From Chlamydiota bacterium (GTDB lineage Bacteria > Patescibacteriota > Saccharimonadia > Saccharimonadales > UBA4665), in the NCBI GenBank assembly GCA_903970425.1, contig CAJCIR010000036.1, forward strand, positions 1 through 41,655: a stretch of 41,655 nt of DNA. Reading direction: 5' to 3'. The translations under genes were made by a program, and so were the position numbers. Below, piece by piece: positions 1 through 41,655 of this stretch (positions within the stretch are counted from its first letter, which is position 1; each line of letters opens with the position of its first letter). The notes under the pieces are model-generated. The model did not search any database and was not told the DNA's origin. It saw only the letters and a list, made by a program, of their open reading frames with translations.

Positions 1-2803
1 CCCAACTAATTGTGGAGGTTTGAGAATTTATAGTAAGACCGGTGGTAGTGCCGAAATTCCATGGTATCTGTCCACTTACAGCGTTTACTATTGACCAAGT
101 AGCTGATCCCATGTTGATCACTACGGGATAAGTAGCACTTATCCCGTTAGTCTCAAAAACCGCTGAACTTATATAGTATGACCCTGCTGTCCAGGTACCA
201 GCTGTAAAGGCAAGAATATTACAACCGCAGACCCCCGTTTGGGTATATGTTCCACCAATAGCTTGCAGTATCCACGTAGAGGCATAAAAGATCCCCGCGC
301 TGTTAATTGTTTGTGAGCCACGACCCATGAAAGTGATGCTCTGGTTTGCGCTAGGCACTGTCATGGTCGATGCCCATGTCATATTCCCGTAGCACTGAGT
401 AGCAATGGTTGTGAAGGATAGTGCACCGGTGAAACCGGTACAAGTTATCGTTCCATAACGAGGAGTATCCATTGTATATGTATGGCCACCGGAATTGGCA
501 TCGAAGACAGCGGTATCTTGGGGTAGTGGCACGCGTCCTGCTCCACCTCCGCCATTCGTGGCTAAATACCAGTTAGCCGAGGCTGAAAAGTTTGCATTAG
601 CAGAGGCCTGGTTGTAATTATTTTGGGCAGCAGTTAATGTGATACCACTATTGCCTTGGCAATCACCCGATCCCCCAGTTATTGAAGCCAAATTCCATGA
701 AGCCGTACCAGCTCCCTTAATATCTCTAAAATCCACATAGCTCGCAGTAACGGTACCGTTGCAAGTTATGGTTTGTTGAGCGCCAATAGTTGTGCCGGAA
801 ACTAAAATGCGGTTTGGCGGCGCGGCTCCAGTTAAAGTCACATTGCCAGTCATTGTTGGACTACCAGAGAATTTAATGGCGTTGCCATTAGTGGCCGTTG
901 ATGGTGCATAAGTAAAGTTCACCATGGTTGTGCCGTTGGACCAATCATATAGACCCGTACCGGTTAGGTTAAATGATGTTCCATTGTAATTAATATTAAG
1001 AGGTGTCCACTGTTGAGCAGCGCCAGTTCCATTGAGCGTAGCCGTGTTAGTAGTAATGGTAAGTCCTGTAGAGCTAGTGACATTCCAGACGGTTGTGTTT
1101 GCTCCTGTGATAGTGATGCTCGACGCTCCCATAGTCAGGGCTCGAGTCGAGGTTGAGGTGGTGGTGAATAGTCCCCACGAGCATGTCGTACCGTTGGTGT
1201 TCAGTGTGCCTTGTGTGAGCGTGACCGTAGACGTTGAACCGCAGTTGTAGCTATCGCTAATCGTAAGAGTACCACCGGCACCGTTCATATTAAGAGAAGG
1301 CATCGTAACTCCATTGGTGGTCATGCTAGCTGCCCCGGTTGATGTAACTGTCAAAGTAGAGGTGCTAGGGGTAAGGGTAAAAGCTGTTGCAGTATTACTC
1401 CAAATTGCTCCAGTGCCACTAATGGTATATGTCCCTGAGCCCATAGACAGGGCACAGGTGTAGCTACCAGACACAGCAAAGTTCACCGTAGTTAAAGCGT
1501 ATCCGTTCATTGCCCATGTCCCGCTAGAAATAGTCAAGGAACTACCAATGGTCCAGTTATTCTGCTGAGTATAGGTGCCACCAGGAGCAGCGAGCACCAT
1601 TGGGTGCCCATAACTCGTCGTACCCGTTAAAGTTTGAGAGCCTCTGCCGGCCAGCGTTAATGGGTAGGTGGGTGTGACAGTTGCCCCTGTTCCCCACGCT
1701 ATATTTCCATAACAAGTCACAGAAATAGATGTAAAACTTAGTATTCCGGTAAATCCAGTTGTTGTTAGAGTGCCAAATCGTGACGTATCGAATGTGTAAG
1801 TGTTTGCTCCTGAATTGGCATCAAAAATTGCAGTATCTTGTGGGAATGGGACACGACCGGCTCCACCATCTCCGTTGGTTGCCAGATACCAGTTAGCTGC
1901 AGTTGAAAAGTTACCGGAAACAGACGCTTTGTAATAGTTTGTTTGTGCTGTAGCAAAAGTGATGCCCGAATTGCCCTGGCAGTTACCACCATTGGTTCCC
2001 AAGTTCCAAGTTGCAGTACCGGCTCCAGTAATGTCCAGGAAGTCCATTCGTCCAGTAAGTGTGACGGTGCCGTTGCAGGTAATAGTATGGGCTGTCCCCA
2101 ATGTGTTAGATTGCAGCAGCGGTACGTTCGGTGCCGCACTGCCTGTTAAGGTCACGTTACCAGTAACCGTAAAGCTAGCGCTATCCAGCAATAGCGAGTT
2201 GCTTGTACCAGCAGTAGGGGCGTAGGTGAAGTTAGCTAATGTCCCCGCAAAATTTAGGTTTACGTTGCCGCTCCCACCCGTTGTATTTATGATAAGCGAG
2301 AGGCCATTATAGTTAATGGAGTTCATCTGCATCACCTGGTTATTGCCTGCCATTGTGATCGTTGCAGTGTTAGTAGTGACAGTTAGGTTTGTAACCGTCG
2401 AACCTGACAACGCAGTGCCAGTCCCGTTGATAGTAATGGAACTTGCACCCATCGTTAATGTTCGAGTCAATGTGCCGAGGTACACAAACAATCCCCACGT
2501 ACAGGTCTGCCCATTTGTATTGAGGGTGCCCTGAGTTAGGGTCACCGTTCCGCTTGCGGTGAAGGCTCCTGCGAATGTTACTGTTCCTGTGAATCCAGTG
2601 TTGAGAGTTAATGCGGTGATACTGATTGAGCCTGAAGAAGTAGTAGTTATCGTGTTGCTACCGCTGTTGTTATCAAAAATTGCTGTGTCGGCTGACCCGG
2701 GCACACCTGCGCCTCCGGAACCTCCCGATGTACTCGACCAGTTAGTAGTGGTGGTAGTATCCCAGGTCCCACCACTTGTACCGATCCAATAATATGTTGC
2801 CAT
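1..2803 (-). CDS. Large repetitive beta-rich fibre/surface protein, C-terminus beyond window
   Basis: The minus strand is open without a stop from an ATG at 2803 to the left edge, giving at least 934 residues. The N-terminus (MATYYWIGTSGGTWDTTTTN) is followed by Thr/Ser/Asn/Gly-rich sequence with the regular short strands of a parallel beta-helix. A motif of the type NWYLATNG-GGAGRVP-PQDTA-FDANSG recurs, as does TQGTLNTNG. There is no signal peptide or membrane segment in the visible part. It starts 8 bp after the preceding gene's stop and is the third gene of a three-gene cassette. N-termini of this style occur in phage appendage proteins and in bacterial adhesin-like proteins. A tail-fibre-like or surface-binding role is inference. 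Several cysteines sit at repeated positions. Confidence 0.75.
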   Translation of the reverse strand, partial: MATYYWIGTSGGTWDTTTTTNWSSTSGGSGGAGVPGSADTAIFDNNSGSNTITTTSSGSISITALTLNTGFTGTVTFAGAFTASGTVTLTQGTLNTNGQTCTWGLFVYLGTLTRTLTMGASSITINGTGTALSGSTVTNLTVTTNTATITMAGNNQVMQMNSINYNGLSLIINTTGGSGNVNLNFAGTLANFTYAPTAGTSNSLLLDSASFTVTGNVTLTGSAAPNVPLLQSNTLGTAHTITCNGTVTLTGRMDFLDITGAGTATWNLGTNGGNCQGNSGITFATAQTNYYKASVSGNFSTAANWYLATNGDGGAGRVPFPQDTAIFDANSGANTYTFDTSRFGTLTTTGFTGILSFTSISVTCYGNIAWGTGATVTPTYPLTLAGRGSQTLTGTTSYGHPMVLAAPGGTYTQQNNWTIGSSLTISSGTWAMNGYALTTVNFAVSGSYTCALSMGSGTYTISGTGAIWSNTATAFTLTPSTSTLTVTSTGAASMTTNGVTMPSLNMNGAGGTLTISDSYNCGSTSTVTLTQGTLNTNGTTCSWGLFTTTSTSTRALTMGASSITITGANTTVWNVTSSTGLTITTNTATLNGTGAAQQWTPLNINYNGTSFNLTGTGLYDWSNGTTMVNFTYAPSTATNGNAIKFSGSPTMTGNVTLTGAAPPNRILVSGTTIGAQQTITCNGTVTASYVDFRDIKGAGTASWNLASITGGSGDCQGNSGITLTAAQNNYNQASANANFSASANWYLATNGGGGAGRVPLPQDTAVFDANSGGHTYTMDTPRYGTITCTGFTGALSFTTIATQCYGNMTWASTMTVPSANQSITFMGRGSQTINSAGIFYASTWILQAIGGTYTQTGVCGCNILAFTAGTWTAGSYYISSAVFETNGISATYPVVINMGSATWSIVNAVSGQIPWNFGTTTGLTINSQTSTISW
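501..2545 (-). repeat. Degenerate 1320-bp (440-residue) tandem modules inside the fibre-like gene
   Basis: Equivalent sites recur with an offset of exactly 1320 bp: the VFDANSG/IFDANSG-encoding block at 501 and 1821, the NWYLATNG block near 577 and 1897, and the TQGTLNTNG block at 1201 and 2521. A third, truncated copy of the FDNNSG block lies at 2673, only 852 bp away, marking a shorter N-terminal unit. The copies differ at many bases but keep register, so the duplication is old yet free of net indels. Confidence 0.75.
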
Positions 2804-2811
2804 CCGATAAT

Positions 2812-3876
2812 CTACTTATTGGTTATATATGTACCGGTTATTATTATGCTAGCCACAGACGTCCCACACTTGGCTGTCCAGTTATTGGCCGAAGTATTTT
2901 GGGGCATCGGTACGGGCAAGGCAATGCCTCGGGTGTCTCCCGCTGGGATGTAGAATGAAAGTCTAACTGTTCCAGCGGTAGAATCTCTAAAATCTACCTG
3001 AGTTGGAGTACTTGAGGTATTGATGATTACTAGTGAGACGAGGTCCAGATACGTACTTGCAACCGAACTAATTAGGGTGGTTTCAGTTGTGGTGGAAGTA
3101 AGAGTTAGCTGTGTAATTGGTAGAACAAGATCTCGTTGGGCGTTAGACAGCACTACTTGGCGACCAAATTTATCGGACATTAGTCCAGTTAGACTTCCTG
3201 CTGAGCTTGCTGTTGGTAGGGCGGTTGCTGCATTAGCGCCTTGATAAAAGCCAGTTGTTGGTACCGCTGAGCCTGTGGCATTGGGAGTCGATACTGCTGC
3301 GACTGTAGTTACTGGGTTATATGGGAGCGTTGAGAAGACAACTACTCCGGCTGTGGTGCCAGCCGTGATCCCGCTAACATTGAGTCTAAAATAACGTCCC
3401 ACCAATGGTCCGGAGTAGATTATTCCAGTAGTTCCAGTAAGAGTTGAGCTACCCGTTGCTCCCGTAGAAGTAGAGGCCAAAAGAGCTATAGAATACCAGT
3501 TTACATTATCCAAACTTTGTTGAAAGGCTACCGAAGAGCTACTACCTTGACTCGTTACAACAAGGCTAACTGAGCGATAATTGCCAGCATCTGTGGATGC
3601 AACTGCTTGAGCGGTTGTTGTCGAGAAAGTGACTGTTTGGTTAGTATTGGCGACAAGCACCGCGTTACCGTTGCTATTAGCTGTACCTGGAGATAACACG
3701 TTGGCTATGTTGGTGCCGTCAGTAATTTGAGTCTGTTGTGTACCGTTAGTTTGATTAGCGGATGTTGCTCCTCCAGATAAACTTACAGGCAACGTAGACT
3801 GATCGCTGGCAATAACAACCGGTGCAGAATTAGCACTCGTAGCCTGTCCGTTTGGGTTTTGCGGGTTATAGCTCAT
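2812..3876 (-). CDS. Phage-structural-like hypothetical protein (354 aa)
   Basis: The N-terminus (MSYNPQNPNGQATSANSAPV) continues into VVIASDQSTLPVSL, a sequence style recurrent in phage structural proteins. The rest is a Thr/Ser/Ala-rich, beta-strand-rich protein with few charged residues and no signal peptide or membrane segment. Its ATG abuts the stop codon of the upstream 132-residue gene (TAAATG), and the next gene starts 8 bp after its own stop, so the three are almost certainly co-transcribed. A structural or receptor-binding accessory role is inferred from company and composition. No catalytic motif is visible. Confidence 0.7.
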   Translation of the reverse strand: MSYNPQNPNGQATSANSAPVVIASDQSTLPVSLSGGATSANQTNGTQQTQITDGTNIANVLSPGTANSNGNAVLVANTNQTVTFSTTTAQAVASTDAGNYRSVSLVVTSQGSSSSVAFQQSLDNVNWYSIALLASTSTGATGSSTLTGTTGIIYSGPLVGRYFRLNVSGITAGTTAGVVVFSTLPYNPVTTVAAVSTPNATGSAVPTTGFYQGANAATALPTASSAGSLTGLMSDKFGRQVVLSNAQRDLVLPITQLTLTSTTTETTLISSVASTYLDLVSLVIINTSSTPTQVDFRDSTAGTVRLSFYIPAGDTRGIALPVPMPQNTSANNWTAKCGTSVASIIITGTYITNK

Positions 3877-4275
3877 TTATATAATATTCCAATTACTTCC
3901 ATCGCTTACAACCGTGAGGGTTACATATCGTACCCTTATTGCAGCCGAAGTGCTGCCATCGATTGTTTGAGAGGAGGTAGTCGCCACAGTAACGGCGTTG
4001 GTAGAACTATCTGTTTTCTTAATGGAGTGTATATTGTGGGTACCAACGGCAGTAGGTAGGGTGATGGTTATTGGTCCGCTCCCTGCATTAGCCAGGACAG
4101 TCTCTCCACCTAGGGTACCGGGATTGCTCGAAGAGTTTGATCCAATTGTATAATTACCAGACTGAATAGAAACGTAACTTAGATAGCCATCTGTAGTAAG
4201 GGAAACCCCTAAAAATGTATTGAGTATTGTGCCCCAACTATTATTATCACTACCAACGGTGGGCAAATTGGCCAC
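3877..4275 (-). CDS. Tail-fibre-N-terminus-like small protein (132 aa)
   Basis: The start is GTG at 4275, supported by a strong AGGAGG about 7 bases upstream. The N-terminal PTVGSDNNSWGTILNTFLG resembles the 'P..G.D...WG..LN.fL' segment that begins many phage tail-fibre and appendage proteins. The remainder is Ser/Thr-rich and ends in strands suited to a beta-sandwich. It is the first gene of the cassette and is driven by the extended -10 at 4332-4337. The family resemblance is from memory of the motif; no phage packaging, portal or lysis gene is visible nearby. Confidence 0.65.
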   Translation of the reverse strand: MANLPTVGSDNNSWGTILNTFLGVSLTTDGYLSYVSIQSGNYTIGSNSSSNPGTLGGETVLANAGSGPITITLPTAVGTHNIHSIKKTDSSTNAVTVATTSSQTIDGSTSAAIRVRYVTLTVVSDGSNWNII

Positions 4276-4331
4276 TGAAACCCCTCCTGTAAAACTCAGC
4301 AGGCCTAAAACAGACCTAACTTAACAGCTTA

Positions 4332-4337
4332 ATTATA
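4332..4337 (-). promoter_or_regulatory. Extended -10 promoter of fibre-like cassette
   Basis: On the minus strand the sequence TGCTATAAT forms a consensus extended -10 element about 55 bases before the GTG at 4275. No good -35 is seen at the usual distance, as is common for extended -10 promoters. Confidence 0.55.
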
Positions 4338-4366
4338 GCATGAGCACATTTATGGAAAGAGTCTTT

Positions 4367-4395
4367 TTGGCAATGAAATGTTAGTATATTATAAG
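4367..4395 (+). promoter_or_regulatory. Promoter of WxL-like surface operon
   Basis: TTGGCA (4367-4372), a 17-base spacer and TATAAG (4390-4395) form a sigma70-type promoter. Transcription would begin near 4402 and leave a leader of about 28 bases carrying GAGGG at 4416-4420, before the TTG start at 4430. Confidence 0.6.
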
Positions 4396-4429
4396 TAAAA
4401 GCTTTAAGGGTAGTAGAGGGATTTGTTGC

Positions 4430-5026
4430 TTGAAAGATATAAGATTAGCGATTGCTGCTTTAGTAATCCTTGGCATATCAGTCTTCACTACAGCTGTAGT
4501 GTTTGCTAATACGGCCAACACTACTATTAGTTCACAAATATCTTCTGTTATAAGCCTTCTAACAACTAACGGCACAGTCAACGTCAACGTTACGCCAAGC
4601 GGTAGTGGTGCACAAACTATTGCGACCGACACGGTTACGGTAAGTACTAATGATTCATCCGGCTATACACTAACGCTTGCCACAAGTACTGCTACTACCG
4701 GACTGGTTTCGGGTGGCAATACTATTTCTGCCTCTAATGGAACGCAAACTACCCCAGTTGTTCAAGCAGCTAATACCTGGGGTTATGCGGTTCAAGGTGT
4801 GGGAGGATTTAATGCCAGTGGCTATGCTACCGCCAACAGTGCTGCTCCTAGTGGTACTTTGAAGTTTGCGGGTGTACCTGCCAGTGGCTCGCCAAACACT
4901 TTGGCTAACACATCGGGTACCGCAACCAATGCAACTACAACTGTTTATTACGCTGTCGATGTAAACACTAGCCAACCAACCGGTACTTATACCCAAACGG
5001 TAACTTATACAGCAACTACAAACTAG
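4430..5026 (+). CDS. Secreted WxL-like beta-sandwich protein (198 aa)
   Basis: The start is TTG at 4430, chosen because GAGGG lies 9 bases upstream and an in-frame stop lies just before. The N-terminus is a signal peptide (basic MKDIR, then a hydrophobic stretch to about residue 25, FANT). The mature part is Thr/Ser/Asn-rich, with ANTWGYAVQGVGGF near residue 110 and a C-terminal strand GTYTQTVTYTATTN. These two places match the paired aromatic motifs of WxL cell-wall proteins, although the second reads YTA rather than WTL. It is a paralogue of the 211-residue protein two genes on and is followed after 4 bp by the DUF916-like gene. A wall-associated surface subunit is the likely role; the WxL assignment is by pattern only. 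Confidence 0.65.
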   Translation: MKDIRLAIAALVILGISVFTTAVVFANTANTTISSQISSVISLLTTNGTVNVNVTPSGSGAQTIATDTVTVSTNDSSGYTLTLATSTATTGLVSGGNTISASNGTQTTPVVQAANTWGYAVQGVGGFNASGYATANSAAPSGTLKFAGVPASGSPNTLANTSGTATNATTTVYYAVDVNTSQPTGTYTQTVTYTATTN

Positions 5027-5030
5027 AGAT

Positions 5031-5963
5031 ATGCCTAAATATATAGACCGATACGCAAAATATGCACTGGGCATATTAAGCATGTTGGCGATACTTGCCG
5101 TTACTTCATCTAATAGAGTATTCGCAGCCGGGCAAGATATAACTATAAGTCCTACCTCTGTTAACCAAGTTATTAATCCCGGAGCAACAGCTAGCGGTTC
5201 TTTCCAAGTCTTTGATCAAGGGTCTAGCGGTTACAAGTATATTGTTTATGCTGCACCCTATAGCGTAATGGGCGAGAACTATAATCCGGACTTTACGGCT
5301 ATACCTGGCTCTACCAACGTTACCAACTGGATAAAGTTTTCTTCGACTGGGGGGAATATAAAACCAGGCCAAACTCAGACCGTTAACTATTCAATTTCCA
5401 TCCCCAAGTCCACTCTACCGGGGGGGTATTATGCGGTAGCCTTTGCTGAAACCCAGTTCCCCAAGACAGCCCAAGGCGTGACTTTAAATGTTCGTGTTGG
5501 CCAGATATTTTATATACAGGTTGCCGGACCAGCAGTCCAAAGAGGCACGATTCTCACTTGGCAATCTAGCCTTTTCCAAGAACCACCATTAACTTCAACG
5601 CTGAGATTGCAAAATTCAGGATCTGTGCACTACATATCTACTATTAAGGTAGTAGTTAGCGATATATTAGGAAGTCCTCGCTATACTCTGAATGCAGATA
5701 AAGTGGTCCTTCCACAGACCATTCGCAGAATCTCTATCCCGTGGTCATCAACACCGAACATTGGACTTTTTAAGGTCAATGGTACGGTCACTTATTTGAA
5801 CCAAACCCATAAACTCCCCACGAAATATGTCCTAGTTATGTCGCATACAATAAGGATCTATTTACTGGGTGTGGTTATCTTAATAGTTTTGCTTGTTGTG
5901 CTGCGCATAATTATTAGACGTCTGCGGAGTAGGGGCCATGCGACGAAATACCGAACTAAATAG
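5031..5963 (+). CDS. DUF916/WxIP-like membrane-anchored surface protein (310 aa)
   Basis: Domain order is a signal peptide (about 1-33, cut near VFAAGQ), an immunoglobulin-like region beginning ITISPTSVNQVINPGATASG, a second beta domain (about 160-265), one transmembrane helix (about 275-297) and a very basic cytoplasmic tail (RIIIRRLRSRG). The first domain shows the 'P..vnq.i.PG....g.f.v.d' pattern and an 'IPKSTLPGGYYAVAFAE' block typical of DUF916, the peptidoglycan-binding domain of WxL-interacting proteins in Gram-positive csc clusters. Its position between two WxL-like paralogues supports that reading. It would anchor the two secreted partners at the envelope. The last 26 bp overlap the next gene. 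Confidence 0.65.
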   Translation: MPKYIDRYAKYALGILSMLAILAVTSSNRVFAAGQDITISPTSVNQVINPGATASGSFQVFDQGSSGYKYIVYAAPYSVMGENYNPDFTAIPGSTNVTNWIKFSSTGGNIKPGQTQTVNYSISIPKSTLPGGYYAVAFAETQFPKTAQGVTLNVRVGQIFYIQVAGPAVQRGTILTWQSSLFQEPPLTSTLRLQNSGSVHYISTIKVVVSDILGSPRYTLNADKVVLPQTIRRISIPWSSTPNIGLFKVNGTVTYLNQTHKLPTKYVLVMSHTIRIYLLGVVILIVLLVVLRIIIRRLRSRGHATKYRTK

Positions 5964-6573
5964 TAAGCGTATAGTTACGCGACTTGGCCTAGGCGTTTTC
6001 TTTTCGCTAATATTACTTGGCCTTTCAACAATTCCTGTGATGGCTTCTACCTATGGGAGCGGAAACTACGGAGCATGTCAGTACGGTTCATGCAGTATAA
6101 GTGTCAGTAGTAACGGGTCGGTTTCACTAAACGTTACTCCGAGCACCGGAGCCAGTTGTACTATCCAAAGTGACACAGTAAGTGTGCTAACAGATAATAG
6201 CAATGGGTATAGTCTAACTCTCGACAACAGTAGTACTAATACTGCGCTTACAAGCGGAGGGAATACGATTCCTGCAACAACTGGAACTTTCTCCAGTCCT
6301 ACGGCCTTAACAGCTAATACTTGGGGCTATCGAATTGATGGCGTTGGTAGCTTTGGGTCGGGGCCAACTACTGCCCAGACTAATGTTAGCCCCAGTAGCG
6401 AAACTTTTGATGGTCCTCCGGCCAGTAGTGTTAGTCCTGACACTATCGCTAATACATCCGGTTCTGCCGACCCAGCAGTTAATACAACGATATGGTATGG
6501 AGTATGCGCCAACACCAGTACTCCTAACGGATCTTATACCACACAAGTTACGTACACGGCTGTCACAAATTAA
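5938..6573 (+). CDS. Secreted WxL-like protein, paralogue (211 aa)
   Basis: The ATG at 5938 lies inside the end of the DUF916-like gene, with GGAG upstream, indicating translational coupling. A signal peptide occupies about residues 1-36 (hydrophobic GLGVFFSLILLGLSTIPVMA). The mature protein parallels the 198-residue protein: ANTWGYRIDGVGSF, ANTSGSA, and the terminal TQVTYTAVTN. It differs by carrying cysteines near the mature N-terminus (GACQYGSC), at GASC and at WYGVC, which could form disulphides outside the cell. It probably arose by duplication around the DUF916-like gene. An assembly of two WxL-like subunits on one anchor is inference. Confidence 0.65.
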   Translation: MRRNTELNSKRIVTRLGLGVFFSLILLGLSTIPVMASTYGSGNYGACQYGSCSISVSSNGSVSLNVTPSTGASCTIQSDTVSVLTDNSNGYSLTLDNSSTNTALTSGGNTIPATTGTFSSPTALTANTWGYRIDGVGSFGSGPTTAQTNVSPSSETFDGPPASSVSPDTIANTSGSADPAVNTTIWYGVCANTSTPNGSYTTQVTYTAVTN

Positions 6574-6596
6574 ACTCTCTTAAAATAGTTGCACTA

Positions 6597-6626
6597 TTGA
6601 CAATTAGCGAGCCAAAAGCATAAGCT
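6597..6626 (+). promoter_or_regulatory. Promoter of 57-residue membrane protein gene
   Basis: TTGACA (6597-6602), an 18-base spacer and TAAGCT (6621-6626) sit just after the WxL-like operon. The predicted start near 6633 leaves a short leader that includes AAAGG before the ATG at 6653. Confidence 0.5.
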
Positions 6627-6652
6627 AAACCTAATAAAAGGTAAAAGCAAAA

Positions 6653-6826
6653 ATGTCAATGTTCGACGGTATTCTAGACAGAGAAGTTACGCGAAAAGAG
6701 TTCCTTGCAACCCTGGCGGTAGCATTAGTCTCTCTATTTGGTATATCTTCCTTATTAGGCATACTCAGCGGAAAGAGCCATCAAGGTTCAAGACCGGGAT
6801 ACGGTCAAGGCGATTACGGCGAATAG
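6653..6826 (+). CDS. Small single-pass membrane protein (57 aa)
   Basis: This short ORF reads MSMFDGILDREVTRKEFLAT, then a hydrophobic helix (about residues 19-39, LAVALVSLFGISSLLGILSG) and a polar Gly/Gln-rich tail ending QGDYGE. The TRKEFL segment before the helix resembles the (S/T)RREFL stretches that precede signal or membrane helices, but it lacks the second arginine of a Tat motif. A TTGACA promoter and AAAGG upstream support expression. It follows the WxL-like operon and could be an accessory membrane component, which is speculation. Too short for family assignment by eye. Confidence 0.6.
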   Translation: MSMFDGILDREVTRKEFLATLAVALVSLFGISSLLGILSGKSHQGSRPGYGQGDYGE

Positions 6827-6847
6827 TACCTAAAACACCTATATTGC

Positions 6848-6853
6848 TATGAT
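6848..6853 (+). promoter_or_regulatory. Leaderless -10 of tag
   Basis: TATGAT is followed by six bases and then the ATG of tag, so transcription should begin at or within a base or two of the start codon. There is no Shine-Dalgarno site. The same hexamer and spacing precede csaA. Confidence 0.5.
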
Positions 6854-6859
6854 AGAAAC

Positions 6860-7444
6860 ATGGCAGATAAAACAAAACTAGTTAGGTGTGGGTGGTCTGG
6901 CGATAACGAGCTATATATTTCTTATCACGACAATCAATGGGGAGTTCCACTGCACGACGATAAAAAATTATTTGAACTTTTAACTCTTGAAGGTGCCCAG
7001 GCAGGACTCAGCTGGTTAACCATATTAAAGCGACGCGAAGGGTACAGCAAAGCATTTCAGGGATTTGACCCCAAGAATGTTTCTAATTTTGATGACGCAA
7101 GAGTAGACAAACTCATGAATGACGAGGGGATTATTCGAAACAGATTGAAGATTTTGTCAGTAATTAAGAATGCCAAGGCTATTCTTGAGATTCAAAAAGA
7201 ATACGGCAGCTTTGATAAATACCTATGGGGCTTTGTTAATGCCAAACCGATACAGCATCACTACACTCAACTTTCTGAGCTACCGGCTAGCGATAGCATA
7301 GCTACTTCTATGAGTAAGGATCTACGAAAAAGGGGGATGGGCTTTGTTGGTCCAACTATTTGTTATGCGTACATGCAGGCAAGTGGGATGGTAAACGACC
7401 ACCTAACGAGCTGCTTTCGATACCAGCAGTTGTACACCAGTTAA
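6860..7444 (+). CDS. tag: DNA-3-methyladenine glycosylase I
   Basis: The 194-residue length is usual for Tag. The start KTKLVRCGWSGDNELYISYH with DNQWGVP, followed by LFELLTLEGAQAGLSW, is the family signature (E. coli 'RCgWv..dp.Yi.YHD.eWG.P'). The Cys and two late His/Cys residues (NDHLTSCFRY) fit the zinc-binding set of Tag. The enzyme removes 3-methyladenine from alkylated DNA, the first step of base-excision repair. The gene stands alone, convergent with the small peptide gene and csaA. Its start directly follows a -10 hexamer, suggesting a leaderless mRNA. Confidence 0.93.
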   Translation: MADKTKLVRCGWSGDNELYISYHDNQWGVPLHDDKKLFELLTLEGAQAGLSWLTILKRREGYSKAFQGFDPKNVSNFDDARVDKLMNDEGIIRNRLKILSVIKNAKAILEIQKEYGSFDKYLWGFVNAKPIQHHYTQLSELPASDSIATSMSKDLRKRGMGFVGPTICYAYMQASGMVNDHLTSCFRYQQLYTS

Positions 7445-7465
7445 CTTAAGGTTTGGCCCGATAAA

Positions 7466-7525
7466 CTAGGCGACTTTAGGTTGTTTAGGTTTCTTGACTT
7501 CTTTTCGGCCTTTATCTTTAGACAT
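7466..7525 (-). CDS. Very small lysine-rich peptide (19 aa)
   Basis: The ORF encodes MSKDKGRKEVKKPKQPKVA. Although tiny, it has its own TATACT -10 (7561-7566), a leader of about 29 bases and AAAGGG placed 7 bases before the ATG. Nine of its nineteen residues are Lys or Arg. It lies between tag and csaA, converging on tag. Short basic peptides starting MSKDKG are seen in other bacteria, but I cannot name a function. It could be a nucleic-acid-binding or ribosome-associated peptide, or a decoding artefact. Confidence 0.45.
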   Translation of the reverse strand: MSKDKGRKEVKKPKQPKVA

Positions 7526-7560
7526 AAAACACCCTTTCTAATTCAGCTATTAACATAAAC

Positions 7561-7566
7561 AGTATA
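7561..7566 (-). promoter_or_regulatory. -10 element of the 19-residue peptide gene
   Basis: TATACT on the minus strand lies just downstream of the csaA stop and about 35 bases before the small peptide's ATG. The -35 is weak (TAGACA-like, slightly off spacing). Confidence 0.4.
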
Positions 7567-7577
7567 TAGCTATTTGT

Positions 7578-7910
7578 CTAGTAAAGCCTACCACCAATAG
7601 CTGCTCCCTTAGCCGGACTAACGAGCACGCAATTCTTATTCTCATCAGGCACACCTAGAGTTAGGACCTCTGATATCGCCGGGCCAATTTGTCTGGCAGG
7701 GAAGTTAACAATCCCTAAAATTAATCTATCTTTGAGCTCGGCTTTTGTATAGTTGTGCGGTAATTGTGCACAAGATTTCTTCACTCCAATTTCTGGTCCA
7801 AAATCTATTTTTAACTTATATGAGGGATTTCTTGCTTCAGGGAAGTCTTCAACCTCAATAATTTTACCCACCCTAATATCTAGTTTTTCGAAATCATGAT
7901 AAGTTGCCAT
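7578..7910 (-). CDS. csaA: CsaA-type tRNA-binding-domain protein (110 aa)
   Basis: The start is ATG at 7910 (MATYHDFEKLDIRVGKIIEV), not the longer upstream reading, because CsaA proteins begin here at about 110 residues and TATGAT lies six bases upstream. The single EMAP/Trbp111-like OB fold shows LDIRVGKI near the N-terminus, SCAQLPHNYT in the middle and the C-terminal block LGVPDENKNCVLVSP. CsaA is a homodimeric RNA-binding protein reported as an export-related chaperone; its precise role is unsettled. The gene begins 7 bp after the cupin stop, yet its own promoter is embedded in the end of the cupin gene. Confidence 0.9.
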   Translation of the reverse strand: MATYHDFEKLDIRVGKIIEVEDFPEARNPSYKLKIDFGPEIGVKKSCAQLPHNYTKAELKDRLILGIVNFPARQIGPAISEVLTLGVPDENKNCVLVSPAKGAAIGGRLY

Positions 7911-7917
7911 AGGAGTA

Positions 7918-8385
7918 TCATACCAAACCGAAGCGCTCACGTAGCTCAGAGATCCAGTGACTATCAGGCAAGAATTTAATGCCATGCTTCTCACAGGCTC
8001 TATCAAAACCCTTACTATCACCATGCTTTAAGGCAGTTATCTCCTCAAACCACTCTTCAGTCCCACCAGGCGTCAATACTTCAATCACAGTGGCCGGAAC
8101 GGAGCCGGGGTTCCACATGGAGTGTTGGACCTTTCGTGGTTTTAGAGCCCAATCTCCCTTCTTAGCCGTCTTAATTGTTTCACCCACCAGTACTCCTATC
8201 TCTCCGGATTGAACGTAAACCCAAACGTCATTGTTATGTACGTGAGGTGGCACCAGTGCCTTTGGGGGCAGTGTTTCTTCGACTACTGACATTACTCCGT
8301 TTGTATTTTTGGAGCGTACTTTAATCTTTACTTTAAGAGATCCAGGCAATTTTTCAGTTTTTGGAATGATTAGGTGTTCATCCAT
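7918..8385 (-). CDS. Cupin-domain protein (155 aa)
   Basis: One cupin_2 barrel is visible: PPHVHNNDVWVYVQSGEIGV supplies the His pair of the first cupin motif, and PRKVQHSMWNPG supplies the second-motif His. The Glu expected in the first motif is not obvious, so metal binding may be altered. The C-terminal 45 residues (WFEEITALKHGDSKGFDRAC onward) form a helical extension. The substrate cannot be predicted. It precedes csaA and starts at an ATG six bases after TAATAT, another leaderless-type arrangement. It ends in TGA, which supports the standard code. Confidence 0.8.
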   Translation of the reverse strand: MDEHLIIPKTEKLPGSLKVKIKVRSKNTNGVMSVVEETLPPKALVPPHVHNNDVWVYVQSGEIGVLVGETIKTAKKGDWALKPRKVQHSMWNPGSVPATVIEVLTPGGTEEWFEEITALKHGDSKGFDRACEKHGIKFLPDSHWISELRERFGLV

Positions 8386-8432
8386 GCATCAATATTATCA
8401 GATGGGGTAGTCTGTTACTAAAATAGTCGACA

Positions 8433-9179
8433 TCACCTATTACTCATTTGATCAATAGAATCTGCGCTGCACGTGTAGTCTTTATCGAGTCCTTGGGTGT
8501 ACTGGGTCAGAAGGGTGGGGCCTCCTGTAAAGTTTTGCCCAACACAAGCACTAACAGCGTCAGAAAGCTCTGATGAGCCAGTAGCAACCCAATTAGGGGT
8601 AGTGTTTTGCCATTTACCAGTTATTACTGACCATTGTGTTTTATCCGAGTAAAAACCAATGGTTGTTAGCAAAGTGTTTGCACGTATGGCGTTATACATT
8701 CCCTCTAGTGCTGCTCTATTTTGACTGGTACTGGACGTCCAACTATTGACTGTCTCAACGTCAAGCCACCATATATTAGAGTGAACTTCCTCCAAAGAAG
8801 CATATTTAAGAGCAAATGTTCCGGCATTGTATCCAAAATTGTAGGCTAGGCATAACTTATTGTGGCTTGAACAATTTAGCGGATATAAAGCGTACTTTTT
8901 AGCGTAGCTTAAGCCTGGATAGCCAGTGTTCATGTAAAGCCCATAGTAATTAAACCAACTTGCCTCTTGATGAACACACGGATTACCACTAAAAACTAGA
9001 CCGTCAGTGACACCGATAATTCCCCAATTTGTATTCGGGGGAGTGGCTCCACAATTTGGCCAAGAAACGTCTGATCCGATTCGGTCTAGAGGATTTTGGG
9101 GAAGTGCAAATGAGGTAGCTGAAAATAGACCCACACATATAGAAGTTACAAATAGCGATATGAGAATACGAACTCTCAT
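8433..9179 (-). CDS. Secreted GH25/DUF1906-like glycoside-hydrolase-fold protein (248 aa)
   Basis: A signal peptide occupies about residues 1-25 (ISLFVTSICVGLFSATSFA). The mature start IGSDVSWPNCG places an Asp (37) at the first strand of a TIM barrel, and WWLDVETVNSW gives a D-x-E pair (140, 142), as in GH25 lysozymes and DUF1906 proteins. Cysteines at CGA, PCV, NCSS, LCL, ACV and TCS could form disulphides outside the cell. A peptidoglycan-cleaving role, on self or host wall, is plausible for an epibiont of Gram-positive cells but is inferred. The start codon follows TACTAT by six bases. Confidence 0.72.
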   Translation of the reverse strand: MRVRILISLFVTSICVGLFSATSFALPQNPLDRIGSDVSWPNCGATPPNTNWGIIGVTDGLVFSGNPCVHQEASWFNYYGLYMNTGYPGLSYAKKYALYPLNCSSHNKLCLAYNFGYNAGTFALKYASLEEVHSNIWWLDVETVNSWTSSTSQNRAALEGMYNAIRANTLLTTIGFYSDKTQWSVITGKWQNTTPNWVATGSSELSDAVSACVGQNFTGGPTLLTQYTQGLDKDYTCSADSIDQMSNR

Positions 9180-9298
9180 AAATCTATAGTATCAAACCTA
9201 CTCAATAACGAGGTTGAACAAATAAATGCTTTAACCAACATGCTTCTACTACACAAAGCTCGACTACAGCGCTATCTACGGCTACAATGTATCTATCC

Positions 9299-9655
9299 AT
9301 GCCAGCTCAAAAAAGTTATTTGCACGATAAGCTAATATTATTGCTATTAGCCGTTAACGTCTTCTTAGCGTTCCTATGTAGCACCTTGATTATATGGCGA
9401 TTAAGTAGTGGCCAAACGGGAGACTATATAGTGCAAAGGCGAGCCAACTTAGGGATTGATCAATATACGCAGGGTAATATCCTTCCAATGATCAGTTTTG
9501 TGGTATTTGCGATAGTTGTCTTGGTTTTACATACTCTTCTTAGTGTCAAGGCCTACGAGATAAAAAAAGAACTATCAGTAATAATTTTATGCTTTGGAAC
9601 CTTACTCTTACTGATTGCGATCATTGTAAGTAACTCTCTACTGGCGCTACATTGA
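9299..9655 (+). CDS. Small integral membrane protein (118 aa)
   Basis: The ATG at 9299 (MPAQKSYLHDK) is preferred over the ATG at 9287 because the latter overlaps TACAAT, a -10 hexamer at 9283-9288. Three transmembrane helices are evident: LLLLAVNVFLAFLCSTLIIW (about 12-32), ISFVVFAIVVLVLHTLL (about 62-80) and VIILCFGTLLLLIAIIV (about 93-112). The stop is separated from the GT2 start by a single base, so the two are translationally coupled. A role as membrane partner of the glycosyltransferase is likely by context only. Confidence 0.75.
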   Translation: MPAQKSYLHDKLILLLLAVNVFLAFLCSTLIIWRLSSGQTGDYIVQRRANLGIDQYTQGNILPMISFVVFAIVVLVLHTLLSVKAYEIKKELSVIILCFGTLLLLIAIIVSNSLLALH

Positions 9656-9656
9656 T

Positions 9657-11276
9657 ATGACAGATATCGAGATTCCACTAATAAAGGATCGTAATAAACG
9701 CTATAGATTTTTCGAGATACTCCCTGGTGCTCTAACCTGGACGATGCTGGCTATGCCTTTCATCCTAAGCCTGATCAATGTAACAGCTGCAGCCTTTTTC
9801 ATTCTGGCCTACCTTTTGTTATGGCTTATGAGAACCATTGGTGTCGATATCCGTGCTGTGCAAGGATACAAAACTATGCGGCAACACGCTAACTATGACT
9901 GGGAAAGGCTACTTGCCGAGCTTGAAAGCGGAGAGGTCAGCACTACCGACAAAAAGCTGCGATGGCATGTCGATAACATAAAAAGAATGCAAGGGCACCC
10001 TGAAGCCCCTAAACCTAGCCAGATTATACAGGCGGTAATTATCGCCACATACAAAGAGCGACGAGAGGTTTTGGAGCCAACTATTCAATCTGTTCTTGAC
10101 TCTAATTATGATATGAAAAAGGTTATTCTTGTTCTTGCCTATGAAGAGCGGGGTGGTCCTCAAATAGAAGAGCAATCAAAAGAACTCATAGATAAATACA
10201 AGGATCATTTTCTTTATGCTATGGCAGTTGAACACCCTAGCGATATACCAAATGAGATTGTAGGTAAGGGAGGGAATATAACCTTCGCAGGCCGTGAATT
10301 ACAAAAATACCTAGAAAAAGAGAAGATTGCTCCTATCGATGTCGCCGTTACCACACTTGATGCTGACAACCGACCCGATAAGAACTATTTTGCTGCCTTG
10401 ACCTACACATATGTATCTTGTCTAGACCCTGTACACATATCGTTTCAGCCCATCCCTATGTATACCAACAACATATGGGATGCTCCTGCTCCTATGCGAG
10501 TAGTAGCTACCGGTAACTCGTTCTGGAACGTTGTTTTATCGTTACGACCCCATATGCTTCGCAACTTTTCATCACATGCCCAGAGTATGCAGACCCTTAT
10601 TGATACAGACTTCTGGAGCGTTAGAACAATTGTTGAAGACGGTCACCAATTCTGGCGTACTTATTTTCGTTACGACGGGAACCACACTGTCTATCCAATT
10701 TATCTGCCTATTTACCAGGACGCAGTGTTCCTAGAGACTTACCCTAAAACTCTCAAAGCTCAGTTTGTTCAACTTCGCAGGTGGACATACGGAGCCTCAG
10801 ATGTGGCATATGTGTCTGATAAGGGATTCTTCACCAAGAATAATATTCCCAAGCGTAAAATGCTTACAAAATTCCTGCGTCTATTGGAGGGCCATGTCAG
10901 CTGGGCGGTTGCTCCAGTAATATTGGCATTTTCAGCCTTTGTACCTGTTCTATTTAATCCACAAAACTACGCGGCCAACGAACTACCATTGCTAGTGAGT
11001 CGTATTAATACCATTGCCCTGGTAGGCATACTATCGACATTATTCATCAGCTGGAAGACCCTTCCGCCTAAGCCAGCCCGTTATAAGAGAACTCGATCAA
11101 TATCTATGGTTCTTCAGTGGGTCTACCTGCCATTTACTACAATTATCTATAACTCAATGGCAGCGCTTTATTCACAAACTCGACTGATGTTTGGTTGGTA
11201 CTACGATAAATTCGATGTCACCGAGAAGGCTGTATTGGTAAAAGATAAACAAGACAACATCGTTAAGAGAACCTAA
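9657..11276 (+). CDS. Membrane-bound family 2 glycosyltransferase (539 aa)
   Basis: Two N-terminal helices (about 20-60) are followed by a GT-A catalytic domain: IIATYKERREVLEPTIQSVL, the TTLDADNRPD Asp motif (about residue 233) and QLRRW (about residue 370), the QxxRW signature of processive GT2 enzymes of the cellulose/hyaluronan synthase type. At least three C-terminal helices follow (about 415-520). It probably polymerises or transfers a sugar at the inner face of the membrane for a cell-surface glycan; the sugar cannot be told. It is coupled to the small membrane gene upstream, and its last 4 bp overlap the convergent nrdR. Confidence 0.85.
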   Translation: MTDIEIPLIKDRNKRYRFFEILPGALTWTMLAMPFILSLINVTAAAFFILAYLLLWLMRTIGVDIRAVQGYKTMRQHANYDWERLLAELESGEVSTTDKKLRWHVDNIKRMQGHPEAPKPSQIIQAVIIATYKERREVLEPTIQSVLDSNYDMKKVILVLAYEERGGPQIEEQSKELIDKYKDHFLYAMAVEHPSDIPNEIVGKGGNITFAGRELQKYLEKEKIAPIDVAVTTLDADNRPDKNYFAALTYTYVSCLDPVHISFQPIPMYTNNIWDAPAPMRVVATGNSFWNVVLSLRPHMLRNFSSHAQSMQTLIDTDFWSVRTIVEDGHQFWRTYFRYDGNHTVYPIYLPIYQDAVFLETYPKTLKAQFVQLRRWTYGASDVAYVSDKGFFTKNNIPKRKMLTKFLRLLEGHVSWAVAPVILAFSAFVPVLFNPQNYAANELPLLVSRINTIALVGILSTLFISWKTLPPKPARYKRTRSISMVLQWVYLPFTTIIYNSMAALYSQTRLMFGWYYDKFDVTEKAVLVKDKQDNIVKRT

Positions 11277-11677
11277 ACTTTGTGATAGGCAAGGTAGTGT
11301 ACGGCTGCCGCTTTATCGAAGCGTTTAAGAATTTTAGCCGTCACCTCTATAATCCTAGATCTTTCTATAACTCCTTGGTCAGTTTTACTCATAAGTCTAC
11401 TAACAATCGTGTTTGTAAGGGCCTCAGAGTCGTTCAAAGCGCTTAATCGATGCTTACAGCTCTCGTAGACACTTATAAATAGATTATCCCTTGAGAACGG
11501 TTCAAGTTGGCCATTAAGCTGTTTAACTACTAGGGATCCTAGGTAATCAGGCCTCTCAAACGTACTAAATGTCTCCCCGCAGTTACTGCAGTGTCTACGA
11601 CGCCATACTTGTTTAGAGGACGCTGCTGCCCGGGAGTTAGTTACCCTAGTATTCCCACCACAATATATACATACCAT
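11273..11677 (-). CDS. nrdR: NrdR-type transcriptional repressor (134 aa)
   Basis: The N-terminal zinc ribbon has C3, C6, C30 and C33 (MVCIYCGG, RRRHCSNCGETFSTFER), followed by an ATP-cone (VVKQLNGQLEPFSRDNLF) and helices to the end. NrdR senses (d)ATP and represses ribonucleotide reductase genes by binding NrdR boxes. It is slightly shorter than the usual 150 residues. The gene overlaps the glycosyltransferase tail to tail by 4 bp. Its ATG follows CAATAT plus six bases, suggesting a leaderless message. No nrd gene is in this window. Confidence 0.9.
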   Translation of the reverse strand: MVCIYCGGNTRVTNSRAAASSKQVWRRRHCSNCGETFSTFERPDYLGSLVVKQLNGQLEPFSRDNLFISVYESCKHRLSALNDSEALTNTIVSRLMSKTDQGVIERSRIIEVTAKILKRFDKAAAVHYLAYHKV

Positions 11678-11768
11678 GTCAACATATTGACATCACTCTG
11701 GAAGAAAGTCTAGTGGAAAAGGATATCAAAACTGTGGGGAAATAGCTCTATATTTTACTACTGTATAT

Positions 11769-11858
11769 ATGTCTAAGAAGACTTATTACTTAGTAGCGGC
11801 AATAAGACGAGATCGTTTGATTCTTTTAAGAGATTTAGAAGAGCTTAACTCTTCATAA
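11769..11858 (+). CDS. Possible 29-residue peptide
   Basis: An ORF reads MSKKTYYLVAAIRRDRLILL followed by RDLEELNSS. It lies in the 280-bp gap between nrdR and tRNA-Val, with only AT-rich sequence (TATATT, TACTGT) upstream and no clear ribosome site. Composition is protein-like, but chance is a real alternative. Nothing else is recognisable in this gap. Confidence 0.2.
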   Translation: MSKKTYYLVAAIRRDRLILLRDLEELNSS

Positions 11859-11959
11859 AACAGTTTATGACTTTCAAGTGCACCGGATTTGGTACTCACA
11901 CACGATTCCCGATTAACCTGCTAATGCTAACATATTAGGCAAATAATGTCAATGATTGA

Positions 11960-12036
11960 TGGTGGGCGATAGAGGATTCGAACCTCTCACCTCTTCAACG
12001 TCAATGAAGCGCTCTAGCCAAATGAGCTAATCGCCC
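11960..12036 (-). tRNA. tRNA-Val (GAC)
   Basis: A full cloverleaf is present on the minus strand: acceptor GGGCGAT/ATCGCCC, D-arm GCTC, anticodon stem CTTCA/TGAAG with loop TTGACGT (anticodon GAC), and T-arm GAGAGGTTCGAATCCTC. CCA is encoded. A second valine tRNA (TAC) lies at 40151. Confidence 0.95.
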
Positions 12037-12202
12037 GATTCTCCAATTACGATAACCAATATTACCAAATATACCCTCAACGTTCAATGAAAGCAGGGCA
12101 GTAGATGCATACCACAGAAGGTATATTTTTGGAGAAAGTTATACCCATGACCTTTGTATAAAAAACAATACTGTAGGGCTGGCCTTATAGTACTAACCTT
12201 GC

Positions 12203-12293
12203 TATAGTTAACGAACCGTGTGGTTTTGGGAGGTGTTTCAAAATCACATTACCGGCTTGAATGTCATTGCGAGGACACTTGAGCCGGTTTTTT
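12203..12293 (+). ncRNA. Structured leader or small RNA before thrS, with intrinsic terminator
   Basis: TATAGT (12203-12208) can serve as a -10. The transcript would form a 9-bp hairpin, GTGGTTTTG (12220-12228) with CAAAATCAC (12239-12247, one G-U pair), whose loop holds GGAGGTGTTT. An intrinsic terminator follows: ACCGGCT (12251-12257) with AGCCGGT (12282-12288), then six T. It ends 44 bases before thrS. It may attenuate thrS or be a free small RNA. No T-box sequence is seen, so a classical T-box is unlikely. Confidence 0.5.
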
Positions 12294-12336
12294 GTTACTG
12301 TCTTTATAACAGAGATGGTATTATGAAAGTTAAGAC

Positions 12337-14196
12337 ATGAGTACAGAGAGAAACGCAGCCGAACTGCATGCAATGCGCCACTCCTTAGCCCATATAATGG
12401 CTAATGCTATTCAACATAAATGGCCGGAGGCTAAATTTGGTGTTGGCCCAGTAGTGGAGAATGGATTTTATTACGACATCGACCTTGGGGACGTCTCTCT
12501 GTCTGAAGAAGATTTTGCGACTCTAGAAAAAGAGATGAAGAAGATCATTGATGCCAAAGAACCGTTTGAAAAAATAGAAATGGGAATCGAAGAAGCAGTC
12601 GATTGGGCCGAGAAATCTGGTCAACCCTACAAGCTAGAGCTACTCAATGACTTAAAGAGAGCCGGCACTACGTCGGCCAAGGATATTGACAGTGAGGAGC
12701 TAGGAGTTAGTACGAGTGGGAAGAGTAAGGTTGAAAAGGTCTCGTTCTATCGCAACGGTGATTTTACTGACCTGTGTCGTGGTCCGCATGTAGCTTCTAC
12801 TGATAAAGTAGGTGCTTTTAAGCTAACAAGTGTGTCTGGGGCATATTGGAGAGGCAAGGAAACTAATCCTCAGATGCAACGTATCTATGGCGTAGCTTTC
12901 TCGACAGAGAAGGAATTGAAAGAGTATTTTGTAATGCTTGAGGAAGCCAAAAAACGCGATCATCGTAAGCTGGGTGAGGATCTTAAGCTCTTCTTTATAT
13001 CTGATAGTGTTGGAGTTGGCCTACCTCTCTTACTACCCCGAGGGGAAGCTATTAAAAACGAGCTAATGAAATACATGCGAGCTAAAGAAGAAGCGAATGG
13101 CTATCAATACGTATCTACCCCAGTACTGGCGCATTCAAAACTCTATGAACGCTCTGGGCACGCTAGCTACTATCTAGAGAACATGTACTCAACTAGTGCA
13201 GATGAAGAGGGCAACGTTTTTTACATTAAACCTATGAATTGCCCCCATCACCATATGATTTACGAAAAATTGGTGGGCAGTTATCGTGACTTACCACTTC
13301 GACTCTCAGAGCACGCCGGGCTATATCGTCATGAATTGTCGGGTACGCTAACCGGCTTAATTCGAATGAGGGGGCCAATTACACAGAACGATTCCCATAT
13401 TTACGTTACCAAGAATCAAGTTGAAGCCGAATTTAATAAAGTTCTAGACTTGTTTAAAGAGGTTTATTCAGAGGTCGGCATCAAAGATTATTGGTTCCGA
13501 CTTTCATTACCAGATTTCACTAAAGAGAAATATGCCGGCGATAAAGAACAGTGGGAATGGGCTGCTAAGATTATCCGCAAATGCCTTAAAGAAAGCGATC
13601 TGCCATTTGTAGAAGAATTAGACGAAGCAGCGTTTTATGGTCCTAAGGTGGATGTACAGATAAAGAATGTACTAGGTAAAGAAGATAGTATCGCTACCGT
13701 ACAGCTTGATATCGTGGTGCCTGAGCGTATGGGGTTAACTTACATCGATGCTAATGGAGATAAGCAGCACCCGCTAGTCATTCATAAGTCTATAATGGGT
13801 GCGTTTGAGCGATTTATGGCGTACTTGTTGGAGCAAACAGCTGGCAAGTTGCCAGTATGGCTGTCGCCCGAACAAATAAGACTAGTAACAGTTAATCAGG
13901 AAAAAGAGACTACAGAATTTGCTGAAAAAGTAGCTGAACAGGCAAGAGAGCTAGGTGTACGACTAACGACTGATAACGACAACGAGTCTGTCGGTAAAAA
14001 GATTCGTTCAGCGGAGCTAATGAAGATTCCCTATGTAGTTGTTGTCGGTCAAAACGAGATTGAGAGTGGGATGTTAACTCCTCGCATACGCAAAGATCTA
14101 GAAGTGCAGTCAGATAGCGAGCCCAGAAGTGTTGAAGAGTTACTAAAAACAATAGCGCACGAATCTAGCAGTCACGTAATTAAAACTACTCTATAA
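12337..14196 (+). CDS. thrS: Threonyl-tRNA synthetase without TGS domain (619 aa)
   Basis: The protein starts almost directly at the editing domain (H15-x3-H19 in MRHSLAHIMAN), so the roughly 60-residue N-terminal TGS domain of the E. coli enzyme is absent. The class II catalytic core shows KPMNCPHHH with the zinc Cys, motif 2 near LYRHELSGTLTGLIRMRG, the SLPD/EFYGPK-type block (AAFYGPKVDVQI) and motif 3 (GAFERFMAYLLE). An anticodon-binding domain follows. It charges tRNA-Thr and clears mischarged Ser-tRNA. It heads a cluster with the alkyltransferase-like gene (4-bp gap) and miaA. The leader upstream may regulate it. Confidence 0.95.
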   Translation: MSTERNAAELHAMRHSLAHIMANAIQHKWPEAKFGVGPVVENGFYYDIDLGDVSLSEEDFATLEKEMKKIIDAKEPFEKIEMGIEEAVDWAEKSGQPYKLELLNDLKRAGTTSAKDIDSEELGVSTSGKSKVEKVSFYRNGDFTDLCRGPHVASTDKVGAFKLTSVSGAYWRGKETNPQMQRIYGVAFSTEKELKEYFVMLEEAKKRDHRKLGEDLKLFFISDSVGVGLPLLLPRGEAIKNELMKYMRAKEEANGYQYVSTPVLAHSKLYERSGHASYYLENMYSTSADEEGNVFYIKPMNCPHHHMIYEKLVGSYRDLPLRLSEHAGLYRHELSGTLTGLIRMRGPITQNDSHIYVTKNQVEAEFNKVLDLFKEVYSEVGIKDYWFRLSLPDFTKEKYAGDKEQWEWAAKIIRKCLKESDLPFVEELDEAAFYGPKVDVQIKNVLGKEDSIATVQLDIVVPERMGLTYIDANGDKQHPLVIHKSIMGAFERFMAYLLEQTAGKLPVWLSPEQIRLVTVNQEKETTEFAEKVAEQARELGVRLTTDNDNESVGKKIRSAELMKIPYVVVVGQNEIESGMLTPRIRKDLEVQSDSEPRSVEELLKTIAHESSSHVIKTTL

Positions 14197-14200
14197 CGCC

Positions 14201-14524
14201 GTGTCTCGCGTTGACGCCGATTTTAAAGAGAGAGTTTACCATCTAGTAGAGGTTATTCCTTACGGTAGAGTGATGACCTACGGACAGATAGCCGCTATCT
14301 GTGGTGCTGCCTGGGCTGCTTGGGAAGTCGGTCAATTAGCTCATTTTGGGCCAGAAGGACTCCCATGGCAAAGAGTGGTAAATAAAAAGGGTGGTTTGGC
14401 TAGCGGATACACGCACGGTGGTAGAGAAGGACAGAAAGTGGCTCTTAAGGAAGAGAACATAGAAGTTTCCAATGACTTTACTGTAGATGTAGACAAGCTC
14501 TTATGGTCGCCAAGTCAGAAATAG
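14201..14524 (+). CDS. Alkyltransferase-like (ATL) protein (107 aa)
   Basis: It is homologous to the DNA-binding domain of O6-alkylguanine-DNA alkyltransferase: VYHLVEVIPYGRVMTYGQIA gives the helix-turn-helix entry, and LPWQRVV takes the place of the catalytic PCHRV. The acceptor Cys is Trp56, the hallmark of ATL proteins, which bind O6-alkylguanine, do not repair it themselves and hand it to nucleotide-excision repair. The GTG start is 4 bp after thrS. Its last 22 bp overlap miaA. The duplicated AAW in GAAWAAWEVGQ sits where other ATLs have a slightly shorter turn. Confidence 0.88.
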   Translation: MSRVDADFKERVYHLVEVIPYGRVMTYGQIAAICGAAWAAWEVGQLAHFGPEGLPWQRVVNKKGGLASGYTHGGREGQKVALKEENIEVSNDFTVDVDKLLWSPSQK

Positions 14525-15378
14525 CACCGTTAATCGTTGTGGTGGGTCAGACTGCCTCCGGTAAATCAGAGCTGGCCATGGAGTTAGCTAAAAGATTCAA
14601 TGGGGAAATCATTTCAGCTGACTCCAGAACTCTTTATAGAGGCATGGATATAGGGACGGCAAAACCAAGCAAACAGGACCGTTGTCTTATAAAGCATCAT
14701 CTTATAGATATAACTACACCGGATAAGCCACTAAACGTCGCCGACTTTAAAGATCTGGCCCTCAAAACAATAGATCAAGTAGGGAGAGAGGGAAAGCTAC
14801 CCATATTGGTTGGAGGCAGCGGACTCTATATAGACTCAGTACTTTTTGATTTTCAGTTTAATGCTGCTCACAACGCAACTTTAAGAGAAGAGCTGAACAG
14901 ATCATCTGTGGCGGACCTGCAAGCTAGGATAATAAAAGAAGGGCTAGATATGCCCTACAACGAAAAAAATAAGAGACATCTTATACGTCGTCTGGAGACT
15001 GGTCGCATTCCCCAGCAGAACACTAAGTTACGCAACAACACTCTAATAATTGGTATCAAGGTAGATCGTGAAGAACTAAAGAAGAACGTTGAGCTGAGAC
15101 TAAAGTCCATGATGTCTCAGGGCTTGCTAAACGAGGTATCTGGCCTAGCAGAGCAGTATGGTTGGGAGACAGAGTCTCTTCGAACTATTGGCTACCGGGA
15201 ATTTAGGCCATATGTTTTAGGAGAGCAAGATTTGGCTACAACAGAAGAGGATATAAAGCGCGAGACAATGCGTTATGCGAAACGTCAGGAGACGTGGTTC
15301 AAGCGTAATAAAGATATTCACTGGGTAGAAAAACAGATACAGGCTGTTGACTTAGTAACAACGTTTTTGAACAAATAG
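14503..15378 (+). CDS. miaA: tRNA dimethylallyltransferase
   Basis: The 291 residues match the short MiaA form. A Walker A (VVGQTASGKSELA, about 13-25), the substrate loop ISADSRTLYRGMDIGTAKP, the LIDI and LVGGSGLYID blocks, and a C-terminal TIGYREF...RYAKRQETWFKR stretch are all family signatures. The enzyme adds a dimethylallyl group to A37 of tRNAs that read UNN codons. The start at 14503 overlaps the ATL gene by 22 bp, indicating an operon with thrS. No miaB is visible here. Confidence 0.95.
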   Translation: MVAKSEIAPLIVVVGQTASGKSELAMELAKRFNGEIISADSRTLYRGMDIGTAKPSKQDRCLIKHHLIDITTPDKPLNVADFKDLALKTIDQVGREGKLPILVGGSGLYIDSVLFDFQFNAAHNATLREELNRSSVADLQARIIKEGLDMPYNEKNKRHLIRRLETGRIPQQNTKLRNNTLIIGIKVDREELKKNVELRLKSMMSQGLLNEVSGLAEQYGWETESLRTIGYREFRPYVLGEQDLATTEEDIKRETMRYAKRQETWFKRNKDIHWVEKQIQAVDLVTTFLNK

Positions 15379-15415
15379 TATGTGTAACCGCCTGACTCTT
15401 TGATACAATACAAAC

Positions 15416-16045
15416 ATGATTGAGCAATTGTTTGGGTCAAAGACGAGAGTTAAGTTGCTGCAGCTATTCTATGCTAATCCTAATCGATCTTTCTATGTCC
15501 GAGAAATTACCAGAAAAATCGATGAACAGATCAACTCTGTTCGCCGCGAGCTGGCTAATCTACTAAGCATTGGCATCATTGTCTCAGAAAACATGAACAA
15601 TAGGCTTTACTATGAGGTAGATCAGAAATTTGAGTACTATGAGCCACTTTCGACAATCTTTGGTAAGCCAGGTAAGAAGATCAGCAAGAAGTCAGCTTCC
15701 AAAGAAGAAGCGACTGTTTCTGCATCAGGATCTGGCTCCACTGAACTAGATAACCTACAAGCAGTGGGAAATATCGAGTTAGCTGTTTATACCGGGCAGT
15801 TTACTCGTGACGAACTAAGTGGAGTTGATATCCTGATCGTGGGTGACGTAAATCAGACCAAGCTAGGCAAGTTTATTGTCGAACTAGAAGCTCAGGACAA
15901 CAAAGAGATACGCTATACAGTTATGCCAGTGGAAGAATATCGCTACCGTCTACAGGTAAAGGATAAATTTATCGCCGATATTATCCAGTCCAAGAAGCAA
16001 GTTGTCATAGACAAACATGAGTTATTGACCCAAGCTACAAAGTAA
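15416..16045 (+). CDS. Winged-helix protein with degenerate nucleotidyltransferase-like domain (209 aa)
   Basis: Residues 1-75 form an ArsR/MarR-like winged helix (SKTRVKLLQLFYANPNRSFY, then VREITRKIDEQINSVRREL). A charged linker of about 30 residues (KKISKKSASKEE) leads to a second domain (about 118-200) with VDILIVGDVNQTKLGKFI, reminiscent of MNT-type nucleotidyltransferases but without an intact GSxxxGxxxxDxD active site. It is probably a DNA-binding regulator. The ATG lies six bases after TACAAT, so it begins its own transcript; the MBL-fold gene follows after 31 bp with an SD site. Confidence 0.65.
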   Translation: MIEQLFGSKTRVKLLQLFYANPNRSFYVREITRKIDEQINSVRRELANLLSIGIIVSENMNNRLYYEVDQKFEYYEPLSTIFGKPGKKISKKSASKEEATVSASGSGSTELDNLQAVGNIELAVYTGQFTRDELSGVDILIVGDVNQTKLGKFIVELEAQDNKEIRYTVMPVEEYRYRLQVKDKFIADIIQSKKQVVIDKHELLTQATK

Positions 16046-16076
16046 TTGATAAAACTAAGAGGGAAGAATAATTAAT

Positions 16077-16706
16077 ATGGAAATACAATTTAGCGGTGCC
16101 AATGCTATAACAATTAATAACAAGCACACACGGATAGTAATAGATGATAACTTAAAGGAACTTGGAGCAAGCTCGATAACAAAAAGCGGTGACGTATCTG
16201 TATTTACAGGTCCCAGATACGATGCTTCAACAGAGAAGAGTAAGTTAGTTATAGATTGCCCGGGAGAGTATGAAGTCGGTAACTTATCAATTTACGGTAT
16301 CGCTGCCCGCTCACATATGGATACGGAGGGTCAGCAGACAGCAACTATATATAAGATTCTGACCAGTGACCTCTGTATTGTAGTAACGGGCCACATATAC
16401 CCCGAGTTAAGCGAGAGTCAGCTTGAGAGTATTGGAATGGTGGATGTTCTACTTATTCCAGTTGGGGGACATGGATATACCTTAGATGCACCTGGAGCCT
16501 TAAAACTCATTCGAGCGATCGAGCCCAAGATAGTAATACCAACAAACTATGACGACAAAGACCTTAAATATCCTGTACCACAGGACTCTCTAGAGGATGC
16601 CCTAAAGACTTTCGGTATGGAGCCTAAAGAGAGAGTTAATAAACTTAAGATTAAATCTTCGGACTTATCCGATTCGACTCAAGTTTTTATACTGGAAAAG
16701 TCTTAG
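16077..16706 (+). CDS. MBL-fold protein lacking a canonical metal site (209 aa)
   Basis: The pattern of paired beta strands, SDLCIVVTGHIYPELSESQL, VDVLLIPVGGHGYTLDAPGA and EPKIVIPTNYDD matches UlaG-like metallo-beta-lactamase-fold proteins. The HxHxDH motif is absent: the equivalent position reads ARSHMDTEGQQT, leaving one His and one Asp. Enzyme activity is therefore doubtful; a binding or sensory role is possible. A GAGGGAAG site lies about 12 bases upstream. It follows the winged-helix gene as a pair. Its stop codon is inside the loop of the terminator at 16695. Confidence 0.7.
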   Translation: MEIQFSGANAITINNKHTRIVIDDNLKELGASSITKSGDVSVFTGPRYDASTEKSKLVIDCPGEYEVGNLSIYGIAARSHMDTEGQQTATIYKILTSDLCIVVTGHIYPELSESQLESIGMVDVLLIPVGGHGYTLDAPGALKLIRAIEPKIVIPTNYDDKDLKYPVPQDSLEDALKTFGMEPKERVNKLKIKSSDLSDSTQVFILEKS

Positions 16707-16714
16707 GACTTTTC
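16695..16714. terminator. Bidirectional terminator whose loop contains both stop codons
   Basis: GAAAAGTC (16695-16702), loop TTAG, GACTTTTC (16707-16714) is a perfect 8-bp palindrome. The loop holds TAG for the MBL-fold gene and, read on the other strand, TAA for rpmB, which overlap here. U-rich tails are short. Confidence 0.55.
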
Positions 16715-16900
16715 GACTAAGCCTTTTTTCTTAAGAGTTCGAAGTGCTTGAGTGCTGATCTTAAGAGTGGTCTTTTTACCATCTATAACTAGTGTCTTAG
16801 TCTGTAGGTTAGGCTTCCATGTCTTCTTGGTGTGGCGCATAGAAAAGCTGACATTGTTGCCAAACTGCTTTCCTTTACCTGTAATATCACACTTGTTCAT
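16703..16900 (-). CDS. rpmB: 50S ribosomal protein bL28
   Basis: The 65 residues start MNKCDITGKGKQFGNNVSFS and contain HTKKTWKPNLQ and ALRTLKKKGLVE, the bL28 signature. It lacks the extra zinc-binding Cys pair of some L28 forms. A structural protein of the large subunit. It is monocistronic, with an AAGGA site upstream of the ATG and a TTGACG/TAAAAT promoter, and it converges on the MBL-fold gene. Confidence 0.93.
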   Translation of the reverse strand: MNKCDITGKGKQFGNNVSFSMRHTKKTWKPNLQTKTLVIDGKKTTLKISTQALRTLKKKGLVEKS

Positions 16901-16935
16901 AGTTATTCCTTAATACTTGAGAGCAATAGGGTAGT

Positions 16936-16964
16936 ATTTTATAGAATTTTCCTCAATCCGTCAA
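16936..16964 (-). promoter_or_regulatory. Promoter of rpmB
   Basis: On the minus strand TTGACG (16959-16964), a 17-base spacer and TAAAAT (16936-16941) form a near-consensus promoter about 30 bases before the ATG. Confidence 0.65.
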
Positions 16965-17011
16965 TCTTGTGACAAGAGTAAAGGACCGTTGTGCCTGTTA
17001 TACTAGCTATC

Positions 17012-17641
17012 ATGTTTGACAGTCTGTCTTCCACCGACATCGTGATAGTAATCGTTAGTATCATTGTCTCATTGAGTATTCATGAGGCAATGCATGGTTT
17101 TACAGCTCACTGGCTAGGGGATTCCACCGCCGAAGACATGGGTAGGCTGACTCTTAACCCGCTAAAACATATCGATCTATATACTACAATTTTCCTGCCG
17201 ATCATAACGATAGTTTTTTTCCATTTTCCGTTTCTCATAGCCAAGCCAGTACCATTCAATCCCAATCGAGTTAAGTTTGGAGAATACGGAGCAGCGTTAG
17301 TAGGGATTGCTGGGCCACTAACAAATTTATCCTTGGCTGTGATAAGCGGTCTGATACTCAGGTCCGCCAATATAGACGCCAATGGTCTACTTGCAAACAT
17401 ATTGGTTATTTTTACAGAGATAAACGCGGCCTTTTTCGTAATCAACATGATTCCAATTCCACCTCTCGATGGATCAAGACTACTGTATGCATTTGCTCCA
17501 GAGCCACTTCAAGACCTTATGGCCAGTATTGAGCGAACAGGATTTATGGCCATGGTGCTTGTCTTTCTTGTAGTATTTTATCTACTAAGTCCCGTAATCA
17601 GTTCTATTGATAACAGCTTGATACAGTTTATTGTTGGCTGA
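17012..17641 (+). CDS. Site-2-protease-type (M50) membrane metalloprotease (209 aa)
   Basis: SLSIHEAMHGF gives the zinc motif HExxH (H24, E25, H28). The second motif NMIPIPPLDGS supplies the Asp ligand, typical of the short M50/S2P family. Several transmembrane helices are evident. The start is placed at ATG 17012 instead of the in-frame GTG 21 bp upstream, because TATACT (16999-17004) lies between them and would put the transcript start just before the ATG. Substrates are unknown; relatives cut membrane-bound regulators. It diverges from rpmB. The stop is TGA. Confidence 0.85.
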   Translation: MFDSLSSTDIVIVIVSIIVSLSIHEAMHGFTAHWLGDSTAEDMGRLTLNPLKHIDLYTTIFLPIITIVFFHFPFLIAKPVPFNPNRVKFGEYGAALVGIAGPLTNLSLAVISGLILRSANIDANGLLANILVIFTEINAAFFVINMIPIPPLDGSRLLYAFAPEPLQDLMASIERTGFMAMVLVFLVVFYLLSPVISSIDNSLIQFIVG

Positions 17642-17659
17642 GTCACCTAAGGGTATAAT
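17631..17659 (+). promoter_or_regulatory. Promoter of 6S-like RNA
   Basis: TTGTTG (17631-17636), a 17-base spacer and TATAAT (17654-17659) overlap the end of the protease gene and precede the structured RNA. Confidence 0.55.
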
Positions 17660-17665
17660 ATTACT

Positions 17666-17804
17666 GGCTGGGAACTACCGAAAGAATGATTTTCTAATAA
17701 CATATGTACGGGAGTTCGATATTTTTGGAGACCGTGGTCTCCAAGTGAGAACACCCACCTGGTGTAAATCAGGTTAATCATATCGGAGTAACCCCAGCTT
17801 TTCT
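17666..17804 (+). ncRNA. Rod-shaped structured RNA, possible 6S RNA
   Basis: The two ends pair: GCTGGG (17667-17672) with CCCAGC (17793-17798), then ACT/AGT, CCGA/TCGG and ATGATT/AATCAT toward the centre. Inside are a perfect hairpin TTGGAGAC-CGTG-GTCTCCAA and a small ACCTG/CAGGT hairpin. The closing stem is followed by TTTTCTT, so it can also terminate. A long rod with a central open region and about 139 bases fits a short 6S RNA, but I cannot confirm the family. tRNA-Pro follows after 7 bases. Confidence 0.45.
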
Positions 17805-17811
17805 TATTATC

Positions 17812-17887
17812 CGGGGTGTGGCGCAGTTGGTAGCGCGTACGGCTGGGGGCCGTGAGGTCGTCGGTTCAAGTCCGGCCACCCCGACCA
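17812..17887 (+). tRNA. tRNA-Pro (GGG)
   Basis: The acceptor CGGGGTG pairs with CACCCCG, the anticodon stem TACGG/CCGTG encloses CTGGGGG (anticodon GGG), and the T-arm is GTCGGTTCAAGTCCGGC. The C1 start is usual for tRNA-Pro, and CCA is encoded. Confidence 0.93.
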
Positions 17888-17919
17888 AACTACTAAAATG
17901 CTCTGTCAGGAGGCAAAAA

Positions 17920-18588
17920 ATGTGGCACATCGAGAAAAATAGCTTACACAAGGAATTCACCTTTACTGATTTTGAGGAAGCTTTTCGTTTTATGACCGAA
18001 GTTGCTGCTATAGCTGAAGAGCAAAATCATCATCCTCGTTGGCAGAATGAATGGAATAGGGTATCAATATGGCTAAATACTCACGATCAAGGAGACAAGG
18101 TAACTGATAAAGATAGGAAGCTTGCTGAATCCATAGACGGAGTTTACAAGCAGTTTACTTCTAGTACAGAGTCAGTAAGCGACATCAAGATATATACAGA
18201 TGGTGGTTCCAGGGGCAACCCGGGTCCAGCCGCTAGTGGATTTGTGTTGATCGCTGAAAACGGTGATATTGTTCTAAAGAAGGGCGTTTATTTGGGCATC
18301 ACCACCAATAACCAGGCCGAGTATCAGGCCCTAAAACTAGCATTAGAAGCAGCTAAGACTCTCAAAGCAACTAATCTGGACATATATATGGACAGTTTAT
18401 TGATAGTAAACCAGATCAAGGGTACGTATAAGGTAAAAAATGCCGAACTATTGCCACTCTATAACTCAATAAAGAAGCTAATAGAGGGCTTTAATAGTGT
18501 TTCGTTTACTCACGTCCCTAGAGCGTTAAACAAATTGGCCGACGCAATGGTTAACGAAGCACTGGACGAGGCTGCTGGATCTGCTTAG
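17920..18588 (+). CDS. Pterin-4a-carbinolamine dehydratase / RNase H fusion (222 aa)
   Basis: The start is ATG 17920, six bases after a perfect AGGAGG; the longer frame runs back into tRNA-Pro. Residues 1-78 are a complete PCD/DCoH domain: E33-x3-H37-H38-P39, Trp45 and H55-x-D, which satisfies the family's active-site pattern. Residues 88-215 are an RNase HI-type domain with the carboxylates D94 (YTDGGSRGNPG), E134 (NQAEY), D158 and D208, all present. The first domain would dehydrate 4a-hydroxy-tetrahydropterin; the second cuts RNA in RNA-DNA hybrids. No pterin-dependent hydroxylase is in the window. The DCoH part may serve as a dimerisation module. Confidence 0.85.
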   Translation: MWHIEKNSLHKEFTFTDFEEAFRFMTEVAAIAEEQNHHPRWQNEWNRVSIWLNTHDQGDKVTDKDRKLAESIDGVYKQFTSSTESVSDIKIYTDGGSRGNPGPAASGFVLIAENGDIVLKKGVYLGITTNNQAEYQALKLALEAAKTLKATNLDIYMDSLLIVNQIKGTYKVKNAELLPLYNSIKKLIEGFNSVSFTHVPRALNKLADAMVNEALDEAAGSA

Positions 18589-18597
18589 TTTTTATGC

Positions 18598-18603
18598 TAT
18601 AAT
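18598..18603 (+). promoter_or_regulatory. -10 element of rnpB
   Basis: TGCTATAAT, an extended -10, sits right after the fusion gene's stop, about 7 bases before the RNase P RNA. No convincing -35 is seen. Confidence 0.55.
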
Positions 18604-18609
18604 AGCCGG

Positions 18610-18960
18610 CATACCAGATTGTTGATTGGTCGCTTGTTTAAAAAGCAAGAGGAAAGTCCGGGCAGCGTAGGGAAAGGCAGTTGTTAACGGCAACCAGGGG
18701 TGACCCTAGGGAAAGTGCCACAGAAACAATACCGCCTATTCATAGGTAAGGGTGAAAAGAACGAAGTAAGAAATCGTATTTCTCGTTGGTGACAACGAAA
18801 AATGGTAAACCCTGTCTGCTGCAAGGTGATGAGTTAGTGTTGATTTATCAACTAGTTTCCCGCTATAACTCATCGGAAATCCGCTCGACTTCGGTGGCGA
18901 CACCCGAGCTAGATAGATGACCGATTAAAACAGAACCCGGCTTACAGATAATCTGGTCTA
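18610..18960 (+). ncRNA. rnpB: RNase P RNA (class A)
   Basis: Conserved elements occur in order: GAGGAAAGTCCGGGC, CAGAAACA, AGGTAAGGGTGAAA, TAAACCC, and near the 3' end AGATAGATGACCG, then AACAGAACCCGGCTTA. The ends pair through ACCAGATT (18613) and AATCTGGT (18950). It is the catalytic subunit that trims tRNA 5' ends. Confidence 0.93.
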
Positions 18961-18980
18961 AAATTTTAAAATCAAATTAA

Positions 18981-19012
18981 TAAACCGCCATACAAAAGGC
19001 GGTTTATTTTTT
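18981..19012. terminator. Terminator between rnpB and the infC operon
   Basis: TAAACCGCC, an 8-base loop and GGCGGTTTA are followed by TTTTTTG for rnpB. The perfect palindrome could also serve rplT on the other strand. Confidence 0.8.
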
Positions 19013-19026
19013 GTTTAACAGACTTA

Positions 19027-19386
19027 CTATTTAGCAGTTTTAGTAGACTTAACAGCTTGTATAACAGCTGTCATAACAGCAGGCTCATTAACAGCTAGTT
19101 CGCTAAGCACCTTGCGGTCTAGTTGTATGTCCGAAGCCTTAAGGCCGGCTATCAGCTTACTATAGGTAGTCCCGTTTAAACGGGCTGCCGCATTTATACG
19201 AGCATTCCATAACTCACGAAAGCTTCTCTTTCGATTTCGGCGATCACGGTATGCGTATTGTAGTGATTTAGTTACGGCCTGACGACCGCGACGTACACTA
19301 GCCCTGTGCGGATGAGTCATGCCTTTACTGGCATGTCTGATCTTTTGATGTCTCTGGTGGCTTGTAACGCCTCTCTTTACTCTCAT
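19027..19386 (-). CDS. rplT: 50S ribosomal protein bL20
   Basis: It starts MRVKRGVTSHQRHQKIRHAS, with the RRGRQAV.KSLQYAYRDRRNRKR and ELWNARINAAAR blocks of L20, and its 119 residues are the usual length. It is an early assembly protein of the large subunit and, in well-studied bacteria, a translational repressor of its own operon. It is the last gene of infC-rpmI-rplT, 3 bp after rpmI, with a GGGAG site inside the rpmI end. Confidence 0.96.
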   Translation of the reverse strand: MRVKRGVTSHQRHQKIRHASKGMTHPHRASVRRGRQAVTKSLQYAYRDRRNRKRSFRELWNARINAAARLNGTTYSKLIAGLKASDIQLDRKVLSELAVNEPAVMTAVIQAVKSTKTAK

Positions 19387-19389
19387 ATC

Positions 19390-19584
19390 TTATACTCCCA
19401 GGTTCAGCTTAATGTTTTTGGCGTTAGCACCATCAACAGTCTGAAAACTAGTAATCCTTCTCTTACGTGAACCACTTTTCTTCTGTAAAAAGTGATTGCC
19501 ATTAACATGACGGGTTCGAACTTTACCGTTTTTGGAAACTTTAACGCGGTCTTTGGTGCCGCTATGAGTCTTTAGCTTTGGCAT
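19390..19584 (-). CDS. rpmI: 50S ribosomal protein bL35
   Basis: The 64 residues start MPKLKTHSGTKDRVKVSKNG and include NHFLQKKSGSRKRR, the L35 pattern. Its ATG overlaps the end of infC by 23 bp and is preceded by AAGGAG, so it is coupled to IF3 translation. Confidence 0.95.
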   Translation of the reverse strand: MPKLKTHSGTKDRVKVSKNGKVRTRHVNGNHFLQKKSGSRKRRITSFQTVDGANAKNIKLNLGV

Positions 19585-20092
19585 GTTGATTGCTCCTTAT
19601 AACAAAACTGAGTTGTTTACCAGCAAGCTGGGGTTGTTGATCGACGGTAATAGCTTCTCCTAGTCTGGCGATAATCTTTTCGGCTAATTTAAAGCCTAAT
19701 TCCTTATGAGCCAGTTCGCGTCCCCGATAAAATACCGTAAGTTTAGCCTTGTGTCCAGCTTCTAGGAAGCCAGAGACCTTATTGAGCTTAACATCTAGGT
19801 CATGATCGCTAATCTTCATACCGAATCGCATTTCCTTTATCTCGAGAGATTTAGCGTTACGCTTGCTCTTTTGAGTTTGTTTAGTGCGTTGGTAGTTGTA
19901 TTTACCCCAGTCTACTATCTTAGCGACGGGGGGGTTAGCGTCAGGAGATATTTCAACTAGGTCTAAACCTTTGTCCTCGGCTAGCTGAATTGCTTCAGCT
20001 CTTGAATAAACACCGAGTTGGCTTCCGTCTTCGTCAATAACTCTTAGCTGTGGTGCCCGAATAGCACTATTCAGGCGAGTAGTCTTGCTAAT
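19562..20092 (-). CDS. infC: Translation initiation factor IF-3, ATT start
   Basis: The frame continues upstream of the internal ATG at 19831 to an ATT at 20092, preceded by AGGAG with 8-base spacing. This gives 176 residues, the normal IF3 length. The N-domain reads APQLRVIDEDGSQLGVYSRA, then EAIQLAEDKGLDLVEISPDA and PPVAKIVDWGKY; the C-domain begins KSLEIKEMRFGMKISDHDL. A shorter start would delete the whole N-domain. IF3 checks start codons and keeps subunits apart. An ATT start is known in E. coli infC, where IF3 discriminates against it and so limits its own synthesis. It leads the operon with rpmI and rplT. Confidence 0.93.
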   Translation of the reverse strand: MSKTTRLNSAIRAPQLRVIDEDGSQLGVYSRAEAIQLAEDKGLDLVEISPDANPPVAKIVDWGKYNYQRTKQTQKSKRNAKSLEIKEMRFGMKISDHDLDVKLNKVSGFLEAGHKAKLTVFYRGRELAHKELGFKLAEKIIARLGEAITVDQQPQLAGKQLSFVIRSNQHAKAKDS

Positions 20093-20133
20093 AAATGATA
20101 CTCCTATCCATTGGTTAGATCTTGATTGGCTAG

Positions 20134-20162
20134 ATTATAACAGATGAGCTAACAGAGATCAA
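20134..20162 (-). promoter_or_regulatory. Promoter of infC-rpmI-rplT
   Basis: TTGATC (20157-20162), a 17-base spacer and TATAAT (20134-20139) lie on the minus strand. The leader to the ATT start is about 35 bases and carries AGGAG. Confidence 0.7.
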
Positions 20163-20209
20163 GATAGATTAGGCGTAAGCACCTAACATTTAGTTAGGGA
20201 GTAGACCCT

Positions 20210-20372
20210 AAAAAGAAAAGCAGCTTGCTGTTGGGCAAGCTGCTTATTTTAGTGTTATTGGTTTTTGGTTGAAGTTTTGCGTTGTTTCTTTTTCAAGGAA
20301 CAACGGCTTGCGAGAAGCCGTTGTTACATTGTCTTTTTGTTTTTGAGCACTTTTTTTATTCAAGTGCTGACC
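20210..20372 (-). ncRNA. Candidate novel small RNA with three hairpins and A/C-rich linkers
   Basis: Read on the minus strand from the TTGACA/TATAAG promoter, the roughly 160-base transcript has hairpin A (AGCACTT/AAGTGCT, 20346-20368), hairpin B (11 bp, AACAACGGCTT with AAGCCGTTGTT, 20299-20325, loop of 5) and hairpin C (11 bp, AAGCAGCTTGC with GCAAGCTGCTT, 20218-20245, loop of 6), then TTCTTTTT as a terminator tail. The linkers of about 20 and 53 bases are rich in A and C and almost free of G, so they should stay single-stranded. There is no ORF and no resemblance to SRP, 6S or tmRNA that I can see. It ends before the infC promoter. Confidence 0.55.
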
Positions 20373-20376
20373 CTAT

Positions 20377-20404
20377 CTTATAGAATGCATGAATTACCTG
20401 TCAA
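20377..20404 (-). promoter_or_regulatory. Promoter of candidate small RNA
   Basis: On the minus strand TTGACA (20399-20404), a 16-base spacer and TATAAG (20377-20382) lead directly into the three-hairpin transcript. Confidence 0.6.
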
Positions 20405-20487
20405 TAACAATAATGCATAAACAATATAAAAGCTGTGCATAACTTTTAGTTTAGCTGCCTGAATGCTATAAAAACCCACAAATTTGA

Positions 20488-20637
20488 CTAATTTTCCGTA
20501 GGTCTACGTGTCATGAAATGCTTTGTCCGGTTGACCAATCCAACTAGTAGGGCATCATTATTTAAGTACTGAGCAATAATGGTTGGATTGAACGCATTAG
20601 ATGCATTAGCTTGCCCTTGGCTAAGGCCTCCAGACAC
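20488..20637 (-). CDS. Possible 49-residue protein or gene remnant
   Basis: From a GTG at 20637 the frame reads MSGGLSQGQANASNAFNPTI, then IAQYLNNDALLVGLVNRTKH and FMTRRPTEN before a TAG. Composition is protein-like, with an amphipathic middle. There is no ribosome site and a stop lies three codons upstream, so it may be the surviving C-terminal end of a decayed gene. Family unknown. Confidence 0.25.
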   Translation of the reverse strand: MSGGLSQGQANASNAFNPTIIAQYLNNDALLVGLVNRTKHFMTRRPTEN

Positions 20638-21007
20638 TGGCTGCTAAAGCTTGATGACCATGTACGGAGTGGTCTACTACGCTTTTATGTTAGTAAGTGA
20701 TCCACATGGCCATTCTTTGTAATTAGCTTGGCATATTAATCGGCGCGACTAAGACGTGCATAAGTCGTGATTAGGACACGTGTCTAGGGGCTTTAATAGT
20801 ACGTCAAAAGTTGGCGTTTTCAGGCAAAATAATTTTGGCTATATGGCTCAGATTTTTTATAGCAATGGGGGTACTCAGGCAGCTCTAAATGCGATCTTTT
20901 TTGTACTCACAAATTGACTGCTAAAATCGCATTATTTACGTAGAAAAATAGAAGTCTAGCAATTAAATAGGACGACTAAATCTGCGAATTTTTAACGCTA
21001 ATGCTGA

Positions 21008-21039
21008 ATTAAAACGACTAGAAAAACTAGTATTTTAAT
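21008..21039. repeat. Short inverted repeat
   Basis: ATTAAAA-CG-ACTAG and CTAGT-A-TTTTAAT flank five A bases, forming an AT-rich hairpin. There is no gene next to it and no U-tract. It could be a protein-binding palindrome or chance. Confidence 0.3.
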
Positions 21040-21138
21040 CAAATTGAACATAGCAACATGTACATAGTTGTTTAAATAGCTACGAATTTAAATGGACAAA
21101 TTACAGACACAGGAAGTCAATATTACTACAATATCCGA

Positions 21139-21167
21139 TTGACGTATGCACCGGTTTGTGCTAAGTT
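21139..21167 (+). promoter_or_regulatory. Promoter of second candidate small RNA
   Basis: TTGACG (21139-21144), a 17-base spacer and TAAGTT (21162-21167). No coding start follows within 240 bases, whereas a structured stretch and a terminator do. Confidence 0.5.
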
Positions 21168-21173
21168 AGACGG

Positions 21174-21377
21174 GTAAGTTAAAAACACAAAAACTTGCAA
21201 ACACGGTCGGGGGGCCGATATCGCTCTGACTACCAAATCGGTAGAAAGAGCGGTCAGTCACGCTAAGGACGGTAAGTGCTATAAATTCATTTTTTACGAG
21301 CAGATTTACCGTCCAAAGCTCTAAGTATATTTTCAAAAAAATGGGCGCTAGAATAACAAAATTCTGACGCCTTTTTT
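21174..21377 (+). ncRNA. Candidate novel structured RNA of about 200 nt
   Basis: Between the promoter at 21139 and an intrinsic terminator, several helices can form: AAGTT/AACTT near the 5' end; GCTCT (21223) with AGAGC (21247), enclosing TACC/GGTA; and a perfect 9-bp pair GGACGGTAA (21267-21275) with TTACCGTCC (21306-21314). The terminator is GGCG-CT-AGAAT / ATTCT-GA-CGCC (21344-21371) followed by TTTTTT. No credible ORF is on this strand. It could instead be a long leader of the gene at 21415, but the terminator stands in between. Family unknown. Confidence 0.5.
21344..21377 (+). terminator. Intrinsic terminator of second candidate RNA
   Basis: GGCG-CT-AGAAT, a 6-base loop, and ATTCT-GA-CGCC are followed by six T. 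It stands 38 bases before the next ATG. Confidence 0.7.
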
Positions 21378-21414
21378 GTTTCAGTAGCAATACTAATGTG
21401 TCATCATTATTAAT

Positions 21415-21789
21415 ATGAAAACTATACGAAAAGGTGCAATTGTAATAATTCTATTTATTCTTGGCTTAATGCTATTTACCTTAACTAACCCTCAATCGGC
21501 TCCTGCGGTAATATTGGTGGTTCCGTTTATACTGCTGTACGTATTATTCCTATACACCTTTAACGTCATCTTAAAACGTAATATTAAGTCTTTATCCACC
21601 AGAGAAAACAGGAGAAAAAGAGTGTCCATAGCCGCCATAATAGCTGCTCTACCGGTAATGCTTTTAGCTTTGCAGTCCATAGGTCAGCTGACTACTAGAG
21701 ACGTTATTACCATAGTTATATTAATAACCGTCTTGGGTTTTTACATTACCCGTATATCTTTTACGAAAAACCAGTCCATACAGGATTAA
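21415..21789 (+). CDS. Four-helix membrane protein, unknown function (124 aa)
   Basis: After MKTIRKG there are four hydrophobic segments (about 7-25, 30-50, 72-92 and 97-115) separated by basic loops (KRNIKSLSTRENRRKR). No catalytic or transport motif is visible. The ATG follows an AT-rich stretch with no Shine-Dalgarno site, and a leaderless start is possible. It lies 38 bases after the terminator of the candidate RNA and 31 bp before the next gene, which has its own TATAAT. I do not recognise the family. Confidence 0.65.
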   Translation: MKTIRKGAIVIILFILGLMLFTLTNPQSAPAVILVVPFILLYVLFLYTFNVILKRNIKSLSTRENRRKRVSIAAIIAALPVMLLALQSIGQLTTRDVITIVILITVLGFYITRISFTKNQSIQD

Positions 21790-21820
21790 GCTAGAGTTCA
21801 ATAACTGATATAATATTGGG

Positions 21821-22243
21821 ATGGACAATCACGCCAATCAGGGCCCTAATTTAAACTTGCCTCCTGTGGGGGGAGAAGCAGGACCAGCTACGATTAATCA
21901 CGAGTTAGGATCGTATTCTAGTTCTCCCGAAAAAGAGAGAATTCCTGAGTCTTCAGCAGGGCAGACACTCAGTTCTCCGCCTTCGCTTATACCAGTACTA
22001 CCTGTAGATAGCCCTTTGCCAGTATCTAATCCTATTGCTCAAGATGATCAGACCACCAATCGTACCCTAGTTATATCTGACGAGAGCCGGGATTTAATAG
22101 CCAAAGAGTGGATTCTAAGGGCCAAGAGGATTGTTAATCAAACCAGGGACGATCCTTATAAACAAAGCCAAGAGTTTAATAAACTTAAGGCAGAATACGT
22201 TAAGCAACGCTACAATATGACCATTAAAGTCAATAATGAGTAG
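21821..22243 (+). CDS. Conserved-type hypothetical protein next to VirD4-like ATPase (140 aa)
   Basis: The first 90 residues are Pro/Ser/Gly-rich and probably disordered. The C-terminal 50 residues are helical and charged (SRDLIAKEWILRAKRIVNQT, then RDDPYKQSQEFNKLKAEYVK). TATAAT lies exactly six bases before the ATG, so the message is likely leaderless. It is 18 bp upstream of the VirD4-like ATPase and so shares its transcript. I recall this gene pair from Saccharibacteria genomes but cannot name a function; an adaptor for the ATPase is a guess. Confidence 0.65.
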   Translation: MDNHANQGPNLNLPPVGGEAGPATINHELGSYSSSPEKERIPESSAGQTLSSPPSLIPVLPVDSPLPVSNPIAQDDQTTNRTLVISDESRDLIAKEWILRAKRIVNQTRDDPYKQSQEFNKLKAEYVKQRYNMTIKVNNE

Positions 22244-22261
22244 TAGTTAGGTGGAGTAAAA

Positions 22262-25222
22262 GTGGGGGTACTAATTTTCATACTGATCTTCCTTGCGGCG
22301 TTAGTCATCTTCTTTGGCCCGCCTGTCTATCTATATATTCAGAAAAACTTTAGGGAGCAGAAAAGCTACGAGAGGGGTCTTAAGATGATCCCACTCTTAA
22401 TTCACTTACCGCCCCCAAGTGAAGATACTGATCTGAATGGACGAGATGTTAGAGATGTTACCGAGGAAACAATCTCAAAGGCCCAGATCATATACAATAT
22501 CATTAGTAGTACCTTGCAAAAGGGATTCAAGAGCAAGTTCTATGGACAGCGTCACTTCTCCTTTGAGATTGTAGGGACCAATGGACGAGTCTACTTTTAC
22601 GCTGCTGTCCCGGTCAGCCTTGTAGATGTAGTAAAACAAGCAGTGGTAAGTGCTTATCCAACAGCTCGCCTAGAAGAGGCTGAAGAGCACAATATCTTTA
22701 ATCCAATCGGCAAGATCAGTAGTACCGTAGGAGGACAGCTAACCCTAAAAGAGGACTATGCCTATCCTATAGCGACATACCAAGATCTGAAACGAGATGC
22801 CATGCAGTCTATGCTCAACGCCCTATCTTCCCTTAATAAAGAAGATGGAGTAGGCATACAAATTGTTATGCGACCGGCAGAGACATCATGGCGAAAAGAG
22901 GCTTCTGAAGTAGCTTCCAATAAGAGAGAAGGTAAGGGTCACAAATCTGGTGGCAGTAGCGTTATCTTAGATGAAATTGAAAGTTGGATCAGGCACATTG
23001 TTCATGGCATTATATGGGGACCTCTCGAAGATAAAGGCAAGGAACACGGAGGGTCGTCTAGTAGCTCATCTGCTTTAGATCAATCAGTAATTGATTCAAT
23101 AGAAGATAAGACTCGTCATCCGGGGTTTGAAGTGGTAATAAGAGTGATTGCTTCGTCTAATATAAGTCAACGCTCACAGAGTATTTTAAATCACGTAGTA
23201 GCTTCCTTCGCTCTCTTTGATTCTCCTGGAAAAAATGGCTTTAAGTACACTCCAGCAAAGGACATAGAGGAATTTGTAACAGCTTATATCCTACGTTTCT
23301 TCCCACACCAGAAGAAGAGAGATATTTTAAACTCAGTAGAATTAGCGACCATCTTTCACTTTCCTGACGAGAGCAACATACCAACATCTCAACTGGAAAG
23401 ACAGGCTTCTAAGCAAGTTGATGGACCACGCAACATGTCTGATGACGGGCTACTGCTAGGCTATAACCTATTTAGGGGCGTTAAAAAGCCTATTCGATTA
23501 GCCATAGGCGATCGTCAAAGGCACATGTATGCGGTTGGACAGACGGGAACGGGTAAGTCCACGTTTCTAGAAAACCTTGCCCTACAGGACATGCTGAGTG
23601 GCAATGGCTTTGCATTCGTTGACCCTCATGGCGATACTGCCGAGAAACTTCTATCTATGGTGCCAAAAGAGCGTACTGAGGATGTTATCTACTTTTCTCC
23701 AGCAGACATGAGCTATCCCATGGGGTTAAACCTCTTTGAGTTCCGCGATCCCCAACAAAAGGACTTTCTTATCCAAGAGGCTCTAAATATGCTTTATAAA
23801 CTGTACGATCCTCAACACCAGGGAATCATGGGCCCTCGATACGAACACCTTTTCCGTAACGCTGCCCTGACGATTATGGCCGACCCAGCTGGAGGGACTT
23901 TCGTAGACATACCTAAACTCTTTAGGGATCCGAAGTACGTTCAAGAGAAACTAAAGTACGTTACCGACCAAAGTGTCATTGAATTCTGGCAAAAAGAGAT
24001 GCCCCAGTCCCAACGCTCCAATGAGTTCGGTGAGGTTATGAGTTGGTTTGTGAGTAAGTTCGGCGCCTTCTTATCTAATGAGATGATGCGTAACATTATT
24101 GGTCAAACAAAAAGCTCCTTCGATTTAAGAGATGTCATGGATAACAAGAAGATACTGCTGGTAAATCTAAGTAAGGGGCGACTCGGGGAACTTAACTCTA
24201 AGCTGCTTGGCATGATTTTTGTGATGAAATTCCAGGTGGCAGCTATGAGTAGGGCTAACTTGACTGAAGCCGAGAGAATAGATTTTGCCCTATACGTTGA
24301 CGAGTTCCAGAACTTCTCAACCGACTCATTTGCCACAATAATGTCAGAGGCCCGCAAATACCACTTGAATCTAATAGTTGCTAACCAGTTTACGACCCAG
24401 TTAACAGACGAAATACGCGAGGCAGTTTTTGGAAACATGGGTACGATAGTTTCATTTAGAGTCGGTCAATCTGACGTTGAGGTTTTGTCTAGGTACTTCC
24501 AGCCAGCCTTCGAAGCAGAGGACTTACTTCGGTTACCAAACTACAATACAATTACCCGAACTCTTGTAGGGGGAGTCCCTACCAATCCTTTCAGTATGAG
24601 TACGCTGCCTCCACAGGGTGCTCCAAACCCCAAGCTGGCCGAAGCTCTCAAGCAGCTTTCTGCCGCGAAGTATGGCCGTCCTAAGCAGATTGTCGAGAAA
24701 GAGATCTTTGAACGACTGGCAGTATCAGCAGAACCAATTGCGCCACCGAGTACTTTTGGTTCACCGCCACCTGCACCCTCACGACCAGCCGGCCTACCTC
24801 CACAACAGGCTCCTAGCACCATTAATCCAGCAGCCTCACCAGCATTAGCGACTAACCAGCCTCCCGCTAAGACTAGTGGTTCTTCTTTCCTTGATGAGTG
24901 GCTGGCAAAGCGTAGTGCTCCGAACCCGACTACTTCCTCACCAAATCCAACGCCATCGATAGCACCACCCGCAGCTACTAATGATGCTTTTTCTCCACCC
25001 ACTTATCCGGGCCTAGATACAGTTCCCTCCGTGCCAAACCAGCAACCAGTTGTTAGCTTATCGCCTGCTGGGCCACAGCTTCAATCAGTTATGAGCCAGC
25101 CACCACAACCGCAGCCTCCGAAGACGGAAGTACACCTAAATCTTAAGAATGCTAACCACGGCGATGAGGACGGCATCTTTATTGATCGTTCGGGTAATAT
25201 ACATTCAAGTCAACAAGCCTAA
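22262..25222 (+). CDS. VirD4/TraG-like type IV secretion ATPase (986 aa)
   Basis: The GTG start is preceded by GGTGGAG. One N-terminal membrane helix (about 3-25) anchors the protein. A region of about 350 residues with alternating strands and helices precedes the motor domain: Walker A VGQTGTGKSTFLENLA (about residue 424), FAFVDPHGDTAEKLL, and Walker B FALYVDEFQNF (about 677), then ANQFTTQL. The last roughly 160 residues are Pro/Ala/Ser/Gln-rich and disordered, apart from a short charged tail. It resembles coupling or DUF87-type ATPases that drive DNA or protein across membranes. No relaxase or other T4SS gene is nearby. The stop codon forms the loop of a terminator hairpin. Confidence 0.82.
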   Translation: MGVLIFILIFLAALVIFFGPPVYLYIQKNFREQKSYERGLKMIPLLIHLPPPSEDTDLNGRDVRDVTEETISKAQIIYNIISSTLQKGFKSKFYGQRHFSFEIVGTNGRVYFYAAVPVSLVDVVKQAVVSAYPTARLEEAEEHNIFNPIGKISSTVGGQLTLKEDYAYPIATYQDLKRDAMQSMLNALSSLNKEDGVGIQIVMRPAETSWRKEASEVASNKREGKGHKSGGSSVILDEIESWIRHIVHGIIWGPLEDKGKEHGGSSSSSSALDQSVIDSIEDKTRHPGFEVVIRVIASSNISQRSQSILNHVVASFALFDSPGKNGFKYTPAKDIEEFVTAYILRFFPHQKKRDILNSVELATIFHFPDESNIPTSQLERQASKQVDGPRNMSDDGLLLGYNLFRGVKKPIRLAIGDRQRHMYAVGQTGTGKSTFLENLALQDMLSGNGFAFVDPHGDTAEKLLSMVPKERTEDVIYFSPADMSYPMGLNLFEFRDPQQKDFLIQEALNMLYKLYDPQHQGIMGPRYEHLFRNAALTIMADPAGGTFVDIPKLFRDPKYVQEKLKYVTDQSVIEFWQKEMPQSQRSNEFGEVMSWFVSKFGAFLSNEMMRNIIGQTKSSFDLRDVMDNKKILLVNLSKGRLGELNSKLLGMIFVMKFQVAAMSRANLTEAERIDFALYVDEFQNFSTDSFATIMSEARKYHLNLIVANQFTTQLTDEIREAVFGNMGTIVSFRVGQSDVEVLSRYFQPAFEAEDLLRLPNYNTITRTLVGGVPTNPFSMSTLPPQGAPNPKLAEALKQLSAAKYGRPKQIVEKEIFERLAVSAEPIAPPSTFGSPPPAPSRPAGLPPQQAPSTINPAASPALATNQPPAKTSGSSFLDEWLAKRSAPNPTTSSPNPTPSIAPPAATNDAFSPPTYPGLDTVPSVPNQQPVVSLSPAGPQLQSVMSQPPQPQPPKTEVHLNLKNANHGDEDGIFIDRSGNIHSSQQA

Positions 25223-25234
25223 GGCTTGTCTTTT
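25213..25234 (+). terminator. Terminator overlapping the ATPase stop codon
   Basis: ACAAGCC (25213-25219) and GGCTTGT (25223-25229) pair perfectly around a three-base loop that is the TAA stop itself. CTTTTG follows. Confidence 0.6.
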
Positions 25235-25246
25235 GTCATAAATTAG

Positions 25247-25252
25247 ACTATA
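25247..25252 (+). promoter_or_regulatory. -10 element of gyrB-gyrA
   Basis: TATAAT lies about 60 bases before the gyrB ATG. The leader carries GAGAGGG at a suitable distance, so this is a conventional leadered message. Confidence 0.55.
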
Positions 25253-25308
25253 ATTAACGGAGAAGGAATTGGATAATTATACCTTATAAATCCGAGAGGG
25301 TGATTTAG

Positions 25309-27279
<1,971 letters not shown>

Positions 27280-27283
27280 GATT

Positions 27284-29770
27284 ATGAACGACGAAGAAAA
27301 AGCGGAAATAATAACAAAAGCAGAAACGCACTCTCGAACTATTGAGCCAAGAACTGTTGAAGACGTAATGGAGGACAGCTATCTACGCTATTCCATGAGC
27401 GTAATAGTGTCCAGAGCTCTTCCAGACGTCCGTGACGGCCTAAAACCAGTCCATCGCCGCATTCTATACACCATGAACCGTGACGGCATTAGAGCGGGCT
27501 CTAAAACACGTAAAAGCGCTAACGTTGTTGGTGCTGTAATGGGTGACTATCACCCTCATGGCGACGCCTCGATTTACGATGCCATGGTACGCATGGCTCA
27601 ACCTTGGTCTATGCGTTACATGTTGGTTAATGGACAGGGTAATTTTGGCTCAATGGATGGAGATCCGCCAGCCGCTATGCGTTATACAGAGGCCAAGATG
27701 GCTCGCTTGGCAGAAGAACTACTGGCTGATATAGACAAGGAAACCGTTGATTTCAGAGAGAACTACGACGGTCGCCTACAAGAACCAGTTGTTTTACCAG
27801 CTAAATTACCTAACCTACTATTAAACGGACAACTTGGTATAGCCGTTGGTATGGCGACTAATATTCCTCCTCATAACTTGAGTGAATTGATAGACGCAAC
27901 TGTTCATCAAATTGATCATCCTGATGCTACTCTTGATGATCTTTTAGAGCACATAAAGGGCCCCGACTTCCCAACAGGCGCTGTTGTCTACGGTAAAGAA
28001 GCTCTACGAACAGCTTACGCAACGGGTAGGGGCGGAGTTGTTGTAAGGGGCGTTGCAGAGCTAGTGGAAGGTGCTAAAGGCCGCCACCAAATTGTTATAA
28101 CAGAGGTTCCTTATGGACTCAACAAGGCTTCTCTAATAGAAAAGATAGCTGATCTTTATAAAGACAAGAAGATAGCTGGAATAAGTGACATTCGAGATGA
28201 GAGTGCTAGAGGTAACGTTAGGATAGTTATAGATCTCAAACGCGATGCCTATCCTAAAAAGCTACTAAATCAGTTATATAAACTTACGCCACTTCAGACG
28301 ATGTTCCACTACAATATGCTGGCACTTATCGATGGCATCCAGCCCCGTATCTTAGGACTTCAGGACATCCTACAAGAGCATATAAAGCATCGCCAAGTTG
28401 TTGTTAGGCGTCGAACAGAATTCGAACTCAGAAAGGCTCAGGAACGAGCTCATGTGCTTGAGGGACTAAAGATTGCCCTAGACCATATAGACGAAGTAAT
28501 TAAAACCATACGAGCCAGCCAAACAACTGATGAAGCCCAAGAAAATCTAATCAAGCAGTTTAAGCTAAGTGAGATCCAAGCTAAGGCTATTCTCGCCATG
28601 CAACTTAGGACCCTCGCGGGTCTAGAGCGCAAAAAGATAGAAGACGAACTAGCTGAACTGATGAAATTAATCAGTGAACTTCAGAGCATTCTGGCCGACG
28701 AGAAAAAGATCCTAAAGATTGTTAAAGATGAGCTAGTCGAGCTTAAAAAGCAATACGGAGACGAGCGACGCACAAAAATTATTGACCAAGAACTTGGAAA
28801 AATGAATGACGAAGACTTGGTTCCTGATGAGCAGGTAGTGGTCACCATGACGTCTGCTAACTACGTTAAGCGCAGTCCAATAGCTGAATATAAGAAGCAG
28901 GGTCGTGGCGGCAAGGGCAAACGAGGCATGGTTACCAGGGAAGAAGACGTTATTGAACACGTAGTTAATGCAAGCACTCACGACTACTTGCTCTTCTTCA
29001 CTAATAAAGGCCGAGTCTTCCGAATTAAGACTTACGAGGTCCCAACCTCAAGCCTAAACGCTAAAGGTATCGCTTTGGTCAACTTGTTGCAGCTACAACC
29101 AGAAGAGGTAGTCACGTCGGTAATTAACGTTAGCAAGGGCGAAAATACTAAACATTTGATCATGTGTACGGTTCGTGGAGTTGTAAAGAAAACACCGTTT
29201 GAACAGTATCAGAATGTACGTAGTTCGGGCCTTATTGCCATTAATTTGGACGACGGGGATGAGCTCAGATGGATAAGAATGACTAGTGGCGACGATGAAG
29301 TTGTTATTTCTACATCGCTTGGACAAGCAATTAGGTTCCATGAAAAGGACGTAAGACCTATGGGAAGAGCATCACGGGGTGTTCGTGGTATTAGACTGCG
29401 AACCGGTGACCAAGTTATCGGTATGGACATCGTATTGGAAGGCTCCAGCATATTTGTCATTAGTAAGAATGGCTATGGTAAGCGAACTAAGATTTCTCAG
29501 TTCACTCCGCATGCTCGTGGGGGCGTGGGTATCCGCTCAGCTGTAGTGAACACAAAAACAGGTAACCTAGTCGGAGTAAAGACTCTAACAGATGACCAAC
29601 AGGAAGTAATCCTTATTTCATCGCAAGGGCAGACCATTCGTTTGGGCCTTAAAGACATTCCCGAATTGGGTAGAGCTACCCAAGGTGTACGTATCATGCG
29701 AACCAATGACGGGGACGAAGTTGTGTCTCTCGCACTTGCTGATAAAGCCGAAGAAATCATCGAAGAATAA
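27284..29770 (+). CDS. gyrA: DNA gyrase subunit A
   Basis: The 828 residues include the catalytic Tyr134 ([10 protein letters not shown]), the quinolone-determining stretch [20 protein letters not shown], a long coiled-coil region (about 370-490) and the C-terminal beta-pinwheel. The GyrA box [12 protein letters not shown] is present, supporting gyrase rather than topoisomerase IV. The usual Ser/Ala pair in the quinolone region reads Ala-Ser, as in mycobacteria. It cuts and reseals DNA. It is the second gene of the gyrBA operon. The 16S promoter begins about 28 bp after its stop. Confidence 0.96.
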
Positions 29771-29797
29771 TTATCGATTTCCAAAGATATTATTTTC

Positions 29798-29827
29798 TTG
29801 ACATTACTTGCCATAACAGGTTAAGAT
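29798..29827 (+). promoter_or_regulatory. 16S rRNA promoter
   Basis: TTGACA (29798-29803), an 18-base spacer and TAAGAT (29822-29827). The leader of about 100 bases carries the 5' arm of the processing stem at 29861-29896. Confidence 0.65.
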
Positions 29828-29860
29828 GAGCGTCGAGCTTTTGAGGCTTGTTAGATGTTC

Positions 29861-29896
29861 CTTAAAAATTTGAATAGTGCAAATCAACGTCAGTTC
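29861..29896 (+). other. 5' arm of 16S precursor processing stem
   Basis: TTGAATAGTGCAA here is the exact complement of TTGCACTATTCAA at 31544-31556, and the flanking AATCAACGTCA also pairs with one bulge. The stem encloses 16S alone and would be an RNase III-type substrate. Confidence 0.75.
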
Positions 29897-29934
29897 ATTT
29901 TTGACTAATATGTTTTTATATAGACAGTCAAATT

Positions 29935-31405
<1,471 letters not shown>

Positions 31406-31531
31406 CTAGGGAGATTACTAGCGTCGGATTGAGCAATCGATCTGAGAGCTAGGTCGATCTTGGTAAACTGAGTTTTAGTACTGTCAGTTTACTTTCCACA
31501 TTTATGTGGCAAGATACAGTTCTGAACAACC

Positions 31532-31567
31532 GAGTTGACGTTGGTTGCACTATTCAAGTTTTTACAG
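31532..31567 (+). other. 3' arm of 16S precursor processing stem
   Basis: GACGTTGGTTGCACTATTCA and its flanks are complementary to 29861-29896. The arm ends 6 bases before the terminator, so the 16S precursor closes before the tRNA genes. Confidence 0.75.
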
Positions 31568-31572
31568 GTATG

Positions 31573-31602
31573 AACTCTCCGTCTACGGAGAGTTTTTATT
31601 TG
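31573..31602 (+). terminator. Intrinsic terminator of the 16S unit
   Basis: AACTCTCCGT (31573-31582), loop CT, ACGGAGAGTT (31585-31594), a perfect 10-bp stem followed by TTTATTTG. It separates 16S from tRNA-Ile. Confidence 0.8.
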
Positions 31603-31612
31603 AGAGACTTAG

Positions 31613-31641
31613 TTGCTTATAAGAGAGAGTTTCGTTACAAT
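31613..31641 (+). promoter_or_regulatory. Promoter of tRNA-Ile/tRNA-Ala
   Basis: TTGCTT (31613-31618), a 17-base spacer and TACAAT (31636-31641), placed between the 16S terminator and the tRNA pair. Confidence 0.6.
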
Positions 31642-31660
31642 ACCGCTATTCTTTGTCTGT

Positions 31661-31737
31661 GGGCTTGTAGCTCAGTTGGTTAGAGCGCGTCACTGATAAT
31701 GACGAGGTCCCAGGTTCAAGTCCTGGCAAGCCCACCA
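31661..31737 (+). tRNA. tRNA-Ile (GAT)
   Basis: Acceptor GGGCTTG/CAAGCCC, D-arm GCTC...GAGC, anticodon loop CTGATAA (GAT), T-arm CCAGGTTCAAGTCCTGG, and encoded CCA. Confidence 0.96.
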
Positions 31738-31746
31738 GAAGAATAT

Positions 31747-31823
31747 GGGGATATAGCTCAGTTGGCTAGAGCACCTGCTTTGCAAGCAGGGGGTCCAGGG
31801 TTCGAGTCCCTGTATCTCCACCA
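31747..31823 (+). tRNA. tRNA-Ala (TGC)
   Basis: Acceptor GGGGATA/TATCTCC with one G-U pair, anticodon stem CCTGC/GCAGG around TTTGCAA (TGC), T-arm CAGGGTTCGAGTCCCTG, and encoded CCA. It follows tRNA-Ile by 9 bases, the order usually found in a 16S-23S spacer. Confidence 0.96.
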
Positions 31824-31884
31824 GAGTTTCGTTGTGATATCATAGTAAACATCAAAAGCAGTAGGGAGGGGATAACAACCACTG

Positions 31885-33516
31885 ATGAATAAAATTGCTC
31901 ATTACCTGCAGGATCACGTACTCGGGGAAGTCATGGACTCAGCGGATGCTAGACAGTATTTCTCTACGGACAATAGCATTTTAAACATTACTCCATCTGT
32001 TATTCTCTATCCAAGTAACGAAAACGATGTTAGAAAAACAGCAAGATTCAGCTGGCAACTAGCTGAGCGAGGACGAGTTATACCAATAACTGCCCGAGGC
32101 TCAGGAACTGACCAAACTGGTGCCGCCATTGGTAGTGGAATTATTATTGTTTTTCCAGCACATATGAACCGCATAGTTGAGTTTGATGGCAAGAATGGCG
32201 ATGCTGTTATTGAGCCTGGCATTAACTACGGTAAACTACAGCAAACCCTACACACACATAACCGTTTTCTACCGCCGTTTCCGGCTTCTTTAGAGTATTC
32301 AACCGTAGGTGGTGCGATAGCCAATAACTCCGCTGGTGAGAAGTCCATAAAGTACGGTGACACCCGTCGCTACGTTAAAGCGCTACGAGTTGTTCTGGCT
32401 AACGGGGAGGTCATTGAGACAGGTCCGCTCAGTAAACGGGAGCTTAATAAAAAACTTGGTCTAACAACTTTTGAGGGGGAAGTGTATCGTTCCCTGGACG
32501 TATTGTTGGAAGAAAATACCGCGTTGATTAATGACATTGGTCCTAGGGTGACTCGCAATACTTCTGGATATGATTTAGCTGGTATCAAATCGAAGAAAGG
32601 CTTTGACCTAACCCCGTTATTTGTAGGCTCTCAGGGGACGCTGGGAATCATCACCGAAGCTATGCTACAAACAGAGATACATAACACTGGCAGTACTCTT
32701 GTTGTGGGTTTCTTTGATGATTTGCAGAACGTACAGGATGCTGTTCTGAGCCTTAATGAACTTTCTGATCTTCCTAGTGCCATAGAGATGGTTGATGCTC
32801 AGTTACTCAGCCTAGTGGACCGCCTTAATCCCAACCTACTGAAGAACGTGATAACTAAACCGTACCCAAATTATGTCTTGTTTGTGGAGTTTGATAATGC
32901 CAATGATCGTGTACAAAAACGTCTAGCCAGAAGAGCCCGAAAGATTTTCGAAAAATATGCGGCTTCTCACCAAGTTGAGAGCGAAGAGGAGAAAAAGGCA
33001 GAGCTTTGGAAGATACGTCAGGCCTCGTCGGTTGTCTTAACCTACGTCGAAGGTGGATCAAGATCAATACCGTTAATAGAAGACGGTATAGTGCCGTTAG
33101 ACAAGCTAAATGAATACATAGCCGGCTTATACCAATTATTCGAGCGAAACCATCTGCAGATCGCTCTGTGGGGACATATTGGCGAGGGCAACATACACGT
33201 CCAGCCTTTCATGAACTTGGCTCAGGTGGGAGATCGACAAAGGATATTTAAGCTGATGGATGAATACTACACCATGGTCATTAACCTAGGAGGTAGCACC
33301 AGTGCTGGACATAATGATGGCCGACTACGTTCCCCTTATCTAGAGAAGTTATATGGCAAAGACACCATAGACCTCTTTGCAAAGGTAAAGAAGATATTTG
33401 ATCCACATAACATTCTTAATCCAGGGGTGAAAACACCATCCAGTACAAATAATTTGAAAGACATACTGCGCAAAGAATACTCCAACGATTTATATACCCA
33501 GCTACCTAGATCTTAG
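31885..33516 (+). CDS. FAD-linked oxidase, GlcD/D-lactate dehydrogenase family (543 aa)
   Basis: The PCMH-type FAD-binding domain is evident: PSNENDVRKTARFSWQLAER, ITARGSGTDQTGAAIGSGII, VEPG-like VIEPGINYGKL, and the STVGGAIANNSAGEKSIKYG block; GSQGTLGIITEAML closes it. The C-terminal oxidase domain has GHIGEGNIHVQPFMNL and HNDGR, and ends FDPHNILNPGVK, the usual end of GlcD-type proteins. No iron-sulphur domain is fused. The likely reaction is oxidation of a 2-hydroxy acid such as D-lactate or glycolate; the substrate is not certain. GGGAGGGG lies upstream at a rather long distance (about 14 bases). It is convergent with the GH10 gene, one base apart. Confidence 0.87.
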   Translation: MNKIAHYLQDHVLGEVMDSADARQYFSTDNSILNITPSVILYPSNENDVRKTARFSWQLAERGRVIPITARGSGTDQTGAAIGSGIIIVFPAHMNRIVEFDGKNGDAVIEPGINYGKLQQTLHTHNRFLPPFPASLEYSTVGGAIANNSAGEKSIKYGDTRRYVKALRVVLANGEVIETGPLSKRELNKKLGLTTFEGEVYRSLDVLLEENTALINDIGPRVTRNTSGYDLAGIKSKKGFDLTPLFVGSQGTLGIITEAMLQTEIHNTGSTLVVGFFDDLQNVQDAVLSLNELSDLPSAIEMVDAQLLSLVDRLNPNLLKNVITKPYPNYVLFVEFDNANDRVQKRLARRARKIFEKYAASHQVESEEEKKAELWKIRQASSVVLTYVEGGSRSIPLIEDGIVPLDKLNEYIAGLYQLFERNHLQIALWGHIGEGNIHVQPFMNLAQVGDRQRIFKLMDEYYTMVINLGGSTSAGHNDGRLRSPYLEKLYGKDTIDLFAKVKKIFDPHNILNPGVKTPSSTNNLKDILRKEYSNDLYTQLPRS

Positions 33517-33517
33517 G

Positions 33518-34630
33518 CTATGGTTGTTGCCAGGCTTGGCGGAACGCATAAAAAGCTGGGGTTGGGCGGTATCTGCTGTCAAACAGGTAAGAATGCGAAT
33601 CTGTACCACCGAGCCATTTAAGCAGGTTATCTTTATCGGTAGTCCCAAATTCATCGAAGCTGACACAAGATTCTGACTCTATGCAGGCTCTCACCATATT
33701 GTAGTTTATCTGTGATTCTAACTGATTTTTATAAGTGTTAGTTCCTTTAACGGAGTTAATATTAACGTCAAATTCTGTAACGTAGACGGGAAGTCCTAGA
33801 GCCTTAAATCGCTGCATGTTTTGTATGACTGCCGTCACGCTTGGAGGATCGGCGGCATTAATATGCATCTGCATCCCTATTCCTTCGATAGGCACACCTC
33901 TTGCCAGTGCTCCTTTGACATAATTGTATTCAGCATTAGATACGCTGTTTTCGGTCTCGTTATCGAAGTCGTTAAGTAGTAATTTGGCTTTAGGATCTGC
34001 TTGATGGGCCCAAATGAAAGAGTCGTCAATATATGTGGTGCCTTCACCGATATGGTCTGCCCACCAATCATCGAGACCATAGATATGCTGAGATCGAGTA
34101 AATGCTTCGTTTACCACTGTCCACTCAGCTACTTGACCCTTGTAGTGTCCTACGACAGTACTAATGTCCTGATGAAGGATGTTGAGTAGCTGAGCTTGAG
34201 TGTAGTTGCCACTTTTTAACCAGTTGGGAAGAAAATTCTTTTCACCCCATACCAGGTGGTGTATTTGAACTGGCATGTCATTAGCTTTGGCAAAAGCCAT
34301 GACCTTATTGATCTTAGTGTAGTTATAGGTGGTTGGAGAGGGGCGAAGCGTGTTCCATTGGGCCTCACCATCGATAGTTACAAAGGAATATTGTGACTTG
34401 ATGATATCCGTGTAGGGTTTTTCTGATAGGCGACTCGCCTCTACTCTCGTGCCTAGAGCTATGTCGTGAGCAGTGGCAAGGTCTTTAAGGGGTGGAGCAG
34501 GTAAGTCAGGGGCGCTTACGGAAAAATACCAATACAAGAAAGTTATGAGTATCACAACTACTGGGGTTAATAATAGAATTAACAGCTTATGAGATTTGTG
34601 TTTGCGTTTGTTTTTTTGTTTTTGTCCCAC
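33518..34630 (-). CDS. Membrane-anchored GH10 endo-xylanase-like protein (370 aa)
   Basis: A basic N-terminus (GQKQKNKRKHKSHK) and one helix (about 16-36) anchor the protein facing outward. The rest is a single GH10 barrel: IHHLVWGEKN (first substrate His/Trp motif), EWTVVNEAF with the acid/base Glu175, and LPVYVTEFDVN with the nucleophile Glu286. Both catalytic Glu are intact, so it should be active on beta-1,4-xylan or a related glycan. The start GTG 34630 follows TACTAT by six bases, suggesting a leaderless message. A xylan target is odd for an animal-associated epibiont and would suit an environmental lineage. Confidence 0.87.
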   Translation of the reverse strand: MGQKQKNKRKHKSHKLLILLLTPVVVILITFLYWYFSVSAPDLPAPPLKDLATAHDIALGTRVEASRLSEKPYTDIIKSQYSFVTIDGEAQWNTLRPSPTTYNYTKINKVMAFAKANDMPVQIHHLVWGEKNFLPNWLKSGNYTQAQLLNILHQDISTVVGHYKGQVAEWTVVNEAFTRSQHIYGLDDWWADHIGEGTTYIDDSFIWAHQADPKAKLLLNDFDNETENSVSNAEYNYVKGALARGVPIEGIGMQMHINAADPPSVTAVIQNMQRFKALGLPVYVTEFDVNINSVKGTNTYKNQLESQINYNMVRACIESESCVSFDEFGTTDKDNLLKWLGGTDSHSYLFDSRYRPTPAFYAFRQAWQQP

Positions 34631-34719
34631 GCCACAATAGTATCTTCAATCTGTATAAATATCCATCCTTAAGATAGGTAGATGGTTATTTTTCTTATCA
34701 AGAAGTTGTATACTATTTC

Positions 34720-34725
34720 TATAAT
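34720..34725 (+). promoter_or_regulatory. -10 element of the 1733-residue protein gene
   Basis: TATAAT is followed by 14 A/T-only bases and the ATG. The leader would be only about 7 bases, with no Shine-Dalgarno site. It lies in the 109-bp divergent gap with the GH10 gene. Confidence 0.55.
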
Positions 34726-34739
34726 TTAAAAATAAAAAA

Positions 34740-37700
34740 ATGAACGAAGAACAACCTAGTGACGTTGCAGTACTTAACCCCGGAGATAGCTGGCAGGCAC
34801 TAGGTCAACACGTAGCCGAGCACCCAGAGCAATACCACGAGGGCATCAAGCCTATTATCGAAGGCTTGGTCCAGCAACATACAGGTGTTCCCCCTACAAC
34901 ACAGGAAGCAGTGCAAGCTCTACGGATGGTTCCGCTAGAGAAGGCGGCGGGTGAGGCTGTGCAGGCTGTGGAACGCACGAGTGGAGTAAGAAACTCCGAC
35001 CGTGAGAGAGATGAGGTTAGCGTCAACAGAGTTGGACTGATGGCCGAACTCAGCAAGATGGCTCCACAATTGGCCAGCGAAGCATTTGATGTTGCCTCTA
35101 AGATACCCAATAAATACGACAAGTATAAGGCAGCTGCAAGGCTTGTTCGTGTAGCCGTAGAAACCAATAACATTGAAAGGTGTCTGGACCTTTTTGCGGA
35201 CGAGGAAAGTAATTATTCTCGAAATAATTTGCTTGGTCGCATCGCCACCGAGCTATCGCATAGCGGAAAACCTGATGAAGCTATCACTCAGGCTCGTCGC
35301 ATTTCATCAGTTGATTCACGGATGGAAGCGCTCACTAAAATTTTAGAAGACCATCCTGAGAAGGCATCAGAAATTCATACAGCGGTTCTTGATACCAGCA
35401 TCGATTCTGAGGCAGAGCGTGAGAAAAACCCAGCTAGTGAAAGTGACTTCGAAAGAGATCGATACAGGGTTAAGGCGTTAATAAAACTGGCAGACCATCT
35501 GCCTGAAGCAGCAAAAGAAGCTGCGGAGAGAGTTAGGCGTAATGAAGGAGAGCTGAGGCATTATGACATTGACGATTTGCTTGAGCTATCAAAGCGCGAA
35601 CCTTCCATAACACCTAAGGTAGCTGAGCTATACGACTCTTGGCAGAGTCAACCTGAAGCAAAATTATCTCTTTATGAACTTAAAAATACGATCCCGGAAC
35701 GAGCCGATAAAGTCAGGGAAACTGCGCTCGCACTATCTAGTCAGGGTCATAGCTCTGAAGCCGTTACATTAGCTGAGACGCTAGGTTCTCGCAGGATGGA
35801 GGATATAGCATCGGAGTTAGCGAATGCTGCCATACGCTTCGGGCATCCAAAACAGGCTGCAGAGCTGGCCAAGAAGCTTGGGGGGTATGAAGGGGTTAAA
35901 CTGTGTAAGAATATTTTGCCCAACCTCCAAGACCCAGAAACCAGAAGCCTAGTAATCGACCAAATTCGACGAAATGGTAACCGGAAGGATCTGGCTGCTG
36001 CAGCTAAGTATGCGCCGGAGCTAATTTTAGAGGTTGAGGCTCAGATTGAAGGAATGAGTTCGGGTTTCGATAAGAGGGACGCACAGGATGAGTTAATTCC
36101 AGCCTTTATAGCAAGCGGACGCAAGGAAGAAGCACTGAAGCTACTTAGCAATAAAATGTCCTGGCAAGTCGAAAAAGTCATGGAAAGTTTAGAGCTCCCA
36201 GCAAATTTAGAGGTAGTAAAAGACATTGCCTACAACTATCTAAAGGCTGGTGATAAGGCTAGGGCGCTTGCAAAATTAGCAAAGTTTTACCCTGAGGCAG
36301 CTAGCGATTGCATGAGAGTCATAGATGAAGATCTAGTACCTGAGATTGCTGAGTATCGTGCGAAAGAACGTCATGAAAGGCTGTTTAACGAGTTGGATAC
36401 GGTGGAGACCGTAAAACTATTAGCAGAAGCTGGTTTCGTTGATGAGGCGGCTAAAGTATCCGAAATTTTGATATACCGAGATAACTACATTGTGGCTGTA
36501 TCCGATTTTGTACACTCACGCCCGGATATGTTACCAACATTTATTAAATACATAGGTAAGAATGCCGGTCGTATGGACGAGAATGAGCGTCTACAGAAAC
36601 TGGCAACTGTAATTGGTCGATTACCGGAAGATCAGATAGCTGGTCTACTACCAAACCTCTCCGAAATGGAAAGTAGTGCATCCAGACTCATGGTCGCTGA
36701 TATAATCGGAGGTAAGCTAATTAGTAGTGGCCGGTCGCAGGACTTGCTCAATTTGCTCCCAGAAAAGCTGTCAGACCGTACGGGCACTGAGCTTTATAAA
36801 AAGATAGCGGTCGAATTTGCTAAGCGTGGAGAGCTTAACAACATCCGGAGTATTGTTGAGCGCTTTAGCAACCAATATATTAGTCGTGTTTCCCTGTTAG
36901 CCGATATAGTTGATGTAGCGCCGGAACTTGCCCCCGACCTATGGCGAGATTTACAGGAAAAGTTGAATGAGCCTCAGTACCGTTTTGATCCGGATAAATT
37001 TGTCATAAAAATCGCTGCATCTGTGCCAGAAGCTGCAGATTATCTAATGGACTCTCTAAGGGCTAAGGGCACTGATTACAGTAAAAAGATCTCTGCAGTT
37101 AACGCCTTGATAGATGCTGGTCGAGCTAGTGAAGCATTAGAGATAGTGGGCTCAATGTGGGGGATTGACGAGATGTTACCGAGAATAATACCGACACTTA
37201 TAGAACATGGTGACATAGCCCTAGCTTTAGACAAAGCCCGGTCTATCTCTGATCCCTTTGTGCAAGCAAGAGCGCTAGCAAGTTTAGTCCCACGCGAACA
37301 TGAACCAGCTCATAAAGCCCTGCTCCATGAACTGCTTGGTGGAGTTGGTGTGGAGGGAAGTGAGCACGCTATTAGTGATAGAAGCTTGAATGCCAGGTTC
37401 TTTACTGAGGAAATTGCTAAAGAGCCGCTACTGATCGAGACATTCCTAGGCCGTGCAACTAGCCCAGCAGAATTACTGGCTATAATGAAGACAATTGATG
37501 CGGCTGCGGAGATGGTGGAAAATGGCAATGACTTACGTTACCAAGCGCTAAAGTCTCTTAAACGTTTTGACACTAAAGATACGCTTGCAGGTTATTGGAA
37601 AGCAGATCTGCAGGAGCAAGCCTTGGGCGGCGAGAAAGCCGATCACAACAGATTTAAAAACCTTCCTAACTTGAGACAACTAGATGCAAATCTGAAGGGC

Positions 37701-39941
37701 AGGACCTCAGAACTTGTCCATGGTCTCCTGAAAAGTGGCTACGGCGCTGCTGACCTTTTTGAACACCCATGGTTATTAAAGCAAGAGATTCTTGAGAAAG
37801 CTGATAAGGGTAACATTTTCCCCATTAATGGTTCAAAAGTGGAACAGCACGAATGGCTAGCCGACAATTCTTTTGTAGGACTTCAAGGCTTCAGCCGCCG
37901 GCAAATTGGCCAGATCTTAGCCAATCGTCTAGGAAACAATATGGAGTACAGTCTCCATGACGCCAGTCAGTGGCTGGAAACTTTCCAGGTTGGGGCCGTC
38001 ATGGAATTGTACAATTCAGAAACGGGACAAATAGAGGATAAGCGCACGGTCGATCCAGAACTGGAAGATCAACTGCTTGGCATGCTACTTGATAGAACGT
38101 ATTCTCCTGAGGAGCTTCGTCGTCTTCCGGGTTTTGCGAGCGCTAGTGGCGCAGCTGCTGAATTAAAGACACAGAAATTTGATCAACTATTTCATGAGCC
38201 TTCTTACGCTATTGTCTACGCTGCCATACTGCAGGAACTAGCAGCCTCCGAAACCGGTAGAATCGATAACAGGGAATCTTTGGAGAAAAGAATCAATGGT
38301 TGGGCTGAGTCAGGTATTATTGATGCTTGGCTGGGTCAAAGCAAGGAAATTGTGAATAGAGACGAAACTCTTGCATCTATGTCCCTGGGTTTGATTACGA
38401 ATCTGTACGCTAACGGTAACTCGTCCTACGACCAGGAGCAAACTAAAATCTCCAACATCATAGGACAGCTAAATTCTATAGGGAAATCCCGCAAAGAGTA
38501 CATTGACTCTACAACTACTTGGCTTAAGACCTATCAAAACTTACCGGCGCAGAAGCTACAACGTGCCTGGGGCGAACGAGCAAAAGCCTTGGCTGCTGGA
38601 GTACCAGATAATCCTAATGATATCTATGAATGGTCACTGGCTTCAGGACTACGTGAGTATTTATCAGGCAGTACCGATGAAAATGGCATGATAGATGGCA
38701 ATATACCAGCTTCTGAAATGATGACACGCTTTAGATCTTTCATCCCAGAGTTAGTCACACGTTACGATAGTGACAGGACGGTCGGAGCTCTAACTCGTCT
38801 GTGGCGAGAACATAACCCTGAGGCCGACCTAGCTCCCCTAAGCGTTGAATTGCCTGACGGTTACACGTTTAAGGTATTCTCCAAAGATGACCCTGCCGGT
38901 ATGACCATAGGTTACGATACTGATTGCTGCATGACACTCGGTGGTGCTAGTGAAAGCTGTATCTATGCTGGATACAGTGATCCACGCTTTGGTTTTGTTG
39001 GCCTATACGATCAAGATGAAAAACTAGTAGCGCAGTCATTCGTGTGGCATAACGACGATACTTTGGTGCTTGATAACATCGAGGGACAGCGTGGCCGCAA
39101 CCTGGGCGACATACAGGGACGTTACAAAGAAGCATTAAAAGAGTATCTGATTAACTTAAATTATGATAAGCCAGAGCTGGGAATTAGGAATGTAAATCTT
39201 GGCACTGGATACCTAGACTCTCGGATTAGTACAGGGCTGGAGAGGGTTAGGGCTGTATCGTTGCCTGAAACAAACGAAAGTATATACACGGATGCTGGAA
39301 GCCAAATGAGACTACTAAGCCTATCGGAGGAGGAACTTGTGCAGAGGGGCAATAACGGGCCTGAAAACGACATTGAAGTTTTCCCTACAGCTATAGAGAC
39401 CCAGCCAGAACGTGTGGCACAACCTGAGATGGTATCAATCTCCTCTCCCTCAGAGGGCGCTCAAATAATTAATGACATTGAGTCACAAGTTTATCCAGCA
39501 GAGATAGCCAACGGACGCGCCGATATCCGGGAGGATTTGGAACGACCGGACAACTATAGTTTCTTGATAGGTTCTAGAAACGGTAACGGCGGCACTGTTG
39601 GCTATATGATCGCTTATCATGATGATGAAGCAGACGGAGTGTACGTATCAGATCTAGCGTTGCTTCCTACTGAGCAACGTGGTGGCTACGGGGCCGCTGC
39701 TATGGACTATTTACTAGCTATGACAGCAGGCGTCGGTGAGAAAAGGGTTGTATTCGAAGCACGGGAGTCTACTTCATATCAGGCTCTACAGTCGCCAAGA
39801 GTAGCTTTAATCCTAGCTAAGCACGGCTATCTCATAACTCGCAGCCAGCGGATGGAAAATTACTTTGACAATGGTGAAAATGCGTATGAAGTAACACTAG
39901 AGATGCAGCCGGTGATGGTAGACGCCAAGGCCACGGCTTAA
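34740..39941 (+). CDS. Giant alpha-helical repeat protein with C-terminal GNAT-like domains (1733 aa)
   Basis: There is no signal peptide or membrane helix, so the protein is probably cytoplasmic unless exported by a dedicated system. Residues about 90-1000 are helix pairs of 30-40 residues of HEAT/TPR type, with motifs like LAKLAKFYPEAASDCMRVID and 'APELAPDLWRDL'. About 1000-1370 is helical without clear repeats. At about 1376-1480 a domain with TIGYDTDCCMTLGGASESC, GFVGLYDQDEKLVAQSFVW and LVLDNIEGQRGRNLG looks like a divergent GNAT fold. At about 1583-1725 a better GNAT domain follows: VYVSDLALLPTEQRGGYGAA gives the acetyl-CoA loop. I do not recognise the whole architecture. Acyl transfer guided by a protein-binding scaffold is inference. 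The gene is single. Confidence 0.75.
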   Translation: MNEEQPSDVAVLNPGDSWQALGQHVAEHPEQYHEGIKPIIEGLVQQHTGVPPTTQEAVQALRMVPLEKAAGEAVQAVERTSGVRNSDRERDEVSVNRVGLMAELSKMAPQLASEAFDVASKIPNKYDKYKAAARLVRVAVETNNIERCLDLFADEESNYSRNNLLGRIATELSHSGKPDEAITQARRISSVDSRMEALTKILEDHPEKASEIHTAVLDTSIDSEAEREKNPASESDFERDRYRVKALIKLADHLPEAAKEAAERVRRNEGELRHYDIDDLLELSKREPSITPKVAELYDSWQSQPEAKLSLYELKNTIPERADKVRETALALSSQGHSSEAVTLAETLGSRRMEDIASELANAAIRFGHPKQAAELAKKLGGYEGVKLCKNILPNLQDPETRSLVIDQIRRNGNRKDLAAAAKYAPELILEVEAQIEGMSSGFDKRDAQDELIPAFIASGRKEEALKLLSNKMSWQVEKVMESLELPANLEVVKDIAYNYLKAGDKARALAKLAKFYPEAASDCMRVIDEDLVPEIAEYRAKERHERLFNELDTVETVKLLAEAGFVDEAAKVSEILIYRDNYIVAVSDFVHSRPDMLPTFIKYIGKNAGRMDENERLQKLATVIGRLPEDQIAGLLPNLSEMESSASRLMVADIIGGKLISSGRSQDLLNLLPEKLSDRTGTELYKKIAVEFAKRGELNNIRSIVERFSNQYISRVSLLADIVDVAPELAPDLWRDLQEKLNEPQYRFDPDKFVIKIAASVPEAADYLMDSLRAKGTDYSKKISAVNALIDAGRASEALEIVGSMWGIDEMLPRIIPTLIEHGDIALALDKARSISDPFVQARALASLVPREHEPAHKALLHELLGGVGVEGSEHAISDRSLNARFFTEEIAKEPLLIETFLGRATSPAELLAIMKTIDAAAEMVENGNDLRYQALKSLKRFDTKDTLAGYWKADLQEQALGGEKADHNRFKNLPNLRQLDANLKGRTSELVHGLLKSGYGAADLFEHPWLLKQEILEKADKGNIFPINGSKVEQHEWLADNSFVGLQGFSRRQIGQILANRLGNNMEYSLHDASQWLETFQVGAVMELYNSETGQIEDKRTVDPELEDQLLGMLLDRTYSPEELRRLPGFASASGAAAELKTQKFDQLFHEPSYAIVYAAILQELAASETGRIDNRESLEKRINGWAESGIIDAWLGQSKEIVNRDETLASMSLGLITNLYANGNSSYDQEQTKISNIIGQLNSIGKSRKEYIDSTTTWLKTYQNLPAQKLQRAWGERAKALAAGVPDNPNDIYEWSLASGLREYLSGSTDENGMIDGNIPASEMMTRFRSFIPELVTRYDSDRTVGALTRLWREHNPEADLAPLSVELPDGYTFKVFSKDDPAGMTIGYDTDCCMTLGGASESCIYAGYSDPRFGFVGLYDQDEKLVAQSFVWHNDDTLVLDNIEGQRGRNLGDIQGRYKEALKEYLINLNYDKPELGIRNVNLGTGYLDSRISTGLERVRAVSLPETNESIYTDAGSQMRLLSLSEEELVQRGNNGPENDIEVFPTAIETQPERVAQPEMVSISSPSEGAQIINDIESQVYPAEIANGRADIREDLERPDNYSFLIGSRNGNGGTVGYMIAYHDDEADGVYVSDLALLPTEQRGGYGAAAMDYLLAMTAGVGEKRVVFEARESTSYQALQSPRVALILAKHGYLITRSQRMENYFDNGENAYEVTLEMQPVMVDAKATA

Positions 39942-39958
39942 GCATAGTACTACTATAT

Positions 39959-40045
39959 TGGTGCGCGAGAGAGGACTTGAACCTCCAAGCTTTTAAGGGC
40001 ATAGCCACCTCAAGGCTACGTGTTTACCAATTTCACCACTCGCGC
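39959..40045 (-). tRNA. tRNA-Leu (GAG)
   Basis: On the minus strand acceptor GCGCGAG/CTCGCGC, anticodon stem TAGCC/GGCTA around TTGAGGT (GAG), a long class II variable arm (TGCCCTTAAAAGCTT region) and T-arm GGAGGTTCAAGTCCTC. CCA is encoded. Confidence 0.94.
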
Positions 40046-40150
40046 GAGTACTAGTAGCATACTGGTCCATTTTCAAAAAAACAACTAATGGCTAGAATAT
40101 ACCCAGCCTTGTATTCTGTGTTCTAAAACGATAATATACCTCGAGATTGC

Positions 40151-40227
40151 GGGCGATTAGCTCAGTTGGCTAGAGCATCTCGTTTACACCGAGAGGGTCG
40201 GGGGTTCGAGTCCCTCATCGCCCACCA
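40151..40227 (+). tRNA. tRNA-Val (TAC)
   Basis: Acceptor GGGCGAT/ATCGCCC, anticodon stem TCTCG/CGAGA around TTTACAC (TAC), T-arm CGGGGGTTCGAGTCCCTC, and encoded CCA. It shares its acceptor with the GAC valine tRNA at 11960. Confidence 0.95.
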
Positions 40228-40241
40228 ATTAGGAGATATGA

Positions 40242-40619
40242 GTGTCAATTACTAGTGTTAAGTTGTTTTCCATACCTGTATCTAACCAAGATCAGGCTAG
40301 AGAGTTCTACGTTGATAAAGTAGGATTTGAACTAAAGAATGATCGGCTTATGGATCCGCAGCGTCGTTGGATAGAAGTGGGCCCCAAAGGTGCCAAGACC
40401 AGTATAACTCTAGTAACATGGTTTGGAGACATGACAGCTGGATCTGTTAAAGGGGTGGTGCTGCAGAGTGATGATCTGGAAGAAGACGTATCCATGCTGA
40501 GACAAAAGGGAATTCAATTTGAAGGTGAGACTCAGTATAAAACCGAAGGGCTATTCGTAACGTTCAAAGATCCTGACGGCAATGGACTTATTCTGCAGCA
40601 GCCAGCATTTTTTGCTTAG
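40242..40619 (+). CDS. Glyoxalase/bleomycin-resistance (VOC) family protein (125 aa)
   Basis: One VOC domain: VKLFSIPVSNQDQAREFYVD, VGFELKNDRLMDPQRRWIEV and, at the end, LFVTFKDPDGNGLILQQP with the late Glu/Gln metal position occupied by Leu-Gln. The metal site may therefore be altered. The frame starts at GTG 40242, six bases from AGGAG; an ATG 4 bases earlier is out of frame and gives five codons. It follows tRNA-Val by 14 bases and probably reads through from it. The substrate is unknown. Confidence 0.85.
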   Translation: MSITSVKLFSIPVSNQDQAREFYVDKVGFELKNDRLMDPQRRWIEVGPKGAKTSITLVTWFGDMTAGSVKGVVLQSDDLEEDVSMLRQKGIQFEGETQYKTEGLFVTFKDPDGNGLILQQPAFFA

Positions 40620-40683
40620 CGATAGTACATTTACGTGCACCAGACAGGTACCAAGTTGTAGCAATTTTGTCATCACTTTAAGC

Positions 40684-40712
40684 TTGACCGCCTCTGTTAT
40701 ACCTGCTACAAT
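40684..40712 (+). promoter_or_regulatory. Separate 23S rRNA promoter
   Basis: TTGACC (40684-40689), a 17-base spacer and TACAAT (40707-40712). The leader of about 175 bases carries a 9-bp inverted pair TTGAGTTTA/TAAACTCAA and the hairpin TTGTTGG/CCAACAA. Confidence 0.7.
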
Positions 40713-40894
40713 GTCACAAGTTTGAGTTTAGGCACGAGTCTAAGCGTAGTTTCTAGCATAAACTCAAGCGCGGCAATTATGAACTGTGGGATGCTGGGTT
40801 TTGTAACTTAAAAATTTGGATCATATAGATGAAAAAATATGACAAACGGCAAATTGTTGGTAAATGGACCAACAACTAGTCAATGCAGAAATGT

Positions 40895-41655
<761 letters not shown>

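Follow-up and report, generated by a model that had tools for sequence, protein, structure and literature searches.

A very probable class-wide small RNA gene of Saccharibacteria and the unpaired motif it has in common with mRNA leaders

Introduction

The DNA upstream of the translation gene infC in an ultra-small parasitic bacterium of the order Saccharimonadales raises two questions: whether it holds an independent small RNA (sRNA) gene, and what such an RNA might do. The earlier note had read the locus as an independent sRNA, and this overall reading is supported by conservation in 55 of 60 relatives and by covariation. We found no description of this sRNA in the open-access literature searched (by title and start of abstract, with subscription papers and most preprints outside the scope), and non-coding or small RNAs go unmentioned, under the terms used, in main texts on cultured Saccharibacteria (PMC10768705, PMC10633639). 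Positions below refer to the window, i.e. the whole stretch of DNA that was analysed (41,655 nucleotides).

Results

An sRNA gene with its own promoter and terminator

The minus strand carries an independent small RNA gene at 20404-20208 (Table 1). It has a promoter and a terminator of its own and, between them, two conserved hairpins; the RNA is ~160 nt long in the window and shorter in other lineages. The promoter reads TTGACA (20404-20399), then 16 bases, then TATAAG (20382-20377) on the minus strand. Promoter-like and terminator-like patterns by themselves are near chance in the region (8 vs. 6.3 expected and 4 vs. 2.6 expected, respectively), and the conclusive evidence is therefore conservation together with covariation; that the sRNA signals are mere chance patterns is ruled out by conservation.

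Table 1. Positions of the sRNA gene and of neighbouring features in the window
Feature	Position	Strand	Remark
DnaA-box-like site TTATGCACA	20434..20442	-	its start lies 38 bp before that of the -35 element
-35 element TTGACA	20399..20404	-	TTGAC in 55/55 relatives and 40/40 further loci
-10 region TATAAGAT	20375..20382	-	alignment of relatives
Hairpin 1, 7 bp, loop with TGAAYAAA core	20346..20368	-	20368-20362 pairs with 20352-20346
Near-invariant unpaired CAAAAACAAAAA	20334..20345	-	exact in 65/95 loci, variant in 28, neither in 2
Hairpin 2, 11 bp, loop CTCGC	20299..20325	-	20325-20315 pairs with 20309-20299; covariation
G-poor A/C-rich linker, sequence not conserved	20246..20298	-	between hairpin 2 and terminator
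Intrinsic terminator of the sRNA	20208..20245	-	11-bp stem, 20245-20235 with 20228-20218, then TTCTTTTT
Separate promoter-like site of infC, TTGATC-17-TATAAT	20134..20162	-	sequence pattern
infC (IF-3), next gene on the sRNA strand	19565..20083	-	Pfam IF3_N and IF3_C; start codon placed by eye
Divergent operon start region	21139-21378	+	promoter-like TTGACG-17-TAAGTT, leader ~200 nt
Divergent-operon leader hairpin, GTAAGT and ACTTGC around loop TAAAAACACAAAA	21174..21198	+	variant of the relatives' motif hairpin
Terminator-like hairpin with T run, divergent leader	~21342-21378	+	just before the ATG at 21415 (by eye)

infC is followed by the genes for L35 and then L20. In 95 loci scored for infC and comM, the first of the two downstream is comM in 64 and infC in 19; one locus (L053) has comM in opposite orientation, and 11 loci, all from other orders of the class, have neither gene in the flank (ComM was identified by its Mg-chelatase domains). 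As the first downstream gene varies across loci, the sRNA is not a leader of infC or comM. The earlier note had placed a consensus promoter TTGACA-16-TATAAG on the minus strand, had described the gene as upstream of infC with a promoter and terminator of its own, and had seen no known bacterial RNA family in it: the first claim held, with coordinates confirmed and TTGAC in all 55 relatives; the second held in the window, with comM coming first in 64 of 95 loci; and the third held, as no family of Rfam 15 was matched.

Two observations concern the surroundings. Some 650 bp between the sRNA promoter and the divergent operon (20480-21130), a stretch that is shorter in many relatives, contain no convincing gene. 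A tmRNA gene (ARAGORN) lies near the sRNA in L093, L098, L104, L110, L130 and L065, and converges on the sRNA in some loci of family f26.

Hairpin 2 is established by covariation

The fold of the window's sRNA is more stable than all 200 dinucleotide shuffles (z -5.0). RNAalifold on 55 aligned loci, one per genome, predicted 16 pairs, of which 10 show substitutions in both partners; 99.2% of the pairing cells in these 55 sequences can pair, vs. 94.0% in column shuffles and 30-60% with the partner slid, and 56 cells are double-changed, vs. 12.4 in shuffles. Nearly all of this signal comes from hairpin 2, which has double changes at 9 of 10 modelled pairs among the 55 relatives and at 10 of 11 pairs among 46 class-wide sequences, and which is thus established by covariation. 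CTCGCA, which includes the loop, occurs in 79 of 95 loci, and the loop changes outside the window's order.

Hairpin 1 is retained, though its form varies. Most sequences form a helix between GCACUU and AAGUGC; in the 55 sequences, 98.6% of the cells of the main helix are paired, with double changes at one pair. This first-stem form is poor class-wide (70.2% paired); another, longer stem takes its place in family f26 and in two further genomes, with 97.8% of cells paired and double changes at five of seven pairs, six of the seven existing only in 15 of 46 rows. The third hairpin is a terminator only, with stem sequences unrelated among genomes; short forms (20 of 95 loci by a crude count, 9 of 16 f26 loci) have no third hairpin, their U run following directly after hairpin 2. 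Between hairpin 2 and the terminator, G makes up 6% of the window's linker; in 32 long forms the linker composition is 55% A, 20% C, 18.5% T and 6.7% G.

The earlier note had claimed a 7-bp and two 11-bp hairpins within ~160 bases, the last with a U-tail, and this held, the stems being located and TTCTTTTT following the third; its inclusion of the third hairpin in the structure of the RNA is corrected by the unrelated stems and by the short forms. Its proposed check, covariation of both 11-bp stems in relatives, was carried out here. Hairpin 2 passed, with double changes at 9 of 10 pairs; the third stem is unrelated among genomes, and only hairpin 2 is supported. That the linkers are nearly free of G held for the one between hairpin 2 and the terminator (6% G), and that they are simply kept open held in part: the first linker is unpaired but holds the near-invariant CAAAAACAAAAA. 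Promoter, hairpins, terminator, the single-stranded CAAAAACAAAAA and independence from neighbouring genes are shown by sequence and conservation; no transcript has been demonstrated.

The gene is near-universal in the class and apparently confined to it

A DNA search found the sRNA in 55 of 60 relatives, the genome of the window included. A covariance model built on 55 loci (R1) matched 162 of 294 genomes of the class, and a second model built on 46 diverse rows (R2) matched 261 of 294 genomes and 111 of 128 genera; the E-values of R2 are rough, and since its training rows were taken from those genomes, R2 matches them by construction. The 95 loci comprise the 55 from relatives and 40 hand-chosen from the class-wide R1 matches, and are therefore not a random sample; 46 of them, picked by hand for diversity, make up alignment A2 and underlie model R2. 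The gene is single-copy in nearly all genomes with a match. A second, truncated copy of the G016 locus (L056, at the end of G016:C80) is an assembly artefact that runs into what we take to be Nextera adapter sequence, and was excluded from all counts of 55 or 95.

Presence outside the class was rejected. R1 matched 19 of 286 genomes of the phylum, all inside the class; R2 matched 31 of 286, and its seven weak matches outside the class (E 4e-5 to 7e-4) were judged false by eye, resembling A-rich gene ends with terminators and having no TTGACA at the right place. The exact core pattern occurs in 59 stretches of the sequence collection searched: the records titled by clade are Saccharibacteria, Saccharimonadales or Saccharimonas, except for one Parcubacteria and one Patescibacteria group, and the remainder are titled only bacterium or uncultured bacterium. 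Carriage by phages was likewise rejected, as the five viral contigs with the 18-mer have it inside coding sequence (by reading translations), and no plasmid match to the sRNA was found.

In Rfam 15, no family reached its gathering score; the best on the sRNA strand was CyaR, with 20.5 of 47 bits (E 1.1). Identity with 6S RNA, tmRNA or RNase P was rejected, with no RF00013 match at the sRNA. Sub-threshold 6S matches occur elsewhere: one in the window at 17662-17804 (+), just ahead of a tRNA-Pro (32.3 of 46.4 bits, E ~3e-5), and others in G037, G008, G005 and G018, on the same contig as the sRNA and at most ~4.5 kb away. It is possible that these are a candidate 6S RNA of the class, separate from the sRNA described here.

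In our judgement the locus is very likely a stand-alone, independent and class-wide sRNA gene, a judgement made without expression data.

A DnaA-box-like site precedes the promoter in the window's order

Upstream of the promoter lies a DnaA-box-like site that the earlier note had missed. Exact TTATNCACA, which we take to be the consensus DnaA box, occurs there in 49 of the 55 relatives' loci, which represent the window's order (50 counting one looser match), and in 12 of 40 further loci. The start distances from box to TTGAC, obtained for 61 boxes by subtracting listed positions, are 36-40 bp for 48, 27-30 bp for five, 45-48 bp for four and other values for four. These classes differ by about one helical turn, which would fit an activator bound to one face of the helix, an inference made from sequence alone and without binding data. 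TTATNCACA is rare in this genome (13 in 802,801 bases, fewer than the control), and the arrangement TTATNCACA-N22-32-TTGAC has a single occurrence in the whole genome.

A DnaA-regulated gene is expected to have a box at a conserved position upstream of its promoter, and this holds within the window's order only: 6 of 55 members of the order lack the exact box, and only 3 of 16 sampled f26 loci and 1 of 11 loci from other orders have it. With this distribution, an ancestral mechanism is unlikely to have included the box. Exact TTATNCACA is absent from the two dnaA loci scanned, which neither supports nor excludes the DnaA reading; in nine genomes the sRNA locus and dnaA share a contig and are ~115-190 kb apart (by subtraction). 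We lean, by a small margin, towards a DnaA input into sRNA transcription in the window's order, with DnaA binding inferred and not shown.

The unpaired motif recurs in mRNA leaders

The most conserved unpaired part of the sRNA is CAAAAACAAAAA, whose core AAAAACAAAAA occurs twice in the window vs. 0.04 expected by chance. The second window copy of this A-rich motif (34613-34623, minus strand) was rejected as a further site, being coding sequence at the start of a lysine-rich ORF. Of 30 leaders of rsmH, in the dcw cluster, 27 carry CAAAAACAAAAA in sense orientation (shuffles: mean 0.45, largest 3) and none carries its complement; 230 nt were taken for each leader where available, and three loci with <170 nt upstream were retained. 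Beside the motif, 27 of the 30 leaders have a conserved stretch containing ACTCCAC, the same letters as in the linker of the f26 RNAs.

A protein encoded by the divergent operon resembles TraG/AAA proteins weakly, with matches under the curated cut-offs. The leader of this operon has an intact hairpin with the motif in the loop (GTAAGT..CAAAAACAAAAA..ACTTAC) in 22 of 95 loci, and exact or nearly exact copies of the 12-mer are present in 28 of the 94 loci with at least 600 nt of flank; intact CAAAAACAAAAA is missing from most divergent leaders, the window's own included. Some relatives' divergent leaders have TATCGCTCT in common. Judged by eye, the start of this operon possibly is a regulated (attenuated) leader. 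In 90 kb of other f26 loci, CAAAAACAAAAA sites are found only in the sRNA (three rows) and in one leader near it.

The leaders carry the same letters as the sRNA and not complementary ones, and direct pairing between sRNA and leaders through CAAAAACAAAAA is therefore excluded. A shared binder is the simplest reading of a motif common to the sRNA and the leaders; no binding protein has been demonstrated. A common A-rich 12-mer is no proof of a common partner.

The f26 linker and a conserved element between mraZ and rsmH

The linker of the f26 RNAs, AAAAACUCCAC, resembles an anti-Shine-Dalgarno sequence; ACTCCA is present in 13 of 16 f26 RNAs vs. 2 of 79 others. Sites complementary to this linker are not enriched in the four genomes counted (34 vs. 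36 in the control). The complement of AAAAACUCCAC led to a conserved element between mraZ and rsmH in 53 of 61 f26 genomes. This sole conserved complementary site reads antisense to mraZ-rsmH and is unchanged in G091 and G151, whose sRNA is without ACUCCAC; followed up as a pairing seed, the linker led no further, its conserved complement not varying with the sRNA.

The mraZ-rsmH element is strongly conserved (sense strand ACACCTCCCAAAACTCCACCTCACACATAAGTCTCTCA) and lies inside an inverted repeat (L177-L206; main-order loci L207-L236); it has no match in Rfam. Non-Watson-Crick pairs of its closing stem, read on the G-rich strand, are A-C in 33 cases vs. G-U in 13, a bias that points to the sense strand of mraZ-rsmH (counted in 22 of 29 loci; four without stem ends and three poorly paired were left out, and L202 was left out of the locus comparison). 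Folding energy favours the opposite strand in 29 of 29, a measure biased by composition. The element is likely a structured rsmH leader, with its strand unsettled. Among the 25 loci of L207-L236 for which at least 1,300 nt of upstream sequence are available, 16 have a DnaA-box-like TGTGNATAA/TTATNCACA ahead of mraZ, and it is possible that these boxes reflect DnaA control of the dcw cluster.

Discussion

In the mechanism that we prefer, DnaA bound to the upstream box, always on one face of the helix, would set sRNA transcription in the window's order, and the sRNA level would thereby follow replication initiation; the sRNA would serve as a decoy that displays CAAAAACAAAAA as in the leaders of rsmH and of the divergent TraG-like ATPase operon, and would compete with those leaders for an unidentified leader-binding factor. 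The decoy step is inferred, with no transcript, partner or target demonstrated; we rank it as less likely than the DnaA step, and as clearly less likely than not. Decoy and base-pairing readings are not separated by the evidence, and no genome-wide partner search stands behind either.

The rival that survives best, and remains possible, is a trans-acting antisense RNA that acts on ribosome-binding sites of mRNAs via loop 2 (CUCGC) or the f26 linker AAAAACUCCAC. The architecture is typical of a base-pairing sRNA; ACTCCA is present in 13 of 16 f26 RNAs and CTCGCA in 79 of 95 loci. Against it, complements of the f26 linker, the only segment tested, are at control level (34 vs. 36); the conserved complementary site is antisense to mraZ-rsmH and constant where the sRNA is without ACUCCAC; and the rsmH leader holds the linker motif itself and not its complement. 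A protein-binding structural or housekeeping RNA that is not a decoy (e.g. a scaffold or a ribosome-associated RNA) would agree with near-universal presence in the class and with near-invariant unpaired segments; nothing specific speaks against it, although loop 2 changes in other orders, and we regard it as unlikely. Less likely still is that the locus works as DNA, titrating DnaA or timing replication, with the RNA incidental: the box stands at a fixed distance and the locus ~115-190 kb from dnaA in nine genomes, but the RNA stems covary and persist in lineages without the box, and the box is single and far from dnaA. Regulation of the downstream gene in cis, by a leader or attenuator comparable to the L20 leader of infC-rpmI-rplT, would agree with the terminator at the end of the RNA and with its place ahead of infC, seen in the window and in 19 of 95 loci. 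This reading is mostly ruled out by the separate promoter-like site of infC, the lack of an Rfam match, and the neighbours (of 95 loci, 64 have comM first and 11 have neither gene, and in L053 comM lies on the other strand).

A bolder form of the decoy mechanism, which we regard as improbable, has a DnaA-driven decoy made at replication initiation that would mimic the CAAAAACAAAAA site of the dcw and divergent-operon leaders. If true, it would couple chromosome replication to division and to a transfer or secretion machinery via one unidentified RNA-binding factor, a cell-cycle circuit private to these epibiotic bacteria. If the motif marks a common RNA-binding factor, it would open post-transcriptional control of division and secretion in Saccharibacteria to study; a near-universal sRNA would rank among the most conserved non-coding genes of a class of ultra-small epibionts. 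Saccharibacteria can now be mutated (PMC10633639), and the role of the sRNA is therefore directly testable.

Among known systems, the L20 leader of infC-rpmI-rplT resembles this locus in its position upstream of infC in the window; unlike that leader, the sRNA has its own promoter and terminator, mostly has comM between it and infC, and matches no Rfam family. 6S RNA (RF00013) is alike in being a small RNA outside coding genes, with sub-threshold candidates close by, and the 6S candidate in the window is separate. Decoys of the CsrB/RsmZ type work by displaying the motif of a binder of mRNA leaders, as the sRNA would in the proposed mechanism. The sRNA differs from them in having no array of GGA loops and usually one motif copy per RNA; as for a motif common to decoy and regulated leaders, 27 of 30 rsmH leaders contain the 12-mer, whose binder is unidentified. 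For the proposed link to the cell cycle, two comparisons are available: EcpR1 of the alphaproteobacterium Sinorhizobium, a conserved trans-acting sRNA that is reported to modulate cell cycle regulation (PMC4414408), is alike in being conserved and in the cell-cycle role proposed here, and no homology is claimed; CcnA of Caulobacter is a non-coding RNA tied to replication control that is reported to act on cell-cycle regulators (PMC8959179), and differs in lying at the origin and in being presumably activated by CtrA and not DnaA, whereas the sRNA here lies ~115-190 kb from dnaA. Both show that sRNAs can serve cell-cycle control elsewhere (PMC8959179, PMC4414408).

Follow-up and report, generated by a model that had tools for sequence, protein, structure and literature searches.

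A putative tandem-GNAT protein of 1733 residues, encoded within a split rRNA operon, and its relatives in phages and Patescibacteria

The window, by which we mean the whole stretch of 41,655 nt that was analyzed, contains an open reading frame on the (+) strand from 34740 to 39941, which begins with ATG and encodes a protein of 1733 aa, exactly as an earlier note on this DNA had reported. The motifs quoted in that note, TDCCMTLGG (from residue 1394), AQSFVW (from 1431) and LVLDNIEG (from 1442), were all recovered. The gene also stands alone, as described there, between a divergent GH10 gene upstream (33518–34630, (-) strand) and a tRNA-Leu gene (39959–40045, (-) strand), which lies on the opposite strand 17 bases downstream; the layout is monocistronic. 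The GH10 (xylanase-family) protein has a hydrophobic segment at its N-terminus, and the genome is a reduced one. By hydropathy, we observed no transmembrane-like segment and no N-terminal hydrophobic signal in the 1733-aa protein. It contains 6 cysteines, 3 of which (1396, 1397 and 1407) fall within the segment that we refer to below as the Cys-Cys domain.

The gene is located in a split rRNA operon, within the spacer, a setting not mentioned in the earlier note, with a 16S rRNA gene as the upstream border (29935–31405, (+) strand; Rfam RF00177) and the 5' part of a 23S rRNA gene, cut by the contig end, as the downstream border (40894–41655, (+) strand; Rfam RF02541). It is part of a 9.5-kb cargo (window 31823–40894) that comprises genes for an FAD oxidase and the GH10 protein, the 1733-aa gene, two tRNAs and a glyoxalase-family gene. 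For comparison we used six relatives with 16S and 23S on one contig, in which the distance between the two was about 0.84 kb (G004), 0.91 kb (G042), 0.96 kb (G040), 1.38 kb (G036), 2.30 kb (G041) and 9.4 kb (G008). Over the spacer loci L058, L059, L060 and L061, we noted that the 2.3-kb spacer of G041 holds an extra ORF; the 9.4-kb spacer of G008 contains unrelated genes, partly of secreted or surface type. In this group, the 16S-23S spacer seems to serve as a site of insertion. Spacers of more than 1500 bases are regarded as marking unlinked operons and have been associated with small symbiont genomes (PMC7761764). The genome is a draft of 74 contigs and the contig stops inside the 23S gene, so an assembly artefact might be suspected; we consider this improbable, however, given that the gyrB-gyrA-16S order agrees with that of the relatives where checked, that the operon of G008 is likewise interrupted there, by 9.4 kb of its own, and that the gene is equal to gyrA and gyrB in third-position GC (0.419 vs 0.408 and 0.421, respectively).

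The earlier note had counted some 900 residues ahead of the first GNAT-like domain, a figure that has to be corrected to about 1360. Within this N-terminal part, residues 1–880 (34740–37379, (+) strand) form a helical, solenoid-like and variable segment with weak repeats, and residues 880–1363 (37377–38828, (+) strand) form a conserved region upstream of the GNAT pair. With the closest homologue, a protein of 1836 aa from G072, which belongs to another order, BLASTP gave 37% identity over residues 880–1721; the match begins at 880, and residues 1–880 could not be aligned. Identity with the G400 homologue was 30% over residues 998–1612. The conserved region includes HDASQW (residues 1073–1078; 37956–37973, (+) strand), an instance of a shared motif, HD[AVT]xx[WF], that was present in 8 of 13 family proteins, where shuffling of residues gives an expectation of 0.18, and also in most phage members that were added. 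As judged from these sequence comparisons, the family has a conserved C-terminal module and a variable N-terminal part. The proposal that the latter consists of HEAT/TPR-type repeats held up only in part: there was weak self-similarity with a period of about 33 residues (autocorrelation z = 4.1), but the repeat character is statistically weak, the best ungapped self-match being 41 against a shuffled maximum that averaged 32 and reached 42 in 1 of 30 shuffles, and no Pfam repeat family was matched in the N-terminal part.

That the protein ends in a GNAT domain was readily verified. The canonical domain spans residues 1564–1722 (39429–39905, (+) strand), and Pfam PF00583 matched residues 1594–1676 with an E value of 6e-6 and 26.9 bits against a cut-off of 20.7; for the C-terminal fragment the score was 30.2 bits against the gathering score of 20.7. 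This was the sole Pfam family above cut-off in the 1733-aa protein. The domain has an intact acetyl-CoA pyrophosphate loop of the form Q-x-x-G-x-G, namely QRGGYG at residues Q1646 to G1651 (39675–39692, (+) strand), although alignment showed that the loop is not retained in every relative. A match to TIGR01575 (rimI) fell below the equivalog cut-off (16.8 / 19.8 bits vs 86.4).

The segment preceding the canonical domain is the Cys-Cys domain (residues 1364–1540; 38829–39359, (+) strand). Searches with this stretch against Pfam, PHROGs, NCBIfam, PADLOC and PDB sequences yielded no match, and in the libraries and literature searched we found no described family corresponding to it; in the sense of having no family-library match, it is a new family, as had been surmised. 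An AlphaFold2 model of the domain alone had a pLDDT of 91.2 and a pTM of 0.88. In a PDB fold search with this model, the best 50 listed matches were all GNATs of the CoA type, including the SAGA/Gcn5 HAT, PaiA, RimI and YhbS; the best E value was 3.6e-5 and probabilities were 0.99–1.00, but TM-scores were modest, at about 0.36–0.56. By its model the domain is of GNAT-like fold, and we do not class it as an acetyl-CoA GNAT.

We observed a sharply conserved set of residues in the Cys-Cys domain. Asp1384, Gly1391, Thr1394 and the cysteine pair Cys1396-Cys1397 (38925–38930, (+) strand) did not vary in the 19 aligned members, and each of Gln1432, Ser1433, Asp1445, Asn1446, Ile1447 and Glu1448 was variant in at most one of the 19. 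On the model, these signature residues are located at the start and end of helix 1, in strand 3 and at the end of strand 4, all of them parts of the fold that in known GNATs line the acceptor side. The acetyl-CoA loop (Q/R-x-x-G-x-G/A) that would follow strand 4 was found in none of 18 members, and it may therefore be that the Cys-Cys domain is no acetyltransferase.

The C-terminal part as a whole was modelled by AlphaFold2 from a 19-sequence alignment. The model of the pair (pLDDT 85.7, pTM 0.53) has the strand-helix order of two GNATs, and together with the PDB fold matches it bears out the prediction that two GNAT-fold domains follow one another, of which the first is very divergent. Neither outcome that the earlier note had named as a refutation, the lack of a GNAT fold or an architecture annotated before, was encountered in the models and libraries searched. 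Its best PDB fold match was RimI (5isv, E 2.6e-8) and its best viral fold match a 656-aa phage protein with 24% identity. The model also aligned, over 310–420 columns, with the tandem GNATs VipF, MAB_4324, 3tt2 and 2wpw; both halves took part, with an rmsd of about 20 Å, so that the mutual orientation of the halves is either not reproduced or poorly predicted. In tandem GNATs of the VipF/MshD type a common sheet links the lobes in a single defined arrangement. The 1733-aa protein resembles tandem GNATs such as VipF of Legionella, MshD, MAB_4324 and 2wpw from a clavulanic acid cluster in having two GNAT-fold domains per chain and an intact acetyl-CoA loop in the C-terminal half. In contrast to them, its first domain has no sequence match and contains the invariant Cys-Cys together with DNIE, a 1360-residue part precedes the pair, and the Cys-Cys half also exists in phages without the second half. 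In VipF and the other tandem GNATs characterized so far, catalysis is carried out by the C-terminal domain only (PMC10936415). RimI and Ard1 are N-alpha-acetyltransferases, and RimI is the best fold match of the pair; the TIGR01575 score is, however, far under its cut-off, and any link to N-terminal substrates would be one of fold likeness. Another system of comparable design is the eukaryotic NatA complex, in which a helical solenoid, Naa15, is combined with a GNAT, Naa10. The likeness is one of architecture, and NatA consists of two chains whereas the bacterial protein is a single chain.

When the C-terminal 393 residues were used as query, 9 of 393 sampled genomes of the same class gave matches, its own genome included. 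Several of the 9 have open frames of 1313–1869 aa; some match the second GNAT only, and others include the same-order genomes G372, G331 and G400. None of the 59 nearest relatives searched gave a match to the gene; among 295 sampled genomes of the order, a profile of the Cys-Cys domain matched only the one that carries the gene. A scan of genome-collection contigs gave 26 pattern matches and 16 confirmed loci, whose record titles include Saccharibacteria, Nomurabacteria, Uhrbacteria, Falkowbacteria and Berkelbacteria, as well as Termititenax, Obscuribacterales and Micavibrio. In the Micavibrio member, ankyrin repeats take the place of the helical part ahead of the Cys-Cys domain. Searches of plasmids produced no Cys-Cys homologue and one weak match annotated as GNAT. 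Among the neighbors scanned, no conserved partner gene lies beside the homologues. On these sequence data the family is rare and scattered over Patescibacteria, Termititenax, Obscuribacterales, Micavibrio and phages, and the best explanation is that the gene is an accessory, laterally distributed one. We found no experimentally studied relative in the literature searched.

Several individual loci deserve description. The G400 homologue (L018:6535-10682) is interrupted in its second GNAT, the end of which continues downstream in another frame, and is either a broken gene or the result of a sequencing error. Some family genes lie near tRNAs, one of them followed by a serine recombinase gene (L036:9409-11019), the end of which overlaps a tRNA-Glu prediction; this overlap suggests an integrated element at a tRNA. 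Two giant proteins of the same order, of 1865 and 1619 aa (L022:9718-15315 and L021:7321-12911), end in or adjoin a similar second GNAT; they have no Cys-Cys domain and contain instead a cysteine-rich stretch that is not detectably related to it. The large proteins P0008 and P0010, which bear or adjoin a second GNAT of this kind, were considered as carriers of a degenerate Cys-Cys domain, for which profile comparison gave no support.

A scan of viral sequences with the raw sequence as query gave no match, and the viral members were recovered by use of the family alignment and of a degenerate DNA pattern for FLGxYTxCCQ. This pattern identified 11 viral stretches, all 11 of which encode the Cys-Cys domain by HMM (E 4e-18 or better); with a second DNA pattern 25 stretches came up, and the HMM detected the domain in none of them. 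The phage nature of some contigs that carry viral members is clear: only a few genes separate one member from a gene for the beta subunit of a phage RNA polymerase, and the gene for P0019 lies upstream of a major head protein gene, at a distance of two genes. The domain and an HDATYW motif are also found in ORF68L of Microcystis phage MaMV-DC (AGR48633.1), which differs from the 1733-aa protein in being 697 aa long and lacking a second GNAT, and which is annotated as a hypothetical protein. Besides ORF68L, the Cys-Cys domain occurs without a second GNAT in L025, L028 and the Uhrbacteria record L030. After the Cys-Cys domain, both P0019 and the giant P0012 have a second stretch that is GNAT-like. 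That of P0019 has a weak HMM match to the second GNAT of the window (E 0.035 in a library-sized search), and also occupies the same place and has the ARESTSY signature; that of P0012 is linked to it by place and signature only. The Cys-Cys and GNAT tandem appears, by these sequence comparisons, also in two phage proteins. A phage protein of 3336 aa (L026:637-10647, IMGVR_UViG_3300025117_000028, and also L071), contains SEGH 8 times against 0.03 expected by shuffling, near boundaries between domain pieces that are HU-like, DUF1653, Cys-Cys, GNAT-like, a tRNA nucleotidyltransferase with an HD domain, and a zincin-like end. Its sequence has the look of a polyprotein that is processed at a site of the prohead-protease type.

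We propose that a protein or RNA target would be bound by the long, variable, helical (solenoid-like) N-terminal part, which is followed by the conserved region with the HDxxxW motif, the Cys-Cys domain and the canonical GNAT. In the most likely mechanism, the C-terminal GNAT would take acetyl-CoA and acetylate an amine of the bound target. The Cys-Cys domain, whose Cys-Cys, Gln-Ser and Asp-Asn-x-Glu map on the model to the elements around the acceptor site of GNATs, would be joined to it in the manner of other tandem GNATs and would be a second, non-canonical site, or else a substrate holder or structural partner. By this scheme the GNAT pair probably modifies a target held by the helical front part. 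That a large tandem-GNAT protein from an unannotated family of phages and Patescibacteria operates by this mechanism is a proposition that we regard as evenly balanced between right and wrong. The Cys-Cys domain itself must be useful alone, and need not act with an acetyltransferase, because several members have no second GNAT. It has a fair chance, somewhat short of an even one, of resembling VipF and MshD in being a GNAT lobe with no catalytic role, with conserved residues that are structural or substrate-binding; the missing acetyl-CoA loop and the general rule for tandem GNATs (PMC10936415) point this way, yet the polar and cysteine residues are sharply conserved and clustered on acceptor-site elements, and the domain exists without a catalytic partner. 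Conversely, a GNAT-fold transferase that works without acetyl-CoA and has the leading active role, with the C-terminal GNAT as an optional add-on, would fit the following: the loop is absent from all 18 members, yet Asp, Gly, Thr and Cys-Cys never vary among the 19 aligned, Gln-Ser and Asp-Asn-x-Glu are nearly invariant, and phage proteins carry the domain with no second GNAT. Such an enzyme might use another acyl or aminoacyl donor, with cysteine as nucleophile or as ligand of a metal or cluster, a version that we hold just as tentatively. No link to known non-CoA GNAT-fold enzymes was detected, however, the donor is hypothetical, and the best 50 listed PDB fold matches are GNATs of the CoA type; we retain this explanation as a doubtful one because of the sharp conservation and the occurrence without a second GNAT in phages and the Uhrbacteria record.

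The site at which the protein would act may also be different. It may, like VipF, be an effector that is passed into host or prey cells: tandem-GNAT effectors are known (PMC10936415), the phage relatives imply action within infected cells, and the organism, whose order is shared with a record titled Candidatus Saccharibacteria, is probably an epibiont. The hydropathy results given above and the lack of a conserved partner gene near the homologues scanned nevertheless make delivery unlikely. GNAT toxins exist, and the location of several family genes near tRNAs, with a serine recombinase gene next in one case, might bring to mind the toxin half of a toxin-antitoxin pair, or else a defence gene of known type. 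This we consider very improbable: the gene stands alone, divergent from GH10 and with a tRNA downstream, has no antitoxin-like neighbor, and at 1733 aa is far above the size of GNAT toxins. As a candidate for a known anti-phage defence protein it had no PADLOC match at E 0.01. Returning to the Cys-Cys domain, we offer as an unlikely speculation that it represents a class of GNAT-fold enzyme not described before, in which the acetyl-CoA loop has been lost and the cysteine pair works with another donor or cofactor; phages would carry it in host-modifying proteins, and Patescibacteria would have captured it and joined it to solenoids that bind a target and to a second GNAT.

GNATs and tandem GNATs are already known, and what we have not found described is the Cys-Cys domain family, its distribution over phages and Patescibacteria, and its pairing with very long helical parts. 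Our analysis adds a rare, unannotated GNAT-fold family with a clear set of conserved residues, common to phages and very small Patescibacteria, and indicates that in this group the 16S-23S spacer can hold accessory genes. If the Cys-Cys domain does use a different donor, the known chemistry of the GNAT fold would be widened, and if the protein modifies a target in another cell or in a phage-infected one, it would provide a handle on how these bacteria or phages act.
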